A stretch of 64,000 nucleotides of DNA from Branchiostoma floridae (Eukaryota > Chordata > Leptocardii > Amphioxiformes > Branchiostomatidae). The stretch's first letter is position 1; each line of letters begins with the position of its first letter. The stretch lies in the NCBI RefSeq assembly GCF_000003815.2, contig NC_049986.1, positions 7,227,165 through 7,291,164 on the forward strand. The letters run 5' to 3'. The notes below the pieces were generated by a model that worked only from the letters and a program-made list of their open reading frames with translations, was not told where the DNA came from and did no database searches. Both the position numbers and the translations under genes were made by a program. Shown piece after piece: positions 1 to 64,000 of the stretch.

Positions 1-245
1 ATTTTTTGCTAGGAGGTCGTTGTGAAGAGGTCGCCTAATGCTTACATCAATGGGGAAAATTTCGAGACCGAGAAAAAGCGGTCGAAAAGGCCAGGTGGTC
101 GCCAAGAAGAGATGGTGGCTTGAGCAGGTTTGACTGTAGTGATCATCGGTTACCTCAGGTGACTTGGTGACTATACAAGGTGCGTCCACAGACAAATTGC
201 TATCACGGTATTCCCTTCTGCAAAAAAAAAAACAATGAATCTCAC

Positions 246-484
246 CGTCACATCATTTCCTTGGTGAATTCCGATTTCGTACCCGTGTGCTATGACGAAC
301 ACTTCACGCACAACGGACACAACTGGCCTGCGGGGTACGGGCACGTGTTGTACTTCCACTGTAAAGTCGCTAGGGTTCCCACAGTCCTTGGCGAATGTGT
401 ATCTGCACGGGCCTTGGAAGTGATGACGCTTTCCGTCGAACATCGTGACGTGTGGATCTCCGCATGCGCGGCAAATTCCTCTCG
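246..484 (-). CDS. Exon 13: start of a second VWD domain
   Basis: The exon begins ARGICRACGDPHVTMFDGKR and continues HHFQGPCRYTFAKDCG, then VEVQHVPVPRRPVVSVVREV. It parallels the first VWD exon (5303-5550) residue by residue and ends at the same point, ACG before a GTGAG donor. This shows tandem duplication of the D assembly within the gene. The rest of this domain and the C-terminus lie left of the window. Confidence 0.85.
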
Positions 485-3400
485 CTAGGCAAACACATAT
501 AATACATGTTTAGAATATTGTCATTGTTAGGGTGCTAGGTACAAGTTATACATACATCTAGTGTAACAGGCATCTCAAACAGCAATGTTGGTAGCATCTT
601 GGTTTCCATATAAATTAATAATTTCGAACTGGGTTGTCTTTTCCTCGTCTCCCTCTGCTGCCAAAGAAGAAGTCAAACCCAACCTGTTTAGAAATAGCCA
701 ACACTAGTATTAGACCGTAAATTAGAGTAGAATATTGTCCATAACTGTCCATTGTCACTTGTTTATCTACTATGTTTATACCATGTACTTGCAATTAGCC
801 CCCGGGCACGAACTTGCAAATAAACTTCTTATTATTAATACAGTCCTGTCACTTTGGATTATGAAGTGCGCGTAGATTATGATGATGATTAAGAAAGACA
901 CTGTCACAAAGTTTTCAAGACCTTTACCCCCATGTATGACAGCGATAAACACTTTAAATGATGTGAAAGCCACATGTGAAATATAAAACTTGTTAATTAA
1001 GCAAAACCCACGTGACATTCTAGACAGAGTTTTTTCCTGACATACACACGCCACCGTGCACACACACATATATACACATACACACATTTTACCATACACA
1101 GACTCTCGTTAGAAAGCAAATGTAACAAGAGTTCGGAGACCCCATATCTCCATGAAATAGTCTGATTTTGTAAATGACTTCCACATTTGCATAATCTACG
1201 CTTAGTCATGTACACCTGTAAATAACATACGCTGGTTACTATGTTGGTTGTCCAACCATTTACAACATCGATGAATTATGGCACGTTTGCATTAATTATG
1301 CAAATTAAGGTCTTATTTGCATAATTGGTATCTGATAATGTTCCACCTGTCACAAACTACATATGTTGCATGTATTTGAATTATTTTAAGGAAACACTGC
1401 AAATACGGATTTTCCTCATTTAATATGCAAATTAAGTATCAGTTTGCCTAATTTGCACTTCATGATGTGCATCTCTGTCTAAGCTACCAAATATCGTGTA
1501 AATTTGCCATTCCCTTCGTCAGTTATCCTCCTTAGAAGATTTTGACAAAAATGCCCCTGCAGTTCCAGAGTAACCTGCTAGGGGGACCAAATATACACGA
1601 CATATGTCACAAGCTCTCTGCCACCCAAAAATCAAGACCATAGCACATCCAGTTCAAAAGATCAAAAAAATGAAAAATGTTACGTTGTATCATCACAACA
1701 ATGAGTGTTAATACCTACCTGGCCTTGCACACAGGTCGGTCCGGGTTAATCCTATAAAAACGGAACATATTGAGAGTCATGTTGTCCATGGTTATGAGTA
1801 TCATCCGTTCATCATTTTAAAACTCGTTCAACTACTGATATGAGCACAACTTCCATTATGTTTATCAACCAGCAAGCCTTCGAAATCTCATACAGCAAAA
1901 TAATGTCATATTATTGAATAATTAGCGGCTAATTTTGCAATCTTTATTAATCTTTTTAAGTAATCTTACCTTCACAGACGATCGTGTCTTCTGCAAGGCA
2001 TTCACACATCTCACCGTCATCTTGCCACACATCTCCTAGCTGAAATGGTGAAAAGGGTAACAACTGTAGCACGCATCAACAATCTAAGATATGCATATTA
2101 CAATTTATACATGTATAATGTGGAAATTTACCGCATCAATGTATGCTTGAAAACTACTTCTTCACCTCTCATCATCACCGGAAATTTAGTTTTTTTAAAG
2201 GAGGTACAATGAGACCATCTTATTTGTTACAGAGCTGAAATATGTTGTGTGTCTATTACCTAAAGAAAGAAAAAAAAATAACTTTGTGAATTGTAAATGA
2301 TGGCTAACATGTTCATGGTAATAGCTTGAAACATAGATACGTTGTCATTCAAAATCAATCAGACTTACTGCATGGTAGAACCCCTCGTCGTCGATGCAAC
2401 CGCAGTTCGTTTGAAGTACGCATTCCTGTCCACTTAGCACGTAGCCTTCATCGCACTCGCAGCCTTCCTCGCAGGGAAGGTTGCAGTTGTCAGGGGCGCT
2501 GGGGTTCACGCAGGTCGCAGGGCAGGCGCTCGTGCATGTAGAGAAATGGCTGTTTGCTGGGCAATCCATAGCTACCGAAAGTAAAAAGTTCATGCCAGCT
2601 ATTAAGCTGTTGGAGACATAGAAGTAAACTACGATTATAGAACAAGGTATATCTAAAACGAATTCCCTAGGGAATGCGTGCGTGGAATATTTAGAATTCC
2701 TGGCAACTCAATCGCAGTACTATACCAACGTTTCCGCCCCTGAGGCGTCGCCAAAAAGTAAACATCTGTAAGAACACCAACAACTGGATGGATTGAGTCT
2801 GAGAACGGGACTTACGACAAAGGTCTGCTGTTCGCCAAGAGAAAGGAGACACGCCTGCGCGCATACAAGAGTCATAATATGCCTCTAGATTAGCGCAGAG
2901 GAAGTCTCCATTCGTTGCACACGTGTCGAAGACGCAGGTTTCCAGATACGTCCCAGGATCTACAGCGCCATGGCATACAGCAAACGGGCCGCTCTGATCT
3001 CAAGCACCCCACACGGGACAGACTTGTCACACGGGCCTTCTGTTGGAGGTTCACCGGTCGGTCGGTCCGCCTGACAACTGAGATGAAAATCGTTGAAGAG
3101 GTTCATCAGTCACGTAAGTATCCAGTTATTATCAATTTTCTTCTAACAGTGACTGTTTTTAAAGGTTACGAGTACGTATCTCCAAATTTTCGATGTCTAT
3201 CTGCACATCTTGGTCACGGAGAATGGTCTAGTCTCGATTTCACGAACAGGCTAGGAGGCGGGGGGAGGAGGCAGATGATCTACGCATGCCTGGTCTAGTC
3301 TCGTGTTCTCTCGTGAGGTCGAGACTAGACCATTCTCCGTGACCAAGATGTGCTGATAGACATCGAAATTTTAGAGGTGCGTACTCGTAACCTTTGAAAC

Positions 3401-6400
3401 AGCCACTGTTAGAAGGAAATTGATAGTAACTGAGATGAACATCAATTGAATTATTAGTTGAAGTAGCTGCATGCTTCTCATTCTGTCATTGAAGGCATAA
3501 CCCATTAGAAAATACTTGATCTATTTGAGAATATTTTGGTCAACTGACATAATCTCTATATGTTATATCATATAGCCTGTATCAATATAACATACGTATT
3601 GGTGTCGGTCTCCCAGCTATTCCCGAATTGGTTCCAGTTCGAGGCGAAGTTCCCATCTGGCATCTCCTTGTCATCGCTCTGTATACCGTTGTAGTTACCG
3701 CACAGTCCACACACCCTATTCCGGTAGTTACTTGGAACCTCCACCTGTAGCAGTGTTAATATAGCATCATGATTCTCTTCCCAATAACCTACTTGGTATA
3801 ACAGAACATTTTGTTTTGTCAGCTATTCTGATCAGTTGCATGACAACAGCTTGCAACACGGAGATTTTCCCAAACCGTCCGTTTCCAACATGTCAGAATT
3901 TTTGCATTGCATTGTATTGTATTGTATTGTATGGGCCGACTACTCTCTCTTCGCAGCTAGGAGCTGAATTGCGTGGGGCTAAGTTGCAAGGGTCTAAAAT
4001 GGCAGCCTGTATGCAGCGCCTAATGACCTCAATACGACAGTAATTGTCCCATGTGCGGTCAGGGACATGTAGGTTTTGAACCACTCACACCGCAACATCG
4101 CACGTGTGGTGGGTTCTTTAACGTGGCTGGGGTATGGCTCTCCCAGACACGGGACCTCCATTTTACGTCCTATCCGAGAGACGGCCCTAGCCGAAGCTAA
4201 ATATTCGTTTTCACCTGAGCAAAGTGAGGAATGCCGTGTGAAGTGCCTTTCCCGTAAGGGCACAAGATCGGTGGCACGCAGCCGGATTCGAACTCAAGAC
4301 CTCTCGGTCCCGAGGCAAACACGCTGCCGCTGCGCCTCGCGATCTCACAGAACTGGAGACTGGAGCTGCCTGTACTGTGCTTACCTTAATTTCATGGACT
4401 CCGTTGTAGAGAATCACCACACACAATTCTGTCAACTCTACTCGGACAAAGGAGGGGCTCATTGTGACCTCGATCTTGCCATTCGCTAGGTCGAAGGAAG
4501 GCAGACGAGTCGGTCCGTTCACCTTGTTTGATGAAAACAATACATGCAGATTGTTATGAGAAGCAGATGAAATAACACACCATATAAGTAGACATGAAAT
4601 GAAACAGGCAGATACTACAATAGCCCCTGACCAAAGCTTCTGTCCATTCTGCCCAAAGCATATTGAAGATGAATTTCACTTTATAACGGAATGTTCTAGA
4701 TACGCTAGTTTACGTAATGAATTATTCATATTTCTCGAATCAAGTACAACAGATTTCAACAAACTTGATGCTACAAACAGATTTGTATATATCTTTAGAT
4801 CCCAGAACTCCCATAATGCAAGAATAGGCAAATATATCAAGGACTACTCTGCTATTAGAAAGAATAACGAAACTAATGATTAGCTTTCTCCATATTGTAA
4901 TACTAAACCAAAGAATTATGTTAGCCCTTATTGTCATATTAACTACGTTGTTAAGCTTTATCCTATACCTCTATTTTGTACCGTGGCCGATACGAACAAT
5001 GTGCAAGACACTTACTATTCTGCTTAAGACACTTACTTTTCTGCTCAACACACTCCTTTTTGCAAAACACACTTACTTTTTTCTGTAAAACAGACTTATT
5101 TTTTACTGTACAACACACTTACAACAAAGTTCCGCTATAGTATTGTAGCAAGTTGCTAGGGGCCCAAAATCTAATAATAATCGTTTCGAGGTCTAATGAA
5201 GATACACACACAAACGCTACCGAAAATACAACCTTCTAGCGAAGGTTATGAGCAGGAATCGACCAGAGGTACTTTCTCAGAGAAGTACTAATTACCGCTC
5301 ACCGTTACAACTTTGCCTTGAAGAAGCCCGATTTCGTATCCGTATGCTATGACGTACACTTCGCGCACAATTGAAACGGATGGCCTCCAGCGGGCAGGTA
5401 CATGTTGTACTTCCACAATGAAGGCATCGTTTGCACAGTCCTTGGTGAACGTGTATCTGCATGGACCTTGGAAATCATACTTCGTTCCGTCGAAGGACGT
5501 GAAGTGTGGATCTCCCCATGCGGAGCACGTACCTGTCTCTGCCCCGCAAACTGTATAAAAGGACACGGTTAATAGGGCCTTCACACTGAAACCGAATTAG
5601 CAGGAATCAAGCAGAAACAGCCGGAATAAAGTATATGCAAAATTCGTGCCACATTCGGGGCCATTCCAAGTGGGAATTCCAAATGGACCTTATATCCCCT
5701 TCACACGAGAAGGAATGAGTCGGAATGCCGTCAGAATTACTTTTTTTTCCTATTCCTGGCAATTCCTGGCCATTCATAGTGTATTCTAGAATTTCTCACT
5801 GCATTCCAGATATTCTTTTGGCCACATTCCGACAGGATCGTAGTGGCTTGCCTTTTCTACATCGAAAGAGATAAGAATGTTTCGAATAATGTTGGAATGC
5901 CGTAGAAATGCGGTCATACTGCAGTTAGAATCCACATAGAATGCCATTTGATATTTCTCCGCTTGGAATGCACCTCGACAGTTTTCAACATGTCAAAACT
6001 TTTCGGGCTAGCCAAAAGAACGGGTACAAATAGCTGGAATGCAGTAAGAATTTCTGGAAGACACTACGAATCGCCAGGCATTGCCAGGAATAGAAAATAA
6101 TAGTCATCCCGGCGGCATTCCGGTTCATTATCGCTCTCGTGGAAGTCAAGAGTCAAGAGATAAGAAATGTTGAAGGATGACGTACTAACACCATAGCTGA
6201 GTGTTACTCAACATCTTTTTTTCAGAAGCAGCTACGTGATAAACAAGAGTTCGTAGACCTCAAACCAGCATGAAATGTATTGGGTGTTTGTAGACTTATT
6301 ACATGTAATGTTTTTTCATGGTGGTGGAAGTTGTTTGGGTCTGTCGTATGTGGTTGGATAATTTATTTTAAAGCAAAAAGCTGCATTTTCTTGTATACAA

Positions 6401-9400
6401 TATATCTAGCAGTCATTTTTGTTAACCACCTAGTGTGCTTCCAGCTCATAGAAAAGTCACGTGCAACCATTTAACTAATTTGTAAATAATTATTCTATAA
6501 TTATATACCTTCCACGTGTTATCCGCCACAGCAGGCTCTTTGGGACTTTTTATCATCTTTTTTTTGGCTCTTGATATACTTTTGCTGGATATTTCTTTTC
6601 GTACTGTGTATTTTGTATCACTGGGCCCTAGCAGTTATACCCATAACCTAATAACCGCGTCCGACCAATCAGAGCAGCGTCTCAGCTGGGACCATTTACC
6701 AGTGAAACAACCATCTCATTTGTTCAAACAAGCACCTGTATAGAGCAAACACCCAGCAAACGTTTAGCAAAAAAAGCAAAAAAAGCATTTGTAAAGCATA
6801 AACAAAGCCTCCACCACTTACATTGTACCAAAATTGCCTTAACTTAAGATTACCTAGGTCAAGAACATAGCAGATATTGGTGGCCCAAATCTTATTATCT
6901 ACTTACATCATGGCGATGGCATCACCAAAATAAGACCACAGGAAGTCCCAACCAAGGACACAAGATAAATAGCCAACTGCAGTATTAAGACTAACCATTA
7001 AGGCGACCAAATTAAAAACACTCAGATAAACACCAACGGCACAAAAAATTAATGCAATTTAACATTCAGTACAAAAATAAGCAAACGCATTGATGACACA
7101 AATAACATGTTTCGACTTTAAAAAACCATACACAATACCTTTCTCTTATGCTCACGCTCTACTCCTCCACTTAGAAAGTCGTATCTTCTTCTGTTTAACA
7201 ATTAAATGCTAAGCAGGGCACAGGAACTTGTACCTGAACTTTAAACACAGTACTATTCAGCTCTGGAAGAACCACAACAAATGATAAGCTATACAAATTA
7301 TAACTGACCAATACAGCAACAGATTAAGGAAACCGACATTTGTCATATGGTAGGAGTCACTTTTGCCACTAAAACAGGGAATTAGAGTAATCTGATACTC
7401 ATAGGCTTCTGCAAAACAGGAAAGAGTTCAAACTAAGACCTATCAATCACATGGCAATCCAAACACAACCATCACCTGCTGTATCCACAACAAAGCAGAT
7501 ACTGGTACGTGGGGATGCCCAACCACACAAACAGCCTCAACCTACGGTATCAAGGAGACCCAAACTCCAACCTGACGATCAGGAAACTAGCACCAACGCA
7601 TTTACCAAATAACAACACAATCGCACGTTGCGTTGTGGAGATACAGCGCATGCGCCGTGCACGTGTAAGTGTGGCAGAATTGTGCAGATTGCAACATTGT
7701 TGTTTTTCTGGTTATGTTGATATGTTTTGTTATGCTTTTGATTTGTTTCTGGGATGCAGCTTATTCTCATAGAAGTGTGAAGTCTGCCAATCGTTAACAG
7801 CACTGTCGCCTTATTGGCACCAAGAAAATCGTTAGCATCATTGTGATCACTGCGAATGCAAATCATATTCTTTGATCAATCAGTGCATCAAAGAGAAGCC
7901 ACGTAGGTGACAAGTTACGTAGAAGTGTTAGGCCCAGTTCATCTGTGCTACATGCTGTGAAGCTGTCTCTTGTCTATGTCTGTGATTTTGAAATAAAAGA
8001 AGCCGGGAGTTGGAAGTTGGAGGACAGTTGGAGCGAGAACAGAGAGAGAGAGGGTCCCGACCAACAGCTCCCGTGCGTGTCAAAGGCATGCCCTGTGTCT
8101 CTCGTGTGTTTCTTAGTCCTGTAGTTTAATAGTCCCTTGTGCAGCATTCTAAAGAACCTGGGGCCCACAACATCGGCCCCACCACTTCTTACACACGCTT
8201 AAAAGGTACTAGTAACTTGCAGTATCAAGTTCTAACACCAAGATGGACAAAATCAAAATTGAGAATTAGGCAACCACAACCAACACATATACCAAATATC
8301 ATTGCGCTCACACCGTTCGTTCTGGAGATACAGCGCCGGAAACGCCCCTTCCACACACAAAAAACTACTTGCCGTGTCAAGTTCAAACACAAGGAGGCCC
8401 AAAATCAAACGCGAACGACAAGCAACAACCACCCACCCATGCACCAAAAATCGTCGCAATCGCGCGTATCGTTCAAGACAGCGCCCAAAACGCCCCCAAA
8501 ACACAAAAAGGCAACCTGCAATGTCAAGTTCAAAGACCAGGAGGCCCAAAATCACACTTGACCGTCAGGTCATCACCACCAACCCATGTACCAAAAATCA
8601 TTGCGATCGCACGATCCGTCCTGGAGATACATCGCTACGCGGCCTACAGCCTAGTCCGGCAATCCCCAAAAGTACTGCTTTTTAAGAACAACTGAAGATG
8701 TCTGCAAAAATCTGTTTTGCATAAAAATGAAACAGAAGTCTTGTCTCAGTCATTCCCTGTATTTCTGCCAGATTTTTCCTGGCAAAAACTACATTACCAA
8801 GAAAACCAGACAACATCAAAAGGTAAATTATCCAGGCTCTCCTAAAACAATCATGCCACAGCTGATAAATGAATCAGGAATGATATGCCCTCATTTAAAT
8901 GCAGAAATGAAACCTTTACCCCATATTCCCACGTTGTTCAAAATGATCTGTCAAACAATTACATCTTAATTATTACTTACTAATAGATATTCCTCGGTGA
9001 AATGACTAATCCTATTAATTAGCGTTCAAACATACCTGCATTTTGACAAAACCTCCAAAGTCCTGTACTCCCCCACCCAGTGGAATATCCGGCAAAGGTG
9101 ATGGGCAGGGGGTTGGGGTCTGTCCACTGCATGAACGGCTGAGTTTCACCACCCCTCCCGACAGCAATGGTTCCGTCTGGGGACCAGGTGATCCAGAACG
9201 TTCTGTACTGAGTGTTAGAGTTGATTCCTGTAGGCAAAGGCAAAAATGATATAAGAAATTGGAGATCCCATACCTCCATGCAATACTTTAAGGGGTGAAG
9301 GGGGGTACAAGCTCAGCCACGTTTGGTATAGTGTTTTCGCCGCAAAAGCGCCACCTACATCGGCTACGTATAGCGGCGAGAAGAAGAACTCCAGTAAGAA

Positions 9401-9766
9401 GCTCTGAGGAAGATGTCTAACAGACATCGAAACGTCAGCAGGTGAGAAAAATTGGTTGTGTATAAGAAAACTCTTATGTCCTATGATCTACAAACCTGAT
9501 GAAATCATTTTCGGAATATTTCAAGTGTTTGCAGATATCTTGATAAGATATAACAGTCGTGCCCATTTCACACATTACATGCTCCGCTCATTAATAGGCA
9601 CATATTATCCTCGGGTTCCTGACTTTTGGCCATGTGCCAGCGTGCATTTTCCGCCAGCTTGCCAACAAAATTTAGACGCAGGCCAGCTCAACCTTCGTAT
9701 CCTAGCAGTCTCATTTACAACTCAGGGTTGAAACAAACTTGGAACTGTGACAGTGGGAAGAAACTT

Positions 9767-9799
<33 letters not shown>

Positions 9800-12700
9800 A
9801 ACACAACAAGCAATAAGACCAAAAACAACAACTCTCACAAAACTGACCACTTGTCGAGGCCCTCGCATGGTTCCTGCCTTGCTTGCTGCGGCGTATGACA
9901 GACTGTGTGTTACCCCAACCACCGATGACGATTTCATACATGTTTGCCAGGTCATGCCTCTGGGATGACAAAGCCACATGGACGTCATTGGTCGCCTGCA
10001 CTTCAAACTCAAACCGGTCTCCTGTCAGCCGCGGCAGGTTCCAGCGGTACCGGTACTGGGTGTCCGTGCTGAGAGTCTCACAACCTGTTAGAACATAAGG
10101 AAGGTTCCTTTTGTCATTTCGTCAAAATTAGTGACTCCTGTAGATTTAAAAAAACATCCTAAAAACAATCAAAGAAGGCGTGATTAACATAAATATGATC
10201 CACTAAGATTTACTGGACCATTATAATTACTCTTCAGATAGAGGTCAGACTTTGGCTTGTTTTGTACATCTTTTAGTCGTTTTTTTTCCCGTCGTTTCAC
10301 ATGTCTTTCTCGTTTAACGTTACAGAACTAGTTTGGTTTGGAAATTATGATAATCGCGCAAAGATAACACAAAATGATATACTATCAAAATTTTAGGTCA
10401 TTCGGTCCAGGAACAACGGATGAACCCCATGCTCTGTGTATAGAATTTGTTTATCATTTCTGACGACTTTGATTTTCATAATTCTTTTGCGTCCAACGTA
10501 CTTGCCATGATCGCACCACACCAGCGCCAAGATGGTGAAAGCTTTTTTTGAAAAGTTAGACTCTTTAATAATAACAATATATATTTTGCCCAGTTTTTTT
10601 AAATACTTTGCACAATACTGTGATAAGCATAAGATATTGATCCACGCAAGTCTCGACCAAGTTCCCGCAACTCTCGCGAGAACTGGGTCACTCCGTGATC
10701 AAGGGGGACTGATAGCCATCGATAACTTGGAGTGAGTTTACCTTTCAAAATGTAGTCACTGATTGATGAAAATTCTCTTAACTGTGTACATACGTGACTG
10801 ATGAATCTCTTCAAAGATATTGATTGAAATTGTCTCACATAAGGAAGGGAGGCGGATGATTTGCTTACCAGTGGGTTTCTCACAGATGTAACCCCGCGTG
10901 TCTGAGCAAGACTGGTCATTCCACAGTCCATTAGAGAAAATCTCGGCACAGTCCTCTTCGTTCTGGGCGTTGTTCGGCTCATTTGGGCCCCAGTTCCTGT
11001 GACGCAGAACAAACAGATACTCTGACATCAAAAAAATCCATTTTCAGGACCAAGGGCACAGGACTATAGAATATCTTCTGTCAGGATTTCAGTTGCTAAA
11101 TTGATTCCTCACATCCTGCCAACATCATAAAGCCGGACCACCCGCTTCACGATCTAGTGCCTCCGCAACGAGCCACAGCCTCAGGCAGGCAGCTGAGGAA
11201 CCAGAACTCGTATACTGTGCCAAAGGCCAAAACAGAACGGCTAAGAAGGTCGTTCGTGCATGCAGCAGTCAGACTGTATAATGACACATTGTAGGTTAGG
11301 CTTGCTGGCCCTCCTGCTGTTTTTTCCTGTTACTTGTTGAACGTCTGTATGATGATTTGTATTGTATGTTTGATTGTTTGTAATTTGGCGACTGTAACAA
11401 ATTTACCCAATTCAGGAAGCCTGGAAGGCACTTCCTGCGCATGTAATTTTGCTTTGGTGAAATAAATAAATAGATTAGACTTTTTAGGCAATCTCAGTCG
11501 TTTGGCCGTAGCCTGGCGTAGGAACAATTTGTTTATTAAAATTCACCGCTCAAGTGGAAGGGGCGGGGAAACAGGTGGTGACACCTTTGCTGGCCCTCAT
11601 CCCGACATAAAAATACAATAGATACAGCAGACAAAGATTAATAAAAAATGACATAATCAATCGGTTAGACTACTGAGCCCTTAAATCCTGGCAGGAGGCG
11701 CACTTACATGCAGTAGACCAGGTACAGAGGTTATCGGATACAAAGTGACTTCTGAATCTATCAACAGTGTATTTCACAAGTAGCTGTTTGAAAGATGACT
11801 GGTGTGACGACACAGCTCCTATGTTGCGAACGGTGACATCAAACTTGTTCCATGATACGTATGACATAGCAAATGTAGATGTTTTACAGCGACATGACAT
11901 CAGCATGAACGACCGATTACTTCTTGCTGGTCTAGCAGAAAAGAATACATAGTTAGACAGGTCCAGGTCGTTCATGTTGGCTAGGGACTTAACAATTAAG
12001 ACGATAACAATTGTTTGGAAGGAAGAGAAATTGACTGACATTCCAGGTTTCGAAAAATCCTGACCAGTCAGACCATGGTCATCTATGCTTAATAATCCCC
12101 GTAAGCTGCCTTGCGCCTGCCCCCGTACGCTGAATTGTGTATAGCTGTATATTTCAATTCCTTATCCGATCAAGACTGCTGTCTTGTGTATATTTCAAAA
12201 CTGTTCTGAAGAGTAACTCCAGTACTTGCTCAACTGTATCAGCCTGCCTTCACTGAATGGTGGTTGGGTAGTTTACGTTAGCTAATATCATTGGGTGATT
12301 TTATAGTACAGCTTTCATTTGGTCTTTCGCACATGGCTACTTCCCCTCAGGCAATAATACGCTTCCACTCTCTGTGATTATAACCATATGCTAGTTTGGG
12401 ACTATAAAAACAAAGTCTAAAAAACTCTATTTCATGCAAATGAACAAAATAAAGTGTGTGACCTAAAGCTGTGGTACAAGTCAACCCAAAACTGAAGGTT
12501 CTACACACACAGTTTTCAGACTCACCTCTACAGTATCCATAATATCATTGGCGTCAGTATCTTAAGACTGAGGCCCTTAACTATCTCAAAGAGCCACGCC
12601 CACAATCAAATAAGGCTACAGTGCCAAGGAGCCAAGCCCCCAACAAGTAACGTACAGGCTATGTACAGTGCCACGTGAGCTCTAATTTAGAATGCTTGCT

Positions 12701-15700
12701 CCTTAGCTTCAAAAAGCAGTTCTGCCTGGACTTTTTGGACTCTGTCATCTCAACATTACCACTACTATTCTTTTCAGTTGTTATCTCAAGACCAGTTTGC
12801 TTAAATATCTCAAAGAGCCACACCCCACAATCAAATAAGGCTACAGTGCCATGAGAGGCTGAAATTTAACATGCTTGCTCCTTAGCATAACAAAAAAGCA
12901 ATAATGACTGGACTTTTTGTACTATGTTATCTCACCAATACCCATACTATTATTTTCAGTAATTATCTCAAGACCAGTGTCCTTAGTTACCTGAAAGAAC
13001 CACGCCCCCAATCAAGTAACGTACAGGCTACAGTGCAATGTGGGGCTGAAATTTAGAATACTTGCTCCTTAGCATAAAAAAAGTTCTGACTAGACATTTT
13101 CTACGCTGTGATCTTCACAGTACAGATACTATCATTTTAAGTAGATATCTCAAGACCAATGTGCTGAATTATCTCAAAGAGCCACGCCCCACAATCAAAT
13201 AAGGCTACAGTTCCATGAGAGGCTGAAATTTGAAATGCTTGCTCCTCAGCAAAAAAAATCAGTTCTGACTGGAGTTTTTGCACTCTGTTATCTCAACAAT
13301 ACCCCAATCAAGTTTGAAGATTGAAGCAGTGCAGAAAAGGGCGGCTAGGTTTGTGGCCAATGACAATAGATACACTACTAGTGTATCCCAACTCAAGGAC
13401 AATTTGGGATGGCCCACCCTCAGTGACAGAAGAAAGCGGGCACGCTTAACAATTCTCTACAAGGCCATCAATAGTCTAGTAGCCATACCTGTTTGGTATG
13501 AGCAAAATCTCCACTATAGGCCATAAATAAACTAAGATTCATTACATTTGCATGCAAAACAGACATTTACAGATCAAGTTATTTTCCAAGAACAATCCCT
13601 GAGTGGAACAGTTTACTACCACATCTATAGCTAGTTACATCACGAACACTGAACATCTTCAAGTCGGGGCTGGCCCAGCACATGTGAGTCACGCCTTCTA
13701 TCAAATAGGGCTACAATGCCATGAGATGCTGAAGTTTAAAATGCTTACTCCTTAGTACAAAAATGCAGTTCTGACTGGACTTGGCCCTGATGGGCTTCCA
13801 CTTGATTTTTACAAACTGTTCTGGCCTTCAATTGGTCTCAGTTTTAGTGCACTCTGTTAATTGCAATGCACTCAGTGAAGGAAAACTACCACCCTCCTTC
13901 AGAAAGGCCCTACTAAGATTGATAAAAATGGTGACATTGAATCACTTAGCAAGTGGAGACCTATAAGTCTCTTAAATACCGATTATAAGATACTTGCTTT
14001 TGTCATGGGAAATAGAATTAAACCTCTCCTGGAACATCTAATAGATAAGGACCAGTGTGCTTATATAAAAGGATGTTTCATAGGATAAAATGTCAGATTA
14101 ATTCAAGATATAATCGACTTCTGTGACTCCAAAAATTGGACAGGTATTGTACTATTCATAGATTTTTTAGAAGGCTTTTGATTGAGTGGAGCACAACTTT
14201 ATGTTTAATGTATTAGAGAAATTGAACTTTTGCCCAAATTTTGTAAACTGGGTAAAGATCATGTATTCTAACTGTCTGGCCTCAGTCAGTGGAAAGCCGG
14301 AAAGCCGCTAGTATACAACTGCAGCGGGGTATAAGGCAAGGATGCCCATTAAGTGCGCTACTGTTTCTTTTTGTAGCAGAGGTCCTATTCTATAGCATAC
14401 AAAATAACCAAATTATCAGAGGTGTTACAGTAGACGAAGCAGAAATTAAGATGTGCCAGGTGGCAGACGATACCACTGTTTTCTTGTCCACTGAAGACTC
14501 ACTGTATGAAACACTTGAGTGCCTTAGCTCATTCTCTAATGTGATTGAACCCAACTTAAACAAAGCTAAAACAAAAGGACTGTGGCTAGGTATGTGGAAA
14601 CACAGAAAAAATGAAATAGCAGGTATCCAATGACCAAGTCATTAAGTCACTTGGTGTACATTTTGGTCATAGCAAGGAACAATTAATGAAATTAAACTGG
14701 GATGACAAGGTAAAATAAGTTAAAACAGTTCTCAATACATGGCGCCAAAGGAATCTTACTTTCTTTGGGAAAATAACTATTGTTAAGGCATTGGCAGCTG
14801 CAAAAGTAACATATGTAATGAACATTCTTCCAACACCAAGAACAGTGTTAAAGGAGCTAAATGCTGCCTTTTAAAATTTTGTGTGGAGTGGTAAGGGAGA
14901 CAGAATCAAGCTAATAACGCTAATTGGTAATTACGCCCAGGGTGAAGTAAAAATGCTGACATTTAGAGTGTAAATGATGCCCTACTGTCCTCTTGAGTCA
15001 AAAGAATATGTAATGGAGAAGGTTCATGGAGATGTGTTCCATCCCACTACCCTTTACCAATCATGGGAAGTATAGACCTAGTATTCAAAATGAATTATAC
15101 TGATGAAAAATACCTTGGCAAGTTACCCACTTTTTACAAACAAATCATTTTTGCATGGCAGAGGGTGAATAAAGACTCCCAGAAGCCAAGTACACCAGTA
15201 CATTATCTGCTCTGTATATTCCTTATGTAAAGAAAACCATAGTCTTAGATCATGTTAAAACATCTGATTTGTATGAAAACTTGATTCAACAGAAGTTTAT
15301 ATCACCTTATGTACAAAGGAGATGGGAAACATTATTTGAGTGTAAACCACTTTAGAAAAATGTATGGTATAACCAAACAAACCATGCAATAGGGAAACGG
15401 CTAGCACATATCAATTATAAAATTATGCATGAGATCCTGCCCTGTGGAAAGTTTTTGAAGACATGGAAAAATATGCCAAATGCTTGTGTTAAATGTGATT
15501 GTATTGAAGACTATGAACACCTGTTTTTTAAGTGTAAGGGCTTGAAATTTTTCTGGTATACAATATGTAAGTTGATATACAATTGTTTTAAATGTAATGT
15601 CAAAATTGCGTTGTGAAGAAATAGCACAGAATTTTCCTGTCATGCCTGTAATTAAGGTTTCTATTGCACTGTTGTGATTTGTATGTGTTGTTGTATTTTG

Positions 15701-18700
15701 TGGAATAAAGCCTGTTAAATAAATTATTTTAAAAAAAGCAGTACTAGTTCTGACTGGAATTTTTGTACTCTGTTATCTCAACAATGCCCTTACTATTTAT
15801 TTTCAGTTGTTATCTCAAGACCAGCGTGCTAAATTATCTCAAAGAACCACGCCCCCAATCAAGTAACGTACAGGCTACAGTACAATGTGGGGCTGAAATT
15901 TAAAATGCTTCCTCCTTAGCATAAAAAACAGTTCTGACTAGACTTTTTGTACTCTGTCATCTTCACAGTACCCACAATATCATTTCCAGTAGTTATCGTA
16001 AGACTGCCATCCTTGATTATATTAAAGAGCCACGCCCCTAATCAAATAAGGCAACAGCGAGAGGCTGAAATTTAAATGCTTGCTCCTTAGCATAAAAAAA
16101 AACAGTTCTGACTAGACTTTTTGGACTCTGTCATCTCCACAGTACCCATACTATCATTTTTCATAAGACCAGTGTGCTTATAATTATCTCAAAGACTTTT
16201 TATATTCTGTCATCTTCACAGTACCAATAGTGTCATTTCCAGTAGTTATCGTAAGACTGACATCCTTAATTATATCAAAGAGCCACGCCCCTAATTAAGA
16301 AATGCACAGTCTACAGTGCCACGAGAGGCTGACATTAAAATGCTTGCTCCTTAGCTTAAAAAACAGTTCTGACTGGACTTTTTGTACTCTGTCATCTTCA
16401 CAGTACGCATAATGTCATTTCCAGTATGTACCTTAAGACTGACATCCTTAATTATATCAAAGTGCCACGCCCCCAATCAAACCAGGCTACAGTGCCATGA
16501 GAGGCTGAAATTTAAGAATAAAATGCTTGCTCCTTGGCATAAAAAGCAGTTCTGTCTGAACTTTTTGGACACTGTCATCTCCATAGTACCAATACTTTCA
16601 TTTCCAGTAGTTATCTTAAGACCGGTGTTCTTAAGCATTTCAAAGAGCCACGCTACGAGGAATAACAGACCCAAGCCTGGGTTCCAATTAGGATGTGCGT
16701 GGTTCAACAGGGTAACGTTTGTAACATCAGTGCATAACTTGTTCGAGGAGGTGCCTTTAGCACGAAAATCAGTCCCATTACTCAATATTGGGTACTACTG
16801 GCTGCAAATAATAATACACCAGATGAATACACTAGCCTGTGTTTACACAAGCTCTCGCTGGCTGGGCTTAATGACCCCTTCCATGGCGGAAATTGTAGGG
16901 CCGGCCGCTAGGGGCGCGATTTTAGTCAGGCTAATGAATACACTGGTGAATAACTTACTGAAGGATGGTTTGTTCAGGTGGGGCTAGTCCATTTACTACT
17001 ACAGTAGGGCTGCTACGGTGGGGACTGTCCAATTCATGCTATAGGAGGGACTGTTCAGGTGGGGACAGTCCATTTCTTCCTACAGGATGGAGTGTTCATG
17101 TTGGGACAGACCATTTCTAACTTGCCTCATATATCCCTTGATCTCTTACTAAAGCATATGTTCACACCTGCCTTTGACATCACCTAGCTAAAATTTCACC
17201 TGACATAAATTACACTTAAAAGCGAACCTGTATGTATGTGTAATCGCACATACGTATCTCTAGTTCACTGTCGATGTACCATGCTGACGCCTACTCACGT
17301 GACTGAAGGGTCATAGACCGTACCGTCCGCCCACTGCCAGCCGTTCTCAGTCACGATGTCGGACAGACCAAACCAGTACGTGCCGCTTATCTGCGTCGCC
17401 ATCCATGTCTAAAATGTGAAACAGAGGTCATGAGTCACATGTATGAAAGTCTTATCAAGGAACGCGGCATGTATATAAAATACCTTCATAGATTACGCAA
17501 ATCAGATACAGATATGCAAAACTAGCATCTAATGATGTCAACAGAGGCACCAAAAAATACCTTACATTTTTTCATGAAGGTTTTTGACTTCTTAGACCCA
17601 ATCCTATGCCACTTCTTCATGAACCAAAGATCTATGTACCTTTGATGAAACGTTTTTAGAACACGTTTATACAAATCGAGTCCCAAATTGCATGACTAAC
17701 ATTTCGCTTCTATTTTAAGATAGAACTTTTTATGATTTTCTATTTCTGGGAAAATTAAAAGTTCTTCCCTTCATGATCATGACTTATTCTGTTTCAAAGC
17801 TGTCAATGGAAGCACGCCTGAGCAATCTACCACTCAAAGGTTACGAACGGACCATAGCATTATGCTAGTAGGAGAGATCACAATAGGAAGTTAGCAGAGC
17901 CCTGGAAAGCCGCTAGGAGGACCTTTGTTGATCTTCGTTTTCTGACCCTTACCTACGTAACAAACATCAGAATGATCAATCCACAGCCTCTACAGTTATG
18001 TCCATATAAACGTACATGGGAATTACAGAAATAACCGATGCATTCCTACAGTTCTTGCCAATCAGACGTGTACCGTACTATAAGGCTAACCTCAGAAGCT
18101 TCGCCAAAAATAATCTTTTCGGCAAAAGTTTACGGATAATGCCTAGGTTACACATAGCCGAATTTGGCTCCCGACTCTCTCCCGACTATGGTTTAGGAGT
18201 AATTCGGGAGCTAGTCGGCTGTAGTCGGCTGGCGTTCGGCTCAGTCGGCTGGCGTTCGGCTGGCGTTCTGCTCAGTCGGCTGGTGTTCGGCTGCTCCATC
18301 CGAATGTTTTGAAATGTTCAAAACATTCGGCTCTGAACGGCAACTCTGAAATGGGTCGGTTGGTGGTCGGCTGGTGTTCGGCACGGTCGGCTAGTGTTCG
18401 GTTGGTGTTCGGGAGTAAGTCAGCAGTCAAATTAAATCTTAAACACGCCATAAACACTGCTGACTTACTCCCAGCTTGTTTCCAACTAACCAATGATTCA
18501 CCCCAAGACCGTAGAAAAATCTCTGCTAACTCATTCCCAAGCCAAAAGATTATTGCCAGGACGTAGACGAATCACTCCCGAACTTCACAATACACGACCG
18601 ACATCCAGCCAAAAACAAAAAGAACCATAAATACCGTATTGGTGCTATCTGTGATCCAAATTTGATCTCTTGGTGATGTTTACAAAATAGAGGAAAGGAT

Positions 18701-21700
18701 AATCTTGATTAAAAACGAAAATGAGCACTCTTTTGAAAATCGCTGATTATGTCTATTTCAAGTCGAGAGAGGGTCGGCAATCGGGTGGGAATCAGTCATG
18801 AGTGATTCGGTAGTCTGCGGCTAAAGGTCGGCATGGTAGGGAATAGGTTGGACAGCATTCAGGACACAGTTGAGAGTAAGTCATTTGTGGTCGGGAGATG
18901 TTCGGGACATGTTCGGCGCTAAAAAAATAGGCGTGGCCTAAACTGGTCAGACTGCTCCCGAACTTCTGCCGACTTGGGTCGGCTAAGAGTCGGCTGGTGT
19001 TCGGGAGCCAAAGTCGGCTATGTGTAACCTAGGCATAACATATGACTGTACCAGCATCTATCATCCCTAGATTACAAACATCATAGGACAAACTCAACCG
19101 CTCACTGAGAGCGAGTTCTAACTAACCAACAGATGAAGGGGTTACGAAGGCTGATCAAAACATTCTCTACTCCATTTGAACCGGAATGGTTTGATCCACA
19201 CACACTTTTCAAAGAATCATACGTGCTTGAGGTGTAGCTCTTATGAAGTATTGGCCGAGAACTAGGGACGTCCATACGCGAGGCTCAATGCTCATTTGCA
19301 TCTGAGTAACTTTTCAACCTGGTTTTGAATCCTGTCACGCCACGGATCCTGTTTAAAGAGGTTGTGGTGAACACCAGGTTTGAAGGCCAAATGATTGTAC
19401 ACCAGAGCTAGAGGGAAACAGTTTTCGTGGAGACATTTCCATAGTTTGGCAGTCAGGAGAAAGAAACTGTTGCTGTAAAAAGACTTGATACTTGAGACTG
19501 ATAATTGACCAGTGTTACTATGTGACTTATAGGGACACCTAGTGGAGGGACAAGTCGTGTGATATCGATTACCATCGAAGTACCGTTAGAAAAGGAAAAA
19601 CGCTTCGCCTGTGAGAGAAAGGTACTGGTTTGAGTTAAAGACAGTCGTCAGGGGCACCTGTCTAAATATGAGAGCAATAGGGGCGGATGATGGATTTTTA
19701 CAGATAAGGTATGAGTTTTGTCAGGAATGAGTTTTTTCCGTAAAATGTCACCGCACCTGTTCGTCTGTAGTAGTCAGGCTAGCCAGATCTGCCTGTAGAA
19801 GACGACACTCGTCCCTCGCGTCTTGCCATGTTTTTGGAGTGTCCACTATCAGATAGCAGGACTGCTGGTATCCCAGCCATCCGTCAGGACATGTCTGCGA
19901 GGACACTAAAAATATGGAAAACAAATTTAAGGTACTTAGTGTCTTTGAAAGACATTACTCTGATCTACAAAGGATTGGAAAAGGCCAAGACCATCCCAGT
20001 TATTTGTCTTTTGCCATGCTACCTGCACACAATGCTATACCATTGGGCTCGCCAAAAAGTGAAGACAAACAAGTGACCGTAGGTAACATACCGAGTAATT
20101 ACCTCCATGAAATGTCATGGAGGTTATATTTTCTGTTATGTTTGTCTGTCTGTGTACAAGATAACTCAAGAACAGCTGGATGGATTGGTTTCATACTTGA
20201 TGTGTTGGTGGGATATGATGAAAGCTGGAAGTGATTAGATTTTGGGCCCCGTATCTGTCGTTATAATTGATGTAATAATACCAGACAGAAACCACCCCTA
20301 TATCTGCGATATATTGGAACAGGCAGCGTGGTTTCATTCTTTGTTAATCAGCTTATCTCCAAGCAGGTAGTGAGTGATGGCCATGAACAGATGTCTTTTT
20401 GGAACAGTTGACATCGTAGGACAACTGTTCGGGGGAACCGATAGCCTCGAACAAATGTCTTTTATTTCTGAAACAGTTGACATCGTAGAGCATCCTGGGG
20501 GAACCCGGACAATTTTGAAACTGATAATAGATTGTATTTATGTACTTGTGCATTTAGGGACATGCTGTGTTATATTTCTTTTGTGCTGTTAGATGTTACG
20601 TGGTCCGCATTGCGCATGCGTTACACTGATGTTTTGTTAGTATGTACTCGGTTTTATTACATATCTATTATGTGGATGTGCTTGGTAATCCCTTATCTGA
20701 ACAGATGACGTCGTATAGTAACTGGTTAGGGTATCTGTAACTGTGTGCCGATCCTGGCCAATTTGAATATGATGATTAACTTTGTATCTATATTAATAGC
20801 CACTTGTGCCTTTGGGGACCTGGTGTGCTATACTTCGTTTGTACATCTATATATTTCCTTGCAGCTTCAAAGATATAAATACATGCCGACATTGATAATG
20901 AGCACTGCTATATATATTATGCAAAATCAGTAAACATCATACATCAATGTGTCTCAGGTGTATGTATATGAATTCTGAAACTTAGTCTCTACCTAGCATG
21001 TTACCACCGCTATCATAACTTAGTGTTTAAATCGCGTACAGAACACATCACATTGACTTACACCAAAAACCTACTTAAAAGATAACGTACCTATTACTAC
21101 CAATTTACCAAATGTAAAACACAATCCTGTACGCATCAACAACAAAATTAGCGTCACAAGATAACGCCTTTTAACGGTACCAAATGGTGAAAAAAAATCA
21201 CAGCTTCAAAATGGATACATGACACCGAAATAAGCGTGCAAGAACTTAGTACATAGAGATAAAAATCATGTTCAAAATAGCATCCAAACACACATGCAAG
21301 AACCAGTTGCTGTCGTATAAACCATAACAGGATAGCCAGCTGTTGTATCACGACAACCCCATAGAAGCCAACAGGTAGTAAAGAATTATCGCACCGCTCA
21401 GCCATCTGTTCGACCAAAACAGTACTAAACTCCATTGTTTACCACTAAATATGAAAATAGCAAAATCAGCGTGTCAGAAGAACGATTCCAAATGAAAACA
21501 ACCATACAGCTTTACAAGGCATACCTGAAATGCACGCCATGAGAGGTCTTTGAACTCTTGTTTATGTATTTGCATGAAGTTATGATAGCATTGATTCTGT
21601 GAGCCCACAGGTTTGTGTATAAAATGGGGTGGAGTCCCCATGCATTATGCCCTATGTCTGACCAATGCTCCATCCAGCTCCGCCGAGGTCAACTCAAGTA

Positions 21701-24700
21701 TGAAAATCTTAATACAATCGTCATGTCTCTTGCTCGGATCATTGCAGAAACATAATGTGAAATCGATATGTCTGATATGACAGTTATTCTGGGACCCGGA
21801 TACGTACAAGAAGATCATATCTTCACGTCCAAATGAAAGATGAGTTCTTTTTCTCCTATAGTAGCTGAATACTGCCCCCTAATAGTTCATGATATTCTGA
21901 CCCTGACGTTTATTCGACATCTTGAGGTTAAACAGAAACTATGGTCGTGTGAAAATAGTAGGCCGTAGGCCACATTCTCCGTGACGTACCAGTGCGTTTA
22001 GTTTTTGTAATCATAAGTGATGATAATAAGACAGTCAGCCATTCAACCACATCTGTAAGTTGCCTCACATCAGTTAACAACCATATATAATAAGCCGATT
22101 ACATTGATCGTCCCAGACCGATAAATAAGAACGAACAGGAGGAAAAAATAAATCGTAGTCATAACATTGCTCATAGCTTGCCATGGCAACGTATGCATAA
22201 CACAATCCTCAAAACACAACCCACAAAAGACCCAAGGTCCTTATGTGTGAAAGGTCCTTATGTGTCAAACCTACATATAACAGATACAATCCTGTTCTGT
22301 TTTGGCGTGTAGTGTTTTATTTGATATGGTGTTAGGCAAGAAGATCCTCAGGATTCTGCGTAAACACTTGTTTTGAAAAACATTGAGCTTGTGTTTGATG
22401 TGTGCCGTCTCCTTCCAGCACTCTGCTCCGTACAGGAGTACACTAAGCACGTTGCTCTTGTAGATCTTTAGTTTTGTGCTGATATTTATGCTGGTACTTC
22501 TCCATACAGGCCTGAGGATTGCAAAAGCTTGGTTAGCTTTGCTTATTCTCGTATTCACTTCTTTGGTGCAGTCACCGTCATCAGTTTCTTTACTGACCAA
22601 ATAAGTGAATTCCTTGACTTCTTCCAGGGGTTTTCCATTGATCAAAATGGGGTCGTTGTTTGTTGTGTTTATCATTACTTCAGTCTTTCCCTCGTTTACT
22701 TTCAGACCGATAGTATTAGATATCCGGCTCAGATTTTCTGTTTTTGCTCGAACATCGACATGTCTATTTGGCAGGAGACCCAAACCATCTGCATAGTCGA
22801 GGTCTTCTAGGATGTTGTTAATTGTCCATTGCAATTGTATGCCCCTTCTTTTGTCTTGTGTGGTGTTTTTCATCAACCAGTCAATTGCAAGGGAAAAGAG
22901 TTGTGGGGACAATATGCATCCTTGTTTTACCCCGGTGTTTACATGGAAAGAGTCAGTGAGGGCATTGTTATGTATGACTCTGCAGGAGAAGTTTTCATAC
23001 AGGGATTTGATAATGTTTACAATTTTCGTTGGAATGCCATAATGTCTGAGGATTTTCCAGAGTGAGTCACGATGCAGGCTGTCGAAGGCTTTTTCGAAAT
23101 CGATAAAAACCACATAAAGGGAGCTGTTCCATTCCTGAGTCTGTTCTAATATCTGTCTTAGCACAAAAATATGGTCTGTACAAGAGCGGCCTTTTCTAAA
23201 GCCAGCTTGTTCGGTCCTCAGAATGGCATCTATAGCTGCTGAGATGCGTCGGAGGATGATGCGACTGAACACTTTGCAGGTAAGTGATAACAGAGTAATA
23301 CCCCTCCAGTTGTTACAGTTTTGTAGACTTCCTTTCTTGGGTATTTTAACAATCGAACCAGTTTTCCACTCGTCAGGTATGGTTTCACTGTTCCATATTT
23401 CTTGGAAGATGTCTCTGAGAATTTTGGGGGTTATTTGATCTTCTGCCTTTAGCATTTCAGGGCATACCCCCTTATGTGTGAAACCTACATATAATAGATA
23501 CAATCTTTCCGATGTCATTCCGTTGCATTTGAGCTGACTTTACATAAAGGGGGGAGGTTTACGAAACAAGAAAAATTCTCGACCATACAGTAAAGTGTAC
23601 AAAGCAGCTGTTGAATGAGCCCAAATATTCCGTAGATTGGAAAAAAGTATCGGAAAACAGATAACTAATGTCATAGAATGCCAAAGTAAATATAAAGTCA
23701 AAGAATAAGATGTGAAAGAACAAAAATAAAAAAGCTATTGTTCGTAGTTGTATGTACCATTACAGAAAATTTAGGTACAGGTACAGGTCTAGGTCCGGCC
23801 TGCCCTGATTGTAACTTTTGAATTGGCGATACTCAAAACAATGGTCAATTTCGCTACAAATGAATCTACTTGGTGGATTATCCGACTCCCAATGGCGTTT
23901 TAAAATCTCATCTCCATTTAATCAAGGCTAACTGTCTCTGCACCTTTGACTGTAGAAACTTGCTACAAATGACTATAGACTCTACTCGACTTCGCTCATG
24001 TTATTTTCTTGGCCCGGTAAGCGCCATAACGCCTGACGATATAGTGTGTTGATTTCCTAATCGGCAAAACCCGTTTAATTGATTTTCTAAGTGTTTTTCG
24101 GACTGGTCCAAGAAGAAGAAAAACGGATTTGTACTGTACCGGTCCCTACACCTAATTATTGATATACCATATTACGTGTGTGTTCAGTCCTGTGCTGTAA
24201 CGTGGTTTCATACTGAAGGTAACTTTTTTGTGGGGCCAAACTTGTTTTATTTGCGTGCTCCCAGCAGTTTGGGGGATACCAGGGGATGTCATCCGTATAA
24301 TCAAATCAAAATGACCTACGCTGAAGCCATGAGTGAAGGGGATCCGCAAGCCAATGCCTGTCCCATTGAAATGTACACAAAAAGGCACAGAAAGACAGTG
24401 GCAATAACTCACCTTTATGACGTTACTGGCATACAGACTTACCCTCATATGAAAGCCCATCATCTCAGCTGAGATAAAACACCACTGTCATTAAAAATTG
24501 TACGGCATAACTTGCAAAAAAATACCACAAAACCCTTCCACCCCCGCAAACGTATAACCACCAAGGGAAGGGGCCCTGGCACAACCAGGAAATAGTCCCA
24601 ACTTTATATCCAACTTTATATCCCATGATAACCACAAAAACTCAGATTTTCGGCCATAATCAGAAAGTAGAAACCCTCCCCAGTCACATTGACCTCAAAA

Positions 24701-27700
24701 CTGCCAAGATTTCTACCCATTTTTTTCCAAGAAAAAATATCTCAAGTTTTAGACACGGAACTTCATTGGATGCCGGATCGCTGGCGGATGCCCTGAAGAA
24801 AACGAAGAGCCGGCCGGTGGACACGTACGTTTTGTATCCGGTCAGCGACGAACGACACTCACTTATCGGTCATGTCAGCGTAGTACTATTTCGTCTTTGG
24901 ATCCCTTTTAACGGGGAGCTCCCTGGGTAGTTAACCAGGTGTCTCCGTGAGAAGGTGCGAGTAATTCCCTGATCGACCGACTCCTCGGTAGCTCCTTGGC
25001 CGATCGATGGGTGGCATCCTGGTCCATTCCCGGGCTGCTCTCGGTCGATTCCTAAGCGGCTCCCTTGACCATTCCTGGGTGATTTCTGGCCAATTCCTGG
25101 GCAGATGTTGAGCGATTCTGGGGCGGTCTCTTGCCCGATATCTTGGCATGGCGGCGTGGTTGCTATGTAGCTCCCTGGCTTGAGAGGCTCTCGGGTTGTT
25201 CCTGGGCGACTCTCCACGTGATTCCATCCATGTGGGTTGAATCCATGGGCAATCTATAATTATTGGTGGATCTTAGCTTGGCCGATTCCGAGGCTTTCAT
25301 GGATTTCTGTGTGGGTCCTGGACGGCTAGCGCTCGTTTTGATGGTTTCTGGGAGGCTCTGTTGGCAATTGCTTGGCAGTTCTTGAGTGGCCCTCTGTGCT
25401 GTTTTTATCTGCTGCCTGGTAGAACGTTAACTTTGTGTAGTTCTTAGGTCAACCTCTGGGCTGTAACATGGCGGATCCTAAGCTAATTTCCAATACAGAA
25501 AATTCTGGTCCAGGTCCAGGGTCGGACCTGAACCTGCCCTGATTGTAACTTGTGAATTGGCGAACTCAAAACCATGGTCAATTTCGCTACGGAGGAATGT
25601 GAAGTGTCCGACTCCCAATGGCGTTTTAAAATCCTCTCTTCGTGTAATCAAGGCTAACTGTCTCTGAACCTTTGATTGTAGAAACTACAAATGACTATAG
25701 ACTCTACTCGACATCGCTCATGTTAGTTTCTTGGCCCTGTATGCGCTGACGATATAGTATGTTCATTTTCTAATCGGCGAAACCCGTTTCATTGATTTCC
25801 GTTCGTTGGTGGCTCGCCCTGCTCTCCTGTTGGCTCCCTGCATTTGGGATCCGGAGATTCTCCGGGTTGGACCCTTTGTAGGGTCCCTGGGCTGGTCGGG
25901 TGGCTGGCCTCGTGGTAACGGTCTCATTGATGTATTACTCCGAGTGGGTAAAAGAGATCCGAGCCAAACAAGAAATCTTTTTAAAAAAGCTGTGCCTTGC
26001 CGCGTATTTTATGTTATTTTGGTAAGTTAGACTAGATTCTACGCTTAAAAATCCCGAGTTCCACATGTCGCCCCCCTCCCCCCTCATTATCATAATTTAT
26101 GTCAGATGAATTATTGGCACATTAAACAGGTTTTGTAAAACTTTTTGACCCACAATGAATATGCATTATTTTTTATTACAAACTAAGTTCCTTCTGATGC
26201 AATTTGTGATATATATTTATATAAACATGGTGAGTTAAAGCGTAGATTTATTACGCTGGACCACATACAGTAACATGCGTCTAGAAGAGCCTTTTAATAC
26301 TCGCCTGGAATGTACCATTGTCTAACTAAGCCATGAAACTTGACAGAGATGGCACGTTGATCGCGTTGACGTAGGACGTCATTGTGACAAGTGTCATTCC
26401 ATGCTTGTTTTGGTATGGCAGCCTTTTTTGGGAAAAGGTGTCAGCTCTGCGCAAAGGCTTGTGCTTACTGTGATCATCTCTCGGTCGTTCTTGACTAAGA
26501 CTCTGGTCTTGCACCTGTGGCTTTACGGGAGGATGTTGTGGTGCGTCATTCATGCCAATGAGGGTTTTCCGAGGCGTGAAGATGTGTACAATGTCTGTGG
26601 AACGTAGGTCATATGTTGTTGAGTAGTTGATCGCACAGTGATGTTGTTCTGGAATTGTTTTGATTGTTGGTTTCTTTTGGAGATCTTGCTTTCCCTACAG
26701 GGGAGCCTGTGGGCTCGCCCAGGTTTGGTCCTGGGGCCATTTGCCATGGACCATCACATCACATCGCTTTGTTTCCGCTGATTAGTTTCTTCTGGCTTGT
26801 CTTGGGTTTTCTTACCAAGTGAAGCCTTGGGCTTGACCTAGTCGATCCAAGGACGTTGGGTGATCCAAGGATCTACTATCAAGGATTTAATGTTCTTGAC
26901 TAGTTTGAGCTGCTCTCTCTTCGCCGAGTTTGATGTGCTTGCNNNNNNNNNNNNNNNNNNNNNNNNNNNNNNNNNNNNNNNNNNNNNNNNNNNNNNNNNN
27001 NNNNNNNNNNNNNNNNNNNNNNNNNNNNNNNNNNNNNNNNNNNNNNNNNNNNNNNNNNNNNNNNNNNNNNNNNNNNNNNNNNNNNNNNNNNNNNNNNNNN
27101 NNNNNNNNNNNNNNNNNNNNNNNNNNNNNNNNNNNNNNNNNNNNNNNNNNNNNNNNNNNNNNNNNNNNNNNNNNNNNNNNNNNNNNNNNNNNNNNNNNNN
27201 NNNNNNNNNNNNNNNNNNNNNNNNNNNNNNNNNNNNNNNNNNNNNNNNNNNNNNNNNNNNNNNNNNNNNNNNNNNNNNNNNNNNNNNNNNNNNNNNNNNN
27301 NNNNNNNNNNNNNNNNNNNNNNNNNNNNNNNNNNNNNNNNNNNNNNNNNNNNNNNNNNNNNNNNNNNNNNNNNNNNNNNNNNNNNNNNNNNNNNNNNNNN
27401 NNNNNNNNNNNNNNNNNNNNNNNNNNNNNNNNNNNNNNNNNNNNNNNNNNNNNNNNNNNNNNNNNNNNNNNNNNNNNNNNNNNNNNNNNNNNNNNNNNNN
27501 NNNNNNNNNNNNNNNNNNNNNNNNNNNNNNNNNNNNNNNNNNNNNNNNNNNNNNNNNNNNNNNNNNNNNNNNNNNNNNNNNNNNNNNNNNNNNNNNNNNN
27601 NNNNNNNNNNNNNNNNNNNNNNNNNNNNNNNNNNNNNNNNNNNNNNNNNNNNNNNNNNNNNNNNNNNNNNNNNNNNNNNNNNNNNNNNNNNNNNNNNNNN

Positions 27701-30700
27701 NNNNNNNNNNNNNNNNNNNNNNNNNNNNNNNNNNNNNNNNNNNNNNNNNNNNNNNNNNNNNNNNNNNNNNNNNNNNNNNNNNNNNNNNNNNNNNNNNNNN
27801 NNNNNNNNNNNNNNNNNNNNNNNNNNNNNNNNNNNNNNACTGGGCTGAGAGGGGGCAGAGGTCATCCATTGTAGGACGCTGCTCTGTTTTGCATTTCAAG
27901 GGTTGAGACAGACAGTGGTGTCCATTTTGTCTGAGTGGAAATTTCCACTTGGGCTTGCTCCTTGGCAAATTTAGCAATTTAGTTTGAGAACCAGTAGCGC
28001 CCGGAGAGGCTGCCTAGTTTATTGGTTCGTACTTGGTTGTTCTTTAAGCGTGTGAGTTTGGTTACACGCCTTCAGTTACGTTACGTTTTCAACCCTTGCT
28101 GCCCGTGGAGTCCGTGGAGGCTGTCTGATTTACAGGTAGCGTTTTTCAGGGTCTCTGGCAGCTCTGTCTGCTCATATTTTGGTTCCTTTTTAGTTTTATT
28201 TGGTTCTAGTTAAAGCTGCATTATGAAGCGTCCTCTTTCAATAAAAGTTGCCGTGTACCGTGATCGGTTAACGTATGAACAAGTGTTTACTTTGCTGAGC
28301 GAGGTTTCGGCTCCCATGAGCAGCATTCAGGCTGTTCAGTCTCTGGGACCAAACTCATTCGACGTGTCATTTTCCTCGGTACACGAGCGTACATTGTATG
28401 CGGGGAAACTGTCTGGTTTAGACGCCGTGGATGTGTCATCTTACGCGGCGGCGGAGATAATTGTCACGGCCACAAGAATTCCGTATGAGCTCGATGACAA
28501 CTATGTCAGGAACTGGTTAAATCAATACTGTGCCGTCATCACGTCCCGTATGGTAACATACCGGGACAGACCAACCATCAAAAATGGGAACCGGCAATAC
28601 AAAGTAGTTTTAAAGCCGGGATGCAATATTCCATCAGCATGGAAAATGTTTGACGGGAGGATGGTTTTCTTCAGGTATGTGGGGCAGCCCCGTACCTGCT
28701 TGAGATGCAACCAGGAAGGCCATGAGTCGGCAAATTGTGCAGTAACATTTTGCAACAAATGCCAATCCATTGGGCATTTGGCCATGGATTGTACCAACGA
28801 TGTTGTGTGCCTCAGTTGCAGGGCAGAGGGACATACGGCCCGCCGTTGTCCCCTGTCCTTCGCAAACAGAATTAAGATGGGAGCCAGTTGGGCTAAGAGC
28901 CAAGAGCTCCCGGCAGGTGTGAGTCAGGTCCGTGAACACCATGATGGAGGGGTTCCTCAGGCTGTAAATAAGCCTGATCGGTCGGAACTGGCCCATGTTT
29001 CTGACGCAGAGTCTGATGTATCTGATCCTGTTTCGCCTCCAGGTCACCCTGGCAGTGTGGACCCGGGTACTTCTTCGGCTGTGAAGTCGGATGTTTCTTC
29101 TCCGGTCGCGGAGTCGGAGGTTTCTCCTCCGGTCGCGGTGGTTGAGCCGTCTGAGGACGTGCTGTCGGAGGCCGCTCCTTCTCTGACCAAGTTTTCTCCG
29201 GTCGCGGTGGTTGAGCCGTCTGGGGACTTGCTGTCGGAGGCCGCTCCTTCTCTGGCCAAGCCTGGCCTTTCTTCCTCTTCTAGCGAGCAGGTGCCCTCAA
29301 CATCTGCTGCTCCGGTACCGGCCCCTCGCGCCCGGTCCCAGAGAAGGAGGCGTAAGGCGGCCAGTCCTATCCGACCTGTTACTCGTCGGTACATGTGTCA
29401 GGGTTGTGAGTTGGATTACACAATCACTCTGGAGGTGGTGTCTTGTCATCAGTGCAAGGCAGACATAACTCCAGAATCTGCTCTCCTTGCTTTCTGTGAG
29501 GGCCCAGTTTGTCAAAGCGATAATCGCCTCTTTCTTTGTCAGAGCTGCCATGATGGCAACTCTGATATTGCTGACAAAGATTCCAGGAAAAGGGGTAGGG
29601 GTGATTCCAGTGAGGGATCTGCCTCTGCAAAGACTTTGTCGAAAGGAAAAAAGATTCGTAAGGAGCCGGATTCCGACTCCAGTCTTGTTATCGAGGAGTT
29701 TCCCTCGGAGAGTCTTCGTTCTGTGGACGGTAACGAGTCTGACTCTACTGTTGGCTCCAGAAGCCTCATCATTGATGAGGATACTTCGGATGCCTCTCAG
29801 GCTCCAAGTCCCGATTTGGTAGCAAAGGCGAGAGCCATTGTCATCTCCTCTGATTTGTACAAGAATAAGGCTGTCTTTGTGTGCAACCAGTTTATTTCTC
29901 ATGGTTGTGACGAACTCTTGCATAGTTTTAGGTCTTTGAAATCTCACCTCGCAAAGGCGCATGGCATCTCCGGGGACATTGTGCCTTGTAAGGTTGGTAA
30001 TTGTTCGAGGTTTTTTAAAACCACCATGTTATGTCTCAAGCACCTCTACAATGTCCACCCCCAATTTGTTAACCGAATTGGTGTGGAAGGAATTGATGAT
30101 CTGTACCACTAATTCCTCACATTCCGATGTTGTTTGACATTCCTTCTCTATGTAGCCTCATGGTTCTTATTGCTACACTCAATGTCTGTGGGCTCCGTAG
30201 TCCGCAGAAGAGGAGGCAGGTTTTCGGCTTTTGCCGTCAACATAAATTTGACGTTGTTTGCCTCCAAGAGTGCCATGTTTCGTCAACATCTGAAGCGGTG
30301 CTCTGGGAGAAGGAATGGGGAGGCCAAGCGTTTTGGGCATTGGGCTCCTCCCAATCTAGAGGTGTGGGTATTTTACTCTCTCCATCTTTCAATTTTGATG
30401 TGGTTAAAAAGTCTTGTGACGACAGTGGGCGTGTTGTCTGTGTCGTCTTGTCCGATGGTGCGCGTAATTTCAAAGTTTGTAACATGTATGCTCCTAACAT
30501 TTCTGCGGAGCGTACTGGATTTTTTAAAAATTTGTATAAGTTTCTGTCGGGGGCTGAGCCCCTTATTTTGTGCGGTGATTTTAACTGCGTTGAAGATGTT
30601 GATATTGATAAGAGGGGCGGGAACCCGGCTCATGGTAGTGGCGGTTCCACCGTTTTAAAAGACATTTGCGCCGATTTTAATGTGCATGACTCTTGGAGAC

Positions 30701-33700
30701 ATGAGAATCCTTCTAAAAAGGTCTTCACTTGGAGACAGCCGACCAAAGGTATTGCCTGTCGGCTGGACCGATTTTATTCGTCTAAATACCTCGTCGTTTC
30801 AAACTACTGTTTTTTACCCGCATATTTTACAGACCATGACTGTGTGTCCTTGTCAATTTTACCGGATGTGAAGAAGAAGCCTGGCTTGTGGAAATGTAAT
30901 GTCTCGATTTTAAAAAGAGACAAAGTTTTAAATGATTTTAAACTCGCTTTTAACAATTGGAAGACTTTGAAACCAGGTTTTCCTTCTTTGCGAGCCTGGT
31001 GGGACGATGTAAAGGCTAGAACTCGCTCTCTCCTGATCAGAATTTCTTGTGAACTGGCTAGGGAGAGACGAGAGTCCATGTTTACCTTGAATAATGAACT
31101 TGTCGATCTCACCAACAAGATGAACGACGGGGCCTCCTCGGCGGACATCTTGCGTAGGTATGAATGTACTAAGTCTTCCTTGTCCGAGTTGTCCGCTGAG
31201 GAGGCTCGCGGTGCTTTTGTTCGGTCCAGAGTCAAGCAATTTGTCGAGGGGGAAAAATGTACCTCGTATTTTGTAAGCCAGGCCTCTTCCCGAAGTAGGC
31301 AGCGACGCATTTCTTCGGTCAGAGATTCTACTGGACGTGTTGTCCAAGATGACGAGGAGATTTTAGACGTTTTTAAGCTATTTTATGAAGACCTTTTTAG
31401 TGCTGAGCCTATTGATAAGTGTGAGGCGAATAACCTTTGTAACAATTTAGAAGGGTCTTTGGATCCTGATGAAGTCTCTTCATTAGAAGGTCCTCTTTCA
31501 TTGGATGAGCTTTGGGCTGCATTGCGCAGTATGGAGAATAATAAGTCCCCTGGCAGTGACGGTCTCCCGAAGGAATTTTATGTCGCTTTCTGGGACGTCA
31601 TTGCCGGGGATCTCCTCTCAGTTTTTGAGGAAGTTTTTTCTTCTGGCGAGCTCTCTCAGAGCCAGAGTTTTGGTGTTATTACTCTCCTTCCAAAAAAAGG
31701 GGACCCTCTGGACCCGAAGAACCGTCGCCCCATCTCTTTGTTAAATTGCGATTATGAGATTCTTGCAAAGGTCCTTAACAATAGGCTTAAGATGGTTGCC
31801 GCCTCGGTCATCAGTCCTGACCAGACATGCGGTATACCAGGCCGGTCGATACAATGTAACCTACTTTTGATGAGAGATATCATTACATATGTTAATATGA
31901 ATAACTTTGACTGTGCGATCATTTCTCTGGATCAGGCCAAGGCCTTTGATAGAGTGAATATTGATTTTCTTCACTTGACTCTTGCGAAGATGGGTTTTGG
32001 CCCGGTTTTTCGCAAATGGGTTGCTATATTGTACCACAACATTACCAGTGCTGTTCTCGTCAATGGGTCGCTATCATCTTCTTTTTCTCTCTCAAGAGGT
32101 GTTCGGCAGGGGTGCCCTATGTCACCCCTGCTGTACGCAATTTCTTTGGAGCCATTTGCCGCTACAGTAAGGGCCGACGCTGCGATTCACGGCCTCAGGT
32201 TGCCTGGTGGCCGTGAAGTTAAGATCTCGCAGTATGCGGACGATAACTCGGCTATTGTTACAACCGATGAGTCGATCCGCCGGCTCTTTGCTGTTATTGA
32301 CATGTATAACAGAGGTTCCGGGTCTCTTTTAAATCTTGACAAATGTATGGGTCTCTGGCTAGGTAGTTGGAGGAAAAGACTCGATTGTCCGAAGAATTTT
32401 AAATGGACATCTGTATCCATACGTTTATTGGGAGGTACTTTTGGAAGTGTTAATATGCCTTTAGTCAACTGGAGGGAGAGGCAAGCTAAGTTTGAAGCGG
32501 TTCTGCGAAGGTGGGACAGCTTCTCTTTATCCTTCGCTGGCAAGGTTGTCGTCGTTAATAACCTTGCTTTATCTACTTTGTGGTATATTGCTCCTGTATT
32601 TTCTCCTCCCGAGTCAGTCGTCAAGGACATTACGAGAGCCGTCTTTAAGTTTTTCTGGAGTTCTCGTGCAGAACTGGTCTCTAGAAAGACAGTTATGCTA
32701 CCTTTGGACAAAGGTGGATGGGATCTCATTGATTTTGGAGTGAAGGCCAATTGTTTTTATTGTCGGCCGTTTACCAATATTCTTGACCGGCCGGATCTTC
32801 CATGGGTCCAGTTGGCAAAATATTGGCTGGTTTTTTTTGCCCGTCGTTTTGAACCATCATCGTGGTCTAACAGTTCCCCCCACTCTCCTGAGGCTCCACC
32901 TCACTATTCTTTGATGCGGAAGCTCACCTTGGAATTTGTTAATGCTTCTGCTTCGAAGACTTGCGACAAGATATGCACCGTGCAGTCTTTGTACAAAGCT
33001 GCCATTTTAGCTCGTTCTCATACCCCTTCCGCTTGTTTTTNNNNNNNNNNNNNNNNNNNNNNNNNNNNNNNNNNNNNNNNNNNNNNNNNNNNNNNNNNNN
33101 NNNNNNNNNNNNNNNNNNNNNNNNNNNNNNNNNNNNNNNNNNNNNNNNNNAACTACTTGACTTGTTCGATTTGGCACAGAACTCCTTCCCCTCTTTGTCC
33201 GAGGAGAAACTGTAGAGATACGGAGACCGTTACCCATGCCATCTGGTCTTGTGGCGAGGTGCTCCTGACCTGGACTTGGGTCGAAGGGTTCATTAGGCGA
33301 TGGGTGGTCTCTAGTTTTCGTGTTTCTCGCGCGGTCGCTCTCTATGGTGTTATGTCGTCTACCCTGAAGAAGTGTAAGAGAGATGTCTGCACCTACATTT
33401 TGGCCGTCGCTCGGTCTAAGATTTGGTGGTCCAGGTGTCAGGCTCTCTTTGACAATAATTTCGTATCTCACATTGAGCTGGTGTCTCTAATCAAGGAGGC
33501 TCTTAGGTTTAAACTCAAGATGGAGTTTGTTCGACTTGGTTCTGAAAGTTTCTTGGCTGAGTGGTGCCAATCTGTTAGATGGGCAAGTGTGCGGACGGGA
33601 GTTTTGGTTCTACGTTTTTAGAGTCCTTGTCGTAGTAGTCTTTGTTTGGTGCTACAGTCTGTCTTTGCTATTGGTGGATTGTCTGTTAGATGTTCAGTGT

Positions 33701-35304
33701 GTGTGGTCAGTCCTTCACTATGGTGTTCTCCTTCTACTCTCTAGTCCTCTTTATAATTTCCAGTTTGCTTTGATGTGTCGTTTCTTGGCAGAAGGGTGGG
33801 CGGGTGCAAGTCTGCCTCGGGTGGAATGGCACATCCTTTTTCTTTGTTTCCATTCATGAGTTGTTTCTTCTTATATTATGATGGTTTTCAGTTTGGTCTC
33901 TGTCTGTATTACTAAAACTGTTTGTATACCCAAAATAACAAAGGGCCTTTGGAAGGGGCTTTGGAAGGGCTGGGTTAAAAGGTCCGTCCATTGATCCATG
34001 GATCCATGGAAGAAAGCTGGCGTAAAGCCTTGCCTGGCGGCAAGGCAAAAAATAAACGGCTGCATGGACGCGAGTTTTTAGCGGTGAGAAATTCCCTTTT
34101 AACCAGCGGAACTGATATTAAAAGTTAGATTGATGATCCGAAAAATATATGTACTGTTGACGTTGGCAATTTGTTTCCATGATATAGGATAACTGTACTC
34201 AACATAGAATGAAAAATCTGCTGAAATTTCACGTAGCTTTATTGACCTCGTTCTACTATCAACTAGTCAAAATGGCCTTCAACATACTCTAGGCCGCTAC
34301 TGCAACAAATGGAAATTATCAGTCAATCTAAATAAGACAAAAATAATTGTATTTATCAAAAAGGGACATGTGTTTTTCAAATCTCAAATTCCACTTACTC
34401 AACAAAGACATAGAAATAGTTTCCTCTTGCTGCTATTTAGGAGTGGTGTTTACAGCTGGGTGCAATTTCACCACAGCAATGAAAGCACTACAAAGATATA
34501 ACAAACTTTAGCTATCGCCGAGCCATGACTAAACTAAGGATCAGCGATCACCCATTGGAAATTGAAGCTGGTAGATACAACCGAACTCCTCCTAATGATA
34601 GACTATGTATATTTTGCGATAAGAATCACATGCATGTAGAAAATGAAATACATTTTGTCCTAGAGTGTTCTCTGTACAATGATCTGCGCAATACATTCGT
34701 TAATGCTACACATGTAGATAGGAAATATTTACACATAACGAAAAAAGATATGTTCAAATATCTCATGTCATCATCTGAGCACGATATACTGGAAAATCTC
34801 TGTAAGTTCATCTTCAAATGTTTTAAGAAGAGAGAAGATGCATGTAAACTATAGTATATGTATAACTTTGCGTTTACTACCTTTTGTACCAAATTCACTG
34901 CATTTAGCCCCAATTGGGCATGAATATGCAATAAACTTTATTGTCATTGTCATTATAAACGCACCCATGTAAACCACGAATTATAACATAGAAGTCTATG
35001 GGAAGAAAAAACTCATTGATGAGCGGTTCAGTCATTACTCGACGCATTTGATGACTAGTCTTCCTGGACGACTTAATATATTGCTCAAGTCTTCATTTTT
35101 ACACACAAAAAAATGGTCTGCCACTAGCACTGTCATATGTTGATCAGAATGTGTTTTTTCAGAAATGATTCATGTTTGTTTTGCACGTTAGAGCAACTCT
35201 GGGCCGTCAAACAACTCATGCTACACTCGGAAATCATTCAAAAATCTACACTCACCGATCGAGGCGGTCAGCAGCAGAGCCGAGACAAGCACAATCCACC
35301 GCAT
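246..35304 (-). CDS. Secreted CTLD / Methyltransf_FA / VWD-C8-TIL mosaic protein, 13 exons, 3' end off the left edge
   Basis: I assembled this gene from splice junctions and domain continuity. Exons on the minus strand: 35256-35304, 19757-19905, 17299-17408, 10869-10996, 9848-10084, 9036-9227, 5303-5550, 4385-4522, 3596-3744, 2816-3077, 2369-2571, 1970-2039, 246-484. Every junction is GT/AG and phases match throughout. The product is about 725 residues so far: signal peptide 1-20, C-type lectin about 22-143, Methyltransf_FA-type domain about 147-286, VWD about 295-465, C8 about 490-555, TIL about 558-615, a cysteine-rich VWC/TILa-like piece 623-645, then a second VWD from about 650. The VWD-C8-TIL unit is that of zonadhesin, mucins and SCO-spondin, so an extracellular adhesive or mucus-type protein is likely. 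The frame breaks by one base inside the C8 exon. Last exons lie outside the window. Joining exon 1 to exon 2 over 15 kb rests on phase and signal peptide only. Confidence 0.8.
485..1969. other. Intron 12 of the mosaic gene
   Basis: No coding exon is recognisable. It is AT-rich, with a CA-rich stretch near 1050-1085 and one copy of a recurrent motif (GAGTTCGGAGACC...CTCCATGAAAT) at 1124-1158 that reappears elsewhere in the window. Confidence 0.6.
1970..2571 (-). CDS. Exons 11-12: TIL domain plus short VWC/TILa-like exon
   Basis: Exon 2369-2571 encodes a trypsin-inhibitor-like (TIL) module: MDCPANSHFSTCTSACPATC through CNLPCEEGCECDEGYVLSG to CVLQTNCGC, with the usual ten-cysteine spacing. Exon 1970-2039 encodes LGDVWQDDGEMCECLAEDTI and then VCE, matching the VWC/TILa strand that follows TIL in zonadhesin-type D assemblies. 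Junction phases are 1, 0 and 1. The TIL unit here is most likely structural, not a protease inhibitor. Confidence 0.85.
2816..3077 (-). CDS. Exon 10: C8 domain, with an apparent one-base frameshift
   Basis: The exon starts in phase with exon 9 (CQADRPTGEPPTEG) and reaches CDKSVPCGVLEI. The next conserved C8 block, SGPFAVCHGAVDPGTYLETC, lies in a different frame; the break falls at about 2988-3003. After it, the frame runs on through CATNGDFLCANLEAYYDSC to the donor at 2816/2815, matching exon 11. One missing base after the AGA at about 2995 would restore C8 continuity. This may be a sequencing or assembly error, a polymorphism or a real lesion. Confidence 0.7.
3088..3427. mobile_element. Foldback element with 12-bp target duplication at a splice acceptor
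   Basis: Arms at about 3120-3238 and 3322-3432 are inverted copies over roughly 110 bp. The insertion is bracketed by the 12-mer AACTGAGATGAA at 3076-3087 and 3428-3439. The left copy contains the acceptor CAG of exon 10, so the insertion duplicated the acceptor sequence itself. A diverged relative lies at about 10670-10830. No coding capacity. Confidence 0.7.
3596..5550 (-). CDS. Exons 7-9: first von Willebrand type D (VWD) domain
   Basis: Exons 5303-5550, 4385-4522 and 3596-3744 join in frame. The domain begins CSAWGDPHFTSFDG, followed by YDFQGPCRYTFTKDC. It continues through VELTELCVVILYNG and ends with VCGLCGNYNG (the CGLC motif) and a SDDKEMPDG acidic stretch like the D-domain Ca2+ loop. 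CGLC motifs in VWF and mucins are linked to disulfide multimerisation; whether that happens here is inference. The closest relative inside the window is exon 13 (246-484), a second VWD start with the same exon boundary. Confidence 0.88.
4035..4352 (-). repeat. tRNA-derived SINE
   Basis: On the minus strand, 4342-4324 contains an A-box-like GGCGCAGCGG and 4293-4283 contains a B-box-like AGTTCGAATCC, spaced as in a tRNA head. A long body follows, with segments such as GGAGGTCCCGTGTCTGGGAG. This organisation is typical of a pol III SINE. It sits in intron 8 of the mosaic gene (3745-4384). I cannot name the family. Confidence 0.65.
4590..4990 (+). pseudogene. LINE ORF2 C-terminal remnant
   Basis: Residues CPFCPKHIEDEFHFITEC with a following YASLRNELF match the cysteine-histidine knuckle at the end of many LINE ORF2 proteins. 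A related remnant is at 34525-34854. It lies in intron 7 of the mosaic gene and has no upstream reverse transcriptase, so it is a short 3' relic. Confidence 0.6.
5697..6150. mobile_element. Long-inverted-repeat (foldback) element
   Basis: The left end (CGGAATGCCGTCAG, TTCCTATTCCTGGCAATTCC, CATTCATAGTGT) is repeated inverted at the right end (GGAATGCCGCC, CTATTCCTGGCAATGCC, GATTCGTAGTGT when read on the minus strand). Arms are over 100 bp and diverged. No ORF of note. It lies in intron 6 of the mosaic gene. Confidence 0.6.
6151..8219. other. Intron 6, central part, no gene seen
   Basis: No exon or conserved domain was recognised. A diverged single copy of the repeat seen at 8220-8650 lies near 7540-7680. 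One copy of the recurrent motif (AAGAGTTCGTAGACCTC) lies near 6246. Confidence 0.5.
8220..8660. repeat. Tandem repeat, about 148-bp unit, three copies
   Basis: Units start near 8226, 8378 and 8524 at CAAGTTCAAA or similar. Each carries GGAGGCCCAAAATCA, a CCAAAAATCRTYGCRATCGC-like stretch, and in two copies CTGGAGATACA. Open frames across it are by-products of the repeat. Confidence 0.6.
9036..10084 (-). CDS. Exons 5-6: Methyltransf_FA-type (PF12248-like) domain
   Basis: Exons 9848-10084 and 9036-9227 encode about 142 residues with YRYRWNLPRL, FEFEVQATNDVHVALS, YEIVIGGWGNTQSVIRR and FWITWSPDGTIAVGRG. This is the family Pfam names farnesoic-acid methyltransferase (Methyltransf_FA), common in secreted invertebrate proteins. 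The name comes from one crustacean protein. I see no SAM-binding motif, so I read it as an extracellular beta-rich module, not an enzyme. Phases are 1 at both flanks, which would allow the module to be shuffled as a unit. Confidence 0.75.
9404..9439 (+). ncRNA. Hammerhead-ribozyme-like motif (weak)
   Basis: The order is CTGAGGA (matches CUGANGA), one extra A, a perfect 7-bp hairpin GATGTCT-AAC-AGACATC, then GAAA, C, and the cleavage-type triplet GTC followed by AGC, which can pair with GCT before the first box. This resembles the minimal hammerheads known from Penelope-like elements. The extra A between box 1 and stem II, and only 3 bp of stem I, make activity doubtful. Confidence 0.3.
9768..9799. 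repeat. (CA)n microsatellite
   Basis: Uninterrupted CA dinucleotides just downstream of exon 5 of the mosaic gene, in intron 5. Confidence 0.9.
10670..10830. repeat. Diverged copy of the 3.1-3.4 kb foldback family
   Basis: Read on the minus strand this segment shares GAAGAG.TTCATCAGTCACGT and further blocks in the same order with 3087-3260. It lies in intron 4, about 40 nt from exon 4. Confidence 0.5.
10869..19905 (-). CDS. Exons 2-4: C-type lectin domain, mannose-type
   Basis: Exons 19757-19905, 17299-17408 and 10869-10996 form one complete C-type lectin domain. Visible landmarks are CPDGWLGYQQSCY at the start, the WxGL-like core (YWFGLSD), GWQWADG, the EPN motif in NWGPNEPNN, and WND in GLWNDQSC, ending with GYICEKP. 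EPN plus WND is the known signature of Ca2+-dependent binding of mannose, fucose or GlcNAc-type sugars, so sugar binding is a reasonable inference. The intron phases (0 and 2) divide the domain into three. Intron 3 (10997-17298) is stretched by a satellite array and intron 2 (17409-19756) by a DNA transposon. Confidence 0.85.
11100..11475 (+). pseudogene. LINE 3' relic
   Basis: A conceptual translation gives RNQNSYTVPKAKTERLRRSF followed by VHAAVRLYND, the conserved closing segment of many non-LTR ORF2 proteins. It ends with AATAAATAAATAG. It is 5'-truncated and lies in intron 3. Confidence 0.55.
13290..13690 (+). pseudogene. CR1/Jockey-type ORF2 C-terminal relic inside the satellite
   Basis: Residues IEAVQKRAARFVANDNRY, LGWPTLSDRRKRARL and TILYKAINSLVAIP match the C-terminal domain of CR1/Jockey-group reverse transcriptases. 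A stop follows at about 13524, and recognisable coding continues in another frame (WNSLLPHL). Inactive. Confidence 0.75.
13775..15740 (+). pseudogene. Degenerate 5'-truncated LINE with reverse transcriptase, inserted in a satellite monomer
   Basis: Frame-shifted and stop-containing translation shows GPDGLPLDFYKLFW, RPISLLNTDYKIL, DQCAYIKGCF, QLQRGIRQGCPLSALLF and QVADDTTVF (a VADD catalytic box), in the order of an L1/Tx1-like reverse transcriptase. A C-terminal knuckle CVKCDCIEDYEHLFFKC follows at about 15490. The 3' end is AATAAAGCC...TTTTAAAAAAAG at about 15702-15738. The satellite sequence GTTCTGACTGGA is found on both sides, as expected of a target duplication. Confidence 0.75.
18140..19035. 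mobile_element. PIF/Harbinger-like non-autonomous DNA transposon
   Basis: Terminal inverted repeats TGCCTAGGTTACACATAGCC at the left and its complement at the right end are nearly perfect over more than 30 bp. They are flanked by TAA on both sides (18137-18139 and 19036-19038), the 3-bp TWA duplication typical of PIF/Harbinger. The interior is rich in GTCGGCTGGYGTTCGG sub-repeats in both orientations and has no transposase. It lies in intron 2 of the mosaic gene. Confidence 0.75.
20100..20960. repeat. Dispersed repeat, copy 1
   Basis: Contains GTTTGTCTGTCTGTGTACAAG, GGCTGGATGGATTGGTTT-like and GATGAAAGCTGGAAGTGATT blocks in the same order as 43725-44350. No coding potential. It lies in the long intron 1 of the mosaic gene. 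Confidence 0.65.
20961..22255. other. Intron 1 segment, no gene seen
   Basis: AT-rich, no recognisable exon. A short copy of the recurrent motif lies inverted near 21546-21570. Confidence 0.5.
22256..23505 (-). pseudogene. Non-LTR reverse transcriptase fragment flanked by 36-bp direct repeats
   Basis: A continuous frame from about 23518 to 22271 encodes a reverse transcriptase: WKTGSIVKIPKKG, LRRISAAID, EQAGFRKGRSCTDH, VVFIDFEKAFDSLHRDSL, GVKQGCILSPQLFSLAIDW, then LDYADGLGLL. The catalytic YADD box reads YADG, which should abolish activity. Endonuclease and N-terminus are missing. Near-identical 36-bp direct repeats (34 of 36) flank it at 22256-22291 and 23470-23505. The first residues of the open frame come from that repeat and the start codon is not meaningful. 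It lies in intron 1. Confidence 0.8.
23765..24155. repeat. Dispersed MITE-like repeat, copy 1
   Basis: Shares blocks ACTCAAAACAATGGTC, GACTATAGACTCTACTC and CGTTCATTTTCTAATCGG-like sequence with 25490-25805 and 47635-48055. Ends with TGTACTGTACCGGTCCC. The preceding 100 bp (from about 23640) also recurs at 35998-36100. Confidence 0.6.
24900..25420. repeat. Degenerate minisatellite-like region
   Basis: Variants of GGCCGATTCCTGGGCGGCTC recur many times with drifted spacing. The open minus-strand frames here are compositional by-products. Confidence 0.5.
25490..25805. repeat. Dispersed MITE-like repeat, copy 2 (internal part)
   Basis: Same order of blocks as 23765-24155, including AAAACCATGGTCAATTTCGC and GACTATAGACTCTACTCGAC. 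Terminal part missing. Confidence 0.6.
25806..26942. other. Intron 1 segment, no gene seen
   Basis: No exon or repeat family was recognised up to the assembly gap. Confidence 0.45.
26943..27838. other. Assembly gap (896 N)
   Basis: Run of N. Any reading frame spanning it is meaningless. It lies just left of the full-length LINE, so part of the LINE 5' region may be missing. Confidence 0.99.
28223..30112 (+). CDS. LINE ORF1: nucleic-acid-binding protein with three CCHC knuckles
   Basis: 629 residues. The first ~155 residues look like an RNA-binding (RRM-like) region. Three zinc knuckles occur at about 159-210: CLRCNQEGHESANC, CNKCQSIGHLAMDC and CLSCRAEGHTARRC. A Ser/Pro-rich linker with an internal duplication (SPVAVVEPSEDVLSEAAPSL and SPVAVVEPSGDLLSEAAPSL) follows at about 300-350. 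Near the C-terminus two C2H2-like units occur (CDELLHSFRSLKSHLAKAH and CSRFFKTTMLCLKHLYNVH, about 560-613). The role is binding LINE RNA in the ribonucleoprotein, by analogy with Tx1-type ORF1. The start codon follows in-frame stops. Confidence 0.85.
   Translation: MKRPLSIKVAVYRDRLTYEQVFTLLSEVSAPMSSIQAVQSLGPNSFDVSFSSVHERTLYAGKLSGLDAVDVSSYAAAEIIVTATRIPYELDDNYVRNWLNQYCAVITSRMVTYRDRPTIKNGNRQYKVVLKPGCNIPSAWKMFDGRMVFFRYVGQPRTCLRCNQEGHESANCAVTFCNKCQSIGHLAMDCTNDVVCLSCRAEGHTARRCPLSFANRIKMGASWAKSQELPAGVSQVREHHDGGVPQAVNKPDRSELAHVSDAESDVSDPVSPPGHPGSVDPGTSSAVKSDVSSPVAESEVSPPVAVVEPSEDVLSEAAPSLTKFSPVAVVEPSGDLLSEAAPSLAKPGLSSSSSEQVPSTSAAPVPAPRARSQRRRRKAASPIRPVTRRYMCQGCELDYTITLEVVSCHQCKADITPESALLAFCEGPVCQSDNRLFLCQSCHDGNSDIADKDSRKRGRGDSSEGSASAKTLSKGKKIRKEPDSDSSLVIEEFPSESLRSVDGNESDSTVGSRSLIIDEDTSDASQAPSPDLVAKARAIVISSDLYKNKAVFVCNQFISHGCDELLHSFRSLKSHLAKAHGISGDIVPCKVGNCSRFFKTTMLCLKHLYNVHPQFVNRIGVEGIDDLYH
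30127..33621 (+). CDS. LINE ORF2: APE endonuclease plus reverse transcriptase, with an internal gap
   Basis: 1164 codons including 110 N at 33041-33150. The endonuclease occupies about residues 12-240: TLNVCGLRS, LQECHVSS, LCGDFNCV and FTDHDCVSLS show the catalytic Asn, Glu, Asp and His positions. Reverse transcriptase motifs follow: NRRPISLLNCDYEIL, SLDQAKAFDRV, RGVRQGCPMSPLLYAISLEP and QYADDNSAIV, with the catalytic YADD near residue 703. A C-terminal knuckle CPRRNCRDTETVTHAIWSC follows the gap. Function is nicking the target and priming reverse transcription. The frame is intact on both sides of the gap, but gap length may not be exact. Confidence 0.9.
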   Translation: MLFDIPSLCSLMVLIATLNVCGLRSPQKRRQVFGFCRQHKFDVVCLQECHVSSTSEAVLWEKEWGGQAFWALGSSQSRGVGILLSPSFNFDVVKKSCDDSGRVVCVVLSDGARNFKVCNMYAPNISAERTGFFKNLYKFLSGAEPLILCGDFNCVEDVDIDKRGGNPAHGSGGSTVLKDICADFNVHDSWRHENPSKKVFTWRQPTKGIACRLDRFYSSKYLVVSNYCFLPAYFTDHDCVSLSILPDVKKKPGLWKCNVSILKRDKVLNDFKLAFNNWKTLKPGFPSLRAWWDDVKARTRSLLIRISCELARERRESMFTLNNELVDLTNKMNDGASSADILRRYECTKSSLSELSAEEARGAFVRSRVKQFVEGEKCTSYFVSQASSRSRQRRISSVRDSTGRVVQDDEEILDVFKLFYEDLFSAEPIDKCEANNLCNNLEGSLDPDEVSSLEGPLSLDELWAALRSMENNKSPGSDGLPKEFYVAFWDVIAGDLLSVFEEVFSSGELSQSQSFGVITLLPKKGDPLDPKNRRPISLLNCDYEILAKVLNNRLKMVAASVISPDQTCGIPGRSIQCNLLLMRDIITYVNMNNFDCAIISLDQAKAFDRVNIDFLHLTLAKMGFGPVFRKWVAILYHNITSAVLVNGSLSSSFSLSRGVRQGCPMSPLLYAISLEPFAATVRADAAIHGLRLPGGREVKISQYADDNSAIVTTDESIRRLFAVIDMYNRGSGSLLNLDKCMGLWLGSWRKRLDCPKNFKWTSVSIRLLGGTFGSVNMPLVNWRERQAKFEAVLRRWDSFSLSFAGKVVVVNNLALSTLWYIAPVFSPPESVVKDITRAVFKFFWSSRAELVSRKTVMLPLDKGGWDLIDFGVKANCFYCRPFTNILDRPDLPWVQLAKYWLVFFARRFEPSSWSNSSPHSPEAPPHYSLMRKLTLEFVNASASKTCDKICTVQSLYKAAILARSHTPSACFXXXXXXXXXXXXXXXXXXXXXXXXXXXXXXXXXXXXXNYLTCSIWHRTPSPLCPRRNCRDTETVTHAIWSCGEVLLTWTWVEGFIRRWVVSSFRVSRAVALYGVMSSTLKKCKRDVCTYILAVARSKIWWSRCQALFDNNFVSHIELVSLIKEALRFKLKMEFVRLGSESFLAEWCQSVRWASVRTGVLVLRF
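33041..33150. other. Assembly gap (110 N) inside LINE ORF2
   Basis: Run of N between the reverse transcriptase and the C-terminal knuckle of ORF2. Confidence 0.99.
34255..34955 (+). pseudogene. 5'-truncated LINE 3' fragment
   Basis: The region 34275-34500 translates with shifts to GRYCNKWKLSVNLNKTKI and CYLGVVFTAG, the end of a reverse transcriptase. After a deletion, 34525-34854 gives the open segment MTKLRISDHPLEIEAGRYNR and the knuckle CIFCDKNHMHVENEIHFVLEC. The 3' tail ends GCAATAAACTTTATTGTCAT. Inactive. Related to the short relic at 4590. Confidence 0.75.
35256..35304 (-). CDS. Exon 1 of the mosaic gene: start codon and signal peptide
   Basis: ATG at 35304-35302 opens a 16-codon exon encoding MRWIVLVSALLLTASI, a typical hydrophobic signal peptide. 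It ends in phase 1 before a GTGAG donor. Joining it to the acceptor at 19906-19907 gives VSSQTCPDGW, a natural signal-cleavage region running straight into the lectin domain. The exon is too short for simple ORF listing. The link to exon 2 is inferred; an unseen 5' noncoding exon is possible. Confidence 0.65.
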
Positions 35305-35876
35305 GCTTTTGACGTCACTGTCAGAACAAAAATACGTGTTAAACATCCAACAGAGGCAAATTGGATTAAAAATATGTAATAACTATGTATATTTGAAAGA
35401 TTGTGCATATCCTCAAAGCGGTTGTTACTCTTCTAGAACTTGAACGAACGTATAAACATACATTAGAATGCTAGACTTGCATTGAAAACGGTCATATAAA
35501 CTTTGCCAGTCAGAGCGAGTGTGCACATTTCTTCTTACCGTAGGTGGTGTGTTCAGGAATGTAGTCGAAGTAGATCAAACTTTGGGGCCGGTGGTCAGAA
35601 CCAGTGTCAGTTCTGCGGCGCCCCAACAAAATTCTCCTCACTCCAAACAGAACACGATCTGAAGCCGTCGAGAGACGACGTCGAAATGCGCCAGCGTGCA
35701 GGGTGTGTGGGCGGATATGTCGTCTCAAATCTGAGCCGTTGCCATTGGTCCAAGCATGACGAAATCGCCTCTCCGCCAATCAGTGTCGGCCAGCTCAACG
35801 TTGCCATATTGCCGCGAGTACGGAAACTGCGAAACTTCCCTGAATCGTGACAATGGCGATGTCCCAACGAATCTGT

Positions 35877-36245
35877 GCAGGTGCCTGCCACATCGTACGT
35901 TCCCCTTTGTTGTCAGTAAACAACATCGATCCTAATGTTTTTGCTGATGTCTTTGATCTGAGCGCTGTTAATGAGCACATATATGACGTAGATTGAAACA
36001 AGTATCGGAAAACAGATAACTAATGTCATAGAATGCCAAAGTAATATAAAATCAAAGAATAAGAACAAAGAACAAAAATGAAAAAAAATCTATTGTTGGC
36101 AAAGGTGGGTACCAGCTACCCTCACTCATGAAAATGGCGATGTTACACTGCTCTGTGCATGTGCCTGACACATCGTACGTTCCCCTTTGTTGTCAGTAAA
36201 CAGCATCGATCCTAATGTTTTCGCTGATGTCTTTGATCTGAGTAT
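35877..36245. repeat. Direct repeat pair of about 90 bp
   Basis: TGCCACATCGTACGTTCCCC / ACATCGTACGTTCCCCTTTG and the following TTGTCAGTAAACARCATCGA and TGCTGATGTCTTTGATCTGA recur at 35877-35968 and 36158-36245. The intervening piece (35998-36100) matches 23640-23740, so a transposable element probably inserted between and duplicated flanking sequence. Confidence 0.6.
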
Positions 36246-36739
36246 GTTTAACTTTGATCGGAGCGGTTCGGCAACTTTCTCGTACCAGAGGGATAAACTC
36301 CTTATAATAGAGCACATTAGTAGCACAACCGACCAGCAAGCATACATAAGGTAACTAAAACAACAAAGCAACAACAATAGCGGTGTCTCATATGTGCAAT
36401 ATCTGTCTATGGCATTGCCTCGTGTCCTGATTTTTAGGTCAGTATCTGTGTTCAAAACTAGCATGACTAATATGTCACTGTTTGTACTGACGACAATGAA
36501 ACGTCAATATATTCAACGCAGTATCCGTGTTCAAAAGTAAGAACAATAACAGTACATCTGAAAGAATTGATTTTGCATATTTTGGCAACGTTTACAACTG
36601 AATAACAGAAAACAAGACGACGTCAATCATACGTTTCATAGATGTTATCACTGAAAGTTCGTTGTACTTTCTTGTACAGTTTTACAAGACATCTTCATTT
36701 CACAACCCTGTCATACAGAGATATCTAATATGCATGTAT

Positions 36740-37003
36740 ATGAATGTGTGTGACTGCGTGTGTGTGTGTTGTGTGTCTACGTGTGTGCGTGTTGTGTATG
36801 TGTGTATTGTGTGTGTGTGTGTGTGAGTGTATTTGTGTGTGTGTGTGTATGTGTGTGTGTGTGTATGTGTGTGTGTGTGAGTGTATTTGTGTGTGTGTGT
36901 GTGTATGTGTGTGTGTGTGAGTGTATTTGTGTGTGTGTGTGTGTATGTGTGTGTGTGTGTGTGAGTGTGTGTGTGTGTGAATGTGTGTGTGAGTGAGTGT
37001 ATT
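36740..37003. repeat. (TG)n microsatellite with higher-order units
   Basis: TG dinucleotides interrupted regularly by TGAGTGTATTTG and TGTATG, forming an approximately 50-bp higher-order repeat. The long open frames over it are artefacts. Confidence 0.9.
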
Positions 37004-38009
37004 TTGTGCGTGGGCGATGAAAATTGATGCGCACGCGGATGCAATACAAGACATCAGGGCCATCCTTCTTCCTATACATATAGAAGGAAAAAAAGTCAAT
37101 GTAGAAAAATCTGAAAAGTTAAGGCGTGAACAAGGCACCAACTCTGCTAAAAATGGGGTACCTTATGAATGACCTTATGAATGACCGAAATTTGAATCTT
37201 CATATGCACTATCAAACCAGCAGTAGTCATATCAAAGAAAATTATCCTATGGTTTGGTTTGAAAGAACGAGACGGAGTTCATGGAGTTCAAAGGTAAACG
37301 TTGAAAACAGGACATAAAGTTTACATCCGTTTAACATTGTCTTATCAGTTATCACCATTAGGTGACCTCAACACGACGGACAAAAACAAGTTGCCTATTG
37401 ATAATTCGTGGACTTATTCGTAAGGTAACGGTTTTATGGAAAATTGAGCCATGTTGAAAATGCAACTGACCGCGTGACGTACCATCACTTATTTTTATTT
37501 GTTTGATGGCGACTCTCTCGTCCTTCTGTATTCACAAGTTCCTTTCCACTCAACTTTGTCTTCAAAGATGTTTTCAAAAATCTTTAAAATCCTCCTCCAC
37601 AAAGCAACAAATTTGTATACAGCAAGAAATTGAATATAGGAAAGGACACTGACTTTTTTTTACCTTTGACCTAACTTCCTGTTCGAGTACCTAGCTTGTG
37701 AAAACCAGTGATGGCATTTTGACCTCCAAGTCAACCTTCACTTCAGTCGGTGGAGACACACCCGTATGGACGAACATGTGTCATTGTTCGTTAATTGCCA
37801 TCAGAAACAGTGGCAAAGCTGGGAAGGGGACAGATGTACATCACTCGTTCTCATTGAAATGTCGAAAATTGCATTTTTTTGGTCGAAAAATAAATCGGCT
37901 TTATTTTCAGTGAAAACTAAGTGGTTGTTTAGGAAAATTCCTCTTTTAACCATAGCCAAAAAATGGCAACTTATTATTTTCGGTCCCATTGGTAATGCAT
38001 TATAGGGCA

Positions 38010-38386
38010 TGTAACAAACGTTACCGGTAACGTTTGTTACAACAGTAGACTTTACCCTGTTTTCTTCGAAAGGACTCATTTTATTGACTACATCATTTAG
38101 GTATAAGTGGGCGTCCCTAGGAACATTTAAAAAGTGGGCAGCTTTTTTACACCAGGTCAAATAGAAAGCTTAGACAGTATCGAACAATGGTAACGTTTGT
38201 TACAGTCATTTCTGTACAACATTTTGTTAAGCAAGGTGCGATACAAATGACAGTCAACAACCCTTTCTTGTTTCTTTAGAAAGCCAGAAAAACTGTACAG
38301 CGTCACAAAAACGGTCATTTCTAGTCTTATCCGTGGATAATATAACCTTGGCAACCATCGTTCTCATGGTGGTAACGTTTGTTACA
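38010..38386. mobile_element. Palindrome and nested inverted-repeat cluster
   Basis: 38010-38041 is a perfect 32-bp palindrome made of TGTAACAAACGTTACC and its complement. The complement GGTAACGTTTGTTACA occurs again at 38189-38204 and 38371-38386. Paired with the left 16-mer these define nested intervals of 195 and 377 bp bounded by 16-bp inverted repeats, as nested MITEs would. Confidence 0.55.
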
Positions 38387-39175
38387 GAATCTGGCGACAG
38401 GCATAAACCACCTCACATAGCCTCCAAGATCAGTGACAGGAGCGATCTGACGTGATCGTTTAGAGGGCCTGGTCAGCTGGTTTCACCTACCGAACAATCA
38501 TTCTGGGAACTGAATTGTTACATTTTTGGCTTCTATTTGAATTCTTCGTTTCTTCTCAGGCGACAGCCATTTTTTAGGGGGTGAAATCCCACCCGTGGCT
38601 ATAATAATCTTCTAAGCCATCACCAATACGAATTTTGCTGTGCATCTTTTGTAAAACATTACTGGGGTTGTGGAAAAATGAAGGAACCAGTGATGTTGTC
38701 TATAATTTGCTCCATTTCAAGGCCTGAAGTCAGGCGACAGCATTTCGACATTAAAATGAGAACGAGCCACATGTGTTTGTGTGTGGATAGTCTTCAGCAC
38801 CAGGGACAAACTCGAAATATACTACTACTTGTACTGGCATGTGCTCCCCTTAAGCAACAGGATATATACAGTGGGTTGAAATCAACAGCAAAGTAAGTCA
38901 TTTCATTCATATTATTTCACCAGGACAGAAAAGTAAGGTACACTTAGGTAGCTTACATCTGCTGACGTCGAATTTGAAGATTTTAACTAAAAATTTTGTT
39001 TTCAGTATTTTTTTTGTCTGTACTGTGGGTCTGACTGTCCCAGCCTTGACTATCTGCCATATTTGCGCCCTCGGGCGATAGGGAATGGTTCACTATATTC
39101 TTGTCGAACTGGTTACGGGTCAAATTTGAAAAGTGAAGGACGCGAAAGCCGAGGACTGGGTCAAACTTGAACAAG

Positions 39176-42019
39176 ATGGCATCCAACCTAAACAAGGCGT
39201 TTTTCTTCCTCTTTACCTGTTTGATCTTATCAGAGTCGATTCTCGCAACCGTGCTGTTGTCGGTGACCGTACCAGAGAACGCTCGCACGGGGGAGACTGT
39301 CCTTAACGTCGGGTCAGCAGTAGGGAAAAGTCTCGGTGAGGAAGCTCGCTGTGAAATCTTCGACGGGAACAAGAACGGACGCTTCCGTGTTGTTTATAGC
39401 ACACCCGACTGTGTGATCCAAGTTGCACGTCCGTTGGAATACAGCGTGGAGCCGACCTATAACCTCACGTTGAACGTCACTAGAAGGTCATCACCAGAGC
39501 AGCTGTATGTATATGTACATGTACGACTCCAAGACGTGGAGGGATATCCTCCTATTTATAACAACACCTGCGAAATGCCTATCCGGAGTGCGCAGCAGAA
39601 GAGTCGGTCAGGTGAGTTGATCTTCGACGTGAAAACGATGGCGGAAGCTGTAACCATACCTGGCGGAGTGGTTTATTACAATGACTACACGTTTATTGAA
39701 ACCCTATCTTCAGATGTTTACGCTTTCAGCTACACCACCTCAAATGACTGCACGGTAAAGGTTGTATCAGACGTCGGACATGCAGTACAAATCAGACAGT
39801 ATCAGGATCTTTGGAACGCAAACATGAGGTGCTTTAGATGTTTTCCTTCTCGATATAGCACGTCTAGCTTTCAATTTGGAATTCTTAACAGACATAGCGG
39901 GGCTCCTACGTGCACGTTTATCGAGAACAACGATCTGCCTATACCTCGGACTAAGTCACACTTTAGACTTGTCGCTTTGTTAACTCTAGCTTCAACAGGA
40001 AGCCATCAATTCACATGCGAGCTTCCTGACGACTTTTCTTTCACCACCAAACTTGGTACAGGCGTGATAGGTGAAATACTCCATCCTTCTGTTGAGGTTC
40101 ACTTCCAGCCGGTTGGATGTCCACCGGACAAATACGGCCTGTTGTGTGATCAAAATTGTACCTGTGAGAATGGCGCCCGCTGCCATGGGTTAAACGGGGC
40201 CTGTAAGTGTCAGCCTGGATGGCAAGGTGACGTCTGCGACATTCCTCACAGTACTGTTGTGATCACAGCGACACCTAGCGACTCGCGAAGGATTTACATC
40301 ACCGGCTCTGTAATTCTGCGTTGCAAGGCTTTCCATCTGACTGTCGAGAACATGATGTGGACATTTCCTAATAAAACAGAAAAGTGGCTGCAAGGAGCTG
40401 ACGAAGATCGGGTAAGGATCGAAAGCGTACAGTCCGAACACAACGGTACCTACGAATGTACTGTTGTAACAGACAAGAGGTGGATCTTTCGTACTAGTTA
40501 TGAGCTTCAAGCCGTCGCTTGTCCTCCAGACAAAACAGGCGAACTGTGTGCAGAGTCGTGCGACTGTCCGAGTGGTGCGAGCTGTGACAGGTGGGTTGGC
40601 TGTGTCTGTCCCCCAGGGTGGGCGGGAACCAGGTGTCAGACACCATGTCAAGCTGGTACATACGGGCAGGGGTGCAGCAGTGATTGCCGCTGTGAGAATC
40701 ACGCCAGGTGCGCTCCTATCGACGGCTGGTGTAACTGCACCGAGGGCTGGTTCGGCCGACACTGCAACATTCCCTGCCCCACTGGTCTGTACGGATGGAG
40801 ATGTCGGCACGACTGTGGCTGTAAGAACAACGCCACGTGTCACCACGTGGATGGAAGCTGCGCCTGCGAGCCGCCATGGACTGGACAGTTGTGTGACGTC
40901 ATGCAAACGGACACATCACCATTCCCGTTGCTACTCCAGATCTTAATACCGACGATACTGACCCTGCTGATCGTGGCAGCATTGATGGCACTCTACAAAA
41001 GGAACAGAGCTAATCTGGCGGGAGTTAATAATGCCACAGAGGAGGAGAAAAGGGCTCTCCTGGAACTAAGGAATATGGAAGAAGACCTGGCACAAAGTTT
41101 GCAGCCGGGTTGGCTCAACCGTTGGGAAAAGAGACCAAACGATCTGACTACGGGTGACTTGATCGGACTGGGTGCGTTTGCGCAGATCAGGAAGGGACAT
41201 CTCCGTACTGCTGGCGCTAAAGTCGCGGTAGCCGTGAAGTCCGTCCGAGGGGAAGACCGACAATTCTATCGAGCTTTCTGTCGGGAGGTCGCTTCACTCA
41301 TAGCCGTGCACCAAACAGATGGACATGCCAACATCATCAGGCTGTACGGAGTCATCACCAAGTCAACACCGAAGTGTATTCTCCTGGAATATGCTGCTAA
41401 GGGCGACCTCTCGTTGATTCTAAAACAGCAACCGAGACAGAATGGTGCTATCCCCTTGGGTGACCTCCTTCGCTATGCCGTCCACATATCATGTGCCCTG
41501 AAGGAGCTCCGACGTCTGCGCATCGCTCACGGTGACGTGGCCGCCCGAAACGTTCTCGTCAGCGGTGATGACGTAGCCAAACTTGCTGACTTTGGTCTGG
41601 CCCATGACGTATACACAGCTACTGCTTACGTTTCCGCTGACCATGAGGAGAAAGGGGCGGCCGAGCTCTTGCCTCTGAAGTGGATGGCTCTGGAGTCGCT
41701 GGAGTCTCGCAAGTTCACGTGCGAGAGCGACACGTGGTCGTTCGGCGTGCTGCTGTGGGAGATCGCCGCGTTCGGGGATGAACCCGTCTATGCGCACGAG
41801 ATCCAACTGAGTTGTCCCAGGTTGGTCGGGATCCTGAGACAGGGATATCGTCTGCAGAAACCACCCGGGTGTCCGGACAGACTGTATGACGTCATGAAGT
41901 CGTGTTGGCGGGAAGAACCGTCGACAAGACCTGAGCCGATAGAACTGGAGCAAAAGCTGACAGAATGTCGTCAAGAAATAGATCCCTTACTGGTTATGGA
42001 GAAGGAGACGTTAGTTTAG
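39176..42019 (+). CDS. Intronless receptor tyrosine kinase with cadherin-like, EGF-like and Ig domains
   Basis: 947 residues in one open frame. ATG at 39176 (context AAGATGG) precedes a signal peptide (1-24). Residues about 28-110 (VTVPENARTGETVLNV) look cadherin-like. EGF-like repeats lie at about 314-355 (CENGARCHGLNGACKC) and 448-575, with an Ig-like domain between (about 360-445, ending HNGTYECTV). A transmembrane helix is at about 582-602. The kinase spans about 655-930: glycine loop GLGAFAQIRKG, Lys688 in VAVKSV, HGDVAARN at 785-792, DFG at 805-807, then LPLKWMALES and SDTWSFGVLLWE. HGD replaces HRD, and the third glycine of the loop is Ala. Catalytic Asp, Asn, Lys and DFG remain, so activity is plausible. 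The EGF/Ig/kinase layout recalls Tie receptors, but the cadherin-like N-terminus does not. A candidate poly(A) signal AATAAA lies at 42907-42912. Confidence 0.9.
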   Translation: MASNLNKAFFFLFTCLILSESILATVLLSVTVPENARTGETVLNVGSAVGKSLGEEARCEIFDGNKNGRFRVVYSTPDCVIQVARPLEYSVEPTYNLTLNVTRRSSPEQLYVYVHVRLQDVEGYPPIYNNTCEMPIRSAQQKSRSGELIFDVKTMAEAVTIPGGVVYYNDYTFIETLSSDVYAFSYTTSNDCTVKVVSDVGHAVQIRQYQDLWNANMRCFRCFPSRYSTSSFQFGILNRHSGAPTCTFIENNDLPIPRTKSHFRLVALLTLASTGSHQFTCELPDDFSFTTKLGTGVIGEILHPSVEVHFQPVGCPPDKYGLLCDQNCTCENGARCHGLNGACKCQPGWQGDVCDIPHSTVVITATPSDSRRIYITGSVILRCKAFHLTVENMMWTFPNKTEKWLQGADEDRVRIESVQSEHNGTYECTVVTDKRWIFRTSYELQAVACPPDKTGELCAESCDCPSGASCDRWVGCVCPPGWAGTRCQTPCQAGTYGQGCSSDCRCENHARCAPIDGWCNCTEGWFGRHCNIPCPTGLYGWRCRHDCGCKNNATCHHVDGSCACEPPWTGQLCDVMQTDTSPFPLLLQILIPTILTLLIVAALMALYKRNRANLAGVNNATEEEKRALLELRNMEEDLAQSLQPGWLNRWEKRPNDLTTGDLIGLGAFAQIRKGHLRTAGAKVAVAVKSVRGEDRQFYRAFCREVASLIAVHQTDGHANIIRLYGVITKSTPKCILLEYAAKGDLSLILKQQPRQNGAIPLGDLLRYAVHISCALKELRRLRIAHGDVAARNVLVSGDDVAKLADFGLAHDVYTATAYVSADHEEKGAAELLPLKWMALESLESRKFTCESDTWSFGVLLWEIAAFGDEPVYAHEIQLSCPRLVGILRQGYRLQKPPGCPDRLYDVMKSCWREEPSTRPEPIELEQKLTECRQEIDPLLVMEKETLV

Positions 42020-43554
42020 ATAACTGAACAAAAATAGTACACTTATACAAGCATTGGCCAATCGAAAGGAGCGAAACATATGCCAGAGCAGAGGGAATAA
42101 GTACAGACTGCAAGGGGGAATGGCTCCTTCTGTTAACATTGATACTGAGTGTTGTTGTAAAAAGCCAAAGACTGCAATGTTTCGAATATTTTCTGTGGAA
42201 ATTTTTGTTTCAAAATTCAATCTCCTTACAAATGTATGCACCAAAGAACAAATGTGAATTTTCATAAATTGGACAAAGGAATTCACACGTATAATACCAA
42301 GGGATCTATGTGTCATACAGGAGTTTTTCAAGTTTGGGTTGGCTATATGATAACAAGGTTAATGACCTGCTTTTCCTCGGTGTATATGGTGTCATCAACC
42401 ACCTCATAAAACCAGCTTGTTCGCTCCGGTCACTCTGTGGTTTTATTCGGTGGGTATAGCAAAGGCCCTTGCGTTATGAAACCAAATACACCTCGGGGCG
42501 GGTCAGTAACCCTTACTAATTTTGCGCATCGGTGATGCAGATTCCCAAAGTACAAAGGAAATACATCAGGTCACTGGTATTTTCCACAACATATTGTAAT
42601 TATACAGGTGTACATGTACATTTTACAAGTGACATTGATAAACAGAAAAAAGAACTACACTGTTAACTACAGACTCCTGCATCAACTGTTAAAAGATTTC
42701 CTAAAAAGTAGTTACTCCAGCAACTGCATATGATTTTGGAAACGGTCAGATTTAATCTGTTAACAGTTATGAAATGTAGAATTTTAACCCCATTGCTAGG
42801 ACTGTAATAGAATACACAACATTTCTTGCCTAGGTATCAGAGGCTGTTTTATCCTGCAGTAAATATGATGATATCAGAGAGTATAGAAAAGAAGTTAGTG
42901 AGTCACAATAAAGCACAAATCTAACATACTCCTTGTTTGTACAGTGTGTAATGCATGGAATGCAATAGAACTGAGATATACGAGTGATATATGAGTGTGT
43001 TTTCTTAACTTAACTTCACCTAAGGCCTAGAAAAAAAATGTTGCGTTTCCTGTTTCAGTCTTGAAAAAAAAAAGGGTCAGTAGGTAGAGATTACCTTTTA
43101 TTCTTGTAATTTTTTTAAGCTGGCCAAAACTACAGTGTGACATATCACAATGCAGTTGAGCAAAGTAACCTGAAATGCATGAGGACACTAAGTGTCTTTT
43201 GATGTCAAACTTGAATGTTGTGCATAAGAAGCAGGCTGAATGAAAATTATAACGGGAAGCTATGTGACTATGTTTGGAAGGAGAGAGTGGACCTGGTCCG
43301 GGCAAGTAGCCCGCGACGATGATGATGTGACTCCACTGCCTACCTGTGACTCCACTGCCTACCCAAAACCTAAAGTCTACGGTCGGTAGGTTTTTGTAGG
43401 GTAGGTAGGGAAACAGGAAACACAACATTTTGTTTCCTAGGCCTAACTTTAAGAATTAATTAGAAACATATGCACAAGTGTTCAAAGATGCTGAGTATGT
43501 AAATTTGAAGTTCTGAATATTTAGAAAGAATTATAGGAGACATGGGAATTTCTG
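42020..43554. other. Convergent 3' regions of the kinase and C9orf78 genes
   Basis: Contains the kinase 3' UTR (candidate AATAAA at 42907) and the C9orf78 3' UTR on the minus strand (candidate AATAAA at 43102-43097). An imperfect inverted-repeat element lies at 42357-42513. Nothing else recognised. Confidence 0.5.
42357..42513. mobile_element. Small MITE-like element
   Basis: The left end AGGTTAATGACCTGC...CCTCGGTGTATATGG is mirrored by the right end CCAAATACACCTCGGGGCGG...GTCAGTAACCC. Arms about 30 bp, imperfect. It lies in the kinase 3' UTR. Confidence 0.5.
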
Positions 43555-46500
43555 CTAGAATCGTCTTGTCATCTGTTTCTTGAACTTCTCAAAGTGGAAG
43601 TCATCTGTAGCTCTTTCACCTGGCCTCTTCTTTGTCTGAGATGTTTCTGAGAAAATGAAAAAAAAAAAGATATCCTGATAGTGATATGGGCAAAGTTTGC
43701 AAACATATTGATCTAATATCAGCTGCTGTTTGTCTGTCTGTGTACAAGTTATCAGAACGGCTGGATGGATTGGTTTTATACTTGGTATGTTGGTGGGGTG
43801 TGATGAAAGCTGGAAGTGATTAGATTTGTATCTGTATCGACGTATCTGTCGATATAATCAATGTAATAATATCAGAAATCACCCCTATATCTGCGATATA
43901 TTGGAACAGGCATCGTGTTTTCAGTGTTTGTTAATCAGCTTATCCCCAAGCAGATGGTGAGGTGATTTGTTTGGCCAGTGATTGTCATGAACAGATGTCT
44001 TTTCTTTTTGGAACAGTTGGCACTGCAGGACAACTGTTTGCGGGTTTGGTAATCCCTTATCTGAACAGTTGACGTCGTATGGCAACTGGTTAAGGCATCT
44101 GTAACAGTTGACTCCTTAGAGCAACTGTTTGCCAATCCCGGACAATTTGAATATGATAATCAACTTTGTATTTATCTACTTGTGCCTTTGGGGACCTGTT
44201 GTGTTGGTATGTACTTGGATTATTATATATCTGGCATAAACTTGTCCCCGTAACCTATATGTAGGTATTGGCTGATGGACACTTTGTGTCTTATTGCTTG
44301 TGTTGAAGATCCTGATGTGTCGCATTTATTTCTAATGAATTCTGAAACATACTCTCTACCTTGCAAGTTGCCAGTACTATCATAACGTGATAATATAAAC
44401 ATCATAAAGATTCCTCACACCTGTTGCATGTTACAATAGTGCCCATGTGATACTATCCACATAAATAGTAGAAATAACACGAATATCATTACATACAAGT
44501 CATCATCAACAAATATAGAGTCGACAAAAAACACTCAATATTTCATGGAGGTATGAGGTCGCGGAACTCTAGTTTGGCTCTATCCTTTACACCAACCCAA
44601 AGTTATCTTACTATTCACATGAAAATCAACCACAACACCTTTGCTGTATGCATGCAATCTGACCACAGTCGAACTTTAACATTTACACTGAAGATGGTAT
44701 CTTTCTACAAGCATTTTCCTTTCTTTCTAACGTTAGGAAGGTTGTGAGCAGGATATTATATTCATTCTTGTGCATTTTGTGAATGGGTATAGGGTGTGTT
44801 TTTAAGAAAAGTGATGATGGAACAATATTCTTAAATGCCTTTCTTATATCGTAGCTTTCAGAAAAAAAGGCTCTCAGAGTGTTTTTCTACAAGTATTATC
44901 ATCTAATCATTCAAAATGATTACTCAATGCACTGTACAAATCTTGAAATGTTGTGTGGTTTTATTTTTGCAGTGCCTCGTCAAAATGAAACCATGACACT
45001 GCAGATGTGTATTTTCACGGTTACAGGATTGTTTCCATCGCAAACACAGTAAAAACATCCAATTCAATTTATTTGTTGCTTCTCGAATTTGCCTGTTCAT
45101 TTTTTTTCATTTTCATAGAAAAGAAAATTAAGGCCCGAGAAAAAATAGTACAGGTTTTGCTATCACAAACCTGTAAATATCGCCATTCAGAGCCACATAC
45201 ACATAATTTCAGTCTAAAAATAATGCTTTTTATTCAGGACATTAGTAACAAATCAAAGGAAGGATTTCCTTGTATTAAACATGCCATTAAACTCCTCAGG
45301 CTGCTGTTTTTTGTGTTATTCAAGCCATACATCTTCACCCCAGACCTTTTGAAAAAAAATTTTTTCGACCTGTCGGTACAATTTTTGTCTGAAATAATAC
45401 GAGAAGCAACAAATAAATTTGATGTGGCCTTACTACAAAATTACATTCTTACAAAAGCAAGTGAATTTACAGTACCTTCCATGATGGGGGGCTCAGTGTC
45501 CCCCACTTTAAGTGGGCGTGGTTTGGGTGCCTCTTGCTTCACCACCTTCTTGGTCTCGGTGTCCTCACGGTAAACTACGGGGAGTACAAAATGATGCCAT
45601 TAGTAACAAAGGCATTACAGGAACTAATTTTAAATATTAATCTACATGTCAGAAAGTTTTACCTTTAAGTTAGCATATGATAGTCCTATTCACATCTGTT
45701 GTGCTGTACATGCTACATGCTACATATGACAGTCCACATCTGTTGTTCTGTACATACTATGTATATGACAGTCCTACCCACATCTGTAGTGCTGTACATG
45801 CTACATATGGCAGTCCTACTCACATCTGTTGTGCTGTACACGCTACATATGGCAGTACATCTGTTGTGCTGCACAAGCTACATATGACAGTCCTACTCAC
45901 ACCTGTTGTGCTGCACATGCTACATATGACTGTACTACTCACATCTGCTGCGCTGTACATGCTACATATGACAGTCCTACTCACACCTGTTGTGCTGTAC
46001 GAGGGTGAGTCAGAAAGTAATTCAAGTGGTTTCATAACAGACTCGATTTTTAATCAATTGAGTTGAAATTTGGCACAAAAGTAGAGATATATGTCTTCTT
46101 GAGATTGAATGTTTTAGATTTGGTCTTTATCATTTTTTTGAGCAACTGAGTTGATTTCAAGATGAACACACCCTTGGTAGCTTGTCAGGCTATCAATTCC
46201 TCTAAATATGACCCACTGAAAATCACTGTAGGAGGTTGAAATTATACATGTATTATAATAATACCAAATGTCTCTATAGGTTGCGTGCCAATTTTTATCT
46301 CTAAACTCGTAATGGTTCTTTATTTACAGCTGCTAGGATGTGATAAGATGTGTTATAGAGCTGTTGGATTTATACGCGAATTCGTGAGTTGTTGGTAAAA
46401 AGACTACTTTTTTCATCAATCAAAAGAAACGAAACTTTACACAGTTATTAACTGTTTAAAGTCCAAAAAGTGTGCTAAGTTTCATTTCTCTTTGTTAATG

Positions 46501-49500
46501 GGAAAGAAGGCTACAGACAGTTTTAATCAAAACACCACAGATCTCATGACCCTGACGACCGCTTATACCTCACTCTATACCAGCAACGAAAAAAGAAAAA
46601 CTGCTCGGATTTCAGAGTTGAAATTAAGCATGTGGCTTATAGAAAAATGCAGCTTATTACATGTGCAGGCTCTGTCTCCTACAATAGCAAAAATTGGTTT
46701 AGGGAAATTCTTAATTGTACGTTAATTGGACCTCACTTTTCTTCTGACGGGATACCAAGGGTGTGGTCACCTTGAAAGCAGCTCAGTCACTCATAAAATA
46801 ATGAGCAACAAATTTAGATATTTCAACCTAAAAAGGAGATATGTCTTAACCTTTGTGCCAAATTTCAACTCATTCCATCAAAGAACGACTCTGTTATGAA
46901 ACCACTTGCATTACTTTCTGACTCACCCTCGTACATGCTACATATGACAGTCCTACACACATCTGTTGTGCTGTACATGACAGTCCTACACACATATGTT
47001 GTGCTGTACACACTACATGACAGTCCTACTTACATCTGTTGTGCTGTACATGCTATGTATGACAGTCCTACTCACATCTGTTGTGCTGTACATGCTACAC
47101 GTGACAGTCCTACTTTCATCTGTTGTGCTGTACATACTACATGACAGTCCTACTCACATCTGTTGTGCTATACATGCTACACGTGACAGTCCTACTTTCA
47201 TCTGTTGTGCTGTACATACTACATGACAGTCCTACTCACATCTGTTGTGCTATACGTGCTACATATGACAGTCCTACTCACATCTGTTGTGCTGTACATA
47301 GTTGACAGCCATGTTGACAGGTACAAAGGATGTTCCCTTGTCCCTTTTCTTCCTCATCTGCTCCTGAAGTCTCTGCTTGGCATCTTCAGTGGCTTCAATA
47401 TTCCTTATCTTCTCTCTGGAAAAAGTATGGACCACACATTAATTTTACATCTGCACTATCAACTCTAGTATTGTATCAGCAATAAATACAAACATCATAA
47501 TTTATGATTAGTGAGTAAACATTTGGCCCCAGTATTGCTATGCTCATCTACACTACATGACACTAAACTACACTACAATATACTGTACACTACACGTACA
47601 CTACACTAGGCTACATCACAGTTCACTATAGGGGTGGGTACCGGTACAGAAGATTCAGGTCCAGGTCCGGGCATGGACCTAATCCTCTGGACCTGATTCA
47701 GTATGTGAAAACTTTTGGATAGATGATACTCAAAACAATGGTCCATTTTGCAACAAGGAAATCTGTTTTTGTGGACTAAGGTGTTCTAATATCCTACAAG
47801 GCCTCTGTATGACTGCCTCTGTACGACTGATTATAAAACTTGGTAGAAATGACTATAGACTCTACTCTACTTCGCTCTTGTTATTTTCTTCGACTGGTAA
47901 GCCAAAATGTGTGATTACCTGATCACATAATCTGTTCATTTTCCAATAGGTCCAACATCCGGTCGACTGAATTTTTTTCAGGTCCGTTTTTTCTTGACTG
48001 GTCCATTAAGAAAAAATGGTTTTGTACCGGTACACCGGTACACTGGTACCCCTAGTTCACTACACTTAAACTTTCATTATATTACATTACACTACACTTA
48101 CTACACAACACACAACACTACACACTACGCTACACTACATAGTTTCAGCAGGGTTTCACTTACTGTATCCCAAGATCCACCTCCGGTATCCCGCTCAGCA
48201 TCTGATTGGACAACATCTCCTCGGACCTGGTAGATGTGGCAGCCTTCAGAACAGAGCAAAAGTCAGTACGTTCCACAAGCCCAGAGCTCGCATGTTTCTG
48301 GCATGTTTTTTAAAGCACAAAGATTACAAAGCCACTAACAACCTAATAAACATTCCAAACTATGGTATGTAAATATACTGTAGATTGTTAAATGGTTGTG
48401 AAAGAGATCAAATGGACAATGACCAATAATGATACACATTGAAACTGTCTATGAAATGTGTACTGCAAAATGTTTTCTTTAGCAAAAGGTTATTTAGCCA
48501 TTGTATGGATGATATAGAAAAAGAATGTTTATCCATGAGTAAGACCCCGTTCACACTCAAAAAAATGAAGCGGCTTCAACGTCGAAGCCGCTTCAACGGG
48601 CAAGCCGCTTCAAAAAAATTACGTTCACACTCATTTCAGACAATCCGATTAATCGCACACAATTCCATACCTGGACTTCAGGTACTTTTTTACAACATTG
48701 TTTGTAGGTTTTCTCAAACCCACTCTTAATAGTCTTATATCATGATCCAGAGAGAAAGCTGTTCAAAGATATGCTTGTTTTTTGAGATTTTGTTTTAGCT
48801 TGCTGTGTTTCCTCTCTCTTCGCGTGATAATTAAAACTTTGTTTGCTTCCCATTCCACTTGCCTTGACCCTACAGCGATTTTGTTTTCTTTCCAGACATT
48901 ATCATTGGGCACAAAAATCAGTAACGTGAGCAAACCTGTCAGTGTGGCGTGTGTTCCTGCTCCCGATACCTGGATATATAACCTCCAACAGGGGGCAAAT
49001 CGGAAATTTGCATAGAATCTATCCCACGTTGCGTTCACACTCGCGATTTCAGCCAAGAGGCTTGTTCACAAGTGTCTCAAACTACCTCCCAGGGATGGAT
49101 TGAAAACGAGCCGGATCGGTGAAAATCCAAGCCGCTTGGAGCGTTCACATTCAAGAAAACGATCCGGATCAAGCGGCTTCGACATTGAAGCCGCTTCATT
49201 TTTTTGAGTGTGAACGGGGTCTAAGTGAGTGAGTGAGTGGGTGCGTGCATGATTGAGTGAGTGTGAGTAAGTGAGTGCTTGAGTGAGTGGGTAGGTGGGT
49301 GAGTGAGTGCATGAGTTAGTGAGTGGGTGTGAGTGAGTGGGTGTGAGTGAGTAAGTGAGTGAGTAAGTGAGTGAGTGAATGAGTGAGTGAGTGAGTGAGC
49401 GAGCGAGCGAGAGAGTGAGTGAGTGATTACAGATTTAAAGACAAAAGAAAATCCAACCTTACCTTTAATCTGTCTGGTAGTTCATACAGCAAGTCTTCAG

Positions 49501-52500
49501 CTCCTTTTATCCTAGGAATAAGCAGCACCAAAATTTGTATTACTCAATTAGATACAATAATTGTAGCAACAAGAAAGCTGTAACAGTCAGTCCTTTGAAT
49601 GTCCAAAGTGTGTTTGATACATAAGGTTGCCAAAATTATGTCCAATATTCAATCATATTGCGACATTCTAGATACAATTCCTAGCAGCTGAAACTTGGAT
49701 TGAAATCGACTAATCAATGCAAGCATTATATTTCTTGGTCATATATTATAGTATTTTATAGTATTTATACTTCTACCATAGTATTTATACTTCTACCATA
49801 GTTAAAACAAATAATCTATAGGAGAGACACAAGGTTTATCCAACAATGCACAACAAATGTGAAGGGAGAAAACGCATATTTTGTCACTTTCCTCGTCAGT
49901 TTTGTTGGATATCTACATTTATGTTACAATATGGGAAGACATTTAGGTAACATCTTTAAGACAAGAGTAACATCTTCATTCATGGGAAGACATTTAGGTA
50001 ACATCTTTAAGACAAGAGTAACATCTTCATTCATGGGAAGACATTTAGGTAACATCTTTAAGACAAGAGTAACATCTTCATTCATGGGAAGACATTTAGG
50101 TAACATCTTTAAGACAAGAGTAACATCTTCACTTACTTTGCTTGGCTAGCCTCCTTTTCCTTTTCTTGGCCTTTCCTTTTCTTCATTTCCACTTCAATGT
50201 ACTTCATCCTGAATGAAGAAGATTTCACAAAGAATACTTCATTGCACATTTTTCTCTTTGTTGGAAATTTTCATCTCATAGGTGTATCATTAGCGTGCAA
50301 ATTCCATTACCTAACTCATTTACTCCATTTGGTATATCTATTTGCTTGTATCATATTTCTTTGGTTTGTTGTGTAATTTTTTTTATCATAGATCATGCAC
50401 TTAAGTTGATTTTAGCCTGTTTTATGTTCATGTACAGAGGGCACATTGGAAAACACACTACCAGTGACATATTCGTCCCTGGATAGATAATAATTTGAAA
50501 TTAATATCAAAACCAGAAGTTCTTCTAGACTACCATATAGAAAGCTCTTAGGGGCCAATAGTTGACCTTGTTCTTGGCCATTTTGCCAACACATACCCAC
50601 ATACCATACATGTACGTTATAACAATCCATCCTTGTGTTATGCAGTCTACAAAGATACATACAAGCAAACCCACAAATGGCATAAAAAATGTGAAAAACA
50701 TAATTTTCTTGGTGAGATTAAATGTTAAAAGAACAAGGTCCCTTGGCTTTAAGACATAGGAAGTCTTACATTTCCGCATGTTCATCTCTGGTGTTGGTCT
50801 CGGCTGAGAAGGATGTTCCCAAGTCTGACAGGTCTTTGTCATCTTCTTCTCCTGTCCTGTTGGTGTTTTACAAAGGAAATATGTATCAATACAGTAGTTA
50901 TGATATAGTTATATGGATGTTTACACGAGGGACTTGAGGACTTTTGCCCTGTTGATATTGACACAGAGCACTGGGATGACCTTGCAAATGACAGATCCAG
51001 CGGAGATGCACACTATCCAGGCAGCTGAAATCAGGAGAAACCAGACTGATGCACATGGCAGAAGACAAGTGGATCCTGCGAAAAGAACTCTGCAACAGAC
51101 CTGAGTCAGCTTACAGATGTACCCTACATGTATGTGGCAGAGACTGTCATTGTCCTATAGGACTTTTTAGCCACAGCTAACACTGTAGAGCTGATATCGG
51201 ATAGGATTTTACCATGGTCAGTATTGACTGAAGGAGGCCATATATATATATATCAAACAGACATGGTAGTAAATTTGTAGGATATATCTATCACACCAGA
51301 AACTGTCTACAATGTAGTTGTCATTCACAGTGATAATCAGTTAAGCAAAGGACATCCACCAAGTAGGAACAATTAGTCCATGGGCCAGGACCCCAAAAGT
51401 AAACATCCTTTTATTACTGAAAAGCTATTTTGGATACATTTTGGATATCATTTTACAGCGGTTTATGATTCAGTTATACCCCCTTTCCACTAGGACGGCG
51501 CTCTCGCCGCGCTCTCTCTGTGACATAGAATTTGACAGATCATTCAACGAATTGTATAGAAAAGAAACTATTTTTTTACACTTTGTGTGCTTTGCTGTCC
51601 TCTCAGTCACACTTTGATATGCTGTATGATATACCCAGTATGAAATCAAATTAAGGTTACACATATCCTATTTAGGTCGCAGTGAGAGCGCAGCGCGATC
51701 GCCGTCTAGTGGAAAGGGGGCCTTACAACAGTGAGATTTCCACAAAACGTATTCAGACTAACTTGAAAATATCTTAGTCTTATTTGATGGGAAGTAGGCC
51801 AGAATTCTATAATTGTAAACACCAAATAAGTAACTGGTTTATCGATTCATAAACCCACAGATGTGGAGAAACAGATTATCATACAACAATGAAAAATAAA
51901 TCATATATATGTTGGATGATAACATTTGCTTTTGAGTTTGCTTTACAAGCAATATGTAATCATCACTGGTAGCCTGCCGCCGATAGAACACCAAACTTGC
52001 AGGCATTCGGACCCATAAGCCTTGTTTTTCCTCCCTGTTTAGAAGTATTATATAGACTTAGACATTAATAGTTTGGCAAGCCATCCACCGACAGTCAAAA
52101 CACTCCGCGTCACAAAAAATGTATGTAATAACAAACATTTTCATTTGTGACATTTGAAAATTGTTGAAGAAACCTATAAACATACATCAATACAGATACT
52201 TGGTGCAAAACACATAATTAATCGAGTCAAATCTGGTCTAAGGTTTGTGTCCGTTCATTTGGGTCACTTCTTCTACTGTAACTGTAAAAGTCTTTCAAGG
52301 TTATTATATAACATATGTAACATATCAAAAGAAAATTATTTTATTATAAATCTCATTTCGAGGCATCTTCATCATTTTACAGTGAATTTTCATAAAATGA
52401 CATCGCTGCGATTTCCGATAACAAGTTCCTTTAGTCTAGAAACGCAACAGTGACGCAAGTAAGTGGGATTGCAACAGAAAATCGGCGAAAAGAACAACAG

Positions 52501-55500
52501 TTAATCTCGAACCAGATCCACGGTGCGTAATGTATAGTATCAAACTCCCCTCCGGTGCCCGTTTGACTCCCTTAGCCGGCTATACTCCCTGGCCAGCTTT
52601 GATACTATCTTATGGCACCGTAGGATCTGCTTGGAGATTACGCAACAGTGACACAGTGGGCGGACCCCGCAGTGACGCAAGCGTGACGCGAGTCTAGTGG
52701 GAGCGCACCTTAAAGAAGACAAGGGTCGAATATCGCGTTTATCAAGACTCTCCTAATATATATGCAAATGACGGAGCAGGGCCTGCCATGGGGTGTCGGG
52801 TTTTACTATGCGATAGCAACACATTTCCATTAGATCTCCTTCTGATTAAATTCTAACAGTTTCTTCATCATACTTGGTTACATGTATGATATTGATAATG
52901 AAGTAGCAGTTGTTTAAAAGTGTAAGATCGTCTTTATTTCTTCTAAATGAGATAGTATACAATGCGTGACACCAAAGCATGGCTTTTAGCGTCCAGATCT
53001 AACAGATATGCCTGTGCGTGACTTCTTCAACACTGATAATGATCTGATAAACAAACATTCATGCCATGAATATTTGTGCACAGGCTTTTACTGGCACGAC
53101 AATGGTCATGGTCATGGGACAAAATAGTAAACATTTGCGACCTGCATACTGCTCGGTTCTGCTTTTGTATCTTGTACAATATAATGTTTACATAAATAAG
53201 CATAGTACCGACCATGCTGGGGTGACGGTAAAGAAGGGAAGGGTCGAATTGTTTATCAAGACTCTCCTAATATATATGCAAATGGCGGAGCAGGACCTCT
53301 ATCCTGCCATGGGGTGTCGGGTTTTACTACGCGATAGCAACACATTTCGATTAGATCTACTTCTCATTCAATTCTAACAGTTTCTTCATCATTCTTGGTT
53401 ACATTTATGATACTGATAATGAATAAGAAGCTATCTTAAGGGGTAATATCGTCTTTATTTGTTATAAATGAGATACTATGCGTAGCACTGAATGAACTTG
53501 CATGACAATTGGCTCCTTGCCTTGTTTTGAATGTCAAGCTCCAACAGATATGCCTGTAGGTGACTTCTCCTGCACTGATAATGATCTCTGAAACAATCGG
53601 CCGTGCCATGAATATGAGTGCATCGGCCGTAACTGCCACTGGATCATAGCATGTATAAATTGCCGTGCAGCTCACTTGTCATCTGTACACAAAGTAAAGT
53701 ACAGAATACTTCTTGTGCTGTAGTTCTGTACAGCGTAATTCTGTTCAAGCATCTTATGTTCGTATCTTCAGCAGATCTATGAGGGTAGCCATCGCAATTT
53801 CAGTAATTTTCGGCCATAACTTGATTTTAATTTCGAGGGCCTCTTAGGGCGGCCCCAAACCTCAATAACGAAGAAAACTCAAGGGTTTTAATCATATGGC
53901 TGTTCATAGTTCCAAATGCATAATCACACATACAAAGAATGACCCAATTTGGCCTACCCCAACCTTCCGACTTCAGCATAGTTTGCCTGGTTTTCTCGTG
54001 CAATATTTTTTGAAGATTACACTCATCTGTACGAACTGATGAGCGTAATCTTCAAAGACTGTCACATTTTTATCAAGATGGCAGGAGCAAAATTACGTGT
54101 CAGAGAACTTGGTCAAGAAAATTACAATGTACTTGTATTCATACCAGAGTAGCCTTGTAGCTTTGTTATGGTCTTGTTTCTAGATAAATTTTCAATATGC
54201 ATGACGTAGTACTGCATCAAAGTGTCCTTTGTACTAAATGGTGTCACATGGGTGGAGTCCTGGTAAGCCACATAAGGAACCTTTTTCATTGTTTACGATA
54301 TAATAGACATACGCAGTGATTTAGTTAGGTATGCTTTTATAATAGACATACGCAGTGATTTAGTTAGGTATCTATTAAAAGACGTTAAAGAGCAAAAATA
54401 AAATGTGTAAAATCAAGGTAATTCATTTTCAGGTATCCTCATATCCCCCATGTAGAGCCCAAATTAACAATTCCAATCAATTATGATATTTTTTACAGTT
54501 ATTAGTGTGATTTACAAGATGACAGGAGCAAAATCACGTGTCAGAAAACTAAACTCCCTGCTTTTCTTTGCTTGAAACAGAACTGAGTACATCCTTAGCA
54601 ACGGCCTCATCAACAGTTTTGCTAATGATTCTGAAAGATAATAACGTACAACATATTTCTGCATCTGTTAAACGTTGAACATTACAACACTATTCCTCAT
54701 ATTTCTACTGAGGTAATCAGAGAAAATACTACAGAAAAGTTAGTTCTTTGTATCAGTTTTGTTGTGGAGTACGATCTAAAACCTCCTTAACAACAGCCTT
54801 AGCAACGGCCTTAGCAACGATATTGTCACTACAAGCTGGCAGGTGTGTCATTGTTCACACATTCATATCTCCGTATTTTGTTGACGGATTTTGATCATTT
54901 AAAGTTTGATATGCAGTGTATGATACGGACGGTAAGTCTAACTCATCAGGCAAGGCCCCATATGTAATGTGAATTAATGCACGATATTGGAAAGTAAAGT
55001 ATATATTTTTGACGAGAAAATTACTAAAAAATCCGATTTTAGGTGGTCATAATTTTGTGTTGAATCATGATATCGAAAATCAATTGATATTTTTATGATC
55101 CTCTTAGCGGGTTAGTAGCCTGTGAATTTTCATGGAAAAATATTGATGTTTAATTTTTTGCCCCTCCCCACTGTTTAAGCCATGAAATTTCCGAATCATT
55201 TAGGTGGTGATAGGTTTGAAGGCTGATAGCCGGTAGAAAGCTACCATACCAGAATGGCTATCACATCAGAATATATGCCACAGGCCTTCTGCTATTAAAA
55301 AATAACAATGAGAATTTGCCACCCCGGAGGTACCGATTTTTCCTCTGGCCCATGGACTAAATGTACATTGTAGTATATGTCTAAGTCATATATGTACAGT
55401 TCCAATTTTGCCTGACAATGTACATTTGTGCAGATTTGGATGTTTAAAATATGTAGTAAAATCGGTCCTTCCTGCTATATATAAACATTGTAGTACTTTG

Positions 55501-57158
55501 AGACTCGTGAATCGTCGATTCAGTCAGATTGCAATCTCTACATTTAACGTTACACATACATGTATTGTATACCAAAGAGAAGAAAAAAACATTGATACCT
55601 GTCTCTGTTTCTGTCTTTGATGGCTTTCATGTCCACCATTCCTCCAGTCCTTAACTTGAAGGGGTCATTCTAAAGGGTGGAAGAGGGACGTTATTATAAC
55701 AAAAAATACTTTCCTTCAAATATTGAGTGTCGATCATCACGTATTTCACTTCATCGAACCCGACTGCCATGTTTCTTCACCGGGTCATATACTATAGACC
55801 TGTGGGTCTTGTTCACATATAGTAACTCTTACCATAAGTGAGTGGGGACTTTTTATATCATAGCTCTGGGTATGAGAGGAGTTAAACAAACAGTATATAT
55901 ACCAATATAAAAATGTACGTATATAAAAAAAGTTAACGTCCTTGGTTTGATGAGGTGAAATGGTCCAGGTGAAATATATGGGGATTGAACAGTGGTGGTG
56001 CAGCTAGTGCAGGGGGCTGTGGACCCCGAAAATGCCTGGGCCACTAGATACAGCTGTTGGACAGCGAGGGACACAGAGTTTGGCAATCAATGAGTGTAGT
56101 GACACGTTTACCAGTCTAGTAGAACATTTTTCTATTTGCCATAATGCAGACACCATGGCTGTTGATAGGACTAATGTATGCAAAAGCCCTCCAATGCGGC
56201 TAAATAAGTAATTGTAACATACACAAAAAAATCTATTTAACGTTTCTTGATCTTTTGTACAATAGAATCACTTAATTTGTGATAAAGGAATCTGAAAGTT
56301 GTACATGACAATCAACATTACAAGGATAATTTGCTTATCCACAAATGAATCTTATACAATTTCTGAACATAACTTACAACGAGAGCAGCATTTCCTGAAA
56401 GCTTCTTTCCCAGAGCCAAGGCTGTCGCACTGTGTTGAAAAATGATAATGGCAAAAATATGGGTCATGTGCAATACAGAAAATTATCTTCCTTTCTTTCA
56501 AAATTTCCATGATCTGAATTAGAAATTCCATACAGATCAGAACACATGTGTGGCAACAGGAATTCTAGGTAATGCCAAAGGTATTAAGGCCTCGAAAAAG
56601 AAAGCAGTCTTTGCCTCGGCCATTGTTGCATTTGCATATCAACGTTCCGGCGGGTTTTGTTTACTGTTTGTGGGCCTTTACCTTTGATATATTTCCTAGA
56701 ATTCCTGTCGCCGCACATGCAATTCTGACCTCTGTGACAAGGCTTATAACGTATACAAATACAGCCATCTTTACAAAGAGCTTGTACCTGACTCCTTTAG
56801 GTCGCTGTCGAAATTTCTGAGCTTCCTTCGCCTCCTCCAGAATCGAACTGTAATTTAAAATGCATCATATTTACCAGTATTTACTTGGTACTGCGTAACA
56901 GACTGGTAGAAAAAGGAAGAGACCTACTAGTACCATAATGTAGTGGGGAGGGGGGCATCTAAAGTATGTACAGTACTAGTTTTCACAACGTTTACAAGCG
57001 TTTCAAACGACATTTGCAGATGTAAATCATTCTTTCTAAGGCGGAACACGATAGAAACGGTGGCGACCATGTACAGACCTCACTTCCTGCACAGATTCGT
57101 CTTCTTCGTCACTGGAATCGCGGCGACGACGGAAATTTTTACGCTTTTGCGACGCCAT
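43555..57158 (-). CDS. C9orf78: C9orf78/TLS1-family spliceosome-associated protein, 11 exons, complete
   Basis: Exons: 57079-57158, 56788-56847, 56378-56429, 55599-55669, 50770-50856, 50137-50208, 49463-49511, 48164-48243, 47282-47415, 45476-45574, 43555-43646. All junctions are GT/AG and lengths sum to 876 nt, giving 291 residues; the human protein is of almost the same length. Conserved blocks: MASQKRKNFRRRRDSSDEED, NDPFKLRTGGMVDMKAIKD, LGTSFSAETNTRDE, MKYIEVEMKKRKG, AEDLLYELPDRLK, EEMLSNQMLSGIPEVDLGIQ, TSFVPVNMAVNYVQHNRFY, KPRPLKVGDTE, and the C-terminal ERATDDFHFEKFKKQMTRRF. The human protein is a nuclear spliceosome factor reported to bind the BRR2 helicase region and influence splice-site choice; fission yeast Tls1 is the relative. 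Largely charged and disordered. Odd: minisatellites abut the donors of exons 6 and 9. Confidence 0.96.
43725..44350. repeat. Dispersed repeat, copy 2
   Basis: Same blocks and order as 20100-20960 (GCTGGATGGATTGGTTTTAT, GATGAAAGCTGGAAGTGATT, GATATATTGGAACAGGCA). Lies in intron 10 of C9orf78. Confidence 0.65.
45672..47282. repeat. Minisatellite built from the exon 9 / intron 9 junction of C9orf78, split by a transposon
   Basis: The unit of about 41 bp reads on the minus strand TGTACAGCACAACAGAT followed by GTGAGTAGGACTGTCATATG. The first part is the end of exon 9 (codons for VQHNR plus T) and the second its 5' splice site. I count about 8 units at 45672-45999 and about 9, including the authentic one, at 46934-47312. 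Only the first unit keeps the true exon upstream. The true donor is at 47282/47281. Confidence 0.85.
46000..46931. mobile_element. Mariner-like non-autonomous DNA transposon
   Basis: Terminal inverted repeats begin CGAGGGTGAGTCAGAAAGTA and extend about 90 bp with few mismatches. TA duplications flank the element (45998-45999 and 46932-46933). It is 932 bp with no transposase. It inserted within the splice-junction minisatellite in intron 9 of C9orf78. Confidence 0.8.
47635..48055. mobile_element. Dispersed MITE-like repeat, copy 3, complete
   Basis: Ends are GGGGTGGGTACCGGTACA and its complement (TGGTACCCC...), with TA at both flanks. Internal blocks match 23765-24155. Located in intron 8 of C9orf78. 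Confidence 0.65.
48543..49221. mobile_element. PIF/Harbinger-like MITE with long terminal inverted repeats
   Basis: Ends GACCCCGTTCACACTCAAAA and complement, extending about 55 bp with internal palindromic GAAGCGGCTTC units. TAA duplications at 48540-48542 and 49222-49224. 679 bp, no transposase. Lies in intron 7 of C9orf78. Confidence 0.75.
49225..49430. repeat. (GAGT)n microsatellite
   Basis: GAGTGAGT tetranucleotides with a few GGGT and GCGA variants, starting at the right edge of the transposon at 49221 and ending about 30 nt before exon 7 of C9orf78. Confidence 0.9.
49931..50136. repeat. 51-bp minisatellite directly at the exon 6 donor of C9orf78
   Basis: Four almost perfect units start ATGGGAAGACATTTAGGTAA at 49931, 49982, 50033 and 50084. 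The array ends at the exon 6 5' splice site: exon 6 stops at 50137 and GTAAGT occupies 50136-50131. The 51-bp period keeps frames open on both strands, giving false repeat proteins. Confidence 0.85.
51479..51721. mobile_element. Small inverted-repeat element (MITE)
   Basis: Left end CCCCCTTTCCACTAGGACGG and following CGCTCTCGCCGCGCTCTC; right end GAGAGCGCAGCGCGATCGCC and GTCTAGTGGAAAGGGGG. Arms about 38 bp, few mismatches. Target duplication not clear. Confidence 0.65.
52715..53700. repeat. Tandem duplication of about 500 bp
   Basis: Copies at about 52715-53215 and 53216-53700 share TATCAAGACTCTCCTAATAT, GGGGTGTCGGGTTTTACTA, TTCTAACAGTTTCTTCATCA and CAACAGATATGCCTGT-like blocks in order. They are diverged by substitutions and small indels. 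Confidence 0.75.
54009..54056. repeat. Inverted repeat with 19-bp arms
   Basis: TTTGAAGATTACACTCATC at 54009-54027 and its complement with one mismatch at 54038-54056, with a 10-nt loop. Lies in an intron. Confidence 0.6.
54301..54372. repeat. Short tandem duplication
   Basis: AATAGACATACGCAGTGATT plus TAGTTAGGTAT occurs twice with about 40-bp spacing. Confidence 0.8.
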
Positions 57159-57439
57159 CTTGGGGTTATTTGAGGTCACGGACCATGATCCTCCAATTCC
57201 TCCAAGCAGATGTAAGGGTTGGGCTCTGTCTCATATAGCCGATCGGCCCAGGAGTCTGCAAGATCTAAAGTACAAATTTTGACAGTACTATACGCCGATA
57301 CGCCTGATGTTATGTCGGACATCGAGCGATATGATAAGCGATATAATAAGCTCCCGATCCAGAGCCACGTAACGTTTATTACGTCACAATATTTTCCGGG
57401 GAGAAATAATTACTCCGGCTACTCTCCAAGCAGAGGTTA

Positions 57440-57569
57440 GGCTCCGATTTTTTTTTTTGACGTTTTATTAGTCTTTTTTTCGGGTTTTCTATGCGTGACA
57501 TCAAGTAAGAGTACAAAATAGAAAGCCCGATAAAATCGACTAAAAAACGTCAAAAAAACACCCTGAGCC
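57440..57569. mobile_element. Small MITE with TA target duplication
   Basis: Ends GGCTCCGATTTTTTTTTTT(T)GACG... and ...CGTCAAAAAAACACCCTGAGCC are inverted, with TA on each side (57438-57439 and 57570-57571). 130 bp, noncoding. Confidence 0.65.
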
Positions 57570-57975
57570 TATCTTTTGCTTAGAAAGTAACTCAGGCGAC
57601 CCTCTGATGATCAATTAGCAACGCGAATACAGCCGAAGATCCCTGACGGTATGACATAGACGATCATAGACATGGACATGGGATTTACATTTTGCAACGT
57701 AAGTATGTGCATTATGTATTTTACATATTAGGCCATGTTGATTTGATTATATGGATGACATCCTCTGGGAATCCCAAAAATGACACGAGCGTGCGAATTA
57801 AAAAGTTGCCTTCATTATGAAATCTTAGGGTTCAGGAAGCTTGAACCAAGCAGAGAATACCGAACAATAAATTCGTCATCTTTGTTGTCATATCTTCTTC
57901 TTTGACCTTGAAATTGACGCTGATATAACAATATGTTTTCATATATGTATTTCCTTTATCAACAGCATGTATTTG

Positions 57976-58012
57976 CAAGGAGGTTGAAAGAGGCCCTCTT
58001 TCAACCTCCTTG
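57976..58012. repeat. Perfect 18-bp-arm hairpin
   Basis: CAAGGAGGTTGAAAGAGG, one C, then the exact complement. The one-base loop makes it a near-perfect 37-nt palindrome. No adjacent gene end, so a terminator is not implied. Confidence 0.8.
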
Positions 58013-58261
58013 GTTTTTGCTCCTTTTCCTGCTGCTTTGTACGATGTAAAGCATGCATGGCTAAAAACTTTTTAATCTATTTTTGGAAACGGCCTAAAAT
58101 TGATGCGCGCGCGGATGCCATCCATATAATCAAATCAATTGGGGATTTTAAATCTTGGTAAATAATCTTAATTTCAAGCGTGTGACAAACACCATATACT
58201 TTTAACTTGGCTAGGGGCAGACATTTTCTTTGAAAAATTATATAAGATTTTATATGACGTA

Positions 58262-58451
58262 AGTTCACCTTTATCCGCGGGGTAACCAATACTCTGTTTA
58301 AAAAAAACAGTGTATTCAGGGATATCAAGTCGATGTACGTTGGTTTCAAATTAGAAAAATGTCGCAGTTTGAAACCACCGCTCACCGAATCGATATCCCC
58401 AAATAATGTTTTTGAAAACAACGAAGGTCAAACCGCGGATAAAGGTGAACT
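58262..58451. mobile_element. MITE with 19-bp perfect terminal inverted repeats
   Basis: AGTTCACCTTTATCCGCGG at 58262-58280 and its exact complement at 58433-58451. 190 bp, noncoding. Confidence 0.75.
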
Positions 58452-61400
58452 AGTGTTAGATATAATTTTTTTTTCTACTGTAAAGTCTATATGATATAGT
58501 CATCGTCAAACGTCAAACATTACCTATTGTACTGCCCTACCTATACTTACCAGCACTCAGTCCTCTTCAGCAAGCTTTCTGGGATACTTGAACACTTAGT
58601 TGATTTTGATATCCTTGCAAAGAATGCCAAACAAATGTACTGATTTTATGTGGAAGTCCTCTTTGTTCTTTTAAAGTTAATTGTAAAATTATATCGGACA
58701 CACATGTTTACATTATATCTTCAAATCGTTTTTAAGTTTTAATTATCATCTTCCGTTCTATTTTTCTACCGGTAGGGGGACTCATGCTCAGTGTTGTATT
58801 TTCATGTTTGTATATTCTTATCTTATTATTTACTGATTATAGTCCTGTGTCGACGGTCAAATTTGGACCAAAAGTTTCCATTCGAACCCAGAGTATCGGG
58901 TTACCGGGACTCCCGCGCGGTTCCCGCGGAGGGCTGACGGTGACTGAAACATCTTCTACAAGATCGTGATAGTTTGAAAAACAACCTCTCGCACGTTCCT
59001 CGTCGATATTAAATGAAAACTGGCAGTGTGTACACGTCAAAACTTACCCTGTACGTGTGCTGCACTGTTTTGTCTCAATGTTTTCTGAAATGTGCATAGT
59101 TGGTTGATTTAGAAAGGGTGTTCGGTTGACCAAAAAAACAAATACCATATTTAGATTGGTCCTAAATTTGACTGAAAATCCAAATCTTTCATATCATATA
59201 GGTAATGATATCAATATCAAACTTTCTGTCTTAGGGATTTTTCAACTTCTACTTAAAACTATTTTTACAGCCAAGATAAGGTCGAAAAATCGTCATTTTT
59301 TCAAATTTTCACACTCAAACACTAGTAATTTAAAATTGCCTCCATGTTCCAAAAATCCCTAAGACACAAAGCTGGAGATATTAGTTGCCGACAATATTAG
59401 TCCTGAAAGAGTTGATTTGCACGCGTTTTGCAAGCGATTTAAATACCATGTTTGGTCCTATGTCGAGTCGCACTGATAGTAACATAGAGTAATTGATACC
59501 GCCGTAAACAAGTGTTGTAACATTCAAGGTCACCAATAATGACACCAGCAGCTTTGTTACATGTCACATGTTCCAAACTAAGCGGCAGCAAAACTAAGCT
59601 TGCCAAATAACGGTTTATATTTGTGAAAATGTTTGTTTTCTTCTGACGCACGGCACCCGGGGAAATGAGGCTGTTTTCTGCGTGTTTACTGTAACAACCT
59701 GCGGGTGACGGCGGATGACCCCAAATAGAACGCCCGTTCTGTTCGATCACGCCAGCGTTCTGTTCGATGGAAGATGATTCGTGTTCTAAATCCCCACAAA
59801 GAAGTCTGGAAATTTTGGGGCCAAATTTTACCATCGTGGTCATATATTATTTTCAATTTATGTACAAGTGGCGGCACTACAATAAGTTGATTTACAACTT
59901 GAGTCCGCCGCCACTTCGTCCTCGTACTTTTATTTGCATAACGTTATTTGTACTTTTCAATTAAAAAAACAACGCGTTTGAATGGTAACGGCGCCCATAC
60001 ATGTTGGCCGGGTAGCGACCTTCCAAGTGGGCTAAAGCGAGCAGAGTCCATGGCTCCAGGCTATAGGCCGAGAACCGGTTGTTTCACCATGCACATACGG
60101 AGCGGCACAATTTTACACCTTAGTCAAAATATTTCAGTAGTACATGTAAGTCTTAGCCCCTGTAACTAACTGTTCATCCCAAGCGACTGAATATCGGTAA
60201 GAATTGCGAAATTGTACATGTCTTGTAGTTGAACCTGGCAAAACTGTGCGTGTGCTAATGTCTCGATGCAAGTTGTAGTTTTGGGTGACTCAACTGGCGG
60301 TCGATAGTTAAATAGTCAATGTAAGCCATTCTTACTTTCACCGTGCTCGTGTTGATTGATGTTTATTAGGTTACGTTCTTCGTGTATACTAGTGTTGAAT
60401 CTGGAACCTGTTGGCTCCTGACCTCCGTTGTATTGGACAGCTAGCAGCCAATCGGTCTGATGCGTTAGCATTTAAGCACAAGTTGGTAAAGTCTGCCTAT
60501 AACAGACTCAGTTTACACTACAGTCTTAACCAACCTTACACTTGGTTCACTTCTTGTGGATGTGGCTCCTGTGTGGCTTTGATGCCATGCTAGGCAATAG
60601 TTTATCATGCGTAGTGCTACTCAGATTTTGCCTTCTATATATATATGACCTGTATGATTATTTTTTATCTGACCTGTTTTTTATGCATTGACGTTGTTGC
60701 TTGTATGTTATTGCTTTGTATGTGTTGGTGTTATTTCTATGTGAGGGAGGGCAACTTGTAAAGGTTGTTCCTACCTGTTTTGCCCTCCGAGCAATCGCTA
60801 TTTGTTGAATACAAATAAACGAATGATGCCTCAAATTGTTGTGAAGTACAACTCAAGGGAATAAACTGAGATCCCACTGTCTTTTGTACTTCGTGACTAC
60901 ATGGCTGCTTAAACCAGTTCTAACCAGTTCTTGCTTTGTGTACAACACCTTGTCCCACTTTTGACCTTGTTCTGAGCAAAACGTTGAGCAGTTTGAAATG
61001 AAGGGTCAGGGCCATGCGACATCTAGCGGGAGGAGGAGGTTGGTGCATAGAAAGTAGGATTCAAAATGTTTCCAACCCATGGTTCTCACTATTTTCGTAA
61101 CATACTTCCCTGCTGAATGCAGAAATCTGTTTATTGCATATACTCGTATTCAAATCAAGGACAAAAGCAAAATGTATTGATATATAGCTTTATTATGAAT
61201 AATGCCTGAGAAGAAAAAGAACACTACCATGTTGCCGTAGTATCGCTATCTTCGATTCGATAGTTCGAAACAAAACCAGAAGCTGAAATTCAGCAAACCA
61301 AACGAAGAAAACACACCCTGCACAGGAGAAGACAGATGTCGGCCTCCTTCGACAGGAGTGCATTCAGAAACTGCGTAAATTTGCTTACGAGGACATGTAA

Positions 61401-61686
61401 TGATTTGTGCAATGTTGTCAATGTCATTACTTTGTTATTAGTCACTAGAAAGCTTTTAATGATGTCAAGCTGTAAAAAGGGTTGAACGAAATATGGGAAC
61501 CAGTGGGCGTAAACAATCATCGCTTGCGGTCCTGTCAATCACCATGACTGACGGCGACAAAGGAGGGCGTCCGGGATAGCCAGGATGCGCTGTGGCTTAG
61601 AGCGGTCGGCATTGAAGCACATTTTGGATAGATCACCGACATATTGGCGCCACTTGCTGTGGTAACTCGTTCCCATGGCAGGCTGC

Positions 61687-63310
61687 CTATGAAGCACCAT
61701 ATACGGAATAACCGCCACTGAAGACGTGCTTCTCGTTCCCAACCAAGGCGGGAAAGAACGCACAGATCGTGATGGCCTCCCCTGTAGGCATTGCGTAGTG
61801 CGGGTCGTTCTTGTTCATCAAGAAAGCCGTACCCTTGGGATGGAACTCCGCTTCTTCTTTCCCTTCCTCCCACACGTATTTGCCGTTTCCTACAGAAAGT
61901 AATGGTAAAATTGATAACTGTGGTGATAAGAGAAGACCTTTACGAACTAAACTTAGTACTTTGATACATTTGGTCATTTGCACAGAAAATGAGTAAATGC
62001 TACAATTGAAAATGGATAGGATTTCAGTGAAGGAGAAAAGCTACGAAATCGCAGTGGTAAATGATGGGAATTTCATATTTGTGACATATACATAAAGTTT
62101 TGTAGATGGCATGTGCACCACCTTCTAATGTCATGCCGGTGACATGTACAGTTGATATCAACCCACTCTCCATACGGCCCCAAAAAGGCTATGGGACTTC
62201 CCGGTTTACATTCTGTCTGTCTGTCCTTTGTGACACTGCCAAAATAAGTTAATAACTTGAGAGCAGTGTCACATTGTCCTCGTCTGTCTTAAAGTAAAAT
62301 TTAAGATACAAACAGCTGTATAGAGATGGGTATCAAAAGTGATAATAACTTGCGATTGTGTGTGATCACGGAAATGAAAGAACTGCCAATCATAAGCTTA
62401 TCGTTGTGATGAGTGTTTACTGTTTACTTTGGAATTTTTATCTTTGCTTTCAGACAAGATATGTCCATAGCAACGTAACCAAACATACCACTGATATAGT
62501 AGCAGGCTTCTTTGTGGTGTTTGTACCACATGGGGACTCCCTTTTCTGTATCGTCTCCCATCATGATGGTCGTGTTGGTCACCGTGATCGGAAAACTGTC
62601 ATCTCTAAGCAGGAATCTTCGGCTGTGGCCGCTCCCGAAGTCGACATCCCGATCGGTTCCGATGATCTCCGAGAGTGACCGAACAACCACTCCGTCTTTC
62701 GAGGGGTTGTCGTCTTGGCAGTAGAGACAGTACAGCCTCATGGGGTCATCCGAGGTCACTGTAACCTTAAGAACAAAACAAAAAGCAAAAAAAAAAAGAT
62801 TTAATACGAATATTCTTGATGACACAATACAAGACATAGCTATGCTTCTTTGTTAACAAAGAAGTAGCATTATTAGTACCGGTTCTTACTGGAGTTGTTC
62901 GTCATTTGTAGTACTTCTTTGTCATATTTTCAAGGAAAATCCGTGTCTTCCTGGCCCCTCCGTCCGTAAAAATTAAACACCTGTAACCATTCATTATATT
63001 TTGTACATACATGTGTGATCACCTTGCACTTAACAGCCGACGAAAACGCCATGAAGAAGTCCGGAGTGACTTTAAACTCCCTCCCGTCCTCCAGACTACA
63101 GCGCCCCCTACCGGAGATACAGTAGTACATGTGGTTACTGGCCAAACATTCACCAGGGTGCAGCTCGACTTCGTTCTGGTCCCGAGTCAGAACGATCTCG
63201 TACGCCGTGTAGCCCATCTCATCCGCCGGGGACACCAGCTCTTTCCCCCGAAGGACTGAGGTGTTTGGCACGGGGGCTATCGGAACATCTACGGTGTTAC
63301 GGACGATCAT
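61687..63310 (-). CDS. Tandem ectoine-synthase (EctC)-type cupin protein, 3 exons, complete
   Basis: Exons 63023-63310, 62489-62765 and 61687-61889 join at GT/AG sites (phases 0 and 1) into 768 nt, 255 residues. The second half (about 121-255) reads as EctC: VVVRSLSEIIGTDRDV, SRRFLLRDDSFPITVTNTTI, WYKHHKEACYYISGNGKYVW, GTAFLMNKNDPHY and CAFFPALVGNEKHVFSGGYS. EctC cyclises N-gamma-acetyl-diaminobutyrate to the osmolyte ectoine in bacteria; it is about 130 residues. The first half (1-120) is a diverged second copy: MIVRN, MGYTAYEIVL, MYYCISGRGRCSLEDG. Known metal ligands are a Glu, a Tyr and a His. Half two has Glu182, Phe211 in place of Tyr, and His219; half one has His60, Met87, Cys95. No EctA or EctB is in the window. 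Substrate is therefore uncertain. The start is the first ATG, giving the family-typical MIVRN. Confidence 0.9.
61890..62488. other. Intron 2 of the ectoine-synthase-like gene
   Basis: A short non-coding stretch with canonical ends (GTATGT at 62488-62483, TGTAG at the acceptor). Nothing else recognised. Confidence 0.7.
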
Positions 63311-63382
63311 GGCGAGTTAGCGGTCAGTGTAGCAGTGTATGGCTGCGAAAATAACAAAATATTGACGAGAATAAATCGGCCA

Positions 63383-63995
63383 GTACCTTTTGAAAAGGGG
63401 TGTGCATGTAATACACTTTTTATAGCATTACCATTTACTTAGAGATAAATCATCATAAAAGATTAATAATCTTGATAATGATGAATTAAGGAAACCTCGC
63501 ACATAATTAAATCGCTTCTTAATCCAGCCAACGCAGCTGCTATGAAAATAGCAAAGAAGACTGGTAAGTTTTACGCACCTGTTTCTGAGTCTTTTTGAGA
63601 GCGAACAACCTTTGGAAGCTGCCTAAACCGGTCTAAACCGACCCTTTTGCACACGGTGGTGTCTTGTTGTGAGAATAACAATAACAATGCCTTTAGCACC
63701 TGTACCTTGTGAAAAGGGGTGCGTATGTGATACACTTTTTATTACATTACCATTAACTTAAAGATAAATAATAATATTAATGATATTTAAGTAAGGAAAT
63801 CTCACATATAATGATTTAGCTTCTTAATGTAGCCAATGCAGTTGCTATGAAAATAGCAAAGAAGACTGGTAAATTTTACGCACCTGCTTCTGAGCCTTTT
63901 TGAGAGCGAACAACCTTTGGCAGCTGTCGAAACCGGTCTAAACCGACCCATTCGCACTTAGCGGTGTCTGATTGTATGTGAGAATAACAAAGTGG
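63383..63995. repeat. Tandem duplication upstream of the ectoine-synthase-like gene, possible alternative first exons
   Basis: Two copies, about 63383-63690 and 63702-63995, share AAAAGGGGTG, TAATACACTTTTTAT-like, GCTATGAAAATAGCAAAGAA, GAGCGAACAACCTTTGG and AAACCGGTCTAAACCGACCC. On the minus strand each contains CTCAGAARCAG before GTGCGTAAAA, a good 5' splice site (exon ends 63579 and 63884). A matching acceptor TTTTCGCAG lies at about 63350-63342, 32-40 nt upstream of the ATG. A 5' noncoding exon and its promoter could thus be present twice. This is inferred from sequence only. Confidence 0.55.
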
Positions 63996-64000
63996 CCTTG

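Follow-up and report, generated by a model that had tools for sequence, protein, structure and literature searches.

Gene structure at the locus

The window analyzed here, a 64,000-nucleotide stretch of a 25.6 Mb contig in the Branchiostoma floridae assembly (513.4 Mb, 431 contigs), carries near its end an EctC-like gene on the minus strand, whose three exons join into an open coding sequence of 768 nt including the stop codon (255 aa). Its parts and immediate surroundings, in window coordinates, are listed below; C8b, C14, and C11 denote paralogous loci of the same genome.

63370..63975, no strand assigned: diverged direct repeats with a spacing of 305-319 nt, directly upstream of the gene and extending beyond the window end
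63023..63310, minus strand: exon 1, residues 1-96, most of the decayed N-terminal EctC domain (D1); open frame, GT donor
62766..63022, minus strand: intron 1, phase 0, GT-AG; position common to C8b, C14, and C11
62489..62765, minus strand: exon 2, residues 97-189, the end of D1 and the first half of the C-terminal EctC domain (D2)
62489..62693, minus strand: exon 2 part of D2, which starts at about residue 121, matches PF06339, and runs on into exon 3
62639-62637, minus strand: codon of Phe139, in exon 2
62510-62508, minus strand: codon of Glu182, in exon 2
61890..62488, minus strand: intron 2, phase 1, GT-AG; position common to C8b, C14, and C11
61687..61889, minus strand: exon 3, residue 189 to the stop codon, second half of D2
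61824-61822, minus strand: codon of Phe211 (Tyr-84 column), in exon 3
61800-61798, minus strand: codon of His219 (His-92 column), in exon 3
61455..61460, minus strand: ATTAAA, a possible poly(A) signal (sequence word only)
61194 and 61135 (start positions), minus strand: AATAAA (sequence words only)

For intron 1 there is an alternative in-frame donor 12 nt downstream (CAT/GTATGT), by eye stronger than the modeled one (AAG/GTGATC), the use of which may give a protein longer by four residues (VITH); homology favors the donor at 63022, and the alignment with a bacterial homolog spans both exon junctions. The beginning of exon 1 recurs as a partial copy with an in-frame stop approximately 240-320 bases past the window end, at a distance of some 1 kb on the upstream side of the gene (L020:5908-5984).

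Of four other open frames of the window, judged by Pfam alone, one codes for a receptor tyrosine kinase, one for a TIL domain, and two for reverse transcriptases. The kinase is encoded by an intronless 960-aa frame on the plus strand (39137-42019) with further matches to cadherin, Ig, and EGF-type domains. The LINE-type frames, of which the one at 28214-33621 is broken by a run of N and the other lies at 22271-23539, combine reverse transcriptase and endonuclease domains.

Paralogous loci in the amphioxus genome

A search of the genome for the family recovered seven exon-level matches that resolve into four loci on three large contigs, viz., the window gene, C8b on the same contig, C11, and C14. 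The models of C8b (four exons, one intron more than the window gene) and C14 (three exons) are open throughout. In C11, whose stretch of 9.5 kb (L017) contains 1454 N, exons 2 and 3 are open and exon 1 carries a one-base frameshift, which marks either a pseudogene or an assembly error. Pairwise dN/dS values (NG86) are 0.22 for the window gene versus C8b, 0.14 for the window gene versus C14, and 0.26 for C8b versus C14, at dS values of 1.4 to 2.9 that are near saturation; the corresponding value for exons 2-3 of C11 versus C14 is 0.38.

The homology of this family to bacteria only raises the question of bacterial contamination or a chimeric contig. However, the size of the contig and the three further loci with the same two intron positions make contamination of this locus very unlikely, and the 9 kb surrounding the gene are free of N; we accordingly discard this explanation. 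The initial annotation, which had described two canonical introns and had argued against a bacterial contaminant, is thus borne out on both counts.

The protein combines two EctC-type domains

The Pfam Ectoine_synth profile (PF06339) matches residues 123-250 of the window protein with E = 4.9e-30 and 104.8 bits, well above its cut-off of 27, and the NCBIfam ectoine synthase model (NF009806) covers the same stretch with 105.1 bits, below its cut-off of 128. All four PDB sequences matched at E <1e-11 are ectoine synthases. The EctC signature that had been noticed in the C-terminal half is therefore confirmed by profile search. The N-terminal region also belongs here: residues 1-118 alone match NF009806 (E = 2.1e-4, profile positions 1-107), and in profile-profile comparisons with hhalign the animal D1 matches both a set of EctC sequences (probability 96, E = 1.3e-9) and the D1 of the bacterial two-domain proteins described below (probability 98, E = 7.4e-14). 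By these matches, the window protein is composed of two EctC-type domains, the N-terminal one of which is decayed. We term two-domain EctC-type proteins of this kind EctC2.

Bacterial EctC2 proteins and their gene neighborhoods

A scan of a genome collection with one peptide pattern, which favors orphan-type EctC, gave 330 confirmed bacterial relatives, and 10 of the best 80 of these encode a two-domain EctC2. The 10 loci come from seven genomes labeled Stappia, one metagenome-assembled genome (MAG) labeled Rhodobacteraceae, one Mesorhizobium, and one Salinarimonadaceae MAG (L046), whose EctC2 is the closest to the animal ones and shares 33% identity with the window protein across 248 aligned positions (E = 2e-40). 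EctC2 is rare in the sampled bacteria: of 385 genomes sampled from the class one has a full-length version, as do five of 397 at the level of the order; the center genome is counted in both samples, and an overlap with the above scan is possible.

In Mesorhizobium Root554 the EctC2 gene is followed by a gene for a Lys/Orn N-monooxygenase (PF13434, E = 2.6e-120), and the operon further codes for an IucA/IucC synthetase with an FhuF domain (8.6e-74) and a 2OG-Fe(II) oxygenase (WelO5 model, 2.3e-11), with an MFS transporter gene on the opposite strand beside it. The monooxygenase and the synthetase occur together in 8 of the 10 EctC2 loci, the oxygenase in nine, and the transporter in seven, some of these loci ending early. 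The oxygenase is the sole operon partner in one locus (L029), and the L046 gene occurs without any partner. By its predicted domain content, the EctC2 neighborhood in most of the bacterial loci is thus a siderophore-type operon. An EctB-like gene (queried with the frame whose 53-aa start best matches the diaminobutyrate transaminase and EctB models) was seen within the sampled flanks of none of the 10 EctC2 and none of the 59 orphan-type loci, versus 3 of 13 W21-type loci. A 2026 paper on sponge-associated Stappia reports one antiSMASH cluster typed as 'PKS-like, ectoine, NRPS-independent-siderophore' for which the product is predicted as 'Ectoine and desferrioxamine relative' (PMC12997852); this cluster may correspond to the EctC2 operon.

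A structure model of a Stappia EctC2 has a mean pLDDT of 66.6, with D1 predicted well and D2 poorly, and in the PDB it is closest to other bicupins (1sfn, TMq 0.63; the ureidoglycine aminohydrolase 4e2q, TMq 0.60), with the EctC structure 5ono at rank 38 (TMq 0.32); the model supports a predicted bicupin and nothing further.

EctC-type domains also turned up in other settings. Six alphaproteobacterial records (L221-L225 and L228) encode another kind of tandem EctC in which both domains are intact; L222 packs four of these frames into a 7 kb stretch, and L221 has three. EctC-type proteins of viruses, for some of which the annotation reads ectoine synthase/ParB, occur in two IMG/VR contigs (L125 and L109) and in Pseudoalteromonas phage XCL1123 (L026); the L125 protein matches PF06339 with E = 3.7e-44 and has a ParB_N stretch at 25.4 bits, slightly below the cut-off of 26.3, and in many of the IMG/VR matches the EctC domain lies close to the start of a frame some 300 aa long. 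In the plasmid records L022-L025, an orphan EctC gene adjoins genes of natural-product type, annotated as NRPS, tryptophan halogenase, ketosynthases, and biotin-carboxylase-type ligases.

Phylogeny of the two domains

For the D2 tree, 95 rows were reduced to 93 by removal of two identical ones and then to 87 by leaving out six (*_gen) from genomes already represented; L189, L191, and L195 contributed no row after the motif filter, and viral and phage EctC were left out of all trees. In this tree, the four animal and 10 bacterial EctC2 D2 domains form a single clade (support 100/98), inside which the animal (99/87) and bacterial (100/95) sequences each group together. The same D2 domains are separated, together with the orphan type, from the 14 W21-type rows by a 100/98 split, which leads us to reject an origin of D2 from the EctC of a canonical ect operon. 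The trees that include D1 draw on 5 of the 10 bacterial EctC2 proteins and on a selection from the single-domain rows. The first of them, with 50 rows, recovers one clade of three animal and five bacterial D1 domains (100/99) and another clade of D2 domains (100/99). The same D1-D1 and D2-D2 pairings are obtained in a 68-row tree that adds the other tandem EctC proteins and eight single-domain matches from the scan that had yielded them; there, the intact tandems (22 domains from 11 open frames) form a clade of their own (100/99), on which ground a kinship with EctC2 is rejected. The place of D1 among the remaining EctC domains shifts from near the W21-type in the 50-row tree to the orphan side in the 68-row tree, and the tree program issued long-branch warnings for all three trees.

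Since D1 pairs with D1 and D2 with D2 across animals and bacteria, these trees indicate that the domain duplication predates the split between the animal and the bacterial EctC2 genes. The initial annotation had proposed an old horizontal acquisition that was then duplicated and given introns. Of this scenario, the origin in a bacterial family and the introns stand; duplication after the transfer is rejected in view of the two-domain homologs in Alphaproteobacteria together with the grouping of the animal D1 with the bacterial one. In trees with this genome as the sole eukaryote, the EctC2 clade is placed among bacterial EctC with its animal and bacterial members as sister groups, a topology that fits either direction of transfer and sets no date for it. 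A reverse transfer, from an animal or another eukaryote into Alphaproteobacteria, would accommodate this sister relationship and the rarity of EctC2 in the sampled bacteria. However, the clade lies inside the bacterial part of the EctC tree and the bacterial gene is mostly found within a dedicated operon, and we see only a slim chance for it. As the clade is surrounded by bacterial sequences, we infer instead that the transfer probably proceeded from bacteria to the animal.

Active site

The roles of the active-site residues of EctC have been described in a structural study (PMC6344544). Seven of the 10 published residues, viz., Ser-23, Arg-25, Thr-40, Tyr-52, Glu-57, His-92, and Phe-106, are kept in D2 of the window protein, and the same columns are kept in all four animal D2 domains. 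Among the iron ligands (Glu-57, Tyr-84, and His-92), all three are retained in C14 and C11; the window copy and C8b retain the Glu and the His, and have Phe in place of Tyr-84. The same Phe is seen in 10 of 10 bacterial EctC2 proteins, and Tyr-84 is kept in all 59 orphan-type rows. Recent decay of the window copy would hence not be the simplest reading of its Phe, as this residue is found throughout the bacterial EctC2 set; yet, C14 and C11 have Tyr, so the replacement is not fixed in the clade. At Trp-21 the window D2 has Gly, and at the shifted Trp column typical of the orphan type it has Phe, being the only animal copy without the shifted Trp, which is present in C8b, C14, and C11. Its Asn-38 is replaced by Thr, a residue that is common at this column (52 of 59 orphan and 6 of 14 W21-type rows). 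In D1, all three iron ligands are replaced: the Glu-57 and His-92 columns are occupied by His60 and Cys95 in all three animal D1 domains, and by Gln (10/10) and Val (7/10), respectively, in the bacterial EctC2 D1.

The replacement of the Tyr ligand and the Trp in the window copy, along with the loss of all three ligands of D1, could be taken to mean that the protein is a non-catalytic bicupin that binds a small molecule or a metal as a sensor or buffer. We consider this distinctly unlikely given that the seven active-site columns are kept in every animal D2 and that bacterial EctC2, which likewise has the Phe, remains part of a biosynthetic operon.

Pathway genes and predicted function

The amphioxus genome was searched exon by exon for pathway genes, a procedure of lower sensitivity that a split EctA or EctB may escape and that did find EctC exons of 29 to 50 bits. 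In this exon-wise search, neither EctA (sole match 20.3 bits versus a cut-off of 120.6) nor EctB (weak aminotransferase exons, best 31.7 versus 552.2) was found above cut-off, and neither IucA/IucC (PF04183) nor the Lys/Orn monooxygenase (PF13434) had a match at E 0.001. The lack of matches to the latter two suggests that the bacterial pathway has not been rebuilt in the animal.

The initial annotation had suggested ectoine and a role in marine osmotic physiology. With EctA and EctB not found above cut-off in the exon-wise search and, in the window copy, the Tyr iron ligand replaced by Phe and the catalytic Trp lost, a home-made ectoine pathway in the animal appears unlikely. A working ectoine synthase could still provide ectoine for osmoprotection if its substrate N-gamma-ADABA came from food, microbes, or undetected EctA/EctB activities. 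In this regard, the window protein exceeds the PF06339 cut-off and retains most of the active site, C14 retains the Tyr, and a Halomonas ectC mutant produced ectoine with the solitary EctC of P. syringae, albeit in a dataset that a review describes as not yet conclusive (PMC5924519). On the other hand, Ala mutants of Tyr-84 and of the Trp retain 15.1% and 9.7% of the activity, respectively (the replacing residue being Ala and not Phe; PMC6344544), the window copy has neither residue, and its D2 groups with EctC2, away from the W21-type EctC. We hence regard such an ectoine synthase as unlikely. The accompanying caveat of the initial annotation, that the true substrate may differ, is the better guess, given the orphan-type relatives with their siderophore-type operon and the lack of EctA or EctB matches above cut-off in the exon-wise search.

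The lineage and the two-domain architecture are shared between the amphioxus and bacterial EctC2 proteins. The reading that we favor, with reasonable though by no means full confidence, is that a bacterial EctC2 gene entered an ancestor of amphioxus, gained spliceosomal introns, and spread to what are now four loci. EctC is a dimer, and D1, devoid of a metal site, would serve as a built-in structural partner replacing the second subunit. D2 is predicted to be the catalytic barrel, a metal-dependent cupin that, by analogy to EctC, would eliminate (or add) water where an amide carbonyl meets an amine or hydroxylamine, thereby closing (or opening) a ring. Rather than animal-made N-gamma-acetyl-diaminobutyrate, the substrate would probably be a small related diamino compound, N-acylated or N-hydroxylated, that comes from the animal itself, from food, or from microbes. 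More speculatively, though this is unlikely, the animal bicupin might be a retained cyclase of the bacterial siderophore pathway that closes a small diamino compound into a cyclic amidine or a cyclic hydroxamate-type ring, the product being a metal-binding or signaling metabolite not so far known from animals and D1 being re-used via its new His60/Cys95 pair.

Comparison with known systems and significance

The closest known counterparts are the EctC2 proteins of Stappia, Mesorhizobium Root554, and the Salinarimonadaceae MAG, which the animal protein resembles in its length, its two EctC-type domains with a decayed D1, the domain-wise grouping in the trees, and, for the window copy and C8b, the Phe at the Tyr-84 column. 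It differs from them in the introns of the animal copies, the Phe at the shifted Trp column of the window copy, the Tyr of C14 and C11, the His60 and Cys95 of the animal D1, and the absence of IucA/IucC and Lys/Orn monooxygenase matches in the genome search. With the EctC of ect operons, e.g., that of P. lautus (5ONM/5ONN/5ONO), it has in common the cupin fold family and the seven conserved active-site columns; however, the P. lautus enzyme has one domain with Trp at 21 and Tyr at 84 and is encoded next to ectA and ectB, whereas the window protein has two domains with Gly and Phe at these positions, and no EctA or EctB above cut-off. Orphan (solitary) bacterial EctC proteins, the function of which is called unclear in the structural paper (PMC6344544), likewise have no ectB nearby and share the shifted-Trp pattern DVxWGxGxSRR with three of the four animal D2 domains, but have a single domain and, in all 59 rows, Tyr-84. 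Outside this family, the vertebrate IRBP gene, which has been reported as bacterial-derived (PMC10450429), offers a parallel in that a bacterial enzyme gene was taken up in a chordate lineage. Unlike the present case, in which the two domains pre-exist in bacteria, IRBP belongs to the S41 peptidase family and its domain duplications are said in that report to postdate the transfer.

Two reviews citing Harding et al. place ectA- and ectC-related sequences in eukaryotes, Branchiostoma floridae and Saccoglossus kowalevskii among them (PMC5924519, PMC5796728), and the B. floridae sequence very probably belongs to the same family as the window gene. Hence, the presence of an ectC-related sequence in this animal is already published; the passages of these reviews that concern it say nothing of its domains, copy number, introns, or a sister group in bacteria, and a literature search that covered few subscription journals found no description of a two-domain EctC lineage or of its siderophore context.

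These results caution that EctC homology alone is insufficient for predicting ectoine. They recast the 'ectoine genes in a chordate' as the animal member of a rare two-domain lineage whose bacterial kin mostly reside in a siderophore-type operon, and thereby offer a lead on the role of one kind of orphan EctC, a question left by the structural paper (PMC6344544).
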